A DNA stretch of 64,000 nt from Parasphingopyxis lamellibrachiae. GTDB taxonomy: Bacteria; Pseudomonadota; Alphaproteobacteria; Sphingomonadales; Sphingomonadaceae. The notes under the pieces were generated by a model that did not search any database, was not told where the DNA came from, and saw nothing but the letters and a program-made list of their open reading frames with translations. A program made the position numbers and the translations under genes. The stretch spans positions 682,001 to 746,000 of the forward strand of contig NZ_QRDP01000004.1 in assembly GCF_003385775.1 (NCBI RefSeq), read 5' to 3'. Below are positions 1 to 64,000 of the stretch, piece by piece (within the stretch, counting starts at the first letter, position 1; each line of letters opens with the position of its first letter).

Positions 1-1178
1 TCGGTAACATTTTCAAGGGTTGGCAGATCGAACATCGAATCCAGCAAGATGCCTTCGAGGATCGACCGAAGGCCGCGGGCACCGGTTTTGCGTTCAATCG
101 CCTTTTTGGCGATGGCAACCAGCGCGTCATCGGTAAATTCGAGCTTCACATCTTCCATGTCGAAGAGTTTCGCATATTGCTTGACCAGCGCATTTTTCGG
201 TTCGCTCAGAATCTTGATCAGCGCATCTTCATCGAGATCGTCGAGCGTTGCGATAACCGGCAAACGGCCGACAAATTCGGGGATCAGGCCATATTTGAGC
301 AGATCTTCCGGCTCAACATGGCGCAGCACTTCGCCAACCTTACGTTCTTCCGGCGCTTCGACATGGGCACCAAAGCCCATCGATTTACCCTGCATGCGGT
401 CTGCGATCACCTTGTCGAGTCCCGAAAAAGCGCCGCCGCAGACGAACAGGATGTTGGTCGTATCGACCTGGAGGAATTCCTGCTGCGGATGCTTGCGGCC
501 GCCCTGTGGCGGAACGCTTGCCGTCGTACCTTCCATCAGCTTGAGCAGAGCCTGCTGCACGCCCTCGCCAGAAACGTCGCGCGTGATTGAGGGATTGTCG
601 GACTTACGGCTGATCTTGTCGATCTCGTCGATATAGACGATGCCGCGCTGGGCGCGCTCGACATTGTAATCGGACGCCTGAAGCAGTTTCAGGATGATAT
701 TCTCAACATCTTCGCCGACATAGCCCGCTTCGGTGAGCGTGGTCGCATCGGCCATCGTGAAGGGCACGTCGAGAATGCGTGCGAGGGTCTGTGCGAGCAA
801 GGTCTTGCCGCAGCCCGTGGGGCCGACGAGCATGATGTTCGATTTGGCAAGTTCGACATCGCCGCCCGTGGAACCGTGGTTAAGCCGCTTGTAATGGTTA
901 TGGACGGCAACCGAGAGGACTCTCTTCGCCCTGCCCTGACCGATTACATAATCATCGAGAACTTCGCAGATTTCCTGCGGTGACGGCACTCCGCCTTCGC
1001 GCTTGGAGGCGATTGCGCCCTTCGTTTCTTCGCGAATGATGTCGTTGCACAGCTCGACGCATTCATCGCAGATGAACACGGTCGGCCCGGCAATCAGCTT
1101 ACGCACCTCATGCTGCGATTTTCCGCAGAAAGAGCAATAAAGCGTGCTCTTCGAATCACCGCCGCTAAGCTTCGTCAT
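1..1178 (-). CDS. clpX: ATP-dependent Clp protease ATP-binding subunit ClpX (C-terminus cut by window edge)
   Basis: AAA+ unfoldase that feeds substrates to the ClpP peptidase in the cytoplasm. The N-terminal zinc-binding domain is visible (Cys15, Cys18, Cys37, Cys40), followed by a Walker A (GPTGCGKT), a Walker B region (YIDEIDK) and the ClpX-typical GYVGEDVEN segment. About 392 residues are present; the family is about 420, so only the extreme C-terminus is lost at base 1. The ATG at 1178 has a strong ribosome site (GGAGGAAATTT) just upstream. It lies 107 bases downstream of clpP on the same strand, the usual alphaproteobacterial order, with a possible promoter of its own in that gap. Identification is secure. 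Confidence 0.97.
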
Positions 1179-1215
1179 ATAAATTTCCTCCGGCCGCCAT
1201 TGCGCAGCCGTCAAC

Positions 1216-1245
1216 AGTTTAGCCCGTCAGAGCATGTCTCGACAA
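1216..1245 (-). promoter_or_regulatory. candidate sigma70-type promoter for clpX
   Basis: On the minus strand TTGTCG (1245-1240) is followed after 18 bases by TAAACT (1221-1216), about 40 bases before the clpX start. It would allow clpX expression separate from clpP. This is a visual match only. Confidence 0.3.
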
Positions 1246-1285
1246 TGACTTATTACACAAGAAAGTGGCTATCGGCTTAATCGCC

Positions 1286-1912
1286 CTAGCTATCGGATTT
1301 GGCTTCGTTTTCCGGACGTTTCTCATACACTTCGTCGATAAGGCCGAAAGCCTTGGCCTCGTCCGCATCGAAAAACTTGTCGCGATCGACATTCTTTTCG
1401 ATCTCTTCGACCGGTTGACCGGAATATTTGGCCATCAGCTCATTCATCTTGGCCCGCGTCTTGATCAGCTCTTTGGCGTGGATCTCGACATCGGCGGCCG
1501 TGCCCTGCATCCCGCTCGATGGCTGGTGGATCATTACCTTGGCGTTGGCCAGCGCAACCCGCATGCCCGGCTCGCCGGCCGTCAGCAGAAACGCACCCAT
1601 CGATGCCGCAAAACCGACGCACACCGTACCGACGCGCGGGCGGATATATTGCATGGTATCATGGATAGCCATGCCGGCCGTAACCGATCCGCCGGGCGAA
1701 TTGATGTACATGTAAATGTCTTTTTTCGGATTTTCCGATTCAAGGAACAGAAGCTGCGCTGTGATCAGCGACGCCATATTGTCCTCTACAGGTCCGGTGA
1801 GGAATATGATCCGGTCGCGCAAAAGTCGCGAAAAAATGTCGAAACTCCGCTCGCCGCGATTGGATTGTTCGATAACGATGGGGACGAGCGAGTCTTGAAT
1901 GGGATCGTACAT
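1286..1912 (-). CDS. clpP: ATP-dependent Clp protease proteolytic subunit ClpP
   Basis: Serine peptidase that forms the 14-mer barrel degrading proteins unfolded by ClpX (or ClpA). The 208-residue length is typical. The catalytic triad is readable: Ser104 in [11 protein letters not shown], His129 in MIHQPSSG, and Asp178 in VDRDKF by alignment to the E. coli spacing. The oxyanion-loop region NSPGGSV is present near residue 71. ATG at 1912 follows an AGG-containing ribosome site. It stands between a GT2 glycosyltransferase gene upstream and clpX downstream, all on the minus strand. No defect is seen. Confidence 0.97.
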
Positions 1913-1977
1913 GTTGGACCTTTCCGGGAAATCAGTTTCGCCAACATTGCGACTTTGGCGCTTCGCTTCAAGGGGGC

Positions 1978-2967
1978 TTAGCGATTGAAGGGCAGTCCCG
2001 GCGCAGAAAAACCGAGATAGGCGAGCCTGCGCAGTTCCCGCCGACCACGAACAACCGTGTCCAGGATCATGCCGGCGAACAGGTTGAGGGACGCAAGCAG
2101 CATAAGGCCGGTCGCCAGAATGGCGGTCGGGAAACGGGGTACAAGCCCGGTCTGGGCATAGGTGATCGCCAGCGGCACGGCCAATATGATCGCCGCAAGC
2201 GCCAGGAATCCGGCAATCGCACCGAAGAAGAGGACCGGGCGCTCCATGCGGAACAGGGTCGCCATGGTTCGCAGAATACGGAAACCGTCGCGATAGGTGG
2301 ATAGCTTTGATTCCGATCCTTCGGGTCGTGCGCTATATTCGGTCACTTCCTCGGCGACCGGCATCTTCAGCTCCAGCGCATGCACGCTGATCTCAGTCTC
2401 AATTTCGAAACCCTGCGAAAGCACCGGAAAACTCTTTACGAACCGGCGCGAGAAGACGCGATAACCGGAAAGAATGTCGTTGAAACTGCGCCCGAACAAT
2501 TTGGCGAGAATGCCGGTCAGCACGGCGTTTCCAAGGCGATGTCCGCTGCGATAGGCGGCCTCGACTTCAGTTTTGCGGGCACCGACGACCATGTCGAGCT
2601 GTTCTTCGACCAGACGGCGAACCAGACGCGGTGCGGCCGCGGCCTCATAAGTCGCGTCGCCATCGGCCATGATATAGATATCCGCTTCGACATCCGCGAA
2701 CATCCGGCGGACAACATGGCCCTTCCCCTGCATGGTCTCGCAGCGGACGATGGCTCCCGCCGCCCCAGCAACTTCGGCGGTGCGGTCTGAACTGTTATTG
2801 TCGTAAACGTAGATATCGGCCTGGGGCAGCGCGGCCTTGAAATCGGCGACGGTCTGCGCGATCGCCGCTTCCTCGTTATAGCAAGGAAGGATCACCGCTA
2901 TCGTCGGCGATCCGGCAGGGCGAAACGCAATCTCGCTTTCCGCCACGAATTCCCTGATTTGTTCCAT
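1978..2967 (-). CDS. family 2 glycosyltransferase, dolichol/undecaprenyl-phosphate sugar transferase type
   Basis: Probable membrane-anchored GT-A glycosyltransferase that moves a sugar from a nucleotide donor, perhaps to a polyprenyl phosphate. Residues 22-60 ([11 protein letters not shown], then [11 protein letters not shown]) form the nucleotide-binding start. [10 protein letters not shown] lies at about 81-90 and the metal-binding DGD is Asp102/Asp104 in ADGDATYE. Two C-terminal hydrophobic segments at about 244-268 and 280-303 resemble GtrB/DPM1-like enzymes with membrane tails. Length is 329 residues. It sits between tig and clpP, which are usually adjacent in related bacteria, so it looks like a local insertion. 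Donor and acceptor cannot be told from sequence. Confidence 0.85.
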
Positions 2968-3034
2968 TACCCACCCTTGGCTGTACCTTTGTCGGCACAG
3001 CTTTTAGGCGGGTAATGGTTAACGAAGAGTTCGG

Positions 3035-3052
3035 AAATTCGCCTTTTCGGCG
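3035..3052 (-). terminator. weak hairpin after trigger factor gene
   Basis: Just past the tig stop the minus strand reads CGCC-GAAAA-GGCG followed by AATTT. The stem is short and the T-run poor, so it is at best a weak terminator or attenuating hairpin before the glycosyltransferase gene. Confidence 0.25.
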
Positions 3053-3057
3053 CAAAA

Positions 3058-4590
3058 TCAGCTTTCCGAAGCCGGTGTTTTCTTCGCAGCGGGCTTTTTG
3101 GCGGCGGGCTTCTTGGTAGCCGTTTTCTTTGCCGGTGCTTTCTTGGCTGCAGCCGGCTTCTTGGCGGCAGGTTTCTTTGCCGCAGCCTTTTTTGCGGCGG
3201 GCTTCTTCGTGGCTGCTTTCTTGGCAGCCGGCTTCTTTTTCGCGGGTTTTGCGGTTTCTTCTTCGTCCGCCTCGATTGCCGCTTCCAGTTCCTCGCGAGT
3301 TACCGCACGGTCCGTGATCTTGGCGTTCTCGAAAAGATAGTCGACAACCTTGTCTTCATACAGCGGAGCGCGAAGCTGAGCGGCGGCCATTGGGTCCTGC
3401 TGGACATATTGGATGAAGCGTTCGCGATCTTCCGGCCCATATTGCTGGGCGGCCTGAGCGATCAGTTGGCTCATCTCGCTCTGGTTGATCTCGACACCGT
3501 TTTTCTGGCCGATTTCGGACAGCAGAAGACCAAGGCGAACGCGGCGTTCCGCGATGTCGCGATACTCGTCCTTCTCGTTTTCCATTTCCTTGCGTGCGGC
3601 TTCAGGATCCGGCTCGTGCGACGCTTCATGCTCAAGCTGCTTCCAGATCTGCTCGAACTCGGAGTCCACCATTGTCGGCGGAACCGGGAAATCGTGGTTT
3701 GCGGCCAGATAATCGAGCAATCTGCGTTTCATGTGCGTCCGTGTCAGGCCATTGAGCTCCTGCTCGACCTGCCCCTTCATCAGCTCGCGCAGCTTGTCGA
3801 TACCTTCGAGACCCAGCGATTTCGCGAAATCATCGTCCGCCTTGGCTTCCACCGGTTTCTGGACTTCGCCGACGACGATATCGAAAACGGCCTTTTTGCC
3901 CTTCAGATAATCGACATTGTAATCGTCCGGGAAAGTGACTTTCACTTCCTTGGCATCATTGGCCTTCACGCCGACGAGCTGATCTTCGAAACCGGGAATG
4001 AGCTGTCCGGAGCCGATCGTGACCGACATGCCTTCGCCCTTGCCGCCGTCGAACGGCTCGCCATCGACCTTGCCTTCGAAGTCCATGACGACAAGATCGC
4101 CTTCTTTGGCCTTGTAGGTTTTTGCAGCCGCTTCATAGCTCTTCTGATTCTCGGCAAGCGTCAGGATGGCGGCATCGACGGCCTTGTCGTCCGCTTCGAC
4201 CGTCAGGCGTTCGAGTGCGATATCGTCGATCTTGGTCTCGGGAATTTCCGGCAGAACTTCGACTTTCATCGAAATCTCGATATCCTTGCCGCGTTCCCAG
4301 TCCGGGTCGAGTTCGACTTCCGGCTGCATGGCGGGGCGGATGTCCTGCTCCTTCATCGCATCCTGGATTCCGGACTGGATCGCCTTGTTGACGACATCCT
4401 GTTCAATCGACTCGCCATGCATTTTGCGAACGAGGTTTGTCGGCACCTTGCCCGGGCGGAAACCAGGCATCCGGACCTGCGGCGTGATTTCTTTCAGCTG
4501 CTGGTCCACCTGCTTTTCGATGTCCGAAAAGGGGATGGTGAGGGTATAGGCGCGTTTCAGGCCTTCATTGAGCGTTTCAACGGTCTGCAT
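3058..4590 (-). CDS. tig: trigger factor, ribosome-associated chaperone with basic C-terminal tail
   Basis: Folding chaperone that binds nascent chains at the ribosome exit tunnel and has a peptidyl-prolyl isomerase domain. The ribosome-binding signature is seen in MPGFRPGKVP near residues 45-54. The FKBP-like domain contains EGDLVVMDFEGKVDGEPFDGG. The reading frame stays open upstream through the tRNA, but the ATG at 4590 (MQTVETLNEGLKR) matches the family start. The protein has 510 residues, longer than the usual 430-450. The extra length is a C-terminal tail of about 65 residues made of KKPAAKK-type repeats, resembling histone H1. It lies directly downstream of tRNA-Leu. Core identity is certain; the role of the tail is unknown. 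Confidence 0.96.
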   Translation of the reverse strand: MQTVETLNEGLKRAYTLTIPFSDIEKQVDQQLKEITPQVRMPGFRPGKVPTNLVRKMHGESIEQDVVNKAIQSGIQDAMKEQDIRPAMQPEVELDPDWERGKDIEISMKVEVLPEIPETKIDDIALERLTVEADDKAVDAAILTLAENQKSYEAAAKTYKAKEGDLVVMDFEGKVDGEPFDGGKGEGMSVTIGSGQLIPGFEDQLVGVKANDAKEVKVTFPDDYNVDYLKGKKAVFDIVVGEVQKPVEAKADDDFAKSLGLEGIDKLRELMKGQVEQELNGLTRTHMKRRLLDYLAANHDFPVPPTMVDSEFEQIWKQLEHEASHEPDPEAARKEMENEKDEYRDIAERRVRLGLLLSEIGQKNGVEINQSEMSQLIAQAAQQYGPEDRERFIQYVQQDPMAAAQLRAPLYEDKVVDYLFENAKITDRAVTREELEAAIEADEEETAKPAKKKPAAKKAATKKPAAKKAAAKKPAAKKPAAAKKAPAKKTATKKPAAKKPAAKKTPASES

Positions 4591-4660
4591 GGGTCTAACA
4601 ATAAGCCTTCGTAAAAAAGGAAAAATCTGCCGGCGGTTGGCCCCGGGACAGTGGCAAGCC

Positions 4661-4745
4661 TGGTGCGGGCGAAGGGACTCGAACCCCCACATCTTTCGAT
4701 ACTTGGACCTAAACCAAGCGCGTCTACCAGTTCCGCCACGCCCGC
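4661..4745 (-). tRNA. tRNA-Leu (anticodon TAG)
   Basis: The minus strand folds as a class II tRNA. The acceptor arms are GCGGGCG and CGCCCGC, the anticodon loop is TTTAGGT with anticodon TAG, a long variable arm is present, the T-loop is GGTTCGAGTCC and the CCA end is encoded. It precedes tig on the same strand, with 70 bases between them. Confidence 0.97.
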
Positions 4746-4768
4746 TAGAGGACCGCCGATCGGCGGGG

Positions 4769-4796
4769 TCTATAGCAATAAAGCGCGGAAGGGCAA
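4769..4796 (-). promoter_or_regulatory. candidate promoter for tRNA-Leu and tig
   Basis: The minus strand has TTGCCC (4796-4791), 16 bases, then TATAGA (4774-4769), placing a start near 4762, some 17 bases before the tRNA. A 14-base perfect palindrome CCGCCGATCGGCGG (4753-4766) lies at the predicted start and includes a GC-rich stretch of the kind linked to stringent control of stable RNA promoters. Inferred by eye. Confidence 0.45.
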
Positions 4797-4942
4797 GCAA
4801 TGATCCTGATTGGCACAGAGTATCGTGCCCGAGACGGGTCTATACTGCGGCGATATCGGATTGCATGGAATTCGCCGACCGCCTTCTGGCCAATGCTCCT
4901 TTCGCACACTAATAAGGAGACCAACCTGAAAACTGGATCGCA

Positions 4943-5293
4943 ATGAACTTTTTGAAAACACTGTTCTGGATCGTACTGTCAGCTGTGGTCGTCCTGTTCT
5001 CGATCAACAACTGGCTGCCCGTCACCGTAAGCCTGTGGGGCGGTCTGGAAGCCGATGTGAAGAAACCGATCTTCGCGCTCTTCTTCTTCCTGCTCGGCTT
5101 CGTTCCGACGATCGTCTACTACCGCACCAAGGCATGGCGGCTGAGCAAGCGGCTCAACACCGTGGCGCGCGAGCTGGCGGACGAACGCGGCATGAAAAAA
5201 TTCCGCGCGCCGGAACCGGCCGGTGGCGAGCCTGCCCCGACCGGCGATGAATTGACGCTGGATACGCCCGCACCGGACGGACAGCGTCCATGA
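4943..5293 (+). CDS. LapA-domain (DUF1049) membrane protein
   Basis: Small inner-membrane protein of the lipopolysaccharide assembly protein A domain family. LapA in enterobacteria works with LapB to control LpxC stability; whether this short homolog does so is unknown. Two hydrophobic segments (about residues 5-22 and 41-60) are joined by a short loop with NNWLPVTVSLWGG. A charged helical region and an acidic proline-rich tail (to residue 116) follow. It is the first gene of the pyrF-trp-accD-folC run; its stop overlaps the pyrF start by 4 bases. The AAGGAG at about 4913 is too far from the ATG, so the translation signal is unclear. Confidence 0.8.
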   Translation: MNFLKTLFWIVLSAVVVLFSINNWLPVTVSLWGGLEADVKKPIFALFFFLLGFVPTIVYYRTKAWRLSKRLNTVARELADERGMKKFRAPEPAGGEPAPTGDELTLDTPAPDGQRP

Positions 5294-5964
5294 GAAGCCC
5301 GGTTTTCATTGCGCTCGACACTCCCGATATCGAGCGCGCCAAAACTATCGCGTCTGCCGTGCGCAACCATGTGGGCGGCATCAAGCTGGGGCTTGAATTC
5401 TTTGCCGCCAACGGTCCCGACGGCGTGAAAGAAATGGCGGCGCTCGAACTGCCGATTTTTCTCGATCTCAAGCTGCACGACATCCCCAACACCGTTGCCA
5501 AGGCGGTGCAGGCGCTGCGCCCGATCCGGCCAGCTATCCTCACCGTACATGCAGGAGGAGGCCGGGCGATGATGGAGGATGCGAAAGCTGCCGCACCCAT
5601 CGATACCAAGGTGGTCGCCGTTACCCTGCTCACCAGCCTCGACGGCGAAGACCTCCACGATATGGGTGTTGCCAGCGATCCGCATGACCAGGTTGTCCGG
5701 CTGACCGAGTTGGCGAAACTGTCGGGCCTGGACGGCGTTGTCTGTTCCGGACGCGAGGTGAAAGCCGCGAAAACCATCTGGCCTGACGGTTTCTTCGTCG
5801 TACCGGGAGTGCGACCGGCCAGCGGCAAGACCGCCGATCAGAAACGCACGGTCACACCGGCAGATGCAATGCATGCGGGTGCATCGATCATCGTTATCGG
5901 TCGCCCCATCACCGGTGCAGACGAGCCAGACATCGCAGCAAGGGCCATAGAAGCAACGCTCTGA
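5290..5964 (+). CDS. pyrF: orotidine 5'-phosphate decarboxylase
   Basis: Last step of UMP synthesis: decarboxylation of OMP in the cytoplasm. The charged active-site network is visible in LDLKLHDIPNTV, with Asp59, Lys61 and Asp64. The phosphate-binding C-terminal segment IIVIGRPIT is also present. Length 224 is usual for the short bacterial form. The ATG overlaps the lapA-like stop (ATGA), so the two are probably translationally coupled, and trpF follows after 3 bases. No pyrimidine attenuator is visible, since the gene is internal to the run. Confidence 0.96.
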   Translation: MRSPVFIALDTPDIERAKTIASAVRNHVGGIKLGLEFFAANGPDGVKEMAALELPIFLDLKLHDIPNTVAKAVQALRPIRPAILTVHAGGGRAMMEDAKAAAPIDTKVVAVTLLTSLDGEDLHDMGVASDPHDQVVRLTELAKLSGLDGVVCSGREVKAAKTIWPDGFFVVPGVRPASGKTADQKRTVTPADAMHAGASIIVIGRPITGADEPDIAARAIEATL

Positions 5965-5967
5965 ATC

Positions 5968-6612
5968 ATGGCAGACATCGATGTGAAGATATGCGGCCTG
6001 ACGTCAGTCGAGGCCATCGAGGCTGCGGCCGAAGCCGGTGCTGCCTATGCCGGATTCGTGTTTTTCGAGAAGAGCCCGCGCAATGTGGTTCCGCGCGAAG
6101 CCCCTGCGCTCGTCAAACATGTTCCCAAGACCATGAAACGGGTCGGCGTGTTCGTCGAGCCGAGCGATTCTCTGCTTGAACGCGCCATCGTGGCCGGGCG
6201 GCTCGACATCATCCAGCTGCACGGAGACGAACGCCCCGAGCGACTGAAATCACTGAAGGCGCGGCATAAAGTTGAAATATGGAAAGCGATCCCTGTGAGC
6301 ACGGCGAGCGATCTGGAGCGCGCCAAGCGCTACCGGGATGATGCCAATCTCATTCTGTTCGACGCACGCACACCCAAGGCATCTCGCCTGCCCGGCGGCA
6401 TGGGAATCGCGTTTGACTGGAAGCTGCTCAACAAGTTCAAACACAAGGCGCCCTGGGGATTATCGGGTGGGTTGAACGCCGATAATGTTGCTGAGGCCCT
6501 TGCGATCACCGGTGCAACCATGCTGGATGTCTCCTCCGGTGTCGAAAGCGAACCGGGTATCAAGAATCCCGACAAGATTTCCGCCTTTATGGAAGCTGTG
6601 AAAGCCGTATGA
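5968..6612 (+). CDS. trpF: phosphoribosylanthranilate isomerase
   Basis: Third step of the tryptophan branch: Amadori rearrangement of phosphoribosylanthranilate to CdRP. The expected general base Cys9 (VKICGLT) and general acid Asp132 (LFDARTPKA) are both present, as is the phosphate-binding [11 protein letters not shown]. At 214 residues it is a stand-alone single-domain (beta/alpha)8 enzyme. It starts 3 bases after pyrF and overlaps trpB by 4 bases. In this group trpF is commonly separated from trpE/G/D/C, as here, where only trpF-B-A are together. Confidence 0.96.
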
Positions 6613-7850
6613 CAGACCAAGTACCGCCACCGAACAGCTATCGCTCCCTGCCCGACGAACGGGGCCATTTCGGCGAATTTGGCGGGCGCTATGTCGCCGA
6701 AACGCTGATGCCGCTGATCCTCGACCTGGAAAAGGAATATCGGGCGGCCAAGGTCGACCCGGCCTTCCAGGCTGAGTTTGACGACCTGCTCGAACATTAT
6801 GTCGGGCGCCCGTCTCCGCTCTATTATGCAGAGCGGTTGACCGAAGAGGTCCGCAAGGATGCGCCGCAGGACAAAGGCGCGCAGATCTGGTTCAAGCGCG
6901 ACGAACTCAATCATACCGGTGCGCACAAGATCAACAATTGCATCGGCCAGATCCTGCTCGCCAAGCGCATGGGAAAAACGCGGATAATCGCCGAAACCGG
7001 TGCTGGACAGCATGGCGTGGCGACGGCGACCGTTGCAGCGCGTTTTGGCCTGCCCTGCGTTATCTACATGGGTGCGCGCGATATTGAACGGCAACAGCCC
7101 AATGTGTTCCGCATGAAACTACTCGGGGCCGAAGTCGTACCCGTCACAAGCGGTGCGAAAACGCTCAAAGATGCCATGAATGAAGGGCTGCGCGACTGGG
7201 TCGCAAACGTCCATGATACTTTCTACATCATCGGCACGGCCGCTGGACCCCATCCCTATCCAGAACTGGTTCGCGACTTCCAGAGCGTGATCGGAACCGA
7301 AGCGCGTGCGCAACTGCTAGATCGTGTCGGCAGGTTACCCGACCTTCTCGTTGCCGCGATTGGCGGGGGTTCCAACGCCATCGGCCTGTTCCATCCGTTT
7401 CTCGACGATCCGGATGTGAAGATGCTGGGTGTGGAAGCGGCGGGCGAAGGCCTGGGCAAACGCCACGCAGCCAGCCTTGCCGGCGGCAATCCCGGCGTGC
7501 TGCACGGCAACAAGACCTATCTTCTGCAGGATGAGGACGGCCAGATTGCCGAGGCCCATTCGATCAGCGCCGGCCTCGATTACCCGGGCATCGGCCCTGA
7601 ACATGCCTGGCTCAAGGAAAGCGGCCGCGTCGATTATTCGAGCGTGACCGATACCGAGGCGCTCGACGCCTTCCAATTGCTCTGCCGCACCGAAGGAATC
7701 ATTCCCGCACTCGAACCCAGCCACGCGATTTCCGCCGTGACCAGGCGCGCCGTGGACATGGACCGCGACCAGATCATTCTCGCCAATCTCTGCGGCCGGG
7801 GGGACAAAGACATCTTCACGGTCGCCGAAGCGCTGGGAGTCGAGATGTGA
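6609..7850 (+). CDS. trpB: tryptophan synthase beta chain
   Basis: PLP enzyme joining indole, delivered through a tunnel from TrpA, to serine. The Schiff-base lysine is Lys107 in [13 protein letters not shown]. The GGGSNAIG phosphate-binding loop is readable ([16 protein letters not shown]). Length 413 is standard for TrpB1. The N-terminal [15 protein letters not shown] motif is typical. The start overlaps trpF by 4 bases and the stop overlaps trpA by 4 bases, which suits the one-to-one stoichiometry of the alpha2beta2 complex. Confidence 0.98.
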
Positions 7851-8659
7851 ACCGACTGAGCGCTACGTTCGAAGCTTGCCGGACCCAGGGCCGCGCCACC
7901 CTTGTCGCCTTTGTCACCGGCGGAGATCCTTCGCCTGCAAATACTGGCGATATTCTCGACGCATTGGTCGAAGGCGGAGCCGACGTTATCGAGCTCGGCA
8001 TGCCTTTCACCGATCCAATGGCGGACGGCCCATCCATCCAGGAGGCCAATCTGCGTTCGCTGGGCGCGGGAACCACCACCGCCGACCTTTTCGACATCGC
8101 TGGGGATTTTCGTGAACGCCATCCAAGCATAGCGCTCGTACTGATGGGCTATGCAAATCCGATGATCCGGCGCGGACCCCAATGGTTTGCCGAACGCTGT
8201 GTCGAAGCGGGCGTCGACGGTGTCATCTGCGTCGATATTCCTGCCGAGGAAGACGAAGCGCTCGGCCCGGCCCTGCGCGAGCAGGATGTCGCCATGATCA
8301 GGCTTGCCACGCCGACGACCAACGCCGACCGCCTTCCCGCTGTGCTCGATGGTGCTTCAGGCTTTCTCTATTATGTCTCGGTTGCCGGAATTACCGGCAA
8401 GCAACAGGCAGCACAGGACAGTATCGAAGCGGCCGTCGCGCGGCTGAAAGCACAGACGAACCTTCCCGTTGCGGTCGGCTTCGGCGTTCGCACGCCGGAA
8501 CAGGCGGCCGATATCGCCCGTGTCGCGGACGGCGTTGTCGTTGGTTCTGCGATTGTCGAGCTGATCGGCGAACATGGCAAGGATGCTCCCGGCCCGGTTC
8601 GCGACTATATCGGAACGCTGTCAGACGCTATAAGCACTGCCCGAACGGCCAAAGGATAA
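7847..8659 (+). CDS. trpA: tryptophan synthase alpha chain
   Basis: Cleaves indole-3-glycerol phosphate to indole and glyceraldehyde 3-phosphate within the TrpAB complex. The catalytic pair sits at the classic positions Glu49 and Asp60 ([16 protein letters not shown]). The phosphate-binding [11 protein letters not shown] segment is present. Length is 270. The GTG at 7847 overlaps the trpB stop, and accD begins 4 bases after the trpA stop, so transcription probably continues into lipid and folate genes. Confidence 0.97.
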
Positions 8660-8663
8660 TATC

Positions 8664-9518
8664 ATGAACTGGTTCAACAATGTCCGGAACCGCATTCCCT
8701 TCATCTCGAAGAGGTCGACCGAAGACACGCTCTGGCATAAATGCCGGGACTGCAACCAGATGGTGTTCACCAAAGAATATGAGGAGAATCTCTCCGTGTG
8801 CCCGGAATGCGGATTCCACGGACGCATTGGCCCCTCGGCGCGATTTCTCCAGCTGTTCGACGATATGAGCTGGGAAGAATTGCCGGCGCCCAAGGTGAAA
8901 GAAGACCCTCTCAAATTCCGCGACCAGAAAAAATATGTCGATCGCCTGAAAGCAGCGCGCTCGGCGACCGGCGAGAGCGACGCTTTCGTCAACGCCAGGG
9001 GCCAGATCAAAGGGCAGGACGCGGTAATCGGCGTTCAGGATTTCGCGTTCATGGGCGGCTCCATGGGCCTCGCCGTGGGTGAAACGTTCGTGCGCGGCGC
9101 GCGCGCGGCGATCGAAGCGCAGTGCCCCTATATCGTTTTCACCGCCTCTGGCGGCGCACGTATGCAGGAAGGCGGACTCTCGCTTATGCAGATGCCCAAG
9201 ATGACGGTTGCCGTCGAAGAATTGCGTGAGGCCGGTCTACCCTACATTGTCGTTCTGACCGATCCGACATCGGGCGGCGTGATGGCCAGCTATGCGATGC
9301 TCGGCGACATCCAGATTTCCGAACCCAAGGCGCTGCTCGCCTTTACCGGTCGCCGGGTGATCGAAAACACCATCCGCGAGAAACTGCCCGACAATTTCCA
9401 GAGCGCCGAATATCTTCTGGAGCATGGTATGCTCGACATGATCGTCGAACGGAGCGCCCTGCGCGATACGCTGGCTCAGCTGATCGCGTTCCTCGCGCCC
9501 TCAAAGCAGGCGGCCTAG
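8664..9518 (+). CDS. accD: acetyl-CoA carboxylase carboxyltransferase subunit beta
   Basis: Beta half of the carboxyltransferase that makes malonyl-CoA for fatty acid synthesis, partnered by AccA (not in the window). The N-terminal zinc ribbon is intact: Cys27, Cys30, Cys46 and Cys49. The carboxyltransferase core has the [12 protein letters not shown] oxyanion segment and [12 protein letters not shown]. Length 284 is usual. It follows trpA by 4 bases and precedes folC by 12 bases, the alphaproteobacterial trpA-accD-folC order. Confidence 0.97.
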
Positions 9519-9530
9519 CAGCGCCCGGCC

Positions 9531-10844
9531 ATGGTTGACCATGCACGTTCGGACGATCCGGCCGTCCAGCTTCAACTCGATCGGCTAACCGCTCTTTCAC
9601 CGGGGCGGGACACATTGGGGCTGGAACGGATCACAGAGCTGCTCGACAGGCTCGGTAATCCGCACCGCTCCCTGCCGCCGGTCTTCCATGTCGCCGGCAC
9701 CAACGGCAAAGGCTCGACCTGCGCCTTTCTGCGCGCAGCCATCGAAGCCGCCGGGCTCACCGCCCATGTCTATACCAGCCCACACCTTGTGCGCTTTAAC
9801 GAGCGTATTCGTCTGGCCGGCAAGCTTGTCAGCGATGAGAGGCTGGCCACATTACTCGCCGAAACGCTCGATTGCGCGGAAGGGATCAACCCCAGCTTTT
9901 TCGAAGCGACGACGGCCGCTGCTTTTCTCGCCTTTTCGCGAACACCCGCGGATGCCTGTGTTATCGAGGTCGGTCTGGGCGGACGGCTCGACGCCACCAA
10001 CGTTATCGAACGCCCGTTGGTCGCTGGAATCGCGCATCTCGGCATCGATCATGAAGGATTTCTCGGTTCAGACATCGCCGTCATTGCCAGTGAGAAAGCG
10101 GGCATAGCCAAACGGGGACGCGCCCTGGTGACGCAGGAATATCCTGAACCACTGGCGGGCCCCATCGAACGAACCGCGCAGGACAATGGCGCGGAATGGA
10201 TCGCACGGGGAAGAGATTGGATGGGCGCGGCCTATCGCGGGATATTGCACTATCGCGACAGCGAAAATCGCTATCGCCTGCCTCTTCCCGGCCTCGCCGG
10301 AGCGCATCAGGCCGACAATGCCCTGCTTGCCATTGCCATGCTCAGCCACCAGCGGGAAATCATCGTGCCCGAAGGCGCGCTAAAGGCGGCAATGGGCTGG
10401 GCCGACTGGCCTGCCCGATTACAGCAATTGGGATCTGGCCCGTTAACATCCCTGTTACCCTCCGATGGTTCACTATGGCTCGACGGCGGTCACAATGTTC
10501 TGGCGGCCAATGTTCTGGCAGAGCATTTCTCCGAGACGCCGTCGCTCCATCTCGTAATGGGCATGCTGGCGAACAAGGATCCCGCCGGCTTCCTGACGCC
10601 ACTGGCTGGCATCGCGAAATCGGCGACGTTCGTGCCGGTAGACGGCCATGCGTGCCATTCGCCCGAAACGCTGGCCCGTATCGCCGCGGATTTGGGAATT
10701 CGCGGGGATACCGCTTCCGGTCTGGAAATCGCTGTTGCAAAGTTCGGGTCCGGAAGCGCAGGCGACCGAGAAACCATCGCAATTATCGGCTCGCTCTACC
10801 TCGCTGGAGAAGCTCTTCGGTTGAATGGATATATTCCTGAATAG
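9531..10844 (+). CDS. folC: bifunctional folylpolyglutamate synthase / dihydrofolate synthase
   Basis: ATP-dependent ligase that adds glutamate to dihydropteroate and to folates. The Mur-ligase-like P-loop reads HVAGTNGKGSTCAFL, and the family motif VIEVGLGGRLDATNVI is present. The second domain has LDGGHNVLAANVLAEHF. Length 437 is normal. It ends the biosynthetic run that starts with the lapA-like gene. A Fur-box-like palindrome begins 6 bases after its stop, so the next gene seems to have its own control. Confidence 0.95.
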   Translation: MVDHARSDDPAVQLQLDRLTALSPGRDTLGLERITELLDRLGNPHRSLPPVFHVAGTNGKGSTCAFLRAAIEAAGLTAHVYTSPHLVRFNERIRLAGKLVSDERLATLLAETLDCAEGINPSFFEATTAAAFLAFSRTPADACVIEVGLGGRLDATNVIERPLVAGIAHLGIDHEGFLGSDIAVIASEKAGIAKRGRALVTQEYPEPLAGPIERTAQDNGAEWIARGRDWMGAAYRGILHYRDSENRYRLPLPGLAGAHQADNALLAIAMLSHQREIIVPEGALKAAMGWADWPARLQQLGSGPLTSLLPSDGSLWLDGGHNVLAANVLAEHFSETPSLHLVMGMLANKDPAGFLTPLAGIAKSATFVPVDGHACHSPETLARIAADLGIRGDTASGLEIAVAKFGSGSAGDRETIAIIGSLYLAGEALRLNGYIPE

Positions 10845-10849
10845 CCTCT

Positions 10850-10870
10850 TATTGCGATTGACTTGCAATA
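10850..10870 (+). promoter_or_regulatory. Fur-box-like palindrome over a candidate promoter
   Basis: TATTGC (10850-10855), nine bases, then GCAATA (10865-10870) form an exact 6-9-6 inverted repeat with inner GATTGACTT, the shape of Fur sites in proteobacteria. It covers TTGACT (10858-10863), a good -35; 17 bases on is TCATAT (10881-10886), a possible -10. This layout fits repression of the DUF6628 gene starting at 10911. Site assignment is by eye. Confidence 0.5.
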
Positions 10871-10910
10871 GCGTGTGCCGTCATATGCCATCCTTATCGA
10901 AAGGATGTTC

Positions 10911-11327
10911 ATGGACGATTCCAGCAAGCTCGACACTATTTTGCCCCACACAGCGCCAGTTTGCGGCGACGCTCGCATCCTGTTGTTCACCATTCGGCGC
11001 ATGGCCATCCATGGGCTGCACGATGCCTTTGCGGCCAATGCGATGCTTGCGGGTTACGGCATGCGATATCGCAAGCCGCTGGTTCTGTTGCGGGCGCTGC
11101 TAGTCGATATCGCACGCACGGCGCGCGGCAACATCATCGTCGCACCCTGCTGCACGCCGCGCATGACGGCCCATGAATTTGCCTTGCTTTCAGCGATTTG
11201 CGATCCGGAGATCGGCAAGGATCTTATACATCCCCTGCTCAAACCGCATCGGGCCACATCGGCAGTACCAACGATAACTGCGCTCAACGAAACGCTTGGT
11301 GAGATGGGCCGGCCGCTGGCTATTTAG
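10911..11327 (+). CDS. DUF6628-like conserved protein of unknown function
   Basis: A 138-residue protein I associate, from memory, with DUF6628, a family seen in sphingomonads with no known role. It has no signal peptide. Residues 21-70 are rich in Leu, Arg and Ala and look helical. A conserved-looking core NIIVAPCCTPRMTAHE contains adjacent Cys80-Cys81 and a histidine, with further cysteines at 18 and 97. Codons extend upstream to a GTG at 10875. I prefer ATG 10911 because GAAAGG lies 6 bases before it and the upstream codons would overlap the promoter. Its 3' end overlaps the convergent ampG-like gene by 8 bases. The Fur-like site suggests a link to iron. Confidence 0.7.
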   Translation: MDDSSKLDTILPHTAPVCGDARILLFTIRRMAIHGLHDAFAANAMLAGYGMRYRKPLVLLRALLVDIARTARGNIIVAPCCTPRMTAHEFALLSAICDPEIGKDLIHPLLKPHRATSAVPTITALNETLGEMGRPLAI

Positions 11328-13020
11328 CCGGGTTATCCATTTCTGGATCCTCCGATCCCGCCGTTCCCAATGACCTGTCCACCAGTCCGCTCCGGATCAT
11401 CCACCAGAACAGGATGACACCGGGGAATGCCGCGGCTGTCGTCAGCAGGTAGAAATTGACATAGCCCATATCCTCGATCAGCGTTCCCGCCGTCGTGCCT
11501 GTCAGAAAGCGCCCGAGAATACTTGCTGCCGCCGAAAGCAGCGCAAAATGCGTCGCGGTGAATTTGAGGTTACAAAGCGCCGACAGATAGGCGACGACGC
11601 AGACTCCGCCGATGCCACTGGCGAAGTTCTCGAAGCCGATTGCACCTGCCATACCCCAATTACTGTGGCCGACTGCAGCGAGTCCAGCGAAGCTGAAATT
11701 GGAAACCGCCATCAGCACGAGGCTGAGCAGTACAGATTTCTTCATCCCCAGACGGGCGTAGAGTACGCCGCCAACGAAGACGCCCACAAGGAGCGCCCAG
11801 AATCCGAGTCCGACATCGTAGATCGCAATCTCGTCATTCGTATAGCCGAGATCCTCGAACAATAGTCGGAAGGTCAGATTGGCAAGCGTATCGCCAATCT
11901 TGTGAAGCAGGACGAAGATCAGCACGATAAATGCCCCTTCGCGGCTGAAGAATTCAACCAACGGGCCAACTACAGTTGATTCGGTCGACCCCGCAGTGCG
12001 TGTTGGCGTAACACAGAGCCAAGCGAGGATTGTGCCACCGAGCACGAGCAGCGGATAGAGAATAAGCGCGGCGCTACCTAAAGCCCCGGTCACGGTCGGC
12101 CAGTCCCAGATCAATATTGCCAGCAAAGCGACAAGCGGCGGCAGCAGCACCCAATTGACATGGCCGGACCAGCCAATGTCGCGCGCGCGCCGTGCGGTCA
12201 GATCGAACAGCGGAAAAATATAGCCTACGATAACCATCAGGCTCAGAATTTCGACACCAAGCCAGCGATCGAGCATCACCGCACCGCCATAGGCAAGCGG
12301 AAAGCTGAGAATGAAGATTGCATACGGAGTGCGTCTCATGAAACGCGGCCAGTCGCGGATGACTTTGCGCGTCGGTTCGCCCATGACGAAGCCGGTAATC
12401 ACTGCGGGTAACGCGAGAAAAGCACAGGCCATATAGGCCGCGCCCCATCCCATACGGGCCGCAACGACAAGCGCCAGAGATCCCGCCACAGCAGCGCCGA
12501 TCCGCCAGCCATATTGGCTCATACCCGAGCCGACGCCGAGTTCGTGCGGCTCGAGCAGTTCGATCCGGTAACCATCGATAACGATATCGAATGTCGCCCC
12601 CATCATACCGACGAGAATTGCCGCCAGCGCCACATAAGCCAGCGAGCTTTCGGGATCGATATTGCCGAGCAGCGATACGGCGCCCATCACGGCAAGGCCG
12701 ATGACGAGCAGCCAGGACCGGCGTTGGCCGATCCGCCCCAACACCGGAATACGAATCTTGTCGACGATCGGTGCCCAGGCCCATTTGAGGTTGTAAGACA
12801 GGAAAGTCAGCGCGAAGGCGGTGACCGCCGATTTTTCAATGCCGTCCTGCGCTAGCCGCGTCGTCAGCGTTGCGCCGATCATGGCGAAGGGAAAGCCTGA
12901 CGATATCCCGAGAAAAAGCGCGGCAAGCGGTGCCGGCTCGAAATAGGGACGCACGCCCTGCGGCAGTAAATCTCGCCATGACCCCGTTGTCGCGCTCATA
13001 TCGTCGTTTTCGGCCATCAT
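11320..13020 (-). CDS. ampG: AmpG-family muropeptide permease (MFS)
   Basis: Inner-membrane MFS transporter of the AmpG group, which imports GlcNAc-anhydroMurNAc peptides for cell-wall recycling. The N-terminus has GISSGFPFAMIGATLTTRL and the family-like SYNLKWAWAPIVDKI. About 12 or more hydrophobic segments span its 566 residues. The frame remains open upstream to 13878, but that part is antisense to the pseudouridine synthase gene. The tandem ATG at 13018-13020 follows GGGGAGCAC and is a better start. It is divergent from the RluB-like gene and convergent with the DUF6628 gene. Substrate is inferred from the family only. Confidence 0.85.
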   Translation of the reverse strand: MMAENDDMSATTGSWRDLLPQGVRPYFEPAPLAALFLGISSGFPFAMIGATLTTRLAQDGIEKSAVTAFALTFLSYNLKWAWAPIVDKIRIPVLGRIGQRRSWLLVIGLAVMGAVSLLGNIDPESSLAYVALAAILVGMMGATFDIVIDGYRIELLEPHELGVGSGMSQYGWRIGAAVAGSLALVVAARMGWGAAYMACAFLALPAVITGFVMGEPTRKVIRDWPRFMRRTPYAIFILSFPLAYGGAVMLDRWLGVEILSLMVIVGYIFPLFDLTARRARDIGWSGHVNWVLLPPLVALLAILIWDWPTVTGALGSAALILYPLLVLGGTILAWLCVTPTRTAGSTESTVVGPLVEFFSREGAFIVLIFVLLHKIGDTLANLTFRLLFEDLGYTNDEIAIYDVGLGFWALLVGVFVGGVLYARLGMKKSVLLSLVLMAVSNFSFAGLAAVGHSNWGMAGAIGFENFASGIGGVCVVAYLSALCNLKFTATHFALLSAAASILGRFLTGTTAGTLIEDMGYVNFYLLTTAAAFPGVILFWWMIRSGLVDRSLGTAGSEDPEMDNPAK

Positions 13021-13170
13021 GTGCTCCCCGCCCGTGTTGGCAGGGAAACTAGCGACAAAATATGCTTTGGATAGCCCTGTTGTCCACGACTTGCCTTCAG
13101 CCAGCGCCGGAAAGCACCGCTTTGACCAAGGAATATTCGCATTCTCCGGAAAAACGGCTACAGCGGCCCG

Positions 13171-13911
13171 ATGCCAAAACCTCCCCCAAAACGCGATGAA
13201 CAGCGTATCGCAAAGCTGCTTGCCCGGGCCGGCGTGGCTTCCCGGCGCGAAGTGGAGCGAATGATCGAAGCGGGACGGATTGCAATCGACGGCAAAACGC
13301 TCGACACGCCCGCTACGCTGCTGAAGTCGCTCCACGGCGTGACGGTCGATGGGGAGGCCGTCGGCCAACCCATCCCGGCAAAGCTCTACAGCTTTCACAA
13401 GCCCGCCGGCCTGCTGACGGCCGAACGCGACCCAAAGGGTCGCCCGACCATCTATGACAAGCTGCCCAAGGGTTTGCCGCGCCTGATGCCTATCGGCCGG
13501 CTCGATCTCAACACCGAGGGGCTGTTGTTGATGACCAATGACGGCGGCCTCAAGCGCCAGATGGAACTGCCCTCCTCCGGCGTCGAGCGGATTTACCGCG
13601 CGCGCGCCTTTGGACCGATCACACAGGATCAGCTCGAACGGCTGATCGACGGCATCACCATCGATGGCGTGCGTTACGGCCCGATCGACGCGAATCTGGA
13701 ACGCCGTACCGGGCGCAACCAGTGGATCGAGCTGAAACTCGCCGAGGGCAAGAACCGCGAGGTGCGGCGCGTGCTCGAACATTTTGGCCTTCAGGTCAGC
13801 CGTCTGATCCGCACCGCCTATGGCCCCTTCTATCTGGGCGACATCCCGAAAGGCGGGGTCGAACAGATACGTCAGCATGATCTCGTCAAATTCCGGAAGA
13901 CGCTCAAATGA
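13171..13911 (+). CDS. 23S/16S rRNA pseudouridine synthase, RluB/RsuA family
   Basis: Isomerises a uridine in rRNA. An S4 RNA-binding domain fills residues 10-65 (RIAKLLARAGVASRREVERMI), followed by the RsuA-type catalytic domain. Asp112 in GRLDLNTEGLLLMTNDG is the nucleophile. KLAEGKNREVRRVLEHFGL is the conserved second motif. Length 246. RluB (U2605) is more likely than RsuA given the sequence style, but the target is not certain. It overlaps rsmD by 4 bases, so two ribosome-modifying enzymes are translated together. Confidence 0.92.
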   Translation: MPKPPPKRDEQRIAKLLARAGVASRREVERMIEAGRIAIDGKTLDTPATLLKSLHGVTVDGEAVGQPIPAKLYSFHKPAGLLTAERDPKGRPTIYDKLPKGLPRLMPIGRLDLNTEGLLLMTNDGGLKRQMELPSSGVERIYRARAFGPITQDQLERLIDGITIDGVRYGPIDANLERRTGRNQWIELKLAEGKNREVRRVLEHFGLQVSRLIRTAYGPFYLGDIPKGGVEQIRQHDLVKFRKTLK

Positions 13912-14453
13912 GAATCATCGCCGGTCAGTGGCGCGGCCGGAAAATCGAAGCGCCCCCAGGCGACATAACGCGTCCTACCACCGACCGCGTCCGTGAAGCC
14001 CTGTTCTCTATGCTGGCTAGCCGGCTGGGCACGTTCGAAGGCCTGCGGATTGCCGATCTGTTTGCCGGCAGCGGCGCACTCGGCCTCGAAGCGCTGTCGC
14101 GCCGCGCCGCGCATTGTACCTTCGTCGAGCGAGACAGGACGGCGATAAAATCTCTTGAAAAGAACATTGCCGCCCTGGACGCCGCGGCCGATATCTGGCG
14201 CGGGTCGGCGGGAAACCTGGGGCCGGCGTCTCAGCCTTACGATCTGATTGCGATGGATCCGCCTTATGGCTCAGGGCTGGCGGACAAGATCATCGCGAAT
14301 CTCTCCCGGCAGGGCTGGATCGGGCCAAGCAGCTGGATAAGCGTCGAAACAGAGCGAAACGCCACCGTCGCGGGCGATGGACTGACGGTCGAAGCCGTAC
14401 GCCAATTCGGCAAGGCGCAAATAACGTTGCTGCGAAAAAACCCCACACCTTAG
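13908..14453 (+). CDS. rsmD: 16S rRNA (guanine-N2-)-methyltransferase RsmD
   Basis: Methylates G966 of 16S rRNA using SAM. Motif I is DLFAGSGALGLEALSR (about residues 47-62) and the catalytic motif IV is MDPPYG. The N-terminal MRIIAGQWRGRKIEAPPG and RPTTDRVREALFSML are family hallmarks. Length 181 is typical. The ATG overlaps the upstream pseudouridine synthase stop. Confidence 0.95.
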   Translation: MRIIAGQWRGRKIEAPPGDITRPTTDRVREALFSMLASRLGTFEGLRIADLFAGSGALGLEALSRRAAHCTFVERDRTAIKSLEKNIAALDAAADIWRGSAGNLGPASQPYDLIAMDPPYGSGLADKIIANLSRQGWIGPSSWISVETERNATVAGDGLTVEAVRQFGKAQITLLRKNPTP

Positions 14454-14551
14454 TCACATTCTGTGCCCCGTATCACAGCCGGGCCATTCCGATCCTGACA
14501 TAGTCCACGCGGTGGTCGGGCCTTTTGCCTGATCGCGAAGGACCACAGGAC

Positions 14552-14719
14552 ATGAAACAGCGCGAAAACCTTACGATGGACAATGAGCAACTGGCACGGG
14601 CGCTGGCCGCGACGGCCGGTATCGAATGGGCCAGTCTCAGGGACTATCCGGGCTATGGCAAGAATTACTGGCGCGAAAAGGCCCGCAACTTTTTCAAGCT
14701 CGGCGCGCACGCGGCATAG
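14552..14719 (+). CDS. small conserved-looking protein, 55 residues, unknown function
   Basis: Short reading frame between rsmD and the helicase gene. The ATG at 14552 has GAAGGA about nine bases upstream. The product is hydrophilic with an aromatic-rich middle (LRDYPGYGKNYWREKARNFF) and no membrane segment or signal. Such composition is unlikely in random frames. An alternative start is the ATG at 14576 (MDNEQLARAL). I do not recognise a named family. Confidence 0.5.
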   Translation: MKQRENLTMDNEQLARALAATAGIEWASLRDYPGYGKNYWREKARNFFKLGAHAA

Positions 14720-14784
14720 TCGGCTGAGCCGGGTGGATTGCAGCACCCTTGTATGGGCAAGACACGCTTGCGCCACCACTTCAT

Positions 14785-14799
14785 GTTCCCTAACTGTTC
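14785..14799 (+). promoter_or_regulatory. LexA-box-like site (GTTC-N7-GTTC) at the uvrD start
   Basis: GTTCCCTAACTGTTC matches the alphaproteobacterial LexA consensus GTTC-N7-GTTC exactly. It ends 5 bases before the GTG at 14804. It overlaps a possible -10 (TAACTG, 14791-14796) that sits 17 bases after TTGCGC (14768-14773). This is the expected layout for SOS repression of the helicase gene. Confidence 0.5.
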
Positions 14800-14803
14800 G
14801 CGG

Positions 14804-17077
14804 GTGACCGACCCCGCGATACAACCACCCGAACCGCCCTATTTGCGCCCGCTCAACGATCCGCAGCGTGAGGCCGTGCTGACCACGGAAGGGCCATTGC
14901 TTGTCCTGGCAGGTGCCGGAACTGGCAAGACCGCCTGCCTCACCGCGCGGCTCGCCCATCTGATCTGGACCCGCAAAGCCTGGCCCTCCGAAATACTCGC
15001 GGTGACGTTCACCAACAAAGCCGCACGCGAGATGAAGGAGCGCGTTGCCCGAGCACTCGGCCAGGATGTCGAAGGCATGCCATGGCTGGGAACCTTCCAC
15101 GCAATCGGTGCAAAAATGCTCCGCCGTCATGCCGAACTGGCGGGTCTCGAGAGCAATTACACGATCCTCGATACCGACGATCAGCTGCGTCTCTTGAAGC
15201 AGCTGATCCAGGCCGCCGAGATCGACGAGAAACGCTGGCCGGCCCGGATGCTGGGAGGGCTCATCGATCGCTGGAAAAACCGCGGCTGGATGCCCGCCGA
15301 CGTAACGGCGGAAGAGAGCGAAGCCTATGACAATGGCAAGGGCCAGCAGCTTTACCAGGCCTATCAGGACCGGCTGAAAGCGCTCAACGCGTGCGATTTC
15401 GGCGATCTTCTGCTGCACATGCTGGTGATCCTGAAGACCCATCGCGACGTACTCGAAATGTATCAGCAGCGGTTCAAATACATATTGGTCGACGAGTATC
15501 AGGACACCAACAGCTCGCAATATCTCTGGCTCAGACTCCTTGCCCAGGAGCGCAAAAATATCTGCGTGGTCGGCGATGACGACCAGTCGATCTACAGCTG
15601 GCGCGGCGCAGAAGTCGCCAATATCCTGAAGTTCGAAAAGGACTTTCCCGGCGCCAAAGTCGTCAGACTCGAACAAAATTATCGCTCGACGCCGCATATC
15701 CTCGCCGCCGCATCGGGCGTGATCGCGCATAATGGCGGACGGCTCGGAAAGTCTCTGTGGACCGACGAAGACGAGGGCGAGAAGGTCAAAATTATCGGCG
15801 TGTGGGACGGCCCGGAAGAGGCCCGCCGCGTCGGTGAAGAAATCGAGGCGCATCAGTCCAGGGGCGGAACCCTCGACGATATTGCGATCCTGGTTCGCGC
15901 CCAGTTCCAGACCCGCGAATTCGAAGACCGCTTTATCCAGATCGGTGTGCCCTATCGCATCATCGGCGGCTTCCGCTTTTACGAACGTGCCGAAATCCGC
16001 GATGCGCTGGCCTATCTTCGCGTCATCATACAGCCTGCGGATGACCTGGCATTCGAACGTATCGTCAACACGCCGAAACGCGGACTGGGAGACAAGGCAG
16101 TCGGGACGATCCACGGCTATGCCCGCCGCGAAAACATTCCGGTCAGTCTCGCCGCCGCCCGTATTCTCGATACCGACGAACTGACGCCGCGAGCGAAAAA
16201 GCCGCTGGGCGACCTTATGCGCAACTTTGCGCGCTGGCGGGACATGGCGAACGACCTGCCTCATCCCGAACTCGCCCGGCTCGTGCTCGACGAATCCGGC
16301 TATACGGCGATGTGGCAGAATGACCGGTCCGCCGAAGCCGCCGGCCGACTGGAGAATCTTACCGAGCTGACCCGGGCGATGGAGGAATTCGATACGCTCG
16401 GCTCCTTCCTCGAACATGTCAGCCTGGTCATGGACAATGACGCAGACCGGGACTCCGAGAAGGTCACAATCATGACTATTCATGCCGCCAAGGGACTGGA
16501 ATTCGACACGGTATTCCTTGCGGGCTGGGAAGAAGGCGTTTTCCCGTCCCAGCGTTCGCTCGACGAAGGCGGCAACAAGAGCCTGGAGGAAGAACGCCGC
16601 CTCGCCTATGTCGCGATTACCCGTGCCCGGCGGCTCTGCCATATCGTGCACACGGCAAATCGCCGGATTTATGGACAATGGACAAGCTCGATCCCCTCCC
16701 GTTTCATCGGCGAGCTGCCGGACGAGCATATCGAGAGCGAAACCAGCATGACGGGCGGAGAATCCCTGTGGCGCGCCAACTGGTCCGAACAGGGCGACCC
16801 CTTCTCCAATGTCACGCGCGCCGACAAACGCGGTCCCGGCTGGAAGCGCGCTGCTGCGGCTGGGGCGCTCCCCAAGGCAGGAAAAGTTATGGAAGCCAAG
16901 GCAAGCGCCGTGAGTTTCGGCGCAAAACCCCGCTCCGACATCGCGATCGGCCAGCGCGTCTTCCACCAGAAATTCGGCTATGGCGCGGTAGAGGAAATCG
17001 AAGGCAACAAGCTCGAGATTGAATTTGAGCAAGCCGGGCGCAAACGAGTGCTCGACAGCTTTGTCGAGCTTGCCTAG
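14804..17077 (+). CDS. uvrD: ATP-dependent DNA helicase UvrD/PcrA
   Basis: Superfamily 1A helicase for nucleotide excision and mismatch repair. Motifs are Walker A AGAGTGKT, Ia VTFTNKAAREM, II VDEYQDTN, III GDDDQSIYSWRGA, IV LEQNYRS, V IHAAKGLEFD and VI AYVAITRAR. The C-terminus (FHQKFGYGAVEEIEGNKLEIEFE) is the Tudor-like end seen in PcrA/UvrD. The frame is open back to a TTG at 14738, with ATGs at 14753 and 14783. I choose GTG 14804 (VTDPAIQPPEPPYL, 757 residues) because the upstream part holds the LexA-like box and because the family starts this way. No ribosome site precedes it, so it may be leaderless. Confidence 0.95.
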   Translation: MTDPAIQPPEPPYLRPLNDPQREAVLTTEGPLLVLAGAGTGKTACLTARLAHLIWTRKAWPSEILAVTFTNKAAREMKERVARALGQDVEGMPWLGTFHAIGAKMLRRHAELAGLESNYTILDTDDQLRLLKQLIQAAEIDEKRWPARMLGGLIDRWKNRGWMPADVTAEESEAYDNGKGQQLYQAYQDRLKALNACDFGDLLLHMLVILKTHRDVLEMYQQRFKYILVDEYQDTNSSQYLWLRLLAQERKNICVVGDDDQSIYSWRGAEVANILKFEKDFPGAKVVRLEQNYRSTPHILAAASGVIAHNGGRLGKSLWTDEDEGEKVKIIGVWDGPEEARRVGEEIEAHQSRGGTLDDIAILVRAQFQTREFEDRFIQIGVPYRIIGGFRFYERAEIRDALAYLRVIIQPADDLAFERIVNTPKRGLGDKAVGTIHGYARRENIPVSLAAARILDTDELTPRAKKPLGDLMRNFARWRDMANDLPHPELARLVLDESGYTAMWQNDRSAEAAGRLENLTELTRAMEEFDTLGSFLEHVSLVMDNDADRDSEKVTIMTIHAAKGLEFDTVFLAGWEEGVFPSQRSLDEGGNKSLEEERRLAYVAITRARRLCHIVHTANRRIYGQWTSSIPSRFIGELPDEHIESETSMTGGESLWRANWSEQGDPFSNVTRADKRGPGWKRAAAAGALPKAGKVMEAKASAVSFGAKPRSDIAIGQRVFHQKFGYGAVEEIEGNKLEIEFEQAGRKRVLDSFVELA

Positions 17078-17229
17078 CCCGATATCCGTCCCATCATGGC
17101 ACAGTAACCTTTACCCGTAACTTCGCGCGCCAACCGAAGCGCAATATCATGGTAAACAGGCGTCATAAGGCCTTGCTCACCATCAGGTTAAAGTGGTTCA
17201 AACCTGCAGGCCAAGTGGGAGTTGCCGTG

Positions 17230-17904
17230 ATGTCGTCCAACAGCAAATTTGCGCTGAGTTTCAAGCTGCTCCTGGCCGCCGGCCTGGTCGCAGGCGCGAC
17301 GCAACTGGTTTCGACAGGTTTCGTCTCCACGACAATCGCGCCGGAGTCCCCCGTCGTCGCATCGGTAGCGCTGCCGGAAGCTCAGCCCGCGTCCGAGCTT
17401 ATCCAGGCATCCTTCGAGGAGCCCACAGCCGAGGAGGAAGCGGGATTTCGGATTACCGATCCACTGACCGTCGACGGCGAAATGGCCTTTGGCGAATATG
17501 CCTGGAACGAAGAGGGCGTACCCGCTGGCGAGATCCGCGTGATCGTCGATCTCGAAGCGGAACGGCTCTACGCCTATCGCGGCGGATCGGAAATCGGGCG
17601 CACGGTCATCCTCTATGGTCATGACGACAGCCCGACCCCGACCGGCAGCTTCACTATTACCGAGAAGGACGAGGATCATATCTCGAACCTGTATTTCGTG
17701 CCTATGCCCTACATGATGCGACTGACCAATGACGGCATCGCCATCCATGGCAGCATGGTCGAAGAAGGCTTTGCCTCGCGCGGCTGCATCGGCGTGCCCG
17801 ACGATTTCGCTGAACTGCTGTTCAACCAGGTCGAGCTTGGTACCCGCGTACTGATCACCCGCGGCTCGCCCGTTACGGACGGCAATCTGGTCGCCGGGAT
17901 CTAG
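17230..17904 (+). CDS. L,D-transpeptidase (YkuD domain), exported
   Basis: Periplasmic cell-wall enzyme that makes 3-3 crosslinks in peptidoglycan or attaches proteins to it. An N-terminal signal or anchor (about residues 8-30) is followed by an acidic linker and the YkuD domain from about residue 100. The catalytic block has His173 in IAIHGSM and Cys186 in SRGCIGVP. Length 224. ATG 17230 is chosen because GGGAG is 8 bases upstream; a longer frame from 17149 would spoil the signal peptide. The 152-base gap after uvrD suggests a separate promoter. It is convergent with a lipoprotein gene 14 bases away. Confidence 0.9.
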   Translation: MSSNSKFALSFKLLLAAGLVAGATQLVSTGFVSTTIAPESPVVASVALPEAQPASELIQASFEEPTAEEEAGFRITDPLTVDGEMAFGEYAWNEEGVPAGEIRVIVDLEAERLYAYRGGSEIGRTVILYGHDDSPTPTGSFTITEKDEDHISNLYFVPMPYMMRLTNDGIAIHGSMVEEGFASRGCIGVPDDFAELLFNQVELGTRVLITRGSPVTDGNLVAGI

Positions 17905-17918
17905 TCGGCAAGCCCTTT

Positions 17919-18524
17919 TTAAAGGCAGCCTTCCACATATTGGATACTGGGGCCGCCGGCATGGATCAGCTCGATCACGCCTTCCGCGTTAGTCTCGTAC
18001 CGAATACCGCGCGCATTCTCGTCCGACGTCCCGTTTTCGGTAATTTCCCCAGTGCTCCAAACGGTGAGATATTCGGCCGGTAAACCGATATAATTATGAG
18101 GCAGCACATCGAGCCGGTCGCCATAGGCCGCACGTACCGCGTCAGCGCTGTCGCCAACGGAAAGCCCTTCGGATGTCTGAAGGGTGGAGCCTGCACTCAG
18201 AGAAATGCTGGTCAACACTCCGCTTTCGATCATCACGAACATTCCGGTGGGCGCCTGAGCCGGCGGAAACTGGTCGCAAAATTCGGGTTCCGGGCTCCCC
18301 ATCGCCTCGGGATCTGCAGGGCCGCCCACGGCCGCAACCACCTCATCGCGCGACATGCCGATGCGCAGCGGCCCCCAGCCCCCAGCCGACAGCACATCGC
18401 CCACTGTCGCGGCGTCAGCTTCCTGGGCGTCGTCTGTAGCGCCGGAGTCCGCTGCCGGTTCGTCGGTTTCCACACAACCGGAAAACAAAATTAGCGCGGC
18501 CGTCATTCCAACAAGCTTCTTCAT
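17919..18524 (-). CDS. putative lipoprotein of unknown function
   Basis: A 201-residue exported lipoprotein. The N-terminus MKKLVGMTAALILFSGC is a type II signal with lipobox Cys17, followed by an acidic Ala/Asp-rich linker to about residue 45. The rest is a compact domain beginning GGWGPLRIGMSRDEVVAAVGG and continuing with FVMIESGVLTSISL and LSVGDSADAVRAAYG. This repeat of 'G-M-S-x-x-E-V' and 'V-G-D-S-A-x-x-V' resembles BLIP/SmpA-like folds, though that is only an impression. ATG 18524 follows GGGGAGAG. It is divergent from the MFS gene. Function unknown. Confidence 0.75.
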   Translation of the reverse strand: MKKLVGMTAALILFSGCVETDEPAADSGATDDAQEADAATVGDVLSAGGWGPLRIGMSRDEVVAAVGGPADPEAMGSPEPEFCDQFPPAQAPTGMFVMIESGVLTSISLSAGSTLQTSEGLSVGDSADAVRAAYGDRLDVLPHNYIGLPAEYLTVWSTGEITENGTSDENARGIRYETNAEGVIELIHAGGPSIQYVEGCL

Positions 18525-18679
18525 ATCCACTCTCCCCAGATCGCAATGTCGTGCGCCCCTGCCGAGTAGATCAACAATCGCCCGCCCGATCAACCATAAA
18601 CGGCAGGCCAAGCTTTGCTTTTGACCCTGAAACGCTGCTTCTCTTGCCGACGCGCCACCGCTGCGACTAGACGGCTCTG

Positions 18680-19987
18680 ATGGCCCACGAACCGCATCCG
18701 TTCCAGATAGTAAACTTCCGGGCCTATTGGGCTTCGCGGCTGTCGATGACACTTGGCCAATATGCGATGATGCTGATCATCGGCTGGCAGGCCTATAATA
18801 TCGCCCGCGATGGCGGAATGAGCGTGGGCGGTGCGGCTGGACAGCTGGCGATTATCGGCCTGCTGCAATTCGTGCCGCTGTTCCTGCTGACGCCCTTTGC
18901 AGGGCTCGCGGCCGACCGGTTCGATCGCAAGACAGTCGCCCGCATCATGGTAGCACTGCAGATGCTGTGCGCTGCCGCGCTGAGTTTCGCGACATGGTCG
19001 GACATGATGACGCTGCCGACATTGTTCGGCATCGCGGTTATTCTCGGAATAGCGCGCGCCTTTGCCGGGCCGGCGCTCAGCGCGCTCGCGCCCAATCTCG
19101 TTCCCAAAGCGGTGCTGCCCAATGCCATCGCGCTGAGCTCGATCGCCTGGCAAACCGGCATGATCGTCGGCCCGGCAATCGGTGGCTATCTTTATGTCAT
19201 CAATCCCGCCCTGCCCTATGCGGCGACCTGCGGGCTGCTTAGCATTTCCTTTATTGCGCTAAGCCTGATTGGTGCGGTGCCCCGGCCCGCGATCAGGGGT
19301 ACACAACACCCGGTTTCGCAGGTTGTCGACGGATTGCGCTATGTCCGTCGCAACAAGATGGTGCTGGGCGCGATCACGCTTGATCTGTTCGCTGTGTTTC
19401 TGGCCGGCGCAACCGCGCTCTTCCCGGTCTATGCACGCGACATATTGGAAGTCGGCGCAACCGGGCTCAGCCAGCTTGCCGCCGCGCCTGCTGTCGGGGC
19501 CGCGCTCACCGCACTCTGGTTTTCCTTCCGCCCACTCAAGAACAATGTCGGGCCGAAAATGCTATGGGCGGTAGGCTTTTTCGGGCTGGCCACCATCGTC
19601 TTCGGCTTTTCGACATCGATGCCGCTTTCCCTTGCCGCGCTTTTTGTCGTTGGCGCGGCCGACATGTTCTCCGTCTATATCCGCCAGTCGCTGATCCAGC
19701 TTCATACGCCCGATGACAAGCGCGGACGGGTATCGTCCGTTTCGCTGTTGACCATCTCGGCTTCCAACGAATTCGGCGACTTTTTCAGCGGTACGCTGGC
19801 CTGGATTATCGGCCCCGTCGCGGCCGTGGTCACAGGCGGTTTCGGAGCTATCGCGACGGTGCTATTGTGGACCGCATGGTTCCCGGCGCTACGAACAACC
19901 AAGACATTCGAGCCGCCTGACGATCTCGACAATGACGATGATGAAGCCGGGCGGACAGAACAGACCTTGCAGGAGAAGACGACATGA
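18680..19987 (+). CDS. MFS exporter, EntS/MFS_3-like
   Basis: Twelve-segment major facilitator of the EntS (enterobactin exporter) type, 435 residues. The loop between segments 2 and 3 carries [16 protein letters not shown], the MFS signature A region. The N-terminal [27 protein letters not shown] is typical of this subgroup. The C-terminus is acidic. The substrate is unknown and no siderophore genes are nearby. The stop overlaps cysK by 4 bases. The shared upstream region with the lipoprotein gene holds no clear operator. Confidence 0.85.
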
Positions 19988-20904
19988 AAGCCGCAAATAT
20001 CCTCGAAACGATCGGCAACACCCCGCACATCCGTGTGCAGAGGCTATTTGGGGATGCTGAGGTGTGGATCAAGTCGGAGCGCGGCAATCCGGGCGGATCG
20101 ATCAAAGACCGTATCGCCCTCGCCATGATCGAAGATGCCGAACAGTCCGGCGCATTAAAGCCCGGCGGCAGGATCATCGAGCCCACGTCCGGCAACACCG
20201 GTATCGGGCTTGCCATGGTCGCCGCTGTGAAAGGCTATGAGCTCGTGCTCGTGATGCCCGAAAGCATGTCCGTCGAACGGCGAAGGCTGATGCTTTCCTA
20301 TGGCGCAACCTTCGATCTCACGCCCAAGGAAAAAGGCATGAAAGGCGCGATCGAGCGCGCGCAGGAACTGGTGGCGGCGGATGCCAACGCCTGGATGCCG
20401 CAACAGTTCGACAACCCGGCCAATGTCGCCGTTCATGTCGAGACGACGGCAAAGGAAATTCTCGCCGACTTTGCCGACGCGCCCATCGACATCCTGATTA
20501 CCGGCGTCGGCACCGGCGGACATATTACCGGGTGCGCGGAAGTGCTCAAGAAACACTGGCCCGCCATGAAAGCCTATGCCGTCGAGCCGGTAGGTTCGCC
20601 GGTCATCTCGGGCGGCCAGCCCGGCCCTCATCCTATCCAGGGTATCGGCGCAGGGTTCATCCCGAGCAATCTCCACACCCAGGCCATCGACGGAGCGATC
20701 CAGGTCGATCCGGACGATGCCAAGGAAATGGCGCGTCGTGCAGCACGGGAGGAAGGTACGCTTGTGGGCATCAGCTCCGGCGCTACCCTGCAGGCCATCA
20801 AACAGAAGTTGACGGAAGTCGACGATGGTGTCCGCGTTCTCGGCTTCAACTACGATACCGGCGAGCGTTACCTGTCGGTTCCCGATTTCCTCCCGGAAGA
20901 ATAG
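19984..20904 (+). CDS. cysK: cysteine synthase A (O-acetylserine sulfhydrylase)
   Basis: PLP enzyme making cysteine from O-acetylserine and sulfide. The Schiff-base lysine is Lys41 in [11 protein letters not shown]. The substrate loop [16 protein letters not shown] and the phosphate cleft [10 protein letters not shown] are present. Length 306. It is translationally coupled to the MFS gene (ATGA overlap). The pairing raises the possibility that the exporter handles a cysteine-pathway metabolite, but that is speculation. Confidence 0.95.
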
Positions 20905-20926
20905 GAGAATGGCTCCGGCCTGATCC

Positions 20927-21673
20927 ATGTGCGTTCTGGCTTTTGCATGGGCTGCGCATCCGCGCTGGCAGCTGGTCATGATCGGCAATCGCGATGAGCT
21001 TCACGCCCGGCCTGCGGCGGCGCTCGAACGCTGGGGCGATCACCCGCACGTTATCGCAGGCCGCGATCTCGAAGCTGGAGGAACCTGGCTGGGCGTATCG
21101 GAAGAAGGGCGCTTTGCGGTTGTCACCAATGTTGCAAACCTCGCTGGCCCGCAGCCGGACAAAGCATCGCGCGGCGCGCTTATCGCTGACATACTGATCG
21201 GCCGCGGTCGCTATGCCGCTCCGGAAAGTGGCGACCTGGACGATTTCAACCCGTTCAACATTATTGCGGTCGATAGCGGAAAGGCCCAGCTGCTCAGCAA
21301 TCGGCCCGGTGCCGTAAAACGCACTCTTGGCCCCGGCATTTACGGCCTGTCCAATAGCATGTTCGAAGATAACTGGGCGAAGACGGATCGCATTAAAGCG
21401 TTGTTGGGCGACTGGCTCGATGCGGACAGCGAGAGCGATGGCCACCTGTTCGACGCGCTGCGGGCGGACGATGCACCGCAAGTTCCGCCAATCCGCGCCC
21501 AGCACAGCCCGATATTCATCCGCAACCCGCGTTATGGAACGCGCTGCAGCACCATGGTCGCCATAGACCATGCCGGTTGTGGCTGGATCTCGGAACGCCG
21601 CTACAATGCGGAGGGAGGCAAGACCGGCCAGACGCGCATGGCCATCGACTGGAGCGCATCAGCCACAGGCTGA
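20927..21673 (+). CDS. NRDE-family (TANGO2-like) protein
   Basis: Member of the NRDE/TANGO2 family, named for the Asn-Arg-Asp-Glu motif seen here as MIGNRDELHARPA. Cys2 follows the initiator Met, fitting an N-terminal nucleophile fold. Other conserved parts are GRDLEAGGTWLGVSEEGRFAVVTN and a C-terminal TRCSTMVAID. Length 248. The biochemical role is unsettled; heme trafficking has been proposed for animal homologs. It lies 22 bases after cysK and its stop is 4 bases from that of the opposing gene. Confidence 0.85.
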   Translation: MCVLAFAWAAHPRWQLVMIGNRDELHARPAAALERWGDHPHVIAGRDLEAGGTWLGVSEEGRFAVVTNVANLAGPQPDKASRGALIADILIGRGRYAAPESGDLDDFNPFNIIAVDSGKAQLLSNRPGAVKRTLGPGIYGLSNSMFEDNWAKTDRIKALLGDWLDADSESDGHLFDALRADDAPQVPPIRAQHSPIFIRNPRYGTRCSTMVAIDHAGCGWISERRYNAEGGKTGQTRMAIDWSASATG

Positions 21674-21677
21674 GAAG

Positions 21678-22379
21678 CTATTTGCCCTGATCTTCCTGCA
21701 TGACCGGTGGCAACAGCTCTTCCGGCGGCCGGACATCGTCACCCTCAAAGTCGGGATCCTCGGCAACAGGCTCGTCATCGCCAGGTGCGAACTCATCCTT
21801 CCCCTCCTCATTGATCCCGCCTTCGGCCTCGTCCTTGTCGGCAGGATCCGAGCGCCGGGTTACCAGATCGGCATCGGCCAGCCGGTCGATCAGGTCGTCG
21901 GCCCCGTTCATCCGGTGCACACGCCCGCGCCCGTCGGCAGTCGGTTCCGCGATATATTCAAGGCTGGCGTTCAAGCGACGGCTATAGTTAAATGCCGGTT
22001 CGGTCCCGCGCGGCAGTTCCAATATAAGCCTGCCCTCGCACCGTGCCTGTTCGAGACCCTCATCGAAATCGATCAGCCGCGGTTCTTCCATACGTGCGAG
22101 CGTTCCGCCCTCAAGCCGGCTCAATAATGCGCCGTCATCGTTGCTGGCTGTGCGCGCCCGGGCAAATATCCGTTGGCGAATGGAATCGATTGTCGATTGC
22201 GCAGCGCAAAGGCGTTCCCCGGAGCTCATTTCGGCGAGATCGCCCTCGGCGGATTCCGAATCCGACGCGGATTCATAGCGATAGTCAGCCAGGCCGAGCT
22301 GCATCGACCCGACATAAGCCAGCCCGGCAACGGCGACGACGCCCAATATTCCTATGATCCATTTCAGGCGTGTCGGCAC
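21678..22379 (-). CDS. membrane-anchored acidic protein of unknown function
   Basis: A 233-residue protein with a single N-terminal hydrophobic segment (about residues 7-25, WIIGILGVVAVAGLAYVGSM). It has a mixed middle domain and a strongly acidic, proline-containing C-terminus rich in Asp/Glu. Residues 55-140 hold CAAQSTIDSIRQRIFARA and LILELPRGTEPAFNYSRRLNAS, so a folded extracytoplasmic domain is likely. The start is GTG at 22379, supported by GAGGAA six to seven bases upstream. I do not recognise the family. Confidence 0.7.
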   Translation of the reverse strand: MPTRLKWIIGILGVVAVAGLAYVGSMQLGLADYRYESASDSESAEGDLAEMSSGERLCAAQSTIDSIRQRIFARARTASNDDGALLSRLEGGTLARMEEPRLIDFDEGLEQARCEGRLILELPRGTEPAFNYSRRLNASLEYIAEPTADGRGRVHRMNGADDLIDRLADADLVTRRSDPADKDEAEGGINEEGKDEFAPGDDEPVAEDPDFEGDDVRPPEELLPPVMQEDQGK

Positions 22380-22437
22380 AGGCTCTTCCTCTTCACGTGA
22401 TCCCGCTATTTAGGATGAGACGAGCGATGACGTCCAG

Positions 22438-22461
22438 CGTGTCCGGTGGCCACCGGACACG
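22438..22461. repeat. 24-base perfect palindrome without loop
   Basis: CGTGTCCGGTGG (22438-22449) is followed at once by its exact reverse complement, CCACCGGACACG (22450-22461). It lies between the stop of the acyl-CoA dehydrogenase gene and the start of the acidic membrane protein gene, both on the minus strand. No T-run follows. It could be a protein-binding site, a transcript-end hairpin or one copy of a dispersed repeat. Confidence 0.7.
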
Positions 22462-22500
22462 TCAAACGCCATTCTGCCACTCCTGATCCGGTTTTAGGGC

Positions 22501-24303
22501 CTAGGCTGAGATGAACATCTCAGGCTCAAGCGCCATCAGGCTGTCCGAACCGCCCTCAATCTTTGCTCGCAGACCGGCCGCATCGGGCATGATTTTCTCC
22601 GCATAGAAACGCGCCGTTACCAGTTTGGCTTCGTGGAAGGCTTTGTCTTCCGTGCCGGCTTCGATGGCAGCGGCGCTGGCCTTCGCCATGCGCAGCCACA
22701 TCAGGCCGAGCGTGGTGACGCCCATAAGCTGCATATAGTTGTAAGCGGCGGCACCGGCATTGTTGAGATTGGTAAATGCGTTCTGCATCAACCACATCGT
22801 GGCACCACGCAGCTCGCCATTTGCTTTTTCGAGCCCGGTTGCCACGGCATTGACGGCTTCGTTCTCCTGCAATTCGGCAACTTCTTCACCAACCATGGCC
22901 AGAAATGCCTGAATTGCCCGGCCGCCGTCCTTGGCGAGCTTGCGTCCGACAAGGTCCATCGCCTGAACCCCGTTTGTGCCCTCGTAGATCTGCGCGATCC
23001 GCGCATCGCGGACATATTGTTCCATACCCCATTCGCGGATGTAGCCATGGCCGCCAAAAACCTGCTGCGACTGGGTTGCGATCTGGTAGCCGAGATCCGT
23101 CACAAAACCCTTGATGACAGGCGTCAGCAGCGAGATCATATCGTCGGCAACCTGCCGTTCTTCTTCAGTCTGCGCCTTGTGGGCAAGATCGACCTGCAGG
23201 CCGCCCCAGATGCACAGCGCGCGGCTGGCTTCCAGATAGGCTTTCGATTCCATCAGCATCCGGCGAACATCCGGATGGACAAAAAGCGTATCGGCTTTTT
23301 CTTCCGGTTCCGCCGGACCCGTCAGCGCCCTGCCCTGCCGGCGATCCTGCGCATAGGCGACCGCATTCTGGAACGCGACTTCGCCAATCCCGAGACCCTG
23401 CGCCCCGACGCCCAGGCGCGCGGCGTTCATCATGATGAACATCGCGGCAAGGCCCTTATTCTCTTCCCCGACGAGCCAGCCCGATGCACCGTCGTAATTC
23501 ATGACGCAGGTCGAATTGCCGTGGATACCCATTTTCTCTTCGATCGAGCCGCAGGAAGCCGCGTTACGCTCGCCGAGCGAGCCGTCGTCATTGACGAGAA
23601 ATTTGGGTACGATGAACAGCGAGATTCCCTTCACGCTGTCAGGCGCATCCGGCGTCTTGGCGAGCACCAGATGGATGATATTTTCCGTCAGGTCATGCTC
23701 GCCCGACGAGATGAATATCTTTGTACCGGAAACCTTGAAACTGCCATCGGCCTGCGGTTCCGCCTTCGTGCGGATCAGGCCGAGATCCGTGCCGCAGTGG
23801 GGTTCCGTAAGGTTCATCGTGCCGCCCCATTCGCCAGACACCATTTTGGGCACATATTTTTCTTTTTGCGCCTGCGAGCCTTTCGCCATGATCGCAGCGG
23901 TCGCGCCCATCGTCAGTCCGTTATACATCGCAAACGCCATGTTGGAGCTGATCATATATTCTTCGATCGCGGTGCCGAGAACATGCGGCAGGCCCTGTCC
24001 GCCAAATTCCTCCGGGCCGGTCAAGGTGGTCCAGCCACCCTCAACAAGCTGGCGATAGGCTTCCTTGAACCCGTCGGGCGTCGATACCGAGCCATCCTCA
24101 TGCCGGGTGCAGCCCTGCTCGTCCCCAACTTGATTGAGCGGAAACAGCACTTCCGAACAAAACCGTCCGCCTTCGGTCAATATGGCATCGGCCATATCCA
24201 TCGTCGCATTCTCGAATCCGAGAAGGTTCGCATAACGATCCAGGCCGACAATATGATTCAGTACATATTGGGTATCGCGAACGGGTGCCGTGTATGTGGG
24301 CAT
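22501..24303 (-). CDS. acyl-CoA dehydrogenase with C-terminal extension
   Basis: FAD enzyme that oxidises acyl-CoA to enoyl-CoA in beta-oxidation or a related route. It has 600 residues, in the long AcdB/DmdC-like class carrying an extra C-terminal domain. The FAD/substrate segments are [19 protein letters not shown] and the [10 protein letters not shown] strand. The late motif [22 protein letters not shown] is diagnostic of the family. ATG 24303 ([13 protein letters not shown]) is the family start, although the frame is open to 24420. A MerR-type regulator gene ends 76 bases upstream on the same strand, suggesting joint control. Substrate chain length is not readable. Confidence 0.92.
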
Positions 24304-24379
24304 GGTAATGGACTCCAATGTGGGAGCGCGATTTCCGCGGTCCCTGAATATCAAAATTTGGGCGCGAAATGATCGCGGA

Positions 24380-24796
24380 CTATTTGTCGATTTTTTCGAC
24401 CAGCTCGATGAAATTCTCAAGCTCGATGATCGAAGAATCGATATCCTCGCGCTGGCGCTTCAGAATTTCGATGCGCTCCCGGCACTTTACGAGAGTGACC
24501 TTGCGCTGCTTCACACGACCATCGCCAAGATCATACAGATCGATCATCTCGCGGATATCCGCGAGGCTGAAGCCGGTCCGCTTGGCACGCAAAATCCAGG
24601 CAAGTCTCGCCCTGTCCCGCTGCGCATAAACCCTGGTAAGACCGTGCCGTTCCGGCGAGATCAGTCCCTCGTCTTCGTAAAAGCGCAAAGCGCGCGGCGT
24701 CACTCCGAATTCCTCGGAAAGATCGGAGATCGTATAGGTTTCGCGGTTTTTTTCATCGGGTGTATCGATGCCCGCATGCTGTAGTGTTTCTGCCAT
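24380..24796 (-). CDS. MerR-family transcriptional regulator, LiuR/CueR-like
   Basis: DNA-binding regulator with an N-terminal winged helix (about residues 20-90: [37 protein letters not shown]) and a C-terminal coiled coil (about 95-136) for dimerisation. There are no metal-binding cysteines beyond KCRERI, so metal sensing is unlikely. It resembles regulators of acyl-CoA and branched-chain amino-acid catabolism. The acyl-CoA dehydrogenase gene follows on the same strand. Two ACGT-rich palindromes sit 20-53 bases before its start, over a good -35/-10 pair, implying self-regulation. Length 138. Confidence 0.85.
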
Positions 24797-24815
24797 GTCG
24801 CCTCAATAAAAGCGG

Positions 24816-24831
24816 TTCACGTTAACGTCAA
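24816..24831 (-). promoter_or_regulatory. palindromic operator overlapping the merR-acd promoter
   Basis: On the minus strand TTGACGTTAACGTGAA is a near-perfect palindrome (one mismatched pair). Its first six bases are a -35 (TTGACG); after 17 bases comes TATTGA as -10, then the regulator ATG. ACGT-rich palindromes of this kind are recalled for LiuR-type MerR proteins. Confidence 0.5.
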
Positions 24832-24834
24832 TCG

Positions 24835-24849
24835 GTGACGCTACGTCAC
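24835..24849. promoter_or_regulatory. second palindrome upstream of the merR-type gene
   Basis: GTGACG-CTA-CGTCAC is an exact 6-3-6 inverted repeat, three bases from the first site and sharing its TGACG/CGTCA half-sites. It may be a second binding site for the same regulator. Confidence 0.35.
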
Positions 24850-24880
24850 TGGGAATATTTATGTCGGAATTGTGAGATAT

Positions 24881-25243
24881 CTAGGTAATACGGGTCAGGG
24901 CTTCGCCTTCGATGCGCCGATAGAAGCAGCTGGTTTCGCCAGTATGGCAAGCCGGACCCGCCGGGTCCGCAACCAGCCAGACGGCATCCTGATCGCAATC
25001 GATCCGCATGTCGGCAATACGCAGGATGTTGCCGGAGGTTTCCCCCTTCTTCCACAGCGATTTCCGGCTGCGCGACCAGAAATGAGCAACCCCGGTTTCG
25101 ATTGTGAGGTTCAGGGCTTCCCGGTTCATATGCGCGACCATCAGAACATCGCCGCTCTCACGTGCCGTAATCACCGCCGTCAGCAGTCCCGTTGCGTCGT
25201 ACTTCGGATCAAGGGTCAGCGCGGTTTCGCGATCATCGGCCAT
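24881..25243 (-). CDS. hisI: phosphoribosyl-AMP cyclohydrolase
   Basis: Third step of histidine synthesis: opens the adenine ring of PR-AMP. Zinc and magnesium ligands are in [11 protein letters not shown] and [12 protein letters not shown]. The [18 protein letters not shown] segment is the family hallmark. At 120 residues it is the monofunctional form without HisE. It is divergent from purF, with 121 bases between starts. PR-AMP derives from PRPP, as does the PurF substrate, so the pairing is metabolically sensible but not necessarily functional. Confidence 0.96.
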
Positions 25244-25301
25244 TTGGAGCTGCTTTCTTCGGAGAGAATCTCTGAAATCCTCATCGCATTATGACAAAGA
25301 C

Positions 25302-25330
25302 AAGACAAACGCGATTCCCCCCCCTATATG
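25302..25330 (+). promoter_or_regulatory. candidate purF promoter with a C8 tract in the spacer
   Basis: AAGACA (25302-25307), a 17-base spacer and TATATG (25325-25330) lie about 35 bases before the purF ATG. The last eight bases of the spacer (25317-25324) are all C. A gain or loss of one base would alter spacing. Confidence 0.4.
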
Positions 25331-25364
25331 CTCGCACGTGACCGACCATTGCGCCGGAGTCGCT

Positions 25365-26822
25365 ATGCTGACCACCGATCCATATGATGATGACAAGCTG
25401 CGGGAGGAATGCGGCGTATTTGGCATCTGGGGTGCCGATACTGCTGCTGCTGTAGTCGCCCTTGGCCTGCATGCGCTTCAGCATCGCGGACAGGAAGCCG
25501 CCGGCATCACCAGTTACGACCGCAACTGGTTTCACAGTCATCGCGCCGTTGGCCATGTCGCCGGCAACTTCGATGAAGATCATATCATCCGCCAGCTGCC
25601 CGGCGATGCCGCCTGTGGCCATGTTCGCTATTCTACAACCGGAGAAAGTGGACTGCGCAACGTGCAGCCGCTCTATGCCGAGCTCTCGTCCGGCGGATTT
25701 GCTGTGGCGCATAACGGCAATATCTCCAATGCCAGAACCCTGCGGCAGGAGCTGGTTCAGCATGGCTCCATCTTCCAGTCGACGTCCGACACCGAAACGA
25801 TCATCCATCTGGTGGCGACCTCATCATTCAAGACCCTGCTCGACAGTTTCATCGATGCGCTGAAACAACTCGAAGGAGCCTATTCGCTGGTCTGCATCAC
25901 ACCCGAGGGCATGATAGGCTGCCGCGATCCACTGGGTATCCGTCCCCTCGTAATGGGCAAACTCGGCGATGCGGTTATCTTCGCATCGGAAAGCGTGGCG
26001 TTCGACGTGGTCGGAGCCGAATTTATCCGCGAAGTCGAGCCGGGCGAACTGATTGTCGTCAATGACAAAGGCATCAGGTCTCTGCATCCCTTTGCCAAGA
26101 TTGCTCCGCGCCCCTGCATCTTCGAGCATGTCTACTTCTCGCGTCCAGATTCGATCGTCGATGGCCAGTCCGTCTATTCGGTACGCAAACAGATCGGCGC
26201 AGAGTTAGCCATCGAGAATCCCGTCGAAGCCGATCTCGTCATTCCGGTGCCCGATTCCGGAACGCCGGCGGCCATTGGATACGCCCAGCAGTCCGGCATT
26301 CCGTTCGAGCTCGGGATCATCCGGTCACATTATGTCGGCCGCACCTTCATTCAGCCCGGCGACAAGGTCCGCCACCTGGGCGTCAAGCTCAAGCATAATG
26401 CCAATCAGGCGCTGATCGAGGGCAAGCGCGTCATACTGGTGGACGATTCGATCGTCCGCGGAACCACGAGCACCAAGATTGTCGAGATGATGCGCGATGC
26501 CGGTGCGACGGAAGTCCATATGCGGATCGCCAGTCCGCCGACCCGCAACAGCTGCTTCTATGGCGTCGACACGCCGAAACGCGAAAAGCTGCTCGCCGCG
26601 CAATACGACGTCACCGGGATGCAGGACTATATCAAGGCAGACAGTCTCGCCTTTATCTCGATCGACGGACTGTACCGTGCCCTAGGCGAAACCGGGCGGA
26701 GCAATGATCATCCACAGCGCTGCGATGCATGTTTCACGGGCGATTATCCGACCACGCTGACCGATCAGGACGGCCTGGCCAATGTCACCCAGTTCCCCCT
26801 CCTGGCGGAACGCGTGACATGA
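25365..26822 (+). CDS. purF: amidophosphoribosyltransferase
   Basis: First committed step of purine synthesis: PRPP plus glutamine gives phosphoribosylamine. ATG 25365 (after CGGAG) gives a 15-residue propeptide before Cys16 in REECGVFGIWG, which should become the N-terminal nucleophile. The PRPP loop is VILVDDSIVRGTTS. Cysteines in RPCIFEHVYF, NSCFYGVDTP and RCDACFTGDYP match the Fe-S-containing B. subtilis type. Length 485. A longer open frame starts at 25104 but overlaps the hisI gene and promoter. An SDR gene follows after 32 bases. Confidence 0.96.
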   Translation: MLTTDPYDDDKLREECGVFGIWGADTAAAVVALGLHALQHRGQEAAGITSYDRNWFHSHRAVGHVAGNFDEDHIIRQLPGDAACGHVRYSTTGESGLRNVQPLYAELSSGGFAVAHNGNISNARTLRQELVQHGSIFQSTSDTETIIHLVATSSFKTLLDSFIDALKQLEGAYSLVCITPEGMIGCRDPLGIRPLVMGKLGDAVIFASESVAFDVVGAEFIREVEPGELIVVNDKGIRSLHPFAKIAPRPCIFEHVYFSRPDSIVDGQSVYSVRKQIGAELAIENPVEADLVIPVPDSGTPAAIGYAQQSGIPFELGIIRSHYVGRTFIQPGDKVRHLGVKLKHNANQALIEGKRVILVDDSIVRGTTSTKIVEMMRDAGATEVHMRIASPPTRNSCFYGVDTPKREKLLAAQYDVTGMQDYIKADSLAFISIDGLYRALGETGRSNDHPQRCDACFTGDYPTTLTDQDGLANVTQFPLLAERVT

Positions 26823-26854
26823 TCCTCGGCAAGCCATGGGAAGAGCAAATATAA

Positions 26855-27574
26855 ATGACCAAGACGCTGGACGGAAAACTGGCCCTTGTAACCGGTGCCA
26901 GTCGCGGGATCGGTGCGGCCACGGCAAAAGCGCTGGCGGCTGAGGGTGCGCATGTCATCCTCGTGGCCCGGACAGTAGGCGGCCTCGAAGAGGTCGAGGA
27001 TGCAATTCATGATGCCGGCGGCAGTGCGACCATCGCGCCTCTGGACCTCGTCGACGGCGACAGCATCCGGCGGCTTGCCGCTGCAATCAGCGAACGATGG
27101 GACGCACTCGATATCCTCGTCCTCAACGCGGCAATGCTGGGCTCGCTGATGCCCGTGCACCAGATCGACGCCAAGGAACTGTCCGACGTCATGACGCTCA
27201 ACTTCACGGCGCAGCAGGCGATGATCGCGGCCTTCGACCCGATGCTCCGCAAGAGCCAGCAGGGCCGGCTGATCGCCATCACCTCCAGCGTCGGCGCCAA
27301 TCCGCGTGCATTCTGGGGGGCTTACGGCGCCTCCAAGGCTGCGCTCGATACGCTGGTCACCGCCTATGGCGAAGAGGTCAAGAACCTCACACCCCTGCGC
27401 GTTGCCATTATCGATCCGGGGGCTACCGCAACCAAGATGCGTCAGCTTGCCTATCCGGGCGAGGACCAGGCAACGCTCAAGGGCCCCGACACGGTAGCGG
27501 ATGCGATCGTCGAACTGGCGACCGGCGATTTCGAGACCGGATACCGGGTAAAGGTCGAAAACCGGGGCACCTAG
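26855..27574 (+). CDS. short-chain dehydrogenase/reductase
   Basis: NAD(P)-dependent oxidoreductase with the classical SDR fold, 239 residues. The cofactor motif is TGASRGIG (residues 14-21), followed by LNAA, the catalytic Ser in ITSSVGANP and YGASK with Tyr and Lys. The IDPGATATKM segment closes the active site. The substrate is unknown. It lies 32 bases downstream of purF and is probably cotranscribed, an arrangement I recall as common in sphingomonads. Confidence 0.9.
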   Translation: MTKTLDGKLALVTGASRGIGAATAKALAAEGAHVILVARTVGGLEEVEDAIHDAGGSATIAPLDLVDGDSIRRLAAAISERWDALDILVLNAAMLGSLMPVHQIDAKELSDVMTLNFTAQQAMIAAFDPMLRKSQQGRLIAITSSVGANPRAFWGAYGASKAALDTLVTAYGEEVKNLTPLRVAIIDPGATATKMRQLAYPGEDQATLKGPDTVADAIVELATGDFETGYRVKVENRGT

Positions 27575-27610
27575 CCTATCACGCCCGGTCGGGGTAAGAA
27601 CGTCCCGACA

Positions 27611-28258
27611 ATGTCCGTTTCCGTCACAATCATCAGTGATACCCATGCGATGCACGGATCGCTGTCACTGCCGGGCGGCGATATCCTGATCCATTGCGGC
27701 GACATGCTCGATCTTTTCGATCGCGACGCGGCGGCGTTGACGGAACTCGACGACTGGTTCGGCCGACAAAACTACCCGAAGATCCTTGTCACCGGCGGCA
27801 ATCACGACCTTGCACTCGAGGCCGCGCTGGCGCGAACGCAACAGCCGTTTCGCAATGCGCGCTATATCCAGGACGAACGGCTCACCGTCGAAGGGTTGGA
27901 CATCTACGCTGCGCCCTGGGTACCAGAACTGGCAAGCCATGCTTTCTACCTAGACGAGGGCGCGCTGCGCGAAAAATGGGCGGCAATCCCTTCGGGCCTC
28001 GATATCCTGATCACCCATGTCCCGCCCGCCGGGATATTGGACCATTCGCGCCGCGGTCATTCGCATGGCTGTCCGCACTTGGCTGCCGAGATCGCGCGGA
28101 TCGCGCCGCGGCTCCATTGTTTCGGCCATGTGCATGCCAGCGCAGGCGAGTCCCACATTGGCGATACACTGTTCGTCAATGCGAGCTCGGCGATCAGCGG
28201 TGAACGCGCTGTGAGAGCGCCCTTCGTGCTGGAGGTTGAGCCGGATCGCCCGGCATAG
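27611..28258 (+). CDS. calcineurin-like metallophosphoesterase
   Basis: Predicted cytoplasmic phosphoesterase, 215 residues, of the MPPED-like subgroup. Metal ligands are seen in ISDTHAMHG (Asp9, His11), LIHCGDMLD, TGGNHD, LITHVPP and CFGHVHA, the full set expected. Natural substrate is unknown. It is 36 bases after the SDR gene, on the same strand. Confidence 0.87.
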   Translation: MSVSVTIISDTHAMHGSLSLPGGDILIHCGDMLDLFDRDAAALTELDDWFGRQNYPKILVTGGNHDLALEAALARTQQPFRNARYIQDERLTVEGLDIYAAPWVPELASHAFYLDEGALREKWAAIPSGLDILITHVPPAGILDHSRRGHSHGCPHLAAEIARIAPRLHCFGHVHASAGESHIGDTLFVNASSAISGERAVRAPFVLEVEPDRPA

Positions 28259-28338
28259 GTCCTTCTTCGCTGTTCGGAGATATTGGGGTTTCATCGCCGC
28301 CCGCCATTTCCTAAGCTTGCCTCGGGGGGGACGGTATC

Positions 28339-28824
28339 ATGATACGCATCATAAAAATCCTGCTCATAGTGAGCGTCGCATCTTGGGCGCTGCTGGGCGC
28401 GGTCGAGAATGTTGTCGACTGGGGCGGCACAACCGGAGCGGTAGCCGCGACCGTTTCCATGTCGACCTTTGAAGGCGGCGCGGAAAGCTGGAAGGCAACC
28501 TCGAGCGTTGCAGTTGTAACGACTGGCGCGCTGTTGATCCTGTTGGGCAAGCTCATCGCCGGGCTGTTCTGCCTGGCCGGGGCATGGCGGATGTGGTCGG
28601 CGCGCGCCAGCGATGCGGTGGCCTTCCAGAACGCGAAAGTCCTGGCTCTGGCCGGCTGCGGGACCGCTGTCCTCCTGCTTTTCGCGGGATGGATCGTGAT
28701 CGCCGAAACATGGTTCGAATTGTGGCGATCGGAGATGATGCGAGATTTGGCGCTCCAGTCAGCCTTCCGCTATGGCGCGATGATCGGGGTAATCGCCCTG
28801 ATTGTAGGTGCTCGCGACGACTAG
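28339..28824 (+). CDS. DUF2165-like small integral membrane protein
   Basis: A 161-residue protein with four hydrophobic segments (about residues 5-22, 58-82, 95-118 and 140-157). It resembles DUF2165, a family of predicted small membrane proteins with no assigned role. The segment GGAESWKATSSVAV, in the first loop, and RMWSARASDAVAFQNAK, in the second, are features I recall for that family. No active-site motif is visible. An 80-base gap separates it from the phosphoesterase gene. Confidence 0.72.
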   Translation: MIRIIKILLIVSVASWALLGAVENVVDWGGTTGAVAATVSMSTFEGGAESWKATSSVAVVTTGALLILLGKLIAGLFCLAGAWRMWSARASDAVAFQNAKVLALAGCGTAVLLLFAGWIVIAETWFELWRSEMMRDLALQSAFRYGAMIGVIALIVGARDD

Positions 28825-28853
28825 CCCTGGCGGACGGTAAGGAGACGCAGACA

Positions 28854-29297
28854 ATGCTGTTTTCCCGACTCAAGAAGCGACGTGATGCGAAAAAGCTCGT
28901 CTTGTCGAACCGGGTCAAAGAGTCTTTTCAGCGACTGGCAGGCCTTACCGGAGACGTTCACCGGGCCGTTGCGGCCTATCATGCAGCCGTCTTCCGCCGC
29001 TCCCCGCAGGCGCACACGCCGTCCCGAAGCGACGCTCTTGGCGATCTACTCACTGATCTTGAAGAAGCAGCCGACGACCAGGGAACCTGGTCTCGCGTGT
29101 TCGACGATCTTACGCTGACGCATTGCAACCGGGTGCGCCAGATAATGCGCGCGCGGGAAGAGCTGGAAAGCACCGCACCGCCAAGCAGGCATCTGGTCCG
29201 CCGCATCGAATGGCTGACCGAGCGAACGGAAAAGATCGGCCGGGACGTACAGCGCCTCGAACAGGACTATCGGAAGGCTGCCGAAACGGATGAATGA
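28854..29297 (+). CDS. hypothetical helical protein
   Basis: A 147-residue basic protein without signal or membrane segment. It begins MLFSRLKKRRDAKKLVLSNRVKESF and ends with a long predicted helix or coiled coil (RRIEWLTERTEKIGRDVQRLEQDYRKA). The frame is open upstream to 28584 inside the DUF2165 gene, but ATG 28854 with TAAGGAG about ten bases before it is the natural start. Family not recognised. Probably in the same transcript as the DUF2165 gene (29-base gap). Confidence 0.65.
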   Translation: MLFSRLKKRRDAKKLVLSNRVKESFQRLAGLTGDVHRAVAAYHAAVFRRSPQAHTPSRSDALGDLLTDLEEAADDQGTWSRVFDDLTLTHCNRVRQIMRAREELESTAPPSRHLVRRIEWLTERTEKIGRDVQRLEQDYRKAAETDE

Positions 29298-29324
29298 TCT
29301 GCCTTCTCGCGCGCATGCCGGATA

Positions 29325-29356
29325 TTGACGCAAGTGTATTAGTTATATAATACGCT
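29325..29356 (+). promoter_or_regulatory. promoter with palindromic operator upstream of the DUF4386 gene
   Basis: TTGACG (29325-29330) is followed by TATAAT (29346-29351, 15-base spacing) or TAATAC (29348-29353, 17). Arms AGTGTATTA (29333-29341) and TAATACGCT (29348-29356) form an inverted repeat with one mismatch and a 6-base centre. The palindrome covers the -10, as in GntR/YtrA- or PadR-type repressor sites. Confidence 0.5.
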
Positions 29357-29410
29357 TACACCCAACAGGAGCGGCAAGAGCCACCGCAATCGCACAGGTA
29401 GGATCGATCA

Positions 29411-30112
29411 ATGCAGTCTCCCCAAAGCTGGAATCCCCAAATATTGGGTCGGTCCGTCGGATGGACACTGATCGGCACCATCGTCATCGGCATTTTGTCG
29501 GCGCTGTTCGTCGTCCAGGGAATCGATATCAACCTGTCGGCAAATGTTGCCGCGGTTGCCGAAGCGATGCAGGACGCGGAGCTGCGGTTGCGGGCAAAGG
29601 CCTATGTCGCGCTGCTGTTGTTCAGCATGGAAATCTTCATCCTTGCCGGACTTTTCCTTTTGCTTCGCAAGGCGGGTGAGTTGTTAGCGAGCTGGAGCCT
29701 GTTCGTAGGGCTCACGGGATCCATTCTCTCCCTGCTCGGTGCGGTCCTGGCCCTGAACGGTGCCGAGATTTCGAGCGACCCCGCCTATACCAGCCTGGCC
29801 AGCGATACACAGCTCACACTATTGGGCCTGCAGGCAACGACCGACTATACGTCATTCCATCTCGGCCTTGTCCTTTCGAGCATCTCGAAGGCGGGCTTTT
29901 TTGCGCTGTTCCTCCGGTCCGGCCTGATTCCCCGGATCATCGCGGCATGGGGCCTGTTTGCCTCGGCATTCGTCGCCAGCACGATCGTCGCGCGCGATTT
30001 TATCCCGTTGCTCGGCAACGGCTCCATCACGGCTGCCTTCATGCTCTCCAACCTGATCGCACTGGTTTCGCTCGGGCTTTATCTGGGCATTCGCGGGGTT
30101 CGCGCCGCGTAA
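29411..30112 (+). CDS. DUF4386-domain membrane protein
   Basis: A 233-residue integral membrane protein with six hydrophobic segments and very short loops, matching the DUF4386 pattern (GWTLIGTIVIGILSALFVVQGI near the N-terminus, GLIPRIIAAWGLFAS in the second half). No enzymatic motif is seen. Function unknown. It has its own promoter region with a palindrome and no downstream partner on the same strand until the cytochrome gene 107 bases on. Confidence 0.75.
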   Translation: MQSPQSWNPQILGRSVGWTLIGTIVIGILSALFVVQGIDINLSANVAAVAEAMQDAELRLRAKAYVALLLFSMEIFILAGLFLLLRKAGELLASWSLFVGLTGSILSLLGAVLALNGAEISSDPAYTSLASDTQLTLLGLQATTDYTSFHLGLVLSSISKAGFFALFLRSGLIPRIIAAWGLFASAFVASTIVARDFIPLLGNGSITAAFMLSNLIALVSLGLYLGIRGVRAA

Positions 30113-30219
30113 TCTGGAGGGTCCGCAAACCGGCGCGGACAAGAGATCGCCAACTTACTAGCCCGGATGCGGCTTCATTTTGTTGACGCCGCGCCACAGC
30201 TGTTCGTAGACAAGCGGCT

Positions 30220-30615
30220 ATGGCCAAAACGCACCTTCTTTTCTCCCTGCCCCTGCTCCTTGCCAGCTGCGCCTCGATGGACGGGACGCAGGCCGTTGGC
30301 AGTGAATCTCCGGACCAGCCTGTCATACAGGCAGACACGTCACCGGCCGCAATGCGGGGAGCAGCTTTCGCGCAATCGCATTGTTCGCAATGCCATTCCA
30401 TTGAAGACGGCTTTTCCCCCAGGCCCGAATCTCCGTCGTTTGCACAGATCGTCAATACGCCCGGCCTCACCGATGAAACCCTGAATTATTGGCTGGAGAA
30501 TTCGCACAATTTTCCTGAAATAATGGACTTCACAATTGCGCCCGAACAGATCGACGATCTTGCGCAGTACATGCTGACGCTCAAAGACGAGGACTATCAA
30601 CCACCCGTCCAATAG
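30220..30615 (+). CDS. lipoprotein c-type cytochrome
   Basis: Small single-heme cytochrome c, 131 residues, predicted to be anchored to a membrane by lipid. The lipobox is LLASC with Cys17. The heme-binding motif is CSQCH (Cys55, Cys58, His59). A likely axial methionine is Met102 in FPEIMDFTI. The C-terminal helix IDDLAQYMLTLK is typical of cytochrome c domains. It could pass electrons in the periplasm, but no oxidase or dehydrogenase partner is adjacent. Confidence 0.85.
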   Translation: MAKTHLLFSLPLLLASCASMDGTQAVGSESPDQPVIQADTSPAAMRGAAFAQSHCSQCHSIEDGFSPRPESPSFAQIVNTPGLTDETLNYWLENSHNFPEIMDFTIAPEQIDDLAQYMLTLKDEDYQPPVQ

Positions 30616-30625
30616 ACGTGAACCT

Positions 30626-30644
30626 CGGTATGTCTGAGATACCG
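30626..30644. terminator. hairpin after the cytochrome gene
   Basis: CGGTAT-GTCTGAG-ATACCG starts 11 bases after the cytochrome stop. There is no T-run, so it may only stabilise the transcript end. It lies between convergent genes. Confidence 0.25.
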
Positions 30645-30734
30645 GCCAGATGCGGATTGCAGCCAAATCGCACCCGGATAGATTCAGGCGGTCGGTATCA
30701 CTCGCCCCCAATATCCGATTGACGGACCTTGCCG

Positions 30735-31949
30735 TTATTCGCCTGCCGGATGCTCGGCGGCTGCCTCTGTATCGATCGCCGCCTGCACAGCCCGGTAAAA
30801 GGCATTGCGACGCTCCCTTGGCTCCGGTCCCGACGCAATTGGCCAATTGCCATTGCTCGCGATCACCAGTCCACGCGCCGGATCGATAAAGATGCCCTGC
30901 CCGAAAATACCCTGGGCGGCGAAGCTGCCGTCGTCGAAGGTCCACCATTGATAACCATAGCCGCGGCCCGGCACGCCGAAATCGGCCTGGCGAGTACCGG
31001 CAGCGTCGAACCAGCCTTCCGGCACAACATGCTCATCGCCGATCATCCCGCCGCCCAGCACGAATAGCCCGAAGCGCGCATAGTCGCGCACGGTGGCCGA
31101 GATGCAGCAACCCGCAATCTCCGCGCCGCCAGCATTGACGATCCACTCCGCATCCTGCGCCATACCGAACCGCGACCAGATTTCCTGCGACAGATAGTCT
31201 GCGAGCGGCATACCGACCGCATTGGCCACAACCACCCCGATAAGGTTGGTTTCACCCGTATTATACTGCCAGCGCGTGCCAGGCTCAGCTTCGCTTTCCA
31301 GCGTGCGCATATAGGTGACAATGGGGTCCACGCCCGGTTCGGGGGTCACCTGGTTGAATAGCGAAACATCCGATTGCGGATCGGTATAGTCCTCGTTCCA
31401 GCGCACGCCCGAGGTCATGGTCAGCAGGTGGCGGACCGTCACCCCGTCATAGCCGCTCCCCGCAAGCTCCGGGATATAGTCGGTCACGAGAGAATCCAGC
31501 GACTGGATATGGCCGTCGACGATCGCCGCGCCGACCAGGCTCGATGTCAGCGATTTGGCGACCGAGAAGCTGGTCCAGCGCGTATCGACATCGGCGCCCA
31601 TCCTGTACCGTTCGGCCCGGACCCGACCATTGTGCAGGATCACGATTCCGGCCGCGCGCTGATCGGCCAGATAGTCGTCTAGCGTCCATTGTTCGCCGTT
31701 CCTCTCCCATGAGAGGTCGAGCTCGGGGCCGCGCGGCAGTTCCAGAAAATTCTCGCCGTTTGCGATCGTCCGGACCGGCGCCAGCTCCTCCATACGCGAA
31801 AAACCGTAGTCGCGCTGCGGCAGTGTCCACATCAGGATGTTGATATCGGTCGGAACGACGCTGTCCGCCGGCGCCGCCTCCTGCGCTGTCGCGGGGGCCG
31901 ACAGCATCAGGCCCAATGTTGCGGCCGCAGCCAGAATCCGTCTTTTCAT
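30735..31949 (-). CDS. exported serine hydrolase, beta-lactamase (class C)/EstB family
   Basis: Periplasmic serine hydrolase with the penicillin-binding fold, 404 residues. A Sec signal (to about residue 22, APATAQ) precedes the catalytic domain. Ser129-x-x-Lys132 is in TSFSVAKS, and a Tyr-Asn pair is Tyr229-Asn230 in WQYNTGETN. Many members are esterases or amidases rather than true beta-lactamases, so drug resistance should not be assumed. ATG 31949 follows AAGGGA. The frame stays open further upstream only as antisense of the cfa gene. It is downstream of cfa on the same strand (47-base gap). Confidence 0.87.
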   Translation of the reverse strand: MKRRILAAAATLGLMLSAPATAQEAAPADSVVPTDINILMWTLPQRDYGFSRMEELAPVRTIANGENFLELPRGPELDLSWERNGEQWTLDDYLADQRAAGIVILHNGRVRAERYRMGADVDTRWTSFSVAKSLTSSLVGAAIVDGHIQSLDSLVTDYIPELAGSGYDGVTVRHLLTMTSGVRWNEDYTDPQSDVSLFNQVTPEPGVDPIVTYMRTLESEAEPGTRWQYNTGETNLIGVVVANAVGMPLADYLSQEIWSRFGMAQDAEWIVNAGGAEIAGCCISATVRDYARFGLFVLGGGMIGDEHVVPEGWFDAAGTRQADFGVPGRGYGYQWWTFDDGSFAAQGIFGQGIFIDPARGLVIASNGNWPIASGPEPRERRNAFYRAVQAAIDTEAAAEHPAGE

Positions 31950-31996
31950 TGTCATCCCTTTTCTTCGGTTGCCCAATTCGTCATCCGGCGCCGGGT

Positions 31997-33295
31997 TCAG
32001 CCCGGGGCGGCGTTTCCCGGTTCCTCTTTCACCAGCGTCACCTGCGCGACATCGATGCCGCCCGCGCGGAAACCGCCCTCGCAATACATCAGATAGAAGC
32101 GCCACAAGGTGTGGAAGCGCTCGTCGAACCCGTCCGGAAGCGTTCCGGCCGCAACCGCCGCGTCGTAATTTTCGCGCCAGCGCCTGAGCGTTTCCGCATA
32201 ATGGAGGTGGTACCCCTTGCGCTCGGTCCATTGCAGCCCGGCATCCCGGGCCATGCGCGCAAAGCGCGTTTCTTCGATCAGCATCCCGCCCGGAAACACA
32301 TAGGTCTGGATGAAGTCGGCGCTCGCCGCATAGGCGTCGAACCCCTCTTCTTCGAGCGAAATCAGTTGCAGCGCCGCCTTGCCGCCGGGCTTCAGCCTGT
32401 CCGCAATGGTTTGCAGATAGGCTGGCCAATATTCCTGGCCCACAGCCTCTACCATTTCGACACTGGCAATCGCGTCGAATGTTCCCTCGACATCGCGGTA
32501 ATCGACCAGTTCGACCTTCGCCGTGCGCTCGACCCCTGCTTTGGCAAGCCGCTTTTCGGCATACGCCTTTTGCTCGGTGGAAAGCGTTATGCCGGTGACG
32601 GTGACGCCATACTCCGGAGCCGCAACCTCCATGAGGCCGCCCCAGCCACAACCGATTTCGAGCAGCGTATCGCCGGGCTTCAGATCGAGCCGGTCGAGCA
32701 GTTTGCGGACCTTGCGGTGCTGAGCTTCGGCCAGCGACTCCTCGGCTGAGAGCGGGTCGATATAGATCGCGCTCGAATAGGCCATCGTTTCATCGAGCCA
32801 GGCGGCGTAAAAATCGTTGCCGAGATCGTAATGCGCTTCGATATTCTTGCGGGCATTGCTGCGGGTATTCTTCCGCTGGGTGTGCGCAAGCAGGTTGCGC
32901 ATGCGGGCGGCCCCCTTGGCGCGCGCCACATTGCCCAGCGTCTTCCGGTTGGCGACGAACAGCTCGAACAGTTTCTCCGGTGCCGCGCTGTCCCACTCGC
33001 CTTCGGCATAGCCGCGATACCAGCCCACGGATCCCGACGTCATGAGGCGGATAAGCGGGCGCCAGCTTTTCAGTTCGATGTGCGCCGATACGCCTGGTTC
33101 GCGATTTCCCAGCATGCGCGTCTTGCCATCGGGGAGTTTCGCCTCGAGCGAGCCAGCCATGAGGCCGGCGTCGATGCGGTTCAGCAATTTATGAAAACCC
33201 GGTGCGGACAGGCGCGTAAACCAGGACGATCCGGTAGAAAAACCGCGATCGGCTTTTAGCAAATGTTCGCCCCGTGATGACGGACTGCTCGCCAT
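31997..33295 (-). CDS. cfa: cyclopropane-fatty-acyl-phospholipid synthase
   Basis: SAM-dependent enzyme that converts unsaturated acyl chains in membrane phospholipids to cyclopropane form. The SAM loop is LLEIGCGWGG at residues 211-220. The preceding NIEAHYDLGNDFYAAWLDETMAYSS and the late FIQTYVFPGGML are family hallmarks. Length 432. It stands between photolyase (upstream, 70 bases) and the serine hydrolase. Photolyase-cfa pairs are known in light-stress loci of other alphaproteobacteria, so a shared membrane/DNA photo-oxidative role is possible. Confidence 0.93.
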   Translation of the reverse strand: MASSPSSRGEHLLKADRGFSTGSSWFTRLSAPGFHKLLNRIDAGLMAGSLEAKLPDGKTRMLGNREPGVSAHIELKSWRPLIRLMTSGSVGWYRGYAEGEWDSAAPEKLFELFVANRKTLGNVARAKGAARMRNLLAHTQRKNTRSNARKNIEAHYDLGNDFYAAWLDETMAYSSAIYIDPLSAEESLAEAQHRKVRKLLDRLDLKPGDTLLEIGCGWGGLMEVAAPEYGVTVTGITLSTEQKAYAEKRLAKAGVERTAKVELVDYRDVEGTFDAIASVEMVEAVGQEYWPAYLQTIADRLKPGGKAALQLISLEEEGFDAYAASADFIQTYVFPGGMLIEETRFARMARDAGLQWTERKGYHLHYAETLRRWRENYDAAVAAGTLPDGFDERFHTLWRFYLMYCEGGFRAGGIDVAQVTLVKEEPGNAAPG

Positions 33296-33365
33296 ATCCC
33301 CTCCTGCGCTGTCTTATGGCCCAGATTCATTGTTTATTGCAACGGTTTCAGATCGCCGTAACGGC

Positions 33366-34760
33366 CTAGTTTTTCACCTCTCGATAGGCGTCCAGCGCCC
33401 GCTCGCGCGCTGCCCTGTGGCCGATGATCTTGGCGGGATAATCCTTCGGCTTGCAGCCGTGCGCTTCCGGGTCGTGAACATAAGGGTCGTCGAGATCGGC
33501 AAGCTCGGGAACCCAGCGGCGGATATAGTCGCCCGCTCCGAATTTTTCCGACTGGCTGAGCGGCGCCATGATCCGAACGAACATGTTGGAATCGACGCCC
33601 GTGCCGGCGGTCCATTGCCAGTTGGTCGCGTTCGATCCGTAATCGGCATCGACCAGCGTGTCCCAGAACCAGCGCTCGCCCTCGCGCCAGTCGATGAGAA
33701 GGTGCTTCACGAGAAAGCTCGCCGCAATCATCCGCACCCGGTTGTGCATCCAGCCCGTCGCCCAGAGCTCCCGCATCCCGGCATCGACAATCGGGTAGCC
33801 GGTGCGCCCCTCGCACCAGCGATCGAAATCGTCGCGTACCGCAGATGAACGAAAGTCGCGCCAGGGAAATGCATCAAACTGGTCGCGATAGCCCGTGCGC
33901 CCATAGTCGGGGAACTGGCGGATGACATTCTGCGCATAATCCCGCCATGCCAGCTCTTTCTGAAAGATTGTGACGTCACGGCCCCGCCCCGATACCCGGT
34001 GCCAGACATAAGTGGGCGATACTTCGCCAAAATGAAGGTGGGGAGAGAGCCGCGAAGTCCCGGCTTCCGAAGGCAGGTTGCGACGATCGTCATAGCTTGT
34101 CGCCCGGTCGATAAAGGCATCGACGTTGCGCCGCGCGCCCTCCTCGCCCGGTGTCCAGTGATCGGCAAAACCGACTGCCCAGTCGGGGTTGGAGGGCGTC
34201 AGCTCCCAATCGTCCAGAGTGTCGCTCTCCGGCCATTGGTCCGGCGCGTCGATCGTCTGCGGCGTCCGTACGGGCTCGCCCGGCGGCATGTGCTCGCGCA
34301 GTGCCTTCCAGAAGGGCGTGTAGATCTTGTAGGGGGTGCCGCTACCGGTCGTGACCGAGCCCGGCGGCATCAGATAGTTGCCGTCATGAAGGCACAGACC
34401 GACGCCGTCCGGTAATCTTGTCTTCAAGTCTCGCTCTGCGTTACGCCACCACGGTTCGTAATGGCGGAGCGCGTGAATTTGGGACGCCCCTGTAGAATCC
34501 GCTATCTCAGCCAGAATGTCAGCACTCACACCGCGCCGCAGGATCAATCGCGACCCCTTGTCCCGCAAACTCGCATCGAGCGAAACCAGCGAATGATGGA
34601 GCCACCAGCGAGAGGCCGCGCCCATTTTGCGGTGTTTCGGCGTTTCGTCATCAAGGATATAGGCCGGGATAACCGGCCCGCGCGACGCCGCTTCGGCAAG
34701 CGCCGCCTGATCTGACAAGCGCAAGCCGCGCCGAAACCAGACGATCGCGGGTGATGTCAT
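33366..34760 (-). CDS. phrB: deoxyribodipyrimidine photolyase (class I CPD type)
   Basis: Flavoenzyme that splits UV-induced pyrimidine dimers with blue light. The N-terminal antenna domain begins IVWFRRGLRLSDQAALAEA. The FAD domain has TSRLSPHLHFGEVSP, ELAWRDYAQNV, GYPIVDAGMRELWATGWMHNR and the DADYGSNATNWQWTAG block typical of CPD photolyases. Length 464. It is 33 bases after korB on the same strand. A (6-4) photolyase or cryptochrome is less likely because no Fe-S cysteines are seen. Confidence 0.94.
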   Translation of the reverse strand: MTSPAIVWFRRGLRLSDQAALAEAASRGPVIPAYILDDETPKHRKMGAASRWWLHHSLVSLDASLRDKGSRLILRRGVSADILAEIADSTGASQIHALRHYEPWWRNAERDLKTRLPDGVGLCLHDGNYLMPPGSVTTGSGTPYKIYTPFWKALREHMPPGEPVRTPQTIDAPDQWPESDTLDDWELTPSNPDWAVGFADHWTPGEEGARRNVDAFIDRATSYDDRRNLPSEAGTSRLSPHLHFGEVSPTYVWHRVSGRGRDVTIFQKELAWRDYAQNVIRQFPDYGRTGYRDQFDAFPWRDFRSSAVRDDFDRWCEGRTGYPIVDAGMRELWATGWMHNRVRMIAASFLVKHLLIDWREGERWFWDTLVDADYGSNATNWQWTAGTGVDSNMFVRIMAPLSQSEKFGAGDYIRRWVPELADLDDPYVHDPEAHGCKPKDYPAKIIGHRAARERALDAYREVKN

Positions 34761-34793
34761 GTCACCACATTGTCCGACAGGCAGAAACCCCGG

Positions 34794-35810
34794 CTATTTG
34801 CCTACTTTCCAGGTCTGTCCATGCTCGATCAGCGCCTGGAGGTCGTCCGACTTGCCTTCCGAGGCTGCCGCATTCTGCTCCATCACCGCGCCATCGAAAG
34901 TCGGGCGAGGATCGTCGTAGATCACGCCCAGCGCCATCGGATAGTCTCCGAACGGCATTTCGACGAGCATATTGGCAAGCGCGCGGTTGGTCTGGTCGTG
35001 ACGCAGCACACCGGCGGCTTCCCAGTCGCCGTCGGCCACATCGACTACCCGGGCGCCGAACAGCGCGGGATCCATCGCAATGCCCTTGGTGCCATTGGCG
35101 AAAAGCAGCGGTTCGCCATGCTCTACCCAAAGCTGCGTATCGGGCGCTGTCTTCTTGTCCGTAAAGTCCGAGAACACATCTTCATTATAGACGATACAGT
35201 TTTGAAATATTTCGACAAAAGCTGTGCCTTCATGGGCGTATGCCGCCTTGAACGCGTCCGTCAGCTTCTTGTTGACATCGATGCCGCGCGCAACGAAACG
35301 CGCGCCGGATCCAAGCGCGAACGCACAGGGATTTACCGGGCGGTCGACCGAGCCGAATGGCGTGGAGGGACTGCGCGTGCCGGGCCGTGATGTCGGCGAA
35401 TATTGGCCCTTGGTCAGCCCGTAAATCTCATTGTTGAACAGCAGCACCTGGCAATCGAGGTTGCGGCGCAACAGATGGAGCATATGGTTGCCGCCGATCG
35501 ACAGGCCGTCGCCATCGCCGGTCACCAGCCAGACATCCAGCTCGGGGTTGGCCAGCTTGACGCCAGTCGCCACGGTCGGCGCACGTCCATGGATCGTGTG
35601 GAACCCGTATGTTTCCATATAATAGGGAAAGCGCGAGGAGCAGCCGATGCCGGAAACGAACACGGTATTGGCCGGGTCTGCGCCAAGCTGCGGCATGGTC
35701 CGCTGTACGGCTTTCAGGATGGCATAGTCGCCGCAACCGGGGCACCAGCGCACTTCCTGATCGGTTTCCCAGTCCTTGAGCGTCGTTGTGACGGGGGTCA
35801 TGTCGTTCAT
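34794..35810 (-). CDS. korB: 2-oxoacid:ferredoxin oxidoreductase, beta subunit
   Basis: TPP- and Fe-S-binding subunit that, with KorA, oxidises 2-oxoglutarate or a similar 2-oxoacid to the acyl-CoA, reducing ferredoxin. The cluster cysteines are Cys23 and Cys26 in RWCPGCGDYA, one in SGIGCSSRF and one in FQNCIVYNED. The TPP motif includes VTGDGDGLSIGGNH. Length 338. It begins 10 bases after the stop of a 27-residue membrane peptide; its ribosome site (GAGGG) includes that stop codon. The exact 2-oxoacid is inferred by family. Confidence 0.93.
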   Translation of the reverse strand: MNDMTPVTTTLKDWETDQEVRWCPGCGDYAILKAVQRTMPQLGADPANTVFVSGIGCSSRFPYYMETYGFHTIHGRAPTVATGVKLANPELDVWLVTGDGDGLSIGGNHMLHLLRRNLDCQVLLFNNEIYGLTKGQYSPTSRPGTRSPSTPFGSVDRPVNPCAFALGSGARFVARGIDVNKKLTDAFKAAYAHEGTAFVEIFQNCIVYNEDVFSDFTDKKTAPDTQLWVEHGEPLLFANGTKGIAMDPALFGARVVDVADGDWEAAGVLRHDQTNRALANMLVEMPFGDYPMALGVIYDDPRPTFDGAVMEQNAAASEGKSDDLQALIEHGQTWKVGK

Positions 35811-35820
35811 CGGATTTCCC

Positions 35821-35904
35821 TCAGCTCCACAGCATGTAAATTACGGCGAGGATCACAATCAGCATCCCGACCAGAGGCAATACGCTTTTCGGCTTGTCAT
35901 CCAT
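35821..35904 (-). CDS. 27-residue single-span membrane peptide between korA and korB
   Basis: A short reading frame that standard gene callers would miss. Its ATG (35904-35902) overlaps the end of korA by 8 bases, and its TGA (35823-35821) forms part of the korB ribosome site GAGGG. The product is hydrophilic for residues 1-7 (MDDKPKS) and hydrophobic for about 8-26 (VLPLVGMLIVILAVIYMLW), a clear transmembrane helix with N-terminal charges. The tight coupling on both sides suggests it is translated with KorA and KorB and may anchor or regulate the complex. No homolog search was possible. Confidence 0.7.
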   Translation of the reverse strand: MDDKPKSVLPLVGMLIVILAVIYMLWS

Positions 35905-37771
35905 CGAGTTGCGCCTCGATTGCGGCCTCGATTTCGGCAATCCGGAACGGCTGCCCCGAAACCTTGTTCAGCGGCCTTGCATCGACCAGATACTGATCGC
36001 GCAACACAGTTTTCAGCTGCCCCTTGTTCATTTCGGGCACCAGTATCTTGTCAAAGCTTTTCAGCAGCTCGCCAAGATTGCGCGGCAAGGGCCAGATGTT
36101 CCTCAGATGAATCTGCGCGACGCTCCGCCCCTTGGCCCGCGCCCGTGTCACGGCTTGCTGGATCGGGCCATAGGTCGAGCCCCAACCGACGACCGCCAGC
36201 GTTTCGCCCGCTTCGCCCAGCTCGACTGCCTGTTCGGGAACATCGTCCGCGACATTCAGAACCTTCTGCGCGCGCAGGTCTGTCATTTCCTGGTGGTTGC
36301 TCGCCGAGTAATCGATATTGCCGCTGCCCGATCCTTTTTCGATCCCGCCAATGCGGTGCATGAGGCCGGGCGTACCGGGTTTCACCCATGGCCGCGCAAG
36401 CTTTTCATCACGCTGGTACGGGTTGAAATGGCCGCCTTTTTCCGGCGCTTCGTCATGGTAAGAAACGGGGAATGGTTCGAAAGAGGAAACGTCCGGCATT
36501 TTCCATGGCTCAGCCGCATTGGCTATATAGCCATCGGTGAGCAGCATCACCGGAGTCATGAAGCGGGTAGCAATCCGAACCGCTTCGATCGCACATTCAA
36601 ATGCATCGGACGGCGAGCGGACGGCGATAACCGGCATCGGCGCATCGCCATTGCGGCCATAAACTGCCTGATAGAGATCGGATTGTTCGGTTTTGGTCGG
36701 CAGGCCGGTCGAAGGTCCGCCGCGCTGTGAGTTCACAATCACCAGCGGCAGTTCGGTCATGATCGCCAGTCCCAGTGCTTCGCCTTTGAGCGCGATACCC
36801 GGGCCCGAAGAGGATGTTACGCCGAGCGATCCAGCATAGCTGGCGCCGATCGCCGCACCGATGGCTGCGATTTCATCCTCGGCCTGGAAGGTGGTGACGC
36901 CAAATTGCTTGAGCCGGGACAGATGGTGAAGGATCGCGGAAGCCGGAGTGATCGGATAGCCGCCGAAAAACATCGGCAGGCCCGCCAGCTTGGCCCCGGC
37001 AACCAGACCCAAGGAAATCGCCTCGGCACCGGTAACCGTGCGGTACAATCCCGGTTCGGCCGGAGCGGCGTCGACATGGCGCGGCTGGAATGCATAGCCA
37101 AGTTCGGCCGTTTCGCCATAAGCATGGCCGGCATTGAGCGCTGCGATATTGGCTTCGGCAATTTCGGGCTTCTTAGCGAATTTGGCGTTGAGCCAGTCAA
37201 CAATGGGTTGGCGATCTCGGTCGAACATCCAGAGCGCAAGACCCAGCGTCCACATATTCTTGGATCGCAGCGCTTCCTTGTTGCCCAACCCGAACGGCTT
37301 GACCGATTCCAGGGTCATTTCGGACATGTCGAGCGACAGTAATTGCCATTTCGCCAGCGATCCGTCTTCCAGTGGATTTTCTTCGTAGCCCGCCTTGGAA
37401 AGGTTGCGAGCGGAAAAGGCGCCGCTATCGGCAATAATGAGGCCGCCTTCACGCAAATCATCGACATTGGTTTTCAGCGCTGCCGGGTTCATGGCCACCA
37501 GCACATCGGGCGCATCGCCCGCCGTCCGAATGGCATGGCTGCCAAAGTGGATCTGGAATGCGGAGACGCCAAATAGCGTACCCTGCGGCGCGCGGATTTC
37601 GGCCGGGAAATCCGGGAATGTCGCAAGATCGTTGCCCGCCAGGGCCGTGGACAGGGTAAACTGCCCGCCGGTTAACTGCATCCCGTCTCCGCTGTCGCCC
37701 GCAAAGCGGACAACCACTGAAGCTGCATCTTCGGGTGCCTTGTGTTTCTTCGTTTCTGCCGCGCTGGCCAT
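35897..37771 (-). CDS. korA: 2-oxoacid:ferredoxin oxidoreductase, alpha subunit (gamma-alpha fusion)
   Basis: Catalytic partner of KorB. The N-terminal gamma-type domain (about residues 18-200: VVRFAGDSGDGMQLTGGQF) is fused to the alpha pyrimidine-binding domain, with FFGGYPITPASAILHHLS near residue 255 and VTSSSGPGIALKGEALGLA. The C-terminal domain carries VVGWGSTYGPIQQAV. Length 624 fits the two-subunit KorAB type. I start at ATG 37771; a GTG directly precedes it. The stop overlaps the start of the small membrane peptide. KorAB enzymes in aerobes can replace or supplement 2-oxoglutarate dehydrogenase. Confidence 0.93.
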   Translation of the reverse strand: MASAAETKKHKAPEDAASVVVRFAGDSGDGMQLTGGQFTLSTALAGNDLATFPDFPAEIRAPQGTLFGVSAFQIHFGSHAIRTAGDAPDVLVAMNPAALKTNVDDLREGGLIIADSGAFSARNLSKAGYEENPLEDGSLAKWQLLSLDMSEMTLESVKPFGLGNKEALRSKNMWTLGLALWMFDRDRQPIVDWLNAKFAKKPEIAEANIAALNAGHAYGETAELGYAFQPRHVDAAPAEPGLYRTVTGAEAISLGLVAGAKLAGLPMFFGGYPITPASAILHHLSRLKQFGVTTFQAEDEIAAIGAAIGASYAGSLGVTSSSGPGIALKGEALGLAIMTELPLVIVNSQRGGPSTGLPTKTEQSDLYQAVYGRNGDAPMPVIAVRSPSDAFECAIEAVRIATRFMTPVMLLTDGYIANAAEPWKMPDVSSFEPFPVSYHDEAPEKGGHFNPYQRDEKLARPWVKPGTPGLMHRIGGIEKGSGSGNIDYSASNHQEMTDLRAQKVLNVADDVPEQAVELGEAGETLAVVGWGSTYGPIQQAVTRARAKGRSVAQIHLRNIWPLPRNLGELLKSFDKILVPEMNKGQLKTVLRDQYLVDARPLNKVSGQPFRIAEIEAAIEAQLDG

Positions 37772-37851
37772 CACTTCACTCGCATTGTTCCTGTTTGCCC
37801 CTCCTATGCACAGCTCACCGCCGGAACAAAACAGAAAATATGACAGGTGCG

Positions 37852-38757
37852 CTAGCCCTGCTTCGTCGCTTCGTCGGCCAGGGCAAGGATACTGCGAACA
37901 TGGCGCGCAGCGACTTCCCCATGATCGTCACCATAGCCGCCGCCCAACACGCTGGCGAGGGCGATGCCGCGGCGGCGCGCCTCGCGCATGACAAACCGGT
38001 CGCGCGCGTCGAGCCCGGCATCGGTCAGGCCCAGCCTCCCAAGCCGGTCATTATGGTGCGGATCGACGCCCGCCTGATACAATATGATTTCCGGCCTGAA
38101 ATCGTCGAGGATCGGCGGCAGCGTCCGCCGGAGGATTTCCTCATAGTTCGCGTCGTCCAGTCCATCCGCCATGCCGACATCCAGCGACGACCGGGCCTTG
38201 CGGACCGGAAAGTTTTTCTCGGCATGGAAAGAAAGGGTGAAGACATCCGCCCTGTCCGCCAGCAATACAGCCGTTCCATCGCCTTGATGGACGTCGCAAT
38301 CGAGCACCAGAACCCGACTCGCGCGGCACTCGGCAATCAACCGGTTGGCGGCGACAGCAAGATCATTGAGGACACAATATCCAGCACCGGTATCGGGCAG
38401 CGCATGATGGCTGCCGCCCGCCCCGTTCGCGGCATAGTCGTGATCGAGCGCAAGCAGGGCGGCCAGCCATGTTCCCCCTTGGGCGAGCAGGGATCGCTCC
38501 CGGATATCCGTCGTCACGGAAAAGCCGATCCGCCTTTCTTTCGCCTTCGGTACCGCAGCCGCCATGACTTCATCGACATAGTCCGCATCATGGACCGCCT
38601 CGATCCATCTACGCGGCATTGCGCGGGGTGTATGGACCGTCATCGCCCGGCCGCTTTGCACCAGCGCTTCGTGCACCAGCCCATATTTGTTGAAGCGAAA
38701 GGCGCTGCCCCTTGGCGGCGCTGCGACATAACCGGGATGGTGCACGAAATGGAGCAT
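37852..38757 (-). CDS. histone-deacetylase-family amidohydrolase
   Basis: Bacterial class II HDAC-like zinc enzyme, 301 residues, likely acting on acetylated polyamines or other small amides (acetoin-utilisation/AphA type). Active-site histidines are His117-His118 (GGSHHALPD). The zinc ligands are Asp155 and His157 (DCDVHQGDGT) and Asp232 (QAGVDPHHND). Upstream sequence is open in frame, but ATG 38757 (MLHFVHHPGYV) is the family start. It is divergent from the MATE gene, 49 bases apart, and 80 bases upstream of korA. Confidence 0.9.
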   Translation of the reverse strand: MLHFVHHPGYVAAPPRGSAFRFNKYGLVHEALVQSGRAMTVHTPRAMPRRWIEAVHDADYVDEVMAAAVPKAKERRIGFSVTTDIRERSLLAQGGTWLAALLALDHDYAANGAGGSHHALPDTGAGYCVLNDLAVAANRLIAECRASRVLVLDCDVHQGDGTAVLLADRADVFTLSFHAEKNFPVRKARSSLDVGMADGLDDANYEEILRRTLPPILDDFRPEIILYQAGVDPHHNDRLGRLGLTDAGLDARDRFVMREARRRGIALASVLGGGYGDDHGEVAARHVRSILALADEATKQG

Positions 38758-38806
38758 CGCGAATGCATATAGGCGGAACTCGCGCGAACGCCTATCACCG
38801 ACTGAA

Positions 38807-40150
38807 ATGAGCCATGCCCTCCCCTCGCACGACCCGCGCGCCATCTGGACCATCGCCATCCCGGCCATGGCCACCAATGTGGCGACCGCTCTTATGGGAA
38901 TCGCGGATATCTGGATTATCGGCCAGCTGGGCGACGCCGCCGCCCAGGGGGCCGTCGAAATCGGCGCGCGGCTGCTGATGAGCCTGCTGGTCGTCTTCAA
39001 CTTTCTGAAAACAGCGACGACGGGGCTTACAGCTCAGGCTGTCGGCCAGCGCAACGAGATCGAGAAAATGGCTGCGCTGTTGCGCGCATCGGCCATCGCG
39101 CTGGTCATAGGATTGCTGTTGCTTGCCACAAAATGGCTCACTGTGCCCGTCGGCCTGGACCTGCTCGAAGCTTCGGGCGGGGTTCGCGACGATGCTGCCC
39201 GTTATATCGATATCCGCTTCTGGGCGGCTCCCGCATGGCTCCTCAATGCAGCACTGGTCGGCTGGCTGATCGGCTTGCGGCGCGTTCGGGCCGTGCTTGC
39301 CATAGAGGTTGCCATCAACCTTCTTCATGTCGGACTTGGCGTGCTTTTCGTGCTTGGTTGGGGCTGGGGTATTGTCGGCATCGCCTTTGCGACACTGATC
39401 TCGGAAACCGGCAAGCTTGCCCTGCTGCTCCTTGCCTTGCTGCCAAGCGCAAAGCCGGACGCACTGTTCGCCGCCGCCCGGCACCGGGGCCTGTGGCAAA
39501 CCGGGCCGATGGGATCGCTTTTCCGCGTCAACAGGGACTTGTTCCTCCGTACCTTGTTGCTGACCTTTGCAATCCTGCTTGTCACACGGCAGGGTGCCGT
39601 TCAGGGGTCGGTGATCCTCGCCGCGAATGCCATCCTCTTCCAGATGTTCATGCTGACAGCATTGCTGCTCGACGGTTTCGAGAATGCCGCCCAGGTCCTG
39701 TGTGGCGAGACCATCGGGGCACAGGATCGCAGCGGTTTCGACAAGACGGTCAGAGGCATTTTGCTGCGCGGAATCGGCACTGCGCTTGTCCTGACAGCTA
39801 TATTCGCCCTGGCATCGGGGCCCATTGTCGGCAGCTTCTCCACCGACCCCGAGGTCGTTGCCACGGTCCGGCGATATGACATCTGGTTGCTCGCCCTGCC
39901 GCTCGCCGGCGTTGCTTCCTTCGTGATGGACGGCGTGTTCGTCGGCGCGACCTGGACACGGGCGATGCTGGTCACCATGGCCGCAGCCTTTGTCGCCTAT
40001 GGTGCCATGCTGTGGTTGACGGTATCGCTGGGCAATCACGGGCTGTGGCTGAGTTTCACCATCTTCCTTCTCATACGGGCGGCCGGGCAATTTCTGCTTA
40101 CACCCCGCCTTGCCGCGCGCACTTTTGCGCCTATAACTGGCGAAAAATAA
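38807..40150 (+). CDS. MATE-family efflux transporter, DinF-like
   Basis: Twelve-helix sodium- or proton-driven exporter of cationic drugs or metabolites, 447 residues. The N-terminal IWTIAIPAMATNVATALMGIADIWIIGQLGD and the central VNRDLFLRTLLLTFAILLVTRQGA (start of the second half) fit DinF-type MATE proteins. Substrate not predictable. It shares a short 49-base region with the HDAC-like gene, so both promoters must overlap there. An esterase gene follows after 23 bases. Confidence 0.9.
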   Translation: MSHALPSHDPRAIWTIAIPAMATNVATALMGIADIWIIGQLGDAAAQGAVEIGARLLMSLLVVFNFLKTATTGLTAQAVGQRNEIEKMAALLRASAIALVIGLLLLATKWLTVPVGLDLLEASGGVRDDAARYIDIRFWAAPAWLLNAALVGWLIGLRRVRAVLAIEVAINLLHVGLGVLFVLGWGWGIVGIAFATLISETGKLALLLLALLPSAKPDALFAAARHRGLWQTGPMGSLFRVNRDLFLRTLLLTFAILLVTRQGAVQGSVILAANAILFQMFMLTALLLDGFENAAQVLCGETIGAQDRSGFDKTVRGILLRGIGTALVLTAIFALASGPIVGSFSTDPEVVATVRRYDIWLLALPLAGVASFVMDGVFVGATWTRAMLVTMAAAFVAYGAMLWLTVSLGNHGLWLSFTIFLLIRAAGQFLLTPRLAARTFAPITGEK

Positions 40151-40173
40151 GATCAAAACCGGAGACACACCCG

Positions 40174-41148
40174 ATGCCTTATGTTCGCCCCGATGTTCAG
40201 ATGATGCTCGACCTGCTGGCAGCGCAGGAAGGCCCGAAAACCCATGAAACGGACCCCGCGACCGCGCGCGCGATGATGGATATGATATTCACCATGGCCG
40301 AGCGTCCGGCCGGCGAACTGGCTATCAAACGGGACTTCTCCATTCCCGGTCCGGCCGGCGACATTTCGGCTCGGCTCTACGACCCGCGCGACAATCGCGG
40401 GCCCAGCCCGGTCGTTGTCTTCTTCCACGGCGGCGGTTTCGTGATCGGCAATATCGAAACCCATGACGGGCTGTGTGCCGAAACCGCCCGCACACTCGAC
40501 CTGCCGGTCGTCTCGGTCGATTATCGCCTCGCGCCCGAATATCCTTTCCCGGCTGCACCCGAAGATTGCATCGCCGCCGCGCGCTGGATTGCATCGAGCC
40601 CGCAGGAACTGGGCCTCGAAGTGACGGGCCTCATCCCGGCCGGCGACAGCGCGGGCGGTAATCTGGCCGCCGTTACCTCTATCGCCCTGCGCGACGATCC
40701 GGCGGATGTGCCCGTGATCGCCCAATGGCTGATCTACCCGGCCACCGATATGAGCGCCGACGGCGGATCGATGCGCGATTTCGGCGAAGGCTTTCTGCTT
40801 GAGGCCAAAACGATGGAATGGTTCAGCAACCATTATGCCGGAGACGAAACGGACTGGCGGCTCAATCCCGTGCTCAAGGATACCGAAGGCCTGCCGCCGA
40901 CCGTGCTCGTGACCGCCGGGCTCGATCCCCTGCGCGACCAGGGCCGCGCCTATGCCGGCAAGCTGATCGCTTCGGGCGTCCACACCGTCTATCGCGAAGC
41001 CAGCGGAAATATTCACGGCTTCGCGAACCTCAGAAAGATCATTCCCTCCGCGCATGACGATGTCGTCGCCTGCCTCGCCGCGCTGAACATGGTTCTCGCG
41101 GAAATCGAAAGTGATGCGGTTCCCGAACAAGCCGCCGCCGCCGAATGA
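40174..41148 (+). CDS. alpha/beta hydrolase, hormone-sensitive-lipase (HSL) type esterase
   Basis: Carboxylesterase of bacterial family IV, 324 residues. The oxyanion motif HGGGF is at residues 85-89 and the nucleophile Ser159 is in GDSAGG. The likely acid and base are in GLDPLRDQG and NIHGFANL. ATG 40174 follows GGAGA; the frame is open to 40012 only inside the MATE gene. The stop overlaps rppH by 4 bases. Physiological substrate unknown. Confidence 0.92.
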   Translation: MPYVRPDVQMMLDLLAAQEGPKTHETDPATARAMMDMIFTMAERPAGELAIKRDFSIPGPAGDISARLYDPRDNRGPSPVVVFFHGGGFVIGNIETHDGLCAETARTLDLPVVSVDYRLAPEYPFPAAPEDCIAAARWIASSPQELGLEVTGLIPAGDSAGGNLAAVTSIALRDDPADVPVIAQWLIYPATDMSADGGSMRDFGEGFLLEAKTMEWFSNHYAGDETDWRLNPVLKDTEGLPPTVLVTAGLDPLRDQGRAYAGKLIASGVHTVYREASGNIHGFANLRKIIPSAHDDVVACLAALNMVLAEIESDAVPEQAAAAE

Positions 41149-41627
41149 GTAAAGCCACCGATTTGCCATACCGGCCATGTGCCGGTGTGATGCTGCTTAA
41201 TTCCCAAAGACGCGTGTTCGTTGGCCAGCGCATGGATTCCAGCAGCGAGGCCTGGCAGATGCCTCAGGGCGGGATCGACAAGGGCGAGGACGCGGAAACC
41301 GCTGCATTCCGGGAGCTTGAAGAAGAAACCGGCATAGCCAGTAGCAAGGCAAGCCTTGTCGCCAAAGCCTCACGCGAACTGGTTTACGACCTTCCGGATG
41401 AACTGGTTGGAAAAATCTGGAAGGGCAGATATCGGGGGCAGCGGCAAAGCTGGTTCCTGATGCGCTTCGATGGCAGCGACAGTGACGTGAACATCGCGAC
41501 CCAGCATCAGGAATTTCGCGCCTGGAAATGGGCACAGCCAGCGACACTCCCCGACCTTATCGTCCCGTTCAAAAAGCGGCTTTATGAGGAGCTGCTGCTT
41601 GAATTCGGCAGTCATTTGAAACTCTAG
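41145..41627 (+). CDS. rppH: RNA pyrophosphohydrolase RppH (Nudix)
   Basis: Removes pyrophosphate from triphosphorylated mRNA 5' ends, which triggers decay. The Nudix box is complete (GGIDKGEDAETAAFREL then EEETGI, residues about 42-64). The downstream KGRYRGQRQSWFLMRF is typical of RppH/IalA rather than other Nudix enzymes. Length 160. It overlaps the esterase gene by 4 bases and is convergent with malate synthase. Confidence 0.93.
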   Translation: MSKATDLPYRPCAGVMLLNSQRRVFVGQRMDSSSEAWQMPQGGIDKGEDAETAAFRELEEETGIASSKASLVAKASRELVYDLPDELVGKIWKGRYRGQRQSWFLMRFDGSDSDVNIATQHQEFRAWKWAQPATLPDLIVPFKKRLYEELLLEFGSHLKL

Positions 41628-41651
41628 TACTGACTCAAACCGAATAACGTC

Positions 41652-41672
41652 ATTCCGGACCAATTTCGGAAT
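41652..41672. terminator. possible bidirectional hairpin between rppH and glcB
   Basis: ATTCCG, nine bases and CGGAAT form an inverted repeat in the 63-base gap between two convergent genes. No strong T-run is present on either strand. It is the only stem-forming element there. Confidence 0.3.
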
Positions 41673-41690
41673 ATCGCATTCGGGTGTTTG

Positions 41691-43787
41691 CTAGCTGCCC
41701 TTCACCTTGCGGCGATATTCGTGAAGCAGCGGTTCGGTATAGCCGCTCGGCTGCGTCACGCCTTCGAAGACCAGCGCCCGGGCCGCCTGAAAGGCGATGC
41801 TGTCGGGATTGCCCGCCATCGGCGTATAAAGCGGATCGCCGGCATTCTGTTCATCGACCTTGGCCGCCATGCGCTGCAGCGCCGCGTCGACTTCGTCCGC
41901 GCTACACACGCCGTGCAGGAGCCAGTTCGCCATATGCTGGGAACTGATCCGCAGGGTCGCACGGTCTTCCATCAGACCGACATCGTGAATGTCCAGCACC
42001 TTGGAGCAACCAACGCCCTGATCGATCCAGCGCACGACATATCCGAGCAGGCCCTGCGCATTGTTGTCGAGCTCTTCGCGGATTTCCTCGGGCGACCAGT
42101 TGGCGCCGCCCGCAAGCGGGATGGTCAGCAGCTTTTCAAGCGCCGGTATCGGCTCTTCCATCAGCGCTTTTTGCCGATCGAACACGTCAACCCGGTGATA
42201 GTGCAGCGCATGCAGCGTCGCGCCCGTGGGGCTGGGCACCCAGGCCGTGTTGGCACCGCTCATTGGGTGGCCGATCTTCGCCTTCATCATATCTGCCATC
42301 AAATCCGGCGCGGGCCACATGCCCTTGCCGATCTGCGCCTTGCCGGAAAAGCCCGCAGCCAACCCGATCTGCACATTGCGTGCTTCATAGGCAGTGATCC
42401 AGTCGACTTCCTTCATCGCCGCCTTGCGCATCATCGCACCGGCCTGCATCGAGGTGTGGATCTCGTCGCCAGTCCTGTCGAGGAAGCCGGTATTGATGAA
42501 CACGATCCGGTCTTTCACGGCATGGATACAGGCGGCAAGATTGGCGGATGTCCGACGCTCTTCGTCCATTACGCCCACTTTGAGCGTATGGCGATCCAGC
42601 CCCAGCATATCTTCAACCGCATCGAAAAGGCGATTGGTGAAGGCCGCTTCGTCCGGCCCGTGCATTTTGGGTTTCACGATATAGACCGACCCAGCCCGGC
42701 TGTTGCTGTGGCGGCCAAGGCCCTTGAGATCATGCATCGCGATCATGCTGGTCATGATGGCGTCGAGAATGCCCTCCGGGGCCTCGCTGCCGTCGGCGAG
42801 CAGCACCGAGGGATTCGTCATCAGATGGCCGACATTGCGCACGAACAACAGGCTACGTCCGGGAAGGGTTAAATCCTCGCCATTGAGGCCTGTATAGCTG
42901 CGGTCGGCGTTGAGCGCCCGGCTCACCGTCTTTCCACCCTTGGCGAATGAGGCTTCCAGATCGCCGCGCATCAGGCCGAGCCAGTGGCGATAGGCGAGTA
43001 TCTTGTCTTCGGCATCGACGGCCGCAACCGAATCTTCCAGATCGACTATGGTGGTAAGCGCCGCTTCGACAATCACATCGGCGATGCCGGCCTTGTCCGT
43101 GCTCCCGATGGGGTGGTCGCGATCGACAACCACTTCGAGGTGCAGACCATTGTGCCGGAACAGCAGGGATTCGCCATTCTTCCCGAGAAGTTGGCCGGGG
43201 TCGGCGAGCGCCGGGGTTCCGCCCGCGAAATCCGCCCAGCTTCCCTCGGCCAGCGGCAGGAACTCGTCGAGAATATCGCGCGCAGCAGCGATCACCTGCG
43301 CGCCGCGCTCCGCGTCATAACCGCCCGGCTTCGCGCTGCCGGGAAGCACATCCGTTCCGTAGAGCGCGTCATACAGGCTGCCCCAACGCGCATTGGCGGC
43401 GTTGAGCAGGAAACGGTCGTTGAGCACCGGAACGACAAGCTGCGGCCCGGCGATACGGGCCACTTCGTCATCGACATTTTCGGTGCCGATGGAAAAGCTC
43501 TCCGGCTCGGGCACGAGATAGCCGATGTCGGTGAGGAAGGCCTGATATTCGGCCCGGTCGACTGGCTGACCCCTGCGCGCTTCATGCCAAGAATCGATCG
43601 CAGACTGGAGGCGCTCGCGTTCTTCCAACAATGCGCGATTCTCCGGCGCGAAATCGCGATAGATGGCGGCCATGCCCTGCCAGAAGTCTTGCGCCGCAAT
43701 GGGAAGGCCGCTGAGCGCCTCCTTCTCGACAAATTCTACAAGGCGGGGAGCAACGCGCAAACCGGCGCAATCGACATAATCAGACAT
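41691..43787 (-). CDS. glcB: malate synthase G
   Basis: Condenses glyoxylate with acetyl-CoA to malate in the glyoxylate bypass or glycolate use. At 698 residues it is the monomeric G isoform. Conserved parts include [15 protein letters not shown], the acidic substrate region [17 protein letters not shown], and [23 protein letters not shown] 43787 ([16 protein letters not shown]) follows AAGGAG five to six bases upstream; the longer frame to 43895 is not needed. A 6-4-6 hairpin lies in its leader. Isocitrate lyase is not in the window. Confidence 0.96.
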
Positions 43788-43805
43788 GGAGTCTCCTTGT
43801 TCGCT

Positions 43806-43821
43806 AGGCGTAAGCACGCCT
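43806..43821 (-). promoter_or_regulatory. hairpin in the glcB leader
   Basis: AGGCGT-AAGC-ACGCCT is a perfect 6-4-6 stem-loop, 18 bases before the glcB ATG and just upstream of its ribosome site. It might affect translation or be an operator half of the divergent promoter region. Confidence 0.3.
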
Positions 43822-43922
43822 TTCACCATTACTATAGGGGAGGAGAAGAGCGCCCTATGCCGCGAGACAATTGGGGATGCAAGGCGGTGACGCAAGGCGC
43901 AACTGCGGCTAAGGCATTCACA

Positions 43923-45131
43923 ATGACACAGATGACAGATGACGAACGCGCAGTACTCGATCTGGCAGCCGCCGGGCCGATTCTCGAACAGACGGAACGC
44001 TGGGCGCTGATCAACAGTGGATCGGCCAATCTCGCTGGCCTGGAACAGGTAGCCGGTGAGCTGGCGGATGCCTTTTCCGCCTTACCCGGAACGCTGACGC
44101 TGGAAGATCCCGTGGCTGGTGAAATCGTCGAGTCCGACGGCGCCATAACCGAGCGCCGCACCGGGCAGAACCTGCACCTTGTTGTGCGTCCCGATGCACC
44201 GACACAGGTCTTACTGACCGGCCATATGGACACGGTATTCAGCGAAACCCATCCGTTCCAGGCGCTCACCTGGCTTGATGACAACACGCTCAACGGCCCG
44301 GGCGTTACCGACATGAAGGGCTGCATCGCGCTGATGCTATCCGCCCTGAAAGCCCTGGAAACATCCGCACTCGCCCCACGCATCGGCTATGAAGTGGTCA
44401 TCAATTCGGACGAGGAAATCGGCTCGCCGGGATCGGCGGCTCTGCTTGCCCGGGCCGCGAAAGGCAAACTCGCCGCGCTGACATACGAGCCTGCTTTGCC
44501 CGACGGGACATTGGCGGGCGCCCGCGGCGGCAGCGGAAACTGGTCTATCATCGTCACCGGGAAGAGCGCCCATGCCGGCCGCAATCCTGAAGAAGGCCGT
44601 AGCGCCCTGCTCGCCGCTGCTGAACTGGCGCTCAGGCTGGAAGCTGCGATTGGCCCCGGCCTCAAGGTCAACCCGGCGAAGATCGAAGGCGGCGGCGCCA
44701 ACAATGTCGTGCCCGACCATGCTCTGCTGCGCCTCAATATGCGGCCCGAAACGCTGGAAGATCAACAGCGCGCAGAAACTCTACTGGCCGAAGCGGTTGC
44801 CGACATTGAGACCCGCCGCGAGGTGAACATCCATGTTCATGGCGGTTTTGGCAGGCCTCCCAAGCCCATCGACGCCGAGGCCGAAAAGCTGTTCGGGCTG
44901 GTCCGGGAATGCGGCGCGGATCTGGGTCTCGATATCGCGTGGAAATCCACGGGTGGTGTGTGCGACGGCAACAATATCGCGGCATGCGGCGTACCCGTTG
45001 TCGATACGATGGGCGTACGCGGCGGCGCGATCCATTCGCCGGACGAATTTTTGTTGGTCGATAGCCTGGCGGAACGGGCGCAGCTTTCTGCGCTGGTGCT
45101 GCTCAGGCTTGCCGGGAGGGGTAGAATATGA
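43923..45131 (+). CDS. M20-family hydrolase (ArgE/DapE/carboxypeptidase G2 type)
   Basis: Dizinc amidohydrolase, 402 residues from the chosen start. Metal ligands and catalysis: His101 and catalytic Asp103 (LTGHMDTVF), bridging Asp130 (GPGVTDMKG), and Glu164/Glu165 (NSDEEIGS). The dimerisation domain follows ([16 protein letters not shown]). ATG 43923 has AAGG upstream; ATG 43857 with a GGAGG further off is an alternative. Its stop overlaps astA by 4 bases, so it belongs to the arginine succinyltransferase operon. Relatives such as DapE act on N-succinyl amino acids, so a desuccinylase role is plausible but unproven. Confidence 0.88.
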
Positions 45132-46144
45132 ATTTTGTGGTTCGCGCGGCACGCCGCGACGATGTCGATCAGCTATACGAAATGGCCAAACTGACGGGTG
45201 GCGGTTTTACCAACCTGCCGCCAGATCGCGGGGCGCTGGACGAAAAACTGGCACGGTCCGAAGAGGCTTTTGCCAAGACGGAGGGAGAATCGGCCAACGA
45301 TCTGTTTCTGCTGGCGCTCGAAAATACCGAGACGGGGCACGTCCGGGGAACGGCGCAGATTTTCGCCGCCGTCGGCAAGCGCTGGCCCTTTTACAGCTAT
45401 CGGATCAATACATTCACGCAGCACAGCAAGGAATTGGAGCGGACCTTCACTTCGCAAATCCTATCGCTGACCACCGACTATGAAGGCGCATCCGAAGTTG
45501 GCGGCCTGTTCCTCCATCCCAATGAACGGGCGGGCGGGCTCGGCATGCTGCTCGCGCGCAGCCGCTATCTCTTTATTGCGAAACACCGTGCCCGCTTCGG
45601 CGACAAGGTGATTGCCGAACTGCGCGGCGTTATTGACGAAGCCGGCGGTTCGGCTTTCTGGGATGCACTGGCCGGCAAATTTTTCGGCATGTCCTTTCAG
45701 GAAGCGGACGAATTCAACGCGCGCAACGGCCATCAGTTCATCGCCGACCTGATGCCCAAGCACCCGATCTACCTGAACATGCTTCCCGAAAGCGCGCGAT
45801 CGGTTATCGGCAAGCCGCACCCATCCGGGCGCGCTGCCATGCGCATGCTGGAAAAAGAGAATTTCAAATATACCGGCTATATCGATATTTTCGACGGCGG
45901 CCCGACGATGGAAGCCGATATCGACAGCGTGCGAAGCGTTGCAAACTCTCACGAGTCGACGATCGCCTCGATCACCGAGACGGGCGACACTCACTCCCTT
46001 GCCGCAACCGGAACGCTCGAGAGCTTCCGCTGCTGCTACGCACAGATCGAAGCGCGGCAAGACGGCGAAGTCGGGATAGACGAAAACGCTGCGGCGATTC
46101 TCGAAGCGCAGGTCGGTACGGCCGTGCGGCACGTACCGCGCTAG
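45128..46144 (+). CDS. astA: arginine N-succinyltransferase
   Basis: First step of the ammonia-producing arginine succinyltransferase (AST) pathway: succinyl-CoA plus arginine. The N-terminus FVVRAARRDDVDQLYEMAKLTGGGFTNLP and the middle SEVGGLFLHPNERAGGLGMLLARSRYLF are characteristic. A GNAT-like fold is expected. Length 338 is normal. It is coupled to the M20 hydrolase gene by an ATGA overlap, and astB follows after 28 bases. Confidence 0.94.
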   Translation: MNFVVRAARRDDVDQLYEMAKLTGGGFTNLPPDRGALDEKLARSEEAFAKTEGESANDLFLLALENTETGHVRGTAQIFAAVGKRWPFYSYRINTFTQHSKELERTFTSQILSLTTDYEGASEVGGLFLHPNERAGGLGMLLARSRYLFIAKHRARFGDKVIAELRGVIDEAGGSAFWDALAGKFFGMSFQEADEFNARNGHQFIADLMPKHPIYLNMLPESARSVIGKPHPSGRAAMRMLEKENFKYTGYIDIFDGGPTMEADIDSVRSVANSHESTIASITETGDTHSLAATGTLESFRCCYAQIEARQDGEVGIDENAAAILEAQVGTAVRHVPR

Positions 46145-46172
46145 GCACTCCAACACAGGAACGGACACAGTC

Positions 46173-47426
46173 ATGCCCCTGGTCGAAATCAACTTTGACG
46201 GCGTTATCGGCCCCTCTCACAACTATGCTGGGCTGAGCCTCGGCAATCTGGCGTCGGCAAAAAATGCAGGCAAGATATCGCAGCCGCGCGCGGCTGCGTT
46301 ACAGGGACTGGAGAAGATGCGGGCAAATATCCGGCTCGGGCTGGTCCAGGGTGCCTTCCTGCCGCAGCGGCGGCCCAATATGGCCTGGCTTGAGCAGCTG
46401 GCAGCCGATCCCGGTCATGCCGACCCCGCCCTGCTCGCCAATGCCATGTCCGCCTCGTCCATGTGGACGGCCAATGCCGCGACAATATCTCCCGCTCCCG
46501 ATACGGACGATGGCCTTTGCCACCTGACCCCGGCCAATCTCGTCACCATGCCGCATCGCAGCCATGAATGGCCCGAAACACTGGCCCAGCTCAGGGTGGC
46601 ATTCGGCAACGCGGATCATTTTGCTATTCACGATCCTGTTCCAGCACCATTTGGCGATGAGGGCGCGGCCAATTTCATGCGCGTCGCACCCAGCCATGGC
46701 GAGCCGGGTGTGGAGATTTTCGTCTACGGTAAAAGCGGCGGCCCCTTCCCCGCGCGCCAGCATTTGGCCGCTTCGCAAGCTGTAGCACGCAAACATCGGC
46801 TCGATCCGGCCAGGACCGTATTCACGGAACAATCATCCGACGCGATCGCAGCCGGCGCCTTCCACAATGATGTTGTCGCCGTGGCCAACGAGACCGTTCT
46901 TTTCTGCCATGAACAGGCGTTCGTCGACCCGACCGCCCTTTATGCCGAACTGCGCGCGATCATGCCCGAGACGGTGATTGTCGAGGTGCCCGCCGACCGC
47001 GTTTCGCTCGAAGAGGCAATCCGCACCTATCTGTTCAACGCGCAACTCGTAACCTTGCCAGAAGGTGGAATGGCTCTGATCCTGCCGACTGAATCGCAGG
47101 ATAGCGAGGCCGTCTGGTCCTGGCTCCAGGAGATGATCGCCACCAACGGGCCGATCCGTAAACTGATCCCTGTCGATGTCCGTCAGTCCATGGCCAATGG
47201 CGGCGGGCCCGCGTGCCTGCGCCTTCGAGTTCTTGCCGACCCTGCAACCGTCGATCCGCGTTTCCTGATGGATGAGGCCAAGATCGACCGGGCGGCAGAC
47301 ATAGTTGCAACGACCTGGCCCGAAACCATAGACGCGGATGCGCTTGCCGACGCTGCCCTGTGGAACAGGATCGCGGCGGCCCGCACGGCGCTTTGTGAGG
47401 CGCTCGATCTGCAGGAACTGCTCTGA
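46173..47426 (+). CDS. astB: N-succinylarginine dihydrolase
   Basis: Second AST step: hydrolyses succinylarginine to succinylornithine, CO2 and two ammonia. The N-terminus VEINFDGVIGPSHNYAGLSLGNLAS, the internal HSHEWPETL-like PHRSHEWPETLAQL, and NGGGPACLRLRVL near the C-terminus are family features. Length 417 is near the usual 440. astC, astD and a classical astE are not in the window, so the rest of the pathway must lie elsewhere or be carried out by substitutes. Confidence 0.94.
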   Translation: MPLVEINFDGVIGPSHNYAGLSLGNLASAKNAGKISQPRAAALQGLEKMRANIRLGLVQGAFLPQRRPNMAWLEQLAADPGHADPALLANAMSASSMWTANAATISPAPDTDDGLCHLTPANLVTMPHRSHEWPETLAQLRVAFGNADHFAIHDPVPAPFGDEGAANFMRVAPSHGEPGVEIFVYGKSGGPFPARQHLAASQAVARKHRLDPARTVFTEQSSDAIAAGAFHNDVVAVANETVLFCHEQAFVDPTALYAELRAIMPETVIVEVPADRVSLEEAIRTYLFNAQLVTLPEGGMALILPTESQDSEAVWSWLQEMIATNGPIRKLIPVDVRQSMANGGGPACLRLRVLADPATVDPRFLMDEAKIDRAADIVATTWPETIDADALADAALWNRIAAARTALCEALDLQELL

Positions 47427-47472
47427 CGATAGTGTCGGGTTAACTTACAGTTTACCATATTTTCAACAGCGA

Positions 47473-47492
47473 AATCCCGGAATTCCGGGATT
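47473..47492. repeat. 20-base perfect palindrome before a small membrane gene
   Basis: AATCCCGGAA followed by TTCCGGGATT is an exact loop-free palindrome in the 93-base gap between astB and the 86-residue membrane protein. Just upstream (47443-47456) GTTAACTTACAGTTTA is close to a CtrA site (TTAA-N7-TTAA, one mismatch). Either may control the next gene. Confidence 0.5.
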
Positions 47493-47519
47493 GGCATGGC
47501 AATTGCTTAATAATTCCTT

Positions 47520-47780
47520 ATGTGGAAGCGCGTAGGCCGGCTGTTCGTTATCAAAAATCGCTTCGAGGCGTATCTGATCATTTACGCGCTCGCGGTCGGC
47601 GCAACGGCCCGGGCCCAATTATATTTGGTCCAGTACCCCGGATATGCCGGCGAACTGCTTGCGCTATGCTGCACAGGCGCGGTCTTTCTCGGCGGCGCGA
47701 AGATACTGGATGCCACGCCCAAAAAACGGTCCCGACATCGCCAGCGCCTGCTGGTCGACCGCTGGCGTACCAGGTCTTAG
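47520..47780 (+). CDS. small two-span membrane protein, unknown function
   Basis: An 86-residue protein with two hydrophobic segments (about residues 17-33 and 44-61) and a very basic C-terminus (KKRSRHRQRLLVDRWRTRS). The start ATG 47520 has no clear ribosome site, so it may be poorly or specially translated. It stops within the stop of the opposing MBL gene (the two overlap by 4 bases). I believe similar small proteins occur in sphingomonads, but cannot name a family. Confidence 0.65.
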   Translation: MWKRVGRLFVIKNRFEAYLIIYALAVGATARAQLYLVQYPGYAGELLALCCTGAVFLGGAKILDATPKKRSRHRQRLLVDRWRTRS

Positions 47781-48730
47781 CGCTTCAGTTCCGCCATCAG
47801 CGAAAACAGCGCGACAATATTGGGCGGCGACGTATCGCCCCGATATTCACGGTATAGCGTATCGACATTGACGGCGATCCGCTCGGAATCTATCCAGCTC
47901 GCATAGTCGCCAAGCGCAATGTCATGCGCTGCATCGCGCACCGACAATCCGGCCTCGAACCGCTTGCGCGCCTCATGATCGATATAGCGCAGATAGGTCT
48001 GGACCTTGCGAACTCCCGCCTTGTCGGTGATCGGCCCATGGCCGGGCACGATCGCCTCGACATCCATGGCCAGAATTTTGTCGCATGCGGCAATCCAGTT
48101 GCCGACCGGACCGGCCCACATGATCGGCGTGCCGTCGATAAACAGGATATCGCCGGTATAGACGATCCGATCCTCGGGGAGGTGCACCAGGACATCGCCC
48201 GCCGTATGCGCCGGCCCAACTTCGATCAGCGAAACCGGCTTGTCGCCGATCCGCAGGCCCAGTTCGCCGGTAAAGGTCCGGGTCGGCGCCCGCTCGGCAA
48301 CATTGGCAAAATCGAAGTTGCCGAAAATATCGAGCAGATATTTGCCCGACGGTCCCAGATTGGGCGCTGCCGTCATCATCGTGTGCAGCATGGCGGCATC
48401 GACCTCGGCCATTTCCTTCGCACTGGCTTCGCTGGCGATGATCTCGGCATGGCGGCACAGGCCGTTGCCATGGGTATGATCGCCATTGGCATGGGTGTTG
48501 ACGACCGTGCCGATATCGTCGCCCGACAATCCGGTGGCGTCGCTCATTGCATCGAGCATGGCGGCGGTAAGCCGGGCATCGAACAGCGTATCGACAAGCA
48601 GCGACTGATCGCCATCGACGATCAGTCCCGCATTCGACCAGCCCCACCCGCCATCGGGCTGCAACCAGGCCCAGCTGCCATGGCCAAGATCGTGCAGGCC
48701 TTTGGCATAAGTCCAGGATTGTGATGTCAT
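47777..48730 (-). CDS. MBL-fold metallo-hydrolase
   Basis: Metallo-beta-lactamase-fold enzyme, 317 residues, no signal peptide. The metal motif is THANGDHTHGN, with later ligands in GPAHTAGD, YTGDILF and VPGHGP. The overall style resembles quinoprotein-relay or SoxH-type cyclase-like hydrolases, not antibiotic resistance enzymes. ATG 48730 (MTSQSWTYAKG) is chosen since the longer frame runs through tRNA-Arg. It has no strong ribosome site. tRNA-Arg lies 43 bases upstream on the same strand. Confidence 0.87.
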   Translation of the reverse strand: MTSQSWTYAKGLHDLGHGSWAWLQPDGGWGWSNAGLIVDGDQSLLVDTLFDARLTAAMLDAMSDATGLSGDDIGTVVNTHANGDHTHGNGLCRHAEIIASEASAKEMAEVDAAMLHTMMTAAPNLGPSGKYLLDIFGNFDFANVAERAPTRTFTGELGLRIGDKPVSLIEVGPAHTAGDVLVHLPEDRIVYTGDILFIDGTPIMWAGPVGNWIAACDKILAMDVEAIVPGHGPITDKAGVRKVQTYLRYIDHEARKRFEAGLSVRDAAHDIALGDYASWIDSERIAVNVDTLYREYRGDTSPPNIVALFSLMAELKR

Positions 48731-48773
48731 GGGAGAGGTCCGTCTGTCAGGAAATCCCGGCATAACGGAAAAT

Positions 48774-48850
48774 TGGCGCGCCCGGAAGGATTCGAACCTC
48801 CGACCCCCTGATTCGTAGTCAGGTACTCTATCCAGCTGAGCTACGGGCGC
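48774..48850 (-). tRNA. tRNA-Arg (anticodon ACG)
   Basis: The minus strand folds as a 77-base tRNA. The acceptor arms are GCGCCCG and CGGGCGC, the anticodon stem-loop is CTGACTACGAATCAG with anticodon ACG, the T-arm has GGTTCGAATCC and CCA is encoded. ACG is normally edited to ICG by TadA to read CGU, CGC and CGA. Confidence 0.97.
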
Positions 48851-48931
48851 GCGGGAACGGGCCATGTAGTCGGACTGGATCATGCGCGCAACCCCGTTGC
48901 GGGCAAAAGCGTGTCAGCCTAGAGCGGGAAC

Positions 48932-49435
48932 ATGAGAATATGCGCTTCGCTCCTTCCGCTTCCGATTCTGCTGCTCGCCTGCGCCGGCCCGGAAGGCGAA
49001 GCCCCGTCACTTGCTCCACGCCCGATCGAAAACATACTGGATGAGCCCGTACACGCCATTGAGCCGGTGGAATCGAGCAGCGATGCTGCGCTTGCCGCCG
49101 AGATCGACACACTGGTCCGGCAGGCGGAAGCCGGTCACAACGCTTTTGCGGAGAACTTCCCCGCCACTCGGGACGCCGTCACAGCGGCCGCTGGCAGATC
49201 CCTGGAGAGCGAATCCTGGATCGAGGCGCAGCTCGCTCTCTCAGCGCTCGATTCAGCGCGCTCGTCGACAGTAGAGGCGCTGGGGCTGCTTGACGGAATC
49301 CTGGCCGGACAGGCCCTGACCGGTGCGCCGTCAGAGACGCAGAGGCTGCTTGCGGCGCGGGAGCGGGTGGCCGCTCTCTATGACGAACAAAACGCGCTAT
49401 ACGATCCGCTGAACGCGATGCTCAGGACGCGCTGA
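48932..49435 (+). CDS. putative lipoprotein, helical
   Basis: A 167-residue exported lipoprotein with signal MRICASLLPLPILLLAC and lipobox Cys17. A proline-rich linker leads to an alpha-helical domain (about residues 48-165) rich in Ala, Leu and Glu (AEIDTLVRQAEAGHNAFAENFPATRDAV). No family recognised. Its 3' end overlaps the convergent carbonic anhydrase gene by 14 bases. Confidence 0.72.
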   Translation: MRICASLLPLPILLLACAGPEGEAPSLAPRPIENILDEPVHAIEPVESSSDAALAAEIDTLVRQAEAGHNAFAENFPATRDAVTAAAGRSLESESWIEAQLALSALDSARSSTVEALGLLDGILAGQALTGAPSETQRLLAARERVAALYDEQNALYDPLNAMLRTR

Positions 49436-49973
49436 CCGCTTCATCGTGCAGAGGCGCGAGTTGCGCGTAATGCATCGTTCCCAAATTGTTGATCGCCTGC
49501 TGCTGCTCGGTCAGGTCGCGCATTTTCCTAGCCGGTCGCCCGCCCCACATCTCGCCCGCTTTGATGATCTTACCCGGCGTCAGCATACCGCCCGCCGCGA
49601 TCATCCCGCCGCTTTCAATCTCGCAACCATCCATGACGATCGCACCCAGCCCGACAAAGCTCTTGTCGTACAGTTTCGTCCCATGGATCATCGCCATATG
49701 GCCGATCAGGACATCGTCGCCGATGATTGTCGGGATACCGGGATGTTCGGGCCCGTGATCGCCGTCGCAATGGACGACAGTGCCGTCCTGGATGTTCGAG
49801 CGTTCCCCGATCTCGATATAGTTCACATCCGCGCGCAGCACGCAATTATACCAGATGCTCGACCCCGCGCCGATCCGCACATCGCCGATAAGGCGGCAGC
49901 CGGGTGCGACAAAGGCGCTCTCGTGAATCTGCGGCGTCTTGCCGTTGAACGGAATGATCGAGACATCTTTCAT
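49422..49973 (-). CDS. gamma-class carbonic anhydrase family protein
   Basis: Left-handed beta-helix protein of the Cam/YrdA/PaaY group, 183 residues. Hexapeptide repeats run through residues 15-150. Likely zinc histidines are in GTVVHCDGD and IGHMAMIHG. The sequence SIWYNCVLRADVNYIEIGERSNIQDG is typical. It may hydrate CO2, but many members lack activity. It overlaps the upstream GNAT gene by 4 bases and forms a hemB-GNAT-gammaCA run. Confidence 0.9.
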   Translation of the reverse strand: MKDVSIIPFNGKTPQIHESAFVAPGCRLIGDVRIGAGSSIWYNCVLRADVNYIEIGERSNIQDGTVVHCDGDHGPEHPGIPTIIGDDVLIGHMAMIHGTKLYDKSFVGLGAIVMDGCEIESGGMIAAGGMLTPGKIIKAGEMWGGRPARKMRDLTEQQQAINNLGTMHYAQLAPLHDEAVSAS

Positions 49974-50560
49974 GCTTGGGATTTCCTCTGTTCAAATTCA
50001 CCGTGTTTGCCGGCCCAGTCCTCGCGGGTGATGCGATAGACGATACCGTTGCCGAGGTCTGGACCCCATTCATCATACCAATGATCGAGATCCTCGCGGC
50101 GTACCATGCCGAGCCGCTTCATCAGGCCCCACGAGCCTGCATTGCCCTTGACGGTAAAGGCGGACACGAAATCGGGATCGAATGTATCGAATGCGTAGCT
50201 CATGCTCGCCGCCGCCGCTTCGCGCGCATAGCCCCTGCCCCAGGCATCTTCGCGTAGGCGCCATCCGATCTCCATCGTACCGGGATCGGGCAGCACTCCA
50301 TCGTCGTTGATACGCTTCAGCCCGCAGAAGCCGAGCAATTCGCCATCGTCCTTCCGTTCGACGGCCCAGAATGTGTGACCATATTCACCCTGCCAGCGAA
50401 TGAACTTGTCGATCATTTTGTCGGTCTTCACGCGTGTCTGCACACCAAGGAGAAAGCGCATGACATTGGGTTGCGAATTGCAGTGGCGAAACATCGGTTC
50501 GCGGTCCGCGTCGCGCCAGTCGCGCAGGATCAGACGATCTGTTTCGATGATGGCGGACAT
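49970..50560 (-). CDS. GNAT-family acetyltransferase (RimJ/RimL type)
   Basis: Acetyl-CoA-dependent N-acetyltransferase, 196 residues. ETDRLILRDWRDADREPMFRHC starts the domain. The acetyl-CoA loop is DAWGRGYAREAA at about residues 107-118. VKGNAGSWGLMKRLGMV is the conserved C-terminal turn. The target could be a ribosomal protein or a small amine. It lies 4 bases after hemB. Confidence 0.88.
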   Translation of the reverse strand: MSAIIETDRLILRDWRDADREPMFRHCNSQPNVMRFLLGVQTRVKTDKMIDKFIRWQGEYGHTFWAVERKDDGELLGFCGLKRINDDGVLPDPGTMEIGWRLREDAWGRGYAREAAAASMSYAFDTFDPDFVSAFTVKGNAGSWGLMKRLGMVRREDLDHWYDEWGPDLGNGIVYRITREDWAGKHGEFEQRKSQA

Positions 50561-50564
50561 GCGG

Positions 50565-51563
50565 CTATAGGTCGCCGATCAACCGTGCGGCGTCGAGCGC
50601 ATGATAGGTCAGGACGCCGGACGTTCCCGCCCGTTTGAAAGCGAGCAGCGTTTCCAGCATCAATGCGTCGCGATCGCCGGCTCCGGCCGCCGCAGCCGCC
50701 TCGATCATCGCATATTCTCCGGACACCTGATACGCGAAGACCGGCACTTCGAACCGCGCTTTCACCTTCGTAACGATGTCTAGATAGGCAAGCCCCGGCT
50801 TCACCATGACGCTGTCCGCGCCCTCTGCTAAATCAAGCGCCACTTCGCGCAGAGCCTCTTCGCCGTTCGCCGGGTCCATCTGATAGGTTTTCTTGTCGCC
50901 TTTTAGCAGCCCGCCCGAGCCCACGGCATCGCGGAACGGCCCGTAAAAGGCACTCGCATATTTGGCGGCATAGGCCATGATCTGGACATTGGTGTAGCCG
51001 TCACCCTCGAGCGCGGCGCGGATTGCAACGACGCGTCCGTCCATCATGTCCGAGGGGGCAATGATATCCGCGCCCGCGTGCGCCTGATTGAGCGCCTGTT
51101 CGACGAGGACCGAGACCGTATCGTCATTGAGCACCTGGCCATCCCCGGAGACCAGCCCGTCCTGCCCGTGCGCCGTATAGGGATCGAGCGCGACATCGGT
51201 GAGGATGCCGATATCCGATCCGCAAGCCTCCTTGATCGCGCCGATTGCCCGGCACATCAGATTGTTCGGATTGAGTGCCTCGGTGCCATCGTCCGAGCGC
51301 AGATCGGGCTGGGTGTTGGGGAACAGGGCAATACAGGGGATGCCGACGTCACGCGCTTCGGCAGCACGTTCGGCAATCTGCGCGACCGGCCAACGCGATA
51401 CGCCGGGCATGGTGGCGATCGGCTGTTCCTCATCGGCGTCTGTCACGAACAGCGGCCAGATCAGATCGGTGGGATGCAGGCGGTTCTCGGCGACCATGGC
51501 GCGTGACCAGGACGTGGCGCGCGTGCGACGCATGCGGAGAGCGGGATAGGCAGGGTTCGTCAT
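50565..51563 (-). CDS. hemB: delta-aminolevulinic acid dehydratase (porphobilinogen synthase)
   Basis: Condenses two ALA molecules to porphobilinogen in heme synthesis. The Schiff-base lysines are in AAKYASAFYGPFR and VMVKPGLAYLD. The metal site reads DVALDPYTAHGQDG, where zinc enzymes have cysteines, so this is the zinc-independent, Mg-activated type. RMRRTRATSWSRAMVAENRL at the N-terminus is usual. Length 332. First gene of the hemB-GNAT-gammaCA run. Confidence 0.96.
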   Translation of the reverse strand: MTNPAYPALRMRRTRATSWSRAMVAENRLHPTDLIWPLFVTDADEEQPIATMPGVSRWPVAQIAERAAEARDVGIPCIALFPNTQPDLRSDDGTEALNPNNLMCRAIGAIKEACGSDIGILTDVALDPYTAHGQDGLVSGDGQVLNDDTVSVLVEQALNQAHAGADIIAPSDMMDGRVVAIRAALEGDGYTNVQIMAYAAKYASAFYGPFRDAVGSGGLLKGDKKTYQMDPANGEEALREVALDLAEGADSVMVKPGLAYLDIVTKVKARFEVPVFAYQVSGEYAMIEAAAAAGAGDRDALMLETLLAFKRAGTSGVLTYHALDAARLIGDL

Positions 51564-51634
51564 GATAGGGGTTTAGCGGGGATTATTACGAGGTGCTAGC
51601 GGCAACACCCTTCTCCCTTGATAGGAGAAGGAGA

Positions 51635-54271
51635 TCACCCCAAACGCTCCAGCGCCGCCCGCAACCGTTCGGCCTCGGCCGTCTTTTCCGCATGATCGGC
51701 ACGCGCCTTGTCCACTGCTTCCGGCTTCGCCTTCTCAACAAATTGCGGATTGGAGAGCCGTTTGTCGAGCGATGCGACTTCCTTTTCGGCAGCTTCGAGG
51801 GCCTTGGCAAGCCGCGCTTTTTCAGCATCGAGATCGATCACGCCTTCCAGCGGCAACACATAAGTCGCCTCATCGACCGGGATCTGCGCTGCGCTGCCTT
51901 CGGGCGGGACATCGGTGCTGACGTTTTCGATACGGCCGACACGCGCCAGCGCAGCCGATTGCCGCTCCAGCCGTTCCAGTGTCCCATCCGAAGCGTCTCG
52001 AACATGAACCGTGAGCTTTGCGCCCGGCGGAATATTGAGTTCGGCCCGCGCAGTCCGGGTATCGCCGATCAGCTTGATCAGCCAGCCAATCTCGCTAGCG
52101 GCTTCCGCATCGACGTCCGCGCGCGGGTTGGGCCATTTGGCGACAATTATGTCGTATGAGCGTTCGCCCATCGCGTGCCACAACTCTTCAGTGATGAACG
52201 GCATGAACGGGTGGAGCATGACGAGAATCTGGTCGAGTACCCATCCGGCAACTTGCCGGCATTCTTCTGCCCCGTCGCCGTCCATCTCCGGCTTGATCAG
52301 CTCCAGATACCAGTCGCAGAATTTGTCCCAGACGAAATGGTAGACCGCATCCGCCGCACCGTCGAAGCGCAGATCGTCGAGTGCCTTGTTGAGGGCGTTC
52401 AGCGTTGTCACCGTCTCTGAGATGATCCAGCGGTTGACCGGCAGGGTTGCCTTGGGTGCGGCCAGCGTTGTGCTCGCACCGATCCCGTTGGACTGGCAGA
52501 AGCGCGCGGCGTTCCAGAGTTTGGTCGCAAAGTTGCGATAGCCTTCGACGCGCTTCTCATCCATCTTGATGTCGCGGCCCTGGCTTTCCATCGCCGCCAT
52601 GAAGAAGCGCAGCGCGTCAGCGCCATACTGATCGATCAACCCGAGCGGATCGACGGTATTGCCCTTGGATTTGGACATTTTCTGCCCGTCCGCCGCGCGC
52701 ACCAACCCGTGCAGATACAACGTGTGAAACGGCACCTCGCCCATCAGATGCAAGCCCTGCATCATCATCCGCGCATCCCAGAAGAACAGGATATCGAAGC
52801 CCGAGATCAGGACATTGTTGGGGTAATGACGTTTCAGGTCGTCAGTCTCTTCGGGCCAGCCCAAAGTCGCGAACGGCCAGAGGCCCGACGAGAACCAGGT
52901 GTCGAGAACGTCTTCGTCCTGCGTCAGTGAAACGCCCTCGCCCGCCTTGGCCTGCGCTTCGACTTCGTCGGCGGCGACATAGACTTCACCATTATCGCCA
53001 TACCAGGCCGGAATCCGGTGCCCCCACCACAGTTGGCGCGAGACGCACCAGGGCTGGATATTCTCCATCCAGTTGAAGAAGGTCTTTTCCCAGCTCTTGG
53101 GCACGATATCGATCTCGCCGGACCGAACCTTGGCCATCGGCTCGACAGCCAGTTTCTCGGCATCGACATACCATTGATCGGTCAGCCACGGCTCGATCAC
53201 GACATTGGAGCGATCGCCATAGGGCGTGACGATCACGCGATCCTCGACCTGTTCGAGCAGACCCGCCGCATCGATCAGCTCGACAACTTTCTTACGCGCA
53301 TCGAAGCGGTCCATGCCGATCAGTTCGTCCGGGATCAATCCGTCCGTGGTCTGGCAGACCTTAGCGTCCGCATCGAGCATGTTGAGCATCTCGGCCGGCT
53401 TGAACCCGGCCCGCTTGCCGACATCGAAATCGTTGAAGTCATGACCCGGCGTGATCTTCACCGCGCCGCTGCCCAGTTCGGGATCGGCATGGTCGTCGGT
53501 TATGATCGGAACGAGGCGACCCGTGATCGGCAAGCGGACATTCTTGCCGACCATATCGGCATAGCGCTCGTCGCTCGGATGCACGGCGACGGCCATATCG
53601 GCAAGCATGGTTTCGGGGCGCGTCGTCGCAACGCTGATCGCGCCGCTGCCATCCTCCAACGGGTAGGAAAAATGCCAGAAATGGCCGTTGGTCTCGCTAT
53701 TCTCGACTTCAAGATCCGAAATCGCGGTCTTGAGACCGGGATCCCAGTTTACAAGGCGTTTATCTCGATAAATGAGCCCGTCATTGTAAAGGTCGACGAA
53801 CACCTTGGTGACGGCTTTGGTAAAGCCTTCGTCCATCGTGAAGCGCTCATTGCTCCAGTCCATCGAGCAACCGAGGCGGCGGAGCTGGCCGGTGATCTCA
53901 CCGCCGCTCTCTTCCTTCCACTGCCAGACCTTTTCGATGAATTCCTCGCGCGAGAAATCGGTGCGTTTCTGCTGCTGTTCGTTAAGCTGCCGCTCGACGA
54001 CCATCTGCGTCGCAATTCCGGCGTGATCGGTGCCGACCACCCACAGCGCGTCCTTGCCCAGCATCCGCTGATGGCGGACCAGAATGTCCTGCAACGTGTT
54101 GTCCAGCGCATGACCGATATGGAGGCTGCCCGTCACATTGGGTGGCGGGTTCACAATGGTGAAGGGCTCGCAGTCGTCTCGCTCAGGGCGAAACAATCCC
54201 TCCTCTTCCCAATGGCCATACCAGCGCGTCTCGATGGCCGCGGGATCGAAATGTTTGGGTAGTTCGGTCAT
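51635..54271 (-). CDS. valS: valyl-tRNA synthetase
   Basis: Class I aminoacyl-tRNA synthetase charging tRNA-Val, 878 residues. The HIGH motif is SLHIGHALD (about residue 50) and the KMSKS motif is [15 protein letters not shown]. The editing domain lies between ([16 protein letters not shown]). The anticodon-binding domain and a C-terminal coiled coil ([23 protein letters not shown]) complete it. No truncation. It ends 71 bases upstream of the hemB start. Confidence 0.97.
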
Positions 54272-54337
54272 AGCGATCAGCCGTTAGCAAGGCAGGTCGC
54301 ACCGCGCTACAGGCATTTCATCGCTCAGGCGCGAAGG

Positions 54338-54760
54338 CTATGCCCTCGCGAGCGTGTTCTGGATCTGCTCGTCCAGTTCCTCGATCAGGAACGGCTTCAA
54401 AACGACATCATATTTGCCCAGGCTTTCCTGGGTTATCCGGTGATGTGGATATCCGCTGACCAATATCGTCGGAATGCCCGCCATCTCCTTTGCGAATTCG
54501 GCGATGTCGGCACCGCCGAGCTCACCCGGCATCACGACATCGGAAACGACAATATCGATTTCGGGATTGGTTGCGAGAACATCGAGCGCGGAGGTCGCAT
54601 TCGAAGTGGCGATCACGGTGTAACCGGATTCCTGCAACAACTCCTGCATCACCTCGGCAACTTCGGCCTGATCGTCCACCAGCAGCACGGTGACTTGCAT
54701 CGCGCGGGACTTCGCCTGGTCCACGCCGGCCAGTTTTTGGAGGAGTTTCGTAAAAGCCAT
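54338..54760 (-). CDS. single-domain response regulator A
   Basis: Receiver-only protein, 140 residues. After a short amphipathic start (MAFTKLLQKLAGVDQAKSRAMQ) comes the receiver. The acid pair is in LLVDDQ, phosphoacceptor Asp74 is in VVSDVVMPGE, Ser in ILVSGY and Lys in VLKPF. There is no output domain, so it may act as a phosphate sink, a shuttle or a protein-binding switch. ATG 54760 has GGGGGA close upstream. It is similar to the next gene, and they are separated by a 227-base gap containing an AT-rich block. No histidine kinase is adjacent. Confidence 0.87.
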   Translation of the reverse strand: MAFTKLLQKLAGVDQAKSRAMQVTVLLVDDQAEVAEVMQELLQESGYTVIATSNATSALDVLATNPEIDIVVSDVVMPGELGGADIAEFAKEMAGIPTILVSGYPHHRITQESLGKYDVVLKPFLIEELDEQIQNTLARA

Positions 54761-54987
54761 ATCCCCCAAACGAAATAGGGGACGACAAGTTCCGCCGAAT
54801 CGTCAGCCGTCAGGAGGTCGTCGGCGGTATTTGCGCCGCCAACTGGTAGTCAGCAATTCCGTCTTATATTAAAATTATATATTTCAGTATTTTACGAGGC
54901 ATCAAAAGCAGCGCAATGCGGCCGTTTATGGTTTCCGAACGGTTAGCGCCAGAGCATCTATTTTTTTGCCAAGCAGCGCTTGCACCA

Positions 54988-55371
54988 TCATGCATCCAGA
55001 GCCGCCCGAATACGCGCGCCTAGCTCATCCATGCCGAAGGGCTTCAGGATGACGTTAAAGCGACCGAATTGATCGGAGGGGATCGCTTTGTCCGCATAGC
55101 CCGTCACAAGAACCGCTTTCAGGCCCATTTCCGTCTTGACCCGTTCGGCAAGTGCGGCCCCGTTCAGCGGGCCGGGCATGACGATATCGGTCAGCAGAAG
55201 ATCGATATCTTTGTTTTCGCCAAGGATATCGAGCGCGCGCTGGGCGCTGTTTGCGAAAACGACGGAATAACCGAGTTCCTCAAGCATGGCCTGAGCCACC
55301 TGCGCGACTTCCTCCTGATCCTCCACCAGAAGTATCGTCTCGCTGCCGCCCTGTGTTTCGTTACCCGTCAC
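54988..55371 (-). CDS. single-domain response regulator B
   Basis: Receiver-only protein, 127 residues, resembling regulator A along its length. Phosphoacceptor Asp62 is in LLLTDIVMPGP, Thr in VLVTGY and Lys in VILKPF. I start at GTG 55371, where GAGG is 5 bases upstream; the GTG at 55377 overlaps that ribosome site. The pair looks like receiver domains of hybrid kinases that exist alone. It is downstream of an S9 peptidase gene on the same strand. Partner unknown. Confidence 0.87.
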   Translation of the reverse strand: MTGNETQGGSETILLVEDQEEVAQVAQAMLEELGYSVVFANSAQRALDILGENKDIDLLLTDIVMPGPLNGAALAERVKTEMGLKAVLVTGYADKAIPSDQFGRFNVILKPFGMDELGARIRAALDA

Positions 55372-55438
55372 AATCACCTCATTGTCAGCTTCATACTATC
55401 AACCACGGGTTAACCAATTGGTTCCTTTGTCACGTACC

Positions 55439-57508
55439 TTATTCCCCGTCTTCAGGCCCTTCGGATGCCGTCCATCGCGCCACCCAGTCATATACCGTCC
55501 GGTGCCATTGCAAGCTGTTGCGCGGCGCAAGAACCCAGTGGTTCTCATCCGGAAACACAAGCAGTTCCGACGCTATTCCCTGCCTCTGAAGGGCTGTAAA
55601 AGCCGCAAGGCTCTGGCTGTAGGGAATTCTGAAATCCCGTTCCCCGTGGACAACCAGCATCGGTGTCTGCCAGTTTTCGACATGATGAACCGGATTCCAG
55701 CGTTCATAGGCCGTTTCGCGTTCATGGTAGGGCCCGCCGAAATCCTGTTCGGGAAACCATAGTTCTTCGGTCGAATAATAGAATTGCCTGAGGTCGAAAA
55801 TTCCGGCGTGATTGACGAGACAATCGAACCGGTCGGCCCAGTTGCCGGCAATCCAGTTCATCATATAGCCGCCATATGAGGCGCCCAGCGCGCATACGCG
55901 CTCACCGTCCATCCACGGATTCGCTGCGAGCACGGCTTCCAGGCCCAGCTGGAGATCGCGCAGCGGCTTTCCTCCCCAGTCATTGTTGATGCTGTCGGTA
56001 AAGGCTTGCCCATATCCGGTGCTGCCGTGGAAATCGATCGTCACCGCAGCATAGCCCTGCGCCGCCATTGCCGCGGGATTCCAGCGATAGGACCAGCTGT
56101 TGCTGAATGACCCCTGGGGTCCGCCATGCACAAACAAGGCCACAGGAACCCGTTCGCCCTCCGCCAGTCCCGCCGGCCTGAATATCTGGCCCCGGACTGT
56201 ATCTCCCTGGGCGCCCCGGAACGAAAACTCCTCGCGAACCGGCATTTCAATTTCGGCAAGTCGTGCGCCATTTACATTGGTCAGTTGATCCATCGTACCG
56301 TCCGGCGTCAGGCGATACAGATCGGAGGGCGCAAGCGCGCTTGCCATGGTAACGACTAGCGATCCGTCCGACTGCGGCGATAGCGAGCTTATGCTGCCCG
56401 CGCCCGACACCCGTTCGATGGCGCCCCGGGCCAGCACATAGCGGAACACCGCCGTATCCAACCCCTCCTTGGCCACCATCCAGATGGACTGGCCATCCGG
56501 GGCCCAGGCAATCCCCTGCACGCTGCGGTCCCAATTCTGCGTCAGCGCGCGCGTCTCCCCAGTTACCAGGTCGCGCAGGTGCAGCACGGTGCGATCCGAC
56601 TCATAGCCGGGCCGGGCCATTGCAACATAGGCCAGGTACCGTCCATCCGGCGACGGTGTCGGCAGGGAATCGAGCGCATCATTCTCCGCCGTTAGCAGTT
56701 CGGGCGCGCTCGATCCGTCCGCCGATACACGGTAGATGTCGAGATCGGTGGAAATGGGCTCGGTCGGTCCCGCCTCGCGCAACCCGAAGAACAGCGATGC
56801 GCCGGACGGATGCCAGGCAATTTCCTCGCCGCCGCCAAAGGGACGGCTTGGCGTATTGCCGTTCAGCGGGCGGGAAACAACCACGCCCTCCCCGGCCGCC
56901 ACGCCCTCCGTCAGGGTGAAAGTTACGAGACGGGATTGGGTGTCGTCGTTCCAGCTGCCCCAGTGACGGACGAATATTTCATCGTAAATCCGGCCGCTTC
57001 CCGCATGGTCAGCATCCGGCGCGTCGGGGCAACTTGTTTGCCCGCAATCACGCGCTTCATCGAACCAGAGTGCAATCCGTTCGCCGCCGGGCGCAATACT
57101 GAAACCGGCGACATCCGCCTCGACATCGGTCACCTGGAGCGCATCGCCCTCTCCCAGTGGCGCGCGCCAGACCTGACTGGTACCGCTGCGGTCGGACAGA
57201 AAATAGACGGTCGCTCCATCGGCTGAGAAAACCGGTGCGCTTTCATTCGATGCAGCCGACGGCCGCCAGCGTTCAGGGGCAGCGGCGGGTTCGCGCAAAT
57301 CCAGTACCCACAGGTCACGATGCCGTCCGTTCGCGTCCAGGTCGGTCTCGCTCAGGGAAAAGAGAAGCGTTGCTCCGTCCGCTGAGACGGTGCTGCCGCC
57401 AAGCCTGTTCAGCTGCACCAGATCTTCAGGCGTAAAGTTGCGCGCGTTGGCCGGAGCGAAAATGAGCAAAGCGGCCGACAGAAGACCAAGTCTGGTGAAT
57501 CGGTTCAT
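55439..57508 (-). CDS. exported S9-family serine peptidase (acylaminoacyl/dipeptidyl peptidase type)
   Basis: Periplasmic peptidase, 689 residues, with a Sec signal (MNRFTRLGLLSAALLIFAPANA). A seven-bladed beta-propeller (about residues 40-420; repeats such as AWAPDGQSIWMV and TPSPDGRYLAYVA) precedes an alpha/beta-hydrolase domain. The triad is Ser in GASYGGYMM, Asp in HGERDFRIP and His in DENHWV. It likely cleaves short peptides imported across the outer membrane. It lies 41 bases downstream of the PopZ-like gene. Confidence 0.92.
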   Translation of the reverse strand: MNRFTRLGLLSAALLIFAPANARNFTPEDLVQLNRLGGSTVSADGATLLFSLSETDLDANGRHRDLWVLDLREPAAAPERWRPSAASNESAPVFSADGATVYFLSDRSGTSQVWRAPLGEGDALQVTDVEADVAGFSIAPGGERIALWFDEARDCGQTSCPDAPDADHAGSGRIYDEIFVRHWGSWNDDTQSRLVTFTLTEGVAAGEGVVVSRPLNGNTPSRPFGGGEEIAWHPSGASLFFGLREAGPTEPISTDLDIYRVSADGSSAPELLTAENDALDSLPTPSPDGRYLAYVAMARPGYESDRTVLHLRDLVTGETRALTQNWDRSVQGIAWAPDGQSIWMVAKEGLDTAVFRYVLARGAIERVSGAGSISSLSPQSDGSLVVTMASALAPSDLYRLTPDGTMDQLTNVNGARLAEIEMPVREEFSFRGAQGDTVRGQIFRPAGLAEGERVPVALFVHGGPQGSFSNSWSYRWNPAAMAAQGYAAVTIDFHGSTGYGQAFTDSINNDWGGKPLRDLQLGLEAVLAANPWMDGERVCALGASYGGYMMNWIAGNWADRFDCLVNHAGIFDLRQFYYSTEELWFPEQDFGGPYHERETAYERWNPVHHVENWQTPMLVVHGERDFRIPYSQSLAAFTALQRQGIASELLVFPDENHWVLAPRNSLQWHRTVYDWVARWTASEGPEDGE

Positions 57509-57549
57509 GGACCAAGTGATAGCGCAGTCACCGGCTTGCGCAACCGTAC

Positions 57550-58020
57550 TTACCCCCGGTTTGCAGCAATCCTGGCAATTTCGCGGGCGACCATTTCTTC
57601 AACCAGGCCGGGAAGATTTTCGTCGATCCAGTCCTTGAGCAACGGGCGCAGCATTTCGCGGACCAGGCCCTCAAGCGGATGGGCGTCATCGCCGCCGCCT
57701 GCATCGTTCACCGGATTGGCAATAGCTGAAAGAGCCGCCAGGGCAGCCTGGCTCGCCTTGACCGTTTCGTCCGCGGCCAGCGGCTCTGCATCGCACCCGC
57801 TGTCACCGCACGGTTCGGGTTCCGGTTCGCACTGGTCTGTCAGTTCGAGGATATCGGCGGCGGCGTGCACGGAACGCTGCTCGGGGTCGGCGGGTTCCGC
57901 CTGCCGTCTCCGGGAGCGTGCATCGTGCTCGGAAACGGCTGTCTCGCCATCTTCCGCGATGATCTTTTTGATGGAAGCCAGTATCTCTTCCATCGTCGGT
58001 TCATGGTTAACGTCGCCCAT
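57550..58020 (-). CDS. popZ: PopZ-like polar organising protein (DUF2497)
   Basis: A 156-residue protein with the PopZ layout. It has an N-terminal short helix (EPTMEEILASIKKIIAED), a long acidic proline/glutamate-rich disordered middle and a C-terminal helical block (LEGLVREMLRPLLKDWIDENLPGLVEEMVAREIARIA). In Caulobacter, PopZ self-assembles at cell poles and tethers the chromosome origin through ParB. ATG 58020 (MGDVNHEPT) is preferred over upstream starts. It sits between tolC and the S9 peptidase; a tolC-DUF2497-valS neighbourhood is common in alphaproteobacteria. Confidence 0.87.
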   Translation of the reverse strand: MGDVNHEPTMEEILASIKKIIAEDGETAVSEHDARSRRRQAEPADPEQRSVHAAADILELTDQCEPEPEPCGDSGCDAEPLAADETVKASQAALAALSAIANPVNDAGGGDDAHPLEGLVREMLRPLLKDWIDENLPGLVEEMVAREIARIAANRG

Positions 58021-58034
58021 CAGCGCGACATGCC

Positions 58035-59483
58035 TCAATTTTCCGGGGTTGTCACCACTCGTTCGGCATTATCGACGGTGCGTGTCGATTGAGTCACAGG
58101 GCGCGGATCGTCGTTCCAGTCGAACCACTGATTGTCGACGCGGCGGTAATTGACCGCCGGATCGTAAAACGCGCCACCGTCCAGCCCGAGGTCCTGCGCC
58201 TCAGCCTTGCCCATCGCCGCCAGCAGGTTGAAGCCGGCCACATAGGCGTTGCGCCGCGCCGTCACGAGATCGACCTGGCTGTTCAACAGTTCCTGTTCGG
58301 CATTAAGAATGTCCAATATCGTCCTCAAACCGACTGAATTTTCGGCCCGGACACCTTCAAGCGCCAGCTCATTGGCCTCGACTGCCGTTTCGGTCGCCTC
58401 GATCACCTGTAAAGACGCCCGATAACGGGAAAAGGCGGCGCGAACATCGGCAACCACCGCGCGCTCGGTAGCGATCACGGTTTCCATCGCCTGAACGCGC
58501 TGCGCCTGTGTCTGGCGCACCCGCGCCGCAGGCCGGCCGCCCTGATAGATGGGCAGGGTCGCCCGCAGCCCCACTGTTGCGGTGGTTTCTTCCTGAACGA
58601 ACTGGTTGCCGATCGGTCCACCCAGCGTGTTCAAATAGTTGTTGTAATTGCCGCGCGCAAAGGCTTCGAGCTGGGGCAGCCGCGCGCCGCGCGCCGCTGC
58701 TATGTCGCGCCGTGCCGCTTCAGCATTGCGCTGGGCCGAAATCAGATCGGGATTGTGTACGATGGCGATGTCTTCGGCCGCATTCGGCGAATTCGGCAAC
58801 GCAGGCAAAGGCGGCGGCGGGTCCAAGTTTTCCGGCCATTCACCGACGAGCCGCAGATAATTTTCTTCGGCGGCCGCCAGTTCCGCTTGCGCCGTTTCCA
58901 GATTGCCGCGCGCAGTCGACAGCCGCGCTTCGGCCTGGGCGACGTCCGTGCGCGTAAGATCGCCGATCTCGAAACGGTCGCTGGTTGCCTGCAGATTGGT
59001 GTCGAGCACGCGCACCTGGTTCGCATTGAGTTCGACGATATTCCGGTTGCTGATCACATCGAGATAGGCGCCAACGACCTGGGCAAACAGATTGGCCTCG
59101 GTCGAGCGCAGATCGGCCTGCCCGGCTTCTACCCGCTGGCGCGCCGCCTGGATTCGATTCCTCACCGCGCCGCCCTGATAGATCGGTAATGTCGCATCGG
59201 CCTGGGCGCCGGTGATCCGGCTCGGCGCGGTAAAGCTGTTCGCCGAAGTGCGGACATTCTCATTGTAAAAACCCGACACGCTGACCGAAGGTCGACCGTC
59301 GGCCAGGGTTAGCGGGACATTCTCGTCATTGGCCCGCTGCCCTGCCCTGGCGGCATTGAGGGTCGGGTTGGTCTGATAGGCTTGCATCAATGCGTCACGC
59401 AGGGTTTCGGCCGATGCCGGCGCAGACAGCATGAAGGCGGCCGAAGCTGCGCCGATAAAAAGGATGTTCGCTTTGGCCGCCAT
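58035..59483 (-). CDS. tolC: TolC-family outer membrane efflux protein
   Basis: Trimeric outer-membrane channel for type I secretion and multidrug efflux, 482 residues. The signal peptide ends at APASAE (about residue 26). Two homologous OEP repeats are visible. Both hold the TLPIYQGG motif (ADATLPIYQGGAVRNRI and RATLPIYQGGRPAARV), preceding long helices. Start ATG 59483 has AGGA 8 bases upstream; ATG 59489 is too close to it. It follows the PCMT-like gene by 10 bases and precedes popZ by 14, so the three are likely one transcript. Confidence 0.95.
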   Translation of the reverse strand: MAAKANILFIGAASAAFMLSAPASAETLRDALMQAYQTNPTLNAARAGQRANDENVPLTLADGRPSVSVSGFYNENVRTSANSFTAPSRITGAQADATLPIYQGGAVRNRIQAARQRVEAGQADLRSTEANLFAQVVGAYLDVISNRNIVELNANQVRVLDTNLQATSDRFEIGDLTRTDVAQAEARLSTARGNLETAQAELAAAEENYLRLVGEWPENLDPPPPLPALPNSPNAAEDIAIVHNPDLISAQRNAEAARRDIAAARGARLPQLEAFARGNYNNYLNTLGGPIGNQFVQEETTATVGLRATLPIYQGGRPAARVRQTQAQRVQAMETVIATERAVVADVRAAFSRYRASLQVIEATETAVEANELALEGVRAENSVGLRTILDILNAEQELLNSQVDLVTARRNAYVAGFNLLAAMGKAEAQDLGLDGGAFYDPAVNYRRVDNQWFDWNDDPRPVTQSTRTVDNAERVVTTPEN

Positions 59484-59493
59484 GGTCATTTTC

Positions 59494-60144
59494 CTAAAAA
59501 ACAAATTCTGCCGGGCGTTCGAAACCCGGAAGTGAAGCCGATTGTGCATCGGTAAAGGCTGCGGTTCCGAACGCGCTGCCATGCTTGCGCCCATAGACGA
59601 GCCGGGTGATGCCATCTTCGATCAGACCGGCCACAAGCCGGCCGTCGTCCGCGAGCTGGTCGATTATCGCTTCGGGCAGATGCTCGATCGCTCCGTCGAG
59701 CAGAATGGCGTCATAGGGCCCACCCTCAAGCCAGCCATCGGCCAGCGCGCCCTGCACCTGTTCGACATTGGTATAGGCGGCCAGAGCTTCGGCACCGAGC
59801 GCAGCGAGCGCGGTTTCTTCTTCAAGCGCGACCACTGATTTGGCGAGCTCTGCACACAGCGCTGCCGTATAGCCGCCACCCGAACCGATCACGAGCACAT
59901 GGTCTTCCGGAGTCAGGGCAAGCTCTGTCAGCAACCGTCCGGTCGCCATCGGCAGGTTCATCCGCCTGCCATTCCCGATCGGCACAAGCATATCGGCATA
60001 GGCAAGTGTCGCCTTGTCTTCCGGCACGAAGCGCTCGCGCGCGACCGCCGCCATCGCCCGTACGACAAGGGGATCGTCAACCGCCGTCGTGCGCAGCTGG
60101 CTTTCCACCATCGCCAATCGCATCGCTTCGAAATCGTGACTCAT
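59494..60144 (-). CDS. protein-L-isoaspartate O-methyltransferase-like protein
   Basis: SAM-dependent methyltransferase of the PCMT family, 216 residues. It has MVESQLRTTAVDDPLVVRAMAAVARERFVPE at the N-terminus, the glycine loop VLVIGSGGGYTAALCAELA (motif I) and ALADGWLEGGPYDAILLDGAIEHLP. The usual PCMT motif I DIGTGSGY is altered to IGSGGGY, so classical isoaspartate repair is not assured. I start at ATG 60144 (MSHDFEAMRLAM). It is the first gene of the tolC transcript. Confidence 0.87.
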   Translation of the reverse strand: MSHDFEAMRLAMVESQLRTTAVDDPLVVRAMAAVARERFVPEDKATLAYADMLVPIGNGRRMNLPMATGRLLTELALTPEDHVLVIGSGGGYTAALCAELAKSVVALEEETALAALGAEALAAYTNVEQVQGALADGWLEGGPYDAILLDGAIEHLPEAIIDQLADDGRLVAGLIEDGITRLVYGRKHGSAFGTAAFTDAQSASLPGFERPAEFVF

Positions 60145-60187
60145 AATCGGTGTGACCTTGCTGATTGCCTTTAACCTGTCCGCTGCT

Positions 60188-60216
60188 GTCTTATATGTGC
60201 AATACAGCTGCGTCAA
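60188..60216 (-). promoter_or_regulatory. candidate promoter for the PCMT-tolC-popZ run
   Basis: The minus strand has TTGACG (60216-60211), then TAAGAC after 17 bases (60193-60188) or TATAAG after 15 (60195-60190). The transcript would start about 35 bases before the ATG at 60144. Confidence 0.45.
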
Positions 60217-60290
60217 CGCTGCCTTCTATAGCCAATGGCTATTAAGGCCAACCATCCTGTTACAAGCTTTCGACGAAACTGCCGTTGTGC

Positions 60291-60319
60291 TTGACAGATT
60301 GCCGCAGCTTGCCCATTTG
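60291..60319 (+). promoter_or_regulatory. candidate promoter for tRNA-Cys
   Basis: TTGACA (60291-60296), a perfect -35, is followed after 17 bases by CATTTG (60314-60319), a weak -10, about 24 bases before the tRNA 5' end. Confidence 0.4.
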
Positions 60320-60342
60320 CGCGCGTCTCGATTGTCTCCCCG

Positions 60343-60417
60343 GGGCCCGATGGCGGAGTGGTGACGCAGCGGATTGCAAATCCGTGTACGCCGGTTCGAT
60401 TCCGGCTCGGGCCTCCA
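60343..60417 (+). tRNA. tRNA-Cys (anticodon GCA)
   Basis: A 75-base cloverleaf on the plus strand. The acceptor arms are GGCCCGA and TCGGGCC, the anticodon loop is in GGATTGCAAATCC with anticodon GCA, the T-arm is GCCGGTTCGATTCCGGC, the discriminator is U and CCA is encoded. Confidence 0.97.
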
Positions 60418-60449
60418 CCTTTTCTACGGAACGACGGTTCCGAGCCCTG

Positions 60450-61118
60450 TCAGGCCTTGGCAAACCAGATAATGTGATGGGCGCCGCGCCCGCCGCCACG
60501 GGCCCTGACACGCACTTCCTCTACAATGAACCCGGTATCGCGCAGCCGTTTCGCAAAGCGCGGATGCGGTGCTGCCGACCAGATAGACAACAGGCCGCCG
60601 GGGCGCAGCGCAGCCTTGGCGGCCTGCAACCCTTTCCGGTCGTAAAGGCCCTCATTGCATTCATGGGTCAGACCATCCGGGCCATTGTCCACGTCGAGCA
60701 GGATCGCATGATAGGCGCCGCGATTGGCCCGAATCATATCGCCAACATCGGCGATACGGATATCGACGCGGAAATCATCGAGCGAACCGCCCGAAATCTC
60801 CCCCATCGGGCCTCGTGCCCAATCTACCACCTCTGGAACGAGTTCGGCGACTGTCACCTGCGCATCCGGCCCAAGGCTCGCCAGAGCGGCCCGGAGCGTA
60901 AATCCCATTCCGAGCCCGCCGATCAGCAGATGTGGCTCAGAAACACCTGACAGGCGGTCTAAGCTCATTGTTGCAAGCGCCTCTTCGGATCCGCTGAGAC
61001 GGCTGTTCATTAACTCGTTCGCGCCGAGCATGATCGAGAATTCATCGCCTCGCTGCATTAACCGCAATACCCCGCCACCCGGGATTTCGGCAGTGTCGAT
61101 AAGGGTACGGGTCAGCAT
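60450..61118 (-). CDS. spermidine-synthase-like methyltransferase-fold protein
   Basis: A 222-residue Rossmann-fold protein annotated in many genomes as spermidine synthase. The nucleotide loop is LLIGGLGMGFTLRAAL and the aminopropyltransferase-like VTVAELVPEVVDWARG follows, with an acidic YHAILLDVDNGPDG. It lacks the N-terminal strand domain of true SpeE, so polyamine synthesis is not proven. It is 9 bases downstream of the DUF1295 gene. Confidence 0.78.
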   Translation of the reverse strand: MLTRTLIDTAEIPGGGVLRLMQRGDEFSIMLGANELMNSRLSGSEEALATMSLDRLSGVSEPHLLIGGLGMGFTLRAALASLGPDAQVTVAELVPEVVDWARGPMGEISGGSLDDFRVDIRIADVGDMIRANRGAYHAILLDVDNGPDGLTHECNEGLYDRKGLQAAKAALRPGGLLSIWSAAPHPRFAKRLRDTGFIVEEVRVRARGGGRGAHHIIWFAKA

Positions 61119-61127
61119 GGGCTGGCG

Positions 61128-61913
61128 TCAGTCGCGCTTGGGCGGCAGTGGAAAGAAGCTGCTCGTGCGGCGGACATAATCCTCATATTCGGGCTTGGAG
61201 CGTTTGAGGCGACGTTCAAGCAAGGCCGCACCGCTCCATTTGACGAGCAGATAGGTCATCACCGCCGGGCCGATGAAACTGGCCAGCCCGAGCGTCGTCT
61301 CGGCTGCAATGAGGAAAAGCCCCCACCAGACACAGGTGTCGCCGAAATAGTTGGGATGGCGGGTGTAGCGCCACAGACCTTTGTCCATAACACCGCCGGC
61401 TCCCTGTGCCTTGAAGCGCGCAAGTTGCCAGTCGCCTATCGTCTCGAACAGGATGCCGATGATCGCGAGTCCCGCACCGATCCACCCAACCACGCCAATC
61501 GATGCCGGTTCCGAGGGGATCGAGCCGAGCTGAATCGGCAGAGATACGATCAGCAACAAAGCGCCTTGCAGCAGGAACACCATGCGCAAACTGAACCGGT
61601 GCGGATAGGGTTCAGCCTTACCGAGCATGGCTAGATACCTGCCATCCGGGCCCTCTTTTCTCCAACGCCAGAAGAGATAGGCCGCAAGCCGCGTCCCCCA
61701 GATAGCGGTCAACACCAGGATCAGCAGCCGCCGTTCGTCCGAACCGCCTTCGGTCATGCAATAGGTAACGCCGGCGATAATGACGAAACTGAAGCCCCAG
61801 AAACTGTCGATGAAGCTAACATCCTTGATCGCGATGCTGATCAGCCAGAGCAGTATCAACACAGTGAATATGACGGCGGCATTGACCGCGAATAGCGATA
61901 CTATGGAATCCAT
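61128..61913 (-). CDS. DUF1295 / steroid 5-alpha-reductase-like membrane protein
   Basis: A 261-residue membrane protein with six to seven hydrophobic segments. It contains the DUF1295 signature near the C-terminus (GLWRYTRHPNYFGDTCVWWGLFLIAA), which in related reductases and methyltransferases binds NADPH or SAM. FIDSFWGFSFVIIAG is the conserved N-terminal block. It probably reduces or methylates a lipid; substrate unknown. The 192-base gap upstream contains no clear gene. Confidence 0.87.
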   Translation of the reverse strand: MDSIVSLFAVNAAVIFTVLILLWLISIAIKDVSFIDSFWGFSFVIIAGVTYCMTEGGSDERRLLILVLTAIWGTRLAAYLFWRWRKEGPDGRYLAMLGKAEPYPHRFSLRMVFLLQGALLLIVSLPIQLGSIPSEPASIGVVGWIGAGLAIIGILFETIGDWQLARFKAQGAGGVMDKGLWRYTRHPNYFGDTCVWWGLFLIAAETTLGLASFIGPAVMTYLLVKWSGAALLERRLKRSKPEYEDYVRRTSSFFPLPPKRD

Positions 61914-62105
61914 GATTATTGCGTCCCCAGCTCCAGTCCAGTCGCGATGATATGCTGTTTCGATCCGTGCTTGGCCAGTGCGATGTTCACCGGCCCTGGA
62001 ACGGGAACGCGCGTTTGAAGATCAAGACGAACGAGGTGTAGGATTGCACTTCCGCAAGGCGGCCGCCAGCTTCAACGTCGGCAGCGGACAGGTTTAAAAG
62101 GCGGG

Positions 62106-63854
62106 CTATGGCCGATTGTGTTTCGGCTTGCCCTTATTCTTTCCTTTGCGCTTGTTCTTGCCTTTATACGACTTGGGTTTGTGATGCCCGGTTTTCGGCC
62201 CGCCGCTGCGATGATTCCGCCTGTTTCCGCGATCGGGCGGAGGGCCGGCGGAGGGAATGATCGCGATATTATCTTCTTCGCCGTGCTCACCCTCTTCCTT
62301 TGCTACGGTGCGCTTCAGCGCTGCGGCGAACTTCTCTGCCGATTCCTGCTTGATCTCGAAAAAGGTTTCCCCGGGCAGGATTCGGATCGCGCCGACTTCA
62401 TCCTTGGTTACATGGCCTCGGCGGCAGAGCAGCGGGAGCAGCCAGCGGGGTTCGGCATTGTGTTTTCGCCCCACGCTCATCCGGAACCAGACGGTATTCT
62501 CGAATCCCGGACGCGGGGTGTCACGGCGCGAGTCCGGATTTTTGGACTTGCCCAGCATCTCTTCTGCAACCGGCATTTTCGACCGGTGTGCCTGAACCAG
62601 AGCTATGGCAATATCTTCGGGGCTGCGCTCGGCCAGAAGCCGCTCGGCAAGCGCCCGATCCTCGTCATCGCCGTTCACCGGTTCCAGCAATTGCGTCACC
62701 AGCCTTTCGCGATCGTTGGCGCGAATGGTTTCGGGGGTTGGCGGATCGATCCAGTCGACAGGGATCTTCGCCCCGCGCAGCATCGATTCAACGCGCTTGC
62801 GCCGTTGATAGGGCACGATCAGGACGGCTGTCCCCTTCTTGCCTGCCCGGCCCGTGCGACCGGAGCGATGCTGGAGCGTCTGCGCATCGCGCGGCGTTTC
62901 GACATGAATGACGAGGCTGAGTGTCGGCAGATCGAGTCCGCGTGCGGCCACATCGGTTGCCACACAGACCCGGGCGCGCTTGTCCCGCAAGGCCTGCATC
63001 GCCTGATTGCGCTCGCTCTGGCTGTGTTCACCAGACAAGGCGACGGCAGAGAAGCCGCGCTCGATCAGGCTGGAATGCAGGTGCCGGACGCTGTCCCGTG
63101 TGCCGCAGAACAGCATTGCCGATTCCGCTTCATGAAAACGCAGCAGGTTAACGGCGGCATTTTCGATATCGGCCGGGGCAACGACCATCGCCTGATAGCT
63201 GATATCGCCATGGCCCCGATCTTCGCCGACCGTGGAGATGCGCAAGGCATCACGCTGATAGCGTTTGGCGAGATTGATGATCGGCTTGGGAATCGTTGCA
63301 GAGAAGAGCAAGGTGCGGCGCTCGGGCGGCGTTGCATCGAGGATTTCCTCAAGGTCCTCACGAAAGCCCATATCGAGCATTTCATCGGCCTCATCGAGGA
63401 CAACCGCGCACAGCCCGGAAAGGTTGAGCGCACCGCGTTCCAGATGATCGCGCAGCCGGCCCGGCGTTCCCACGACGATATGCGCGCCTTGGTTGAGCGC
63501 ACGACGTTCCTTGGACGGGTCCATGCCGCCGACACAGGTCGCAATCCGCGCACCGGCCTTGCCATAAAGCCACATCAGCTCCCGGCTGACCTGCAGGGCC
63601 AGTTCGCGGGTCGGCGCAATCGCTAGCGCCAGCGGCAGACGCGTTTGCGCGGCCCTGCCATCCTCACCGAGCAGCAGCGGTGCCATAGCGAGGCCGAAAG
63701 CGACAGTCTTGCCCGAGCCGGTCTGCGCGGAAACGATCAGATCGCGCCCTTCCGCTTCGGATTCGAGGACGGCGGCCTGAACCGGCGTGGGTGTGACATA
63801 GTCGCGCGCAGCCAAGGCTTCGGCGAGCAAAGGGGGCAATTTTGAAAAGGGCAT
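62106..63854 (-). CDS. DEAD-box RNA helicase with DbpA-like domain and basic tail
   Basis: ATP-dependent RNA helicase, 582 residues. Motifs are Q (TPTPVQAAVL), I SAQTGSGKT, Ia PTRELA, Ib TPGRL, II DEADEM, III FSAT, V ATDVAARGLD and VI HRSGRTGRAG. A small RNA-binding domain (about residues 462-530: VWFRMSVGRKHNAEPRWLLPLL) resembles that of DbpA/CsdA. The last 30 residues are lysine-rich (KGKNKRKGKNKGKPKHNRP). A role in ribosome assembly or cold growth is likely. ATG 63854 is the conserved start (MPFSKLPPLLAEAL). Confidence 0.93.
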   Translation of the reverse strand: MPFSKLPPLLAEALAARDYVTPTPVQAAVLESEAEGRDLIVSAQTGSGKTVAFGLAMAPLLLGEDGRAAQTRLPLALAIAPTRELALQVSRELMWLYGKAGARIATCVGGMDPSKERRALNQGAHIVVGTPGRLRDHLERGALNLSGLCAVVLDEADEMLDMGFREDLEEILDATPPERRTLLFSATIPKPIINLAKRYQRDALRISTVGEDRGHGDISYQAMVVAPADIENAAVNLLRFHEAESAMLFCGTRDSVRHLHSSLIERGFSAVALSGEHSQSERNQAMQALRDKRARVCVATDVAARGLDLPTLSLVIHVETPRDAQTLQHRSGRTGRAGKKGTAVLIVPYQRRKRVESMLRGAKIPVDWIDPPTPETIRANDRERLVTQLLEPVNGDDEDRALAERLLAERSPEDIAIALVQAHRSKMPVAEEMLGKSKNPDSRRDTPRPGFENTVWFRMSVGRKHNAEPRWLLPLLCRRGHVTKDEVGAIRILPGETFFEIKQESAEKFAAALKRTVAKEEGEHGEEDNIAIIPSAGPPPDRGNRRNHRSGGPKTGHHKPKSYKGKNKRKGKNKGKPKHNRP

Positions 63855-63970
63855 GGCGCCCCCTTGGCCTGTTGGCCGCCGGGAGCAAGCTTTATTTGCA
63901 TGAAGCAGGTTCGGGATTTGCGTGAAAGCGATGTGGCCAGGCGCCGATTTTCCGTATAGGCGGCGCCGCG

Positions 63971-64000
63971 ATGATCAATTTCAGCAACATCAAAGTGCGC
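63971..64000 (+). CDS. start of a probable ABC-F/ATP-binding cassette gene (cut by window edge)
   Basis: Only ten codons are visible (MINFSNIKVR). The pattern hydrophobic-x-N-I-K-V-R matches the first strand of ABC ATPases, such as ABC-F proteins in sphingomonads. It is divergent from the DEAD-box gene with 116 bases between. Identification is tentative. Confidence 0.35.
   Translation, partial: MINFSNIKVR

Follow-up and report, generated by a model that had tools for sequence, protein, structure and literature searches.

A predicted membrane microprotein gene between korA and korB is conserved across genera of Sphingomonadaceae

CydAB is an integral membrane enzyme, whereas KorAB is a soluble enzyme. 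CydX, a 37-residue helix encoded with its redox enzyme, is a required subunit whose sequence is only loosely constrained, according to the portions of PMC4325964 and PMC6005532 drawn on here. As described in the same portions, CydX and the CydY and CydZ proteins of cytochrome bd oxidase operons resemble the micropeptide described below in being short (the latter has fewer than 50 residues), in having one hydrophobic helix and in holding a place in a redox-enzyme operon, which for the micropeptide is a conserved one. Both groups also have variable sequences with few conserved residues, both were noticed late, and different small proteins occur in sister operons. For the KOR of M. tuberculosis, the electron acceptor was not found and the contact with redox pools is unclear, and the authors suggested, from hydrophobic stretches in KorA itself, that the enzyme associates with the membrane (PMC2773412, in the passages cited here). 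Unlike the locus reported here, neither those passages nor the chain names of PDB 6n2n mention a small membrane subunit. YohP of E. coli, which has 27 amino acids and one transmembrane helix and whose insertion by the signal recognition particle is post-translational, is like the micropeptide in length and in its single helix, and the cited sections of PMC7549839 mention no link to KorAB. The CydX precedent and the membrane suggestion for M. tuberculosis KOR make it reasonable to consider a membrane anchor for KorAB, yet neither tests this idea.

The window, which is the whole stretch of DNA analysed, comprises 64,000 nucleotides of Parasphingopyxis lamellibrachiae (contig NZ_QRDP01000004.1, positions 682,001 to 746,000) and contains the following features.

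35821 to 35904, minus strand: micropeptide gene, 27 aa, predicted single transmembrane helix (open reading frame read directly; frame conserved and under purifying selection)
35897 to 37774, minus strand: korA, 2-oxoacid:acceptor oxidoreductase subunit alpha, 625 aa (TIGR03710, PDB 6n2n_A)
34794 to 35810, minus strand: korB, subunit beta, 338 aa (TIGR02177, PDB 6n2n_B)
35897 to 35904, minus strand: 8-base overlap of the korA stop and the micropeptide start, ATGGATGA (from the sequence)
35818 to 35822, minus strand: GAGGG, putative Shine-Dalgarno-like site of korB, overlapping the micropeptide TGA (by eye)
35914 to 35917, minus strand: GAGG, putative Shine-Dalgarno-like site of the micropeptide, within korA (by eye)

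Direct reading of the minus strand confirmed the frame that the original prediction had placed at 35821-35904, which gives the product MDDKPKSVLPLVGMLIVILAVIYMLWS from 27 codons followed by TGA, and also the claimed overlap of its ATG with the korA stop by 8 bases. The 19-residue hydrophobic stretch that had been described is present as V8-W26 and contains one proline, whereas the head had been credited with seven charged residues and its first seven residues hold four (D, D, K, K). The putative GAGG lies 9 nt 5' of the micropeptide ATG, and the GAGGG, likewise picked by eye, lies 7 nt from the korB ATG; the end of the micropeptide gene thus reads TGAGGG, which is likely the ribosome site of korB. 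KorA exceeds the cut-off of TIGR03710 (E 1.1e-196; 654.8 bits, cut-off 482.75), while KorB falls 11 bits below that of TIGR02177 (E 2.1e-74; 250.6 bits, cut-off 261.9). In PDB, KorA and KorB both match 6n2n best (chain A for KorA, E 6.8e-81; chain B for KorB, E 4.9e-62). Judged by these matches, which leave the substrate (2-oxoglutarate or other) unfixed, korA and korB are ordinary OFOR relatives.

The frame is under purifying selection. Among nine sequences from the window's genus (g1; 72 nt, first codon dropped), pN/pS is 0.21 in frame, whereas the two other frames give 0.92 and 2.50; pairwise differences at the three codon positions number 172, 62 and 350. Among 16 peptides of genus g77, pN/pS is 0.54 in frame versus 0.92 and 1.41 in the other frames. 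None of 500 column shuffles gave a value as low in either genus, counts that are not probabilities because the sequences are related by descent. Pairwise dN/dS within two g1 sets ranges from 0 to 0.26, with one pair saturated, and some distant g77 pairs have values near or over 1 (L230-L245, 1.09), which marks either a limit of the test or loose constraint. Since the frame recurs at the korA-korB junction in 41 genomes and has a low pN/pS in the window's genus, it goes beyond chance. Taken together, these sequence comparisons indicate that 35821-35904 is a real gene and the founding case of a new microprotein family. A conserved frame with synonymous-site bias at the korA-korB junctions of relatives, which the original prediction had proposed as its check, was found (41 genomes; pN/pS 0.21), and both features support its view of an overlooked, translationally coupled micro-gene.

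The gene is restricted in distribution. An even draw of 199 genomes of the family contained korB in 156, and 149 junctions were retrieved from 148 of these; 141 junctions were parsed by motifs and 8 were not. The distance from the korA stop to the WCPGCG motif of korB is at most 90 nt in 98 of the 141 parsed junctions, which leaves no room for a gene, and the micropeptide is present in at least 12 of the 156 korB-bearing genomes (G000, G074, G142, G195, G051, G128, G087, G151, G186, G077, G145 and G197). Its absence from most korB-bearing genomes of the family means that KorAB works without it elsewhere. A profile built from nine junction peptides (A2) was used for a six-frame search of 397 whole genomes of the family, and at E < 1e-4 it found nine further genomes; in eight of them the match lies between the two kor genes, and in G371, the ninth, it follows korA at a contig end. 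Matches with E from 1e-4 to 0.01 were mixed, some lying in the junction (G266, G349, G353 and G369) and others elsewhere (G014, G069 and G170). The matches outside the junction start at E 0.001 and look like chance; the one in G014 sits inside a 591-codon frame. With a wider profile (A3) searched against 296 genomes of the order, all 24 genomes with E < 1e-3 had the match in the korA-korB junction. Outside the family, the lowest E values were at chance level, both in the order search (0.0045; 296 genomes) and in a class search (0.0185; 289 genomes), the genomes being taken irrespective of korAB content.

The total is 41 carrier genomes in six genera of one family (g1, 9; g52, 2; g54, 6; g77, 20; g87, 3; g89, 1), and there is a weaker candidate at L203 (E 1.6e-4). 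Among the named loci of the survey are Sphingomonas, Novosphingobium, Sphingopyxis, Croceicoccus and Erythrobacter, which makes the family Sphingomonadaceae sensu lato. The micropeptide lies between korA and korB in 40 of the 41 carriers, G371 having only korA before its contig ends. Nine of the ten genomes of the window's genus carry it. The korA-korB gap of the tenth (G351) has no such frame; this assembly is fragmented into about 500 contigs, and its korB does not group with the genus in the korB tree. That tree (FastTree, midpoint root) has 142 rows that were chosen partly for carrying the micropeptide, and on it presence of the gene requires at least 6 changes compared to a mean of 35 for shuffled labels, with the well-supported branches alone forcing 3 changes. 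Carriers occur on both sides of the midpoint root, and their peptides are alike across it (g89, DDKPKNVLPLIAGLIVV; window, DDKPKSVLPLVGMLIVI), which makes a single old origin with several losses the simpler reading of the tree, with transfer or repeated gain as alternatives.

The peptides were aligned as 38 members, which are the 41 genomes minus two identical copies and minus L008, whose last residue differs from that of L006. Each member has 24-36 residues and one hydrophobic stretch, and 36 of the 38 have a proline at the anchor column of the alignment, which is preceded by 6-9 residues in 30 members and by 12-16 in the other eight. The net charge of the head is +1 in 26 members, +2 in one, 0 in five and -1 in six. 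The eight most constant columns (0, 1, 4, 5, 8, 11, 12 and 15) make up one helix face, within which columns 1-5-8-12-15 are spaced 4-3-4-3. Of 2000 shuffles, 24 were as periodic at 100 degrees, a periodicity that is partly built in because the alignment anchor favours columns 0, 1 and 4, but not 5, 8, 11, 12 and 15. This pattern suggests that the conserved face would pack against another helix instead of serving as a plain lipid anchor.

No convincing match to the micropeptide emerged from Pfam, NCBIfam, PHROGs or PDB. The best Pfam matches were those of one member to Phage_holin_10 (E 0.05) and of another to Sarcolamban (E 0.36), and library matches at E 0.02-0.4 were set aside as chance. Homology to CydX finds no support in Pfam, where nine members left the CydX family YbgT_YccB unmatched at E up to 10, a range in which the HMMER filters drop most matches above about 0.1. 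Among the open-access literature matches listed, titles and abstract starts held no work on a small membrane subunit of KorAB, and the words oxidoreductase, ferredoxin and Sphingo are all absent from the main text of PMC10903887. The gene adds to a central-metabolism operon a conserved micro-gene that is absent from the searched libraries.

Possible redox partners were compared in 32 genomes, of which 20 have the micropeptide and 12 lack it (G005, with an unparsed junction, counts among the 12 on the profile search only). OGDH E1 (PF16870) and NuoF (PF10589) were found in all 32 genomes and RnfC_N (PF13375) in none; carriers and non-carriers are thus alike in all three, and no membrane partner is pointed to. 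Since OGDH E1 is present throughout, KorAB is an extra route in these 32 genomes. The neighbourhood of the locus was compared in 17 genomes with the micropeptide and 3 without it. In many of both, korB is followed by ydjM-like, photolyase and cfa genes (named from sequence), and no recurring redox gene was seen beside korAB among the identified neighbours, which are a minority. The micropeptide is kept where the genes downstream of korB differ (G238, G388 and G349). Among the KorB rows (40 carrier and 102 other), no indel or residue of KorA or KorB was seen to track the micropeptide clearly, and the single-residue differences follow clade make-up. As a separate observation, KorA has roughly 25 additional C-terminal residues, with an end near QLPSP, in many non-carriers (for example L014, L018 and L024) and hardly ever in carriers, a pattern that probably reflects clade make-up.

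Other small genes also occur at the korA-korB junction. ORFs with 3-4 hydrophobic segments are found at L102, L159, L179, L223, L224, L299, L301 and L320, and small ORFs with 1-4 such segments were seen in the gap at these loci and at L107, L181, L219, L317 and L329 (second ORF); they are often coupled to korA and/or korB, and except for L329 their genomes lack the micropeptide. Soluble ORFs in this gap include an isochorismatase (L199), a DUF6678 protein (L170, with L182 alike by eye) and those of L015, L206 and L333. TrpB and TrpA are subunits of a soluble enzyme, and their junction was used as a control with 30 loci, of which 29 were parsed; the korB counterpart was L001-L030. An ORF of at least 60 aa is inserted in 8 of the 29 trpB-trpA junctions and is membrane-like in 5 of these, while the korB set has the micropeptide in 8 of 30 and a soluble ORF in one more (L015); the two sets differ in genomes because each consists of the 30 best matches of a different query. 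Small ORFs in the trpB-trpA gap were seen at L343, L347, L350, L352, L358, L355 and L360, several with a 4-base overlap. Since trpB-trpA junctions also hold small membrane ORFs, genes in coupled positions do not necessarily act in one complex, and recurrent membrane inserts were dropped as convergent support for a KorAB anchor. Judged by these sequences, junctions in Sphingomonadaceae operons seem to collect small genes. What sets the micropeptide apart from the other junction inserts is its conservation across genera; the trp inserts were compared only with each other, and only those of L355 and L360 match.

Several explanations can be weighed against these results. That the frame is an accident of sequence and no gene at all is scarcely credible: it is short and has no match to an annotated family, but its reading frame, its place and its synonymous bias are conserved. 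It is very unlikely to encode a small hydrophobic stress or toxin-like peptide, which would fit its size and hydrophobicity, similar to those of bacterial membrane peptides such as YohP (as described in part of PMC7549839), since it is embedded in and coupled to a metabolic operon and has as best Pfam matches only the two given above. Hardly more probable is a device for translational coupling, or for setting the ratio of KorA to KorB, in which translating the frame matters and the product does not. Many members overlap the korA stop by 8, 4 or 1 bases and end at the start of korB or close to it, as such a device would, but purifying selection acts on the amino acids, and the device would be unneeded at 75 of the 149 junctions (141 parsed, 8 not), where korB can start 4 bases before the korA end. 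The peptide is also kept where it is separated from its neighbours. It starts 64-193 nt past the korA stop, behind repeat-like or other sequence, and is intact at L123, L128, L130, L137 and L236 (genomes G388, G349, G297, G238 and G197). Its stop lies far upstream of korB at L003, L129 and L232, with the peptide retained, and a longer stretch follows an intact micropeptide in G266 and G077; in G195 (L003) the intact gene is separated from korB by 363 nt. The survival of the micropeptide with extra sequence on either side indicates that it is more than a coupling device or spacer, and the ratio-setting role offered by the original prediction is unlikely in view of the conserved amino acids and of the junctions at which the gene stays whole despite added sequence between it and korA or korB.

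The explanation that we prefer, tentatively and somewhat short of calling it probable, is that the single-pass membrane microprotein belongs to the korAB operon as an accessory subunit and holds KorAB, or the site of electron hand-over, at the membrane. Coupled translation would yield the micropeptide at levels close to those of KorA and KorB, and on insertion the N-terminus, which is short and mostly positive, would remain inside; its Pro-Leu...Met-Leu...Val...Leu face would pack against another helix, either its own copy or a membrane partner, and KorAB, or the site where KorAB passes its electrons, might then be held at the membrane in a CydX-like manner. Linkage to korA-korB without exception among the strong matches, even with differing downstream genes, favours a role with KorAB. 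Against an anchor stand the short head, since 6-9 residues before the conserved proline in 30 of 38 members leave little to hold a soluble complex, the rarity of the gene among korB-bearing genomes, the trpB-trpA control, and the lack of a KorAB feature seen to track the peptide clearly, whereas CydX tracks the Q-loop of CydA (PMC4325964 and PMC6005532, in the portions cited). About as likely as an anchor is a small membrane protein with a role of its own, for instance in regulating a different membrane complex, which settled in a tolerant operon junction and is only co-expressed with KorAB. The korA-korB junction accepts other inserts (hydrophobic ORFs, isochorismatase, DUF6678), as does trpB-trpA, and the conserved face of the helix suggests a partner within the membrane; on the other hand, the micropeptide has kept its place between the two genes on either side of the korB tree, and all strong matches (A2, E < 1e-4; A3, E < 1e-3) are at korA(-korB). 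If the micropeptide does not bind KorAB, it shows that conserved membrane microproteins with other functions can reside in tight enzyme operons of Sphingomonadaceae, which warns against guilt by association. If, as in the preferred explanation, it binds KorAB, it would provide a direct handle on how KOR passes electrons on, a question left open for M. tuberculosis in the cited passages of PMC2773412. The more specific proposal, a tether that is the dedicated membrane microsubunit of an anaerobic-type 2-oxoacid:ferredoxin oxidoreductase in bacteria that also possess the ordinary 2-oxoglutarate dehydrogenase, so that 2-oxoacid electrons enter the respiratory chain directly, is rather doubtful; if true, it would be the first such tether known from the literature and library searches made here.

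Two minor observations concern the sequences around these junctions. The 363 nt between the micropeptide and korB in G195 (L003) look like a dispersed repeat. TrpA gave no match in G186 and G129 and a match of only about E 1e-43 to 1e-46 in G077, G145, G197 and G053; these weak-TrpA genomes belong to g77 and g54, and most of the family reaches 1e-76 or better.
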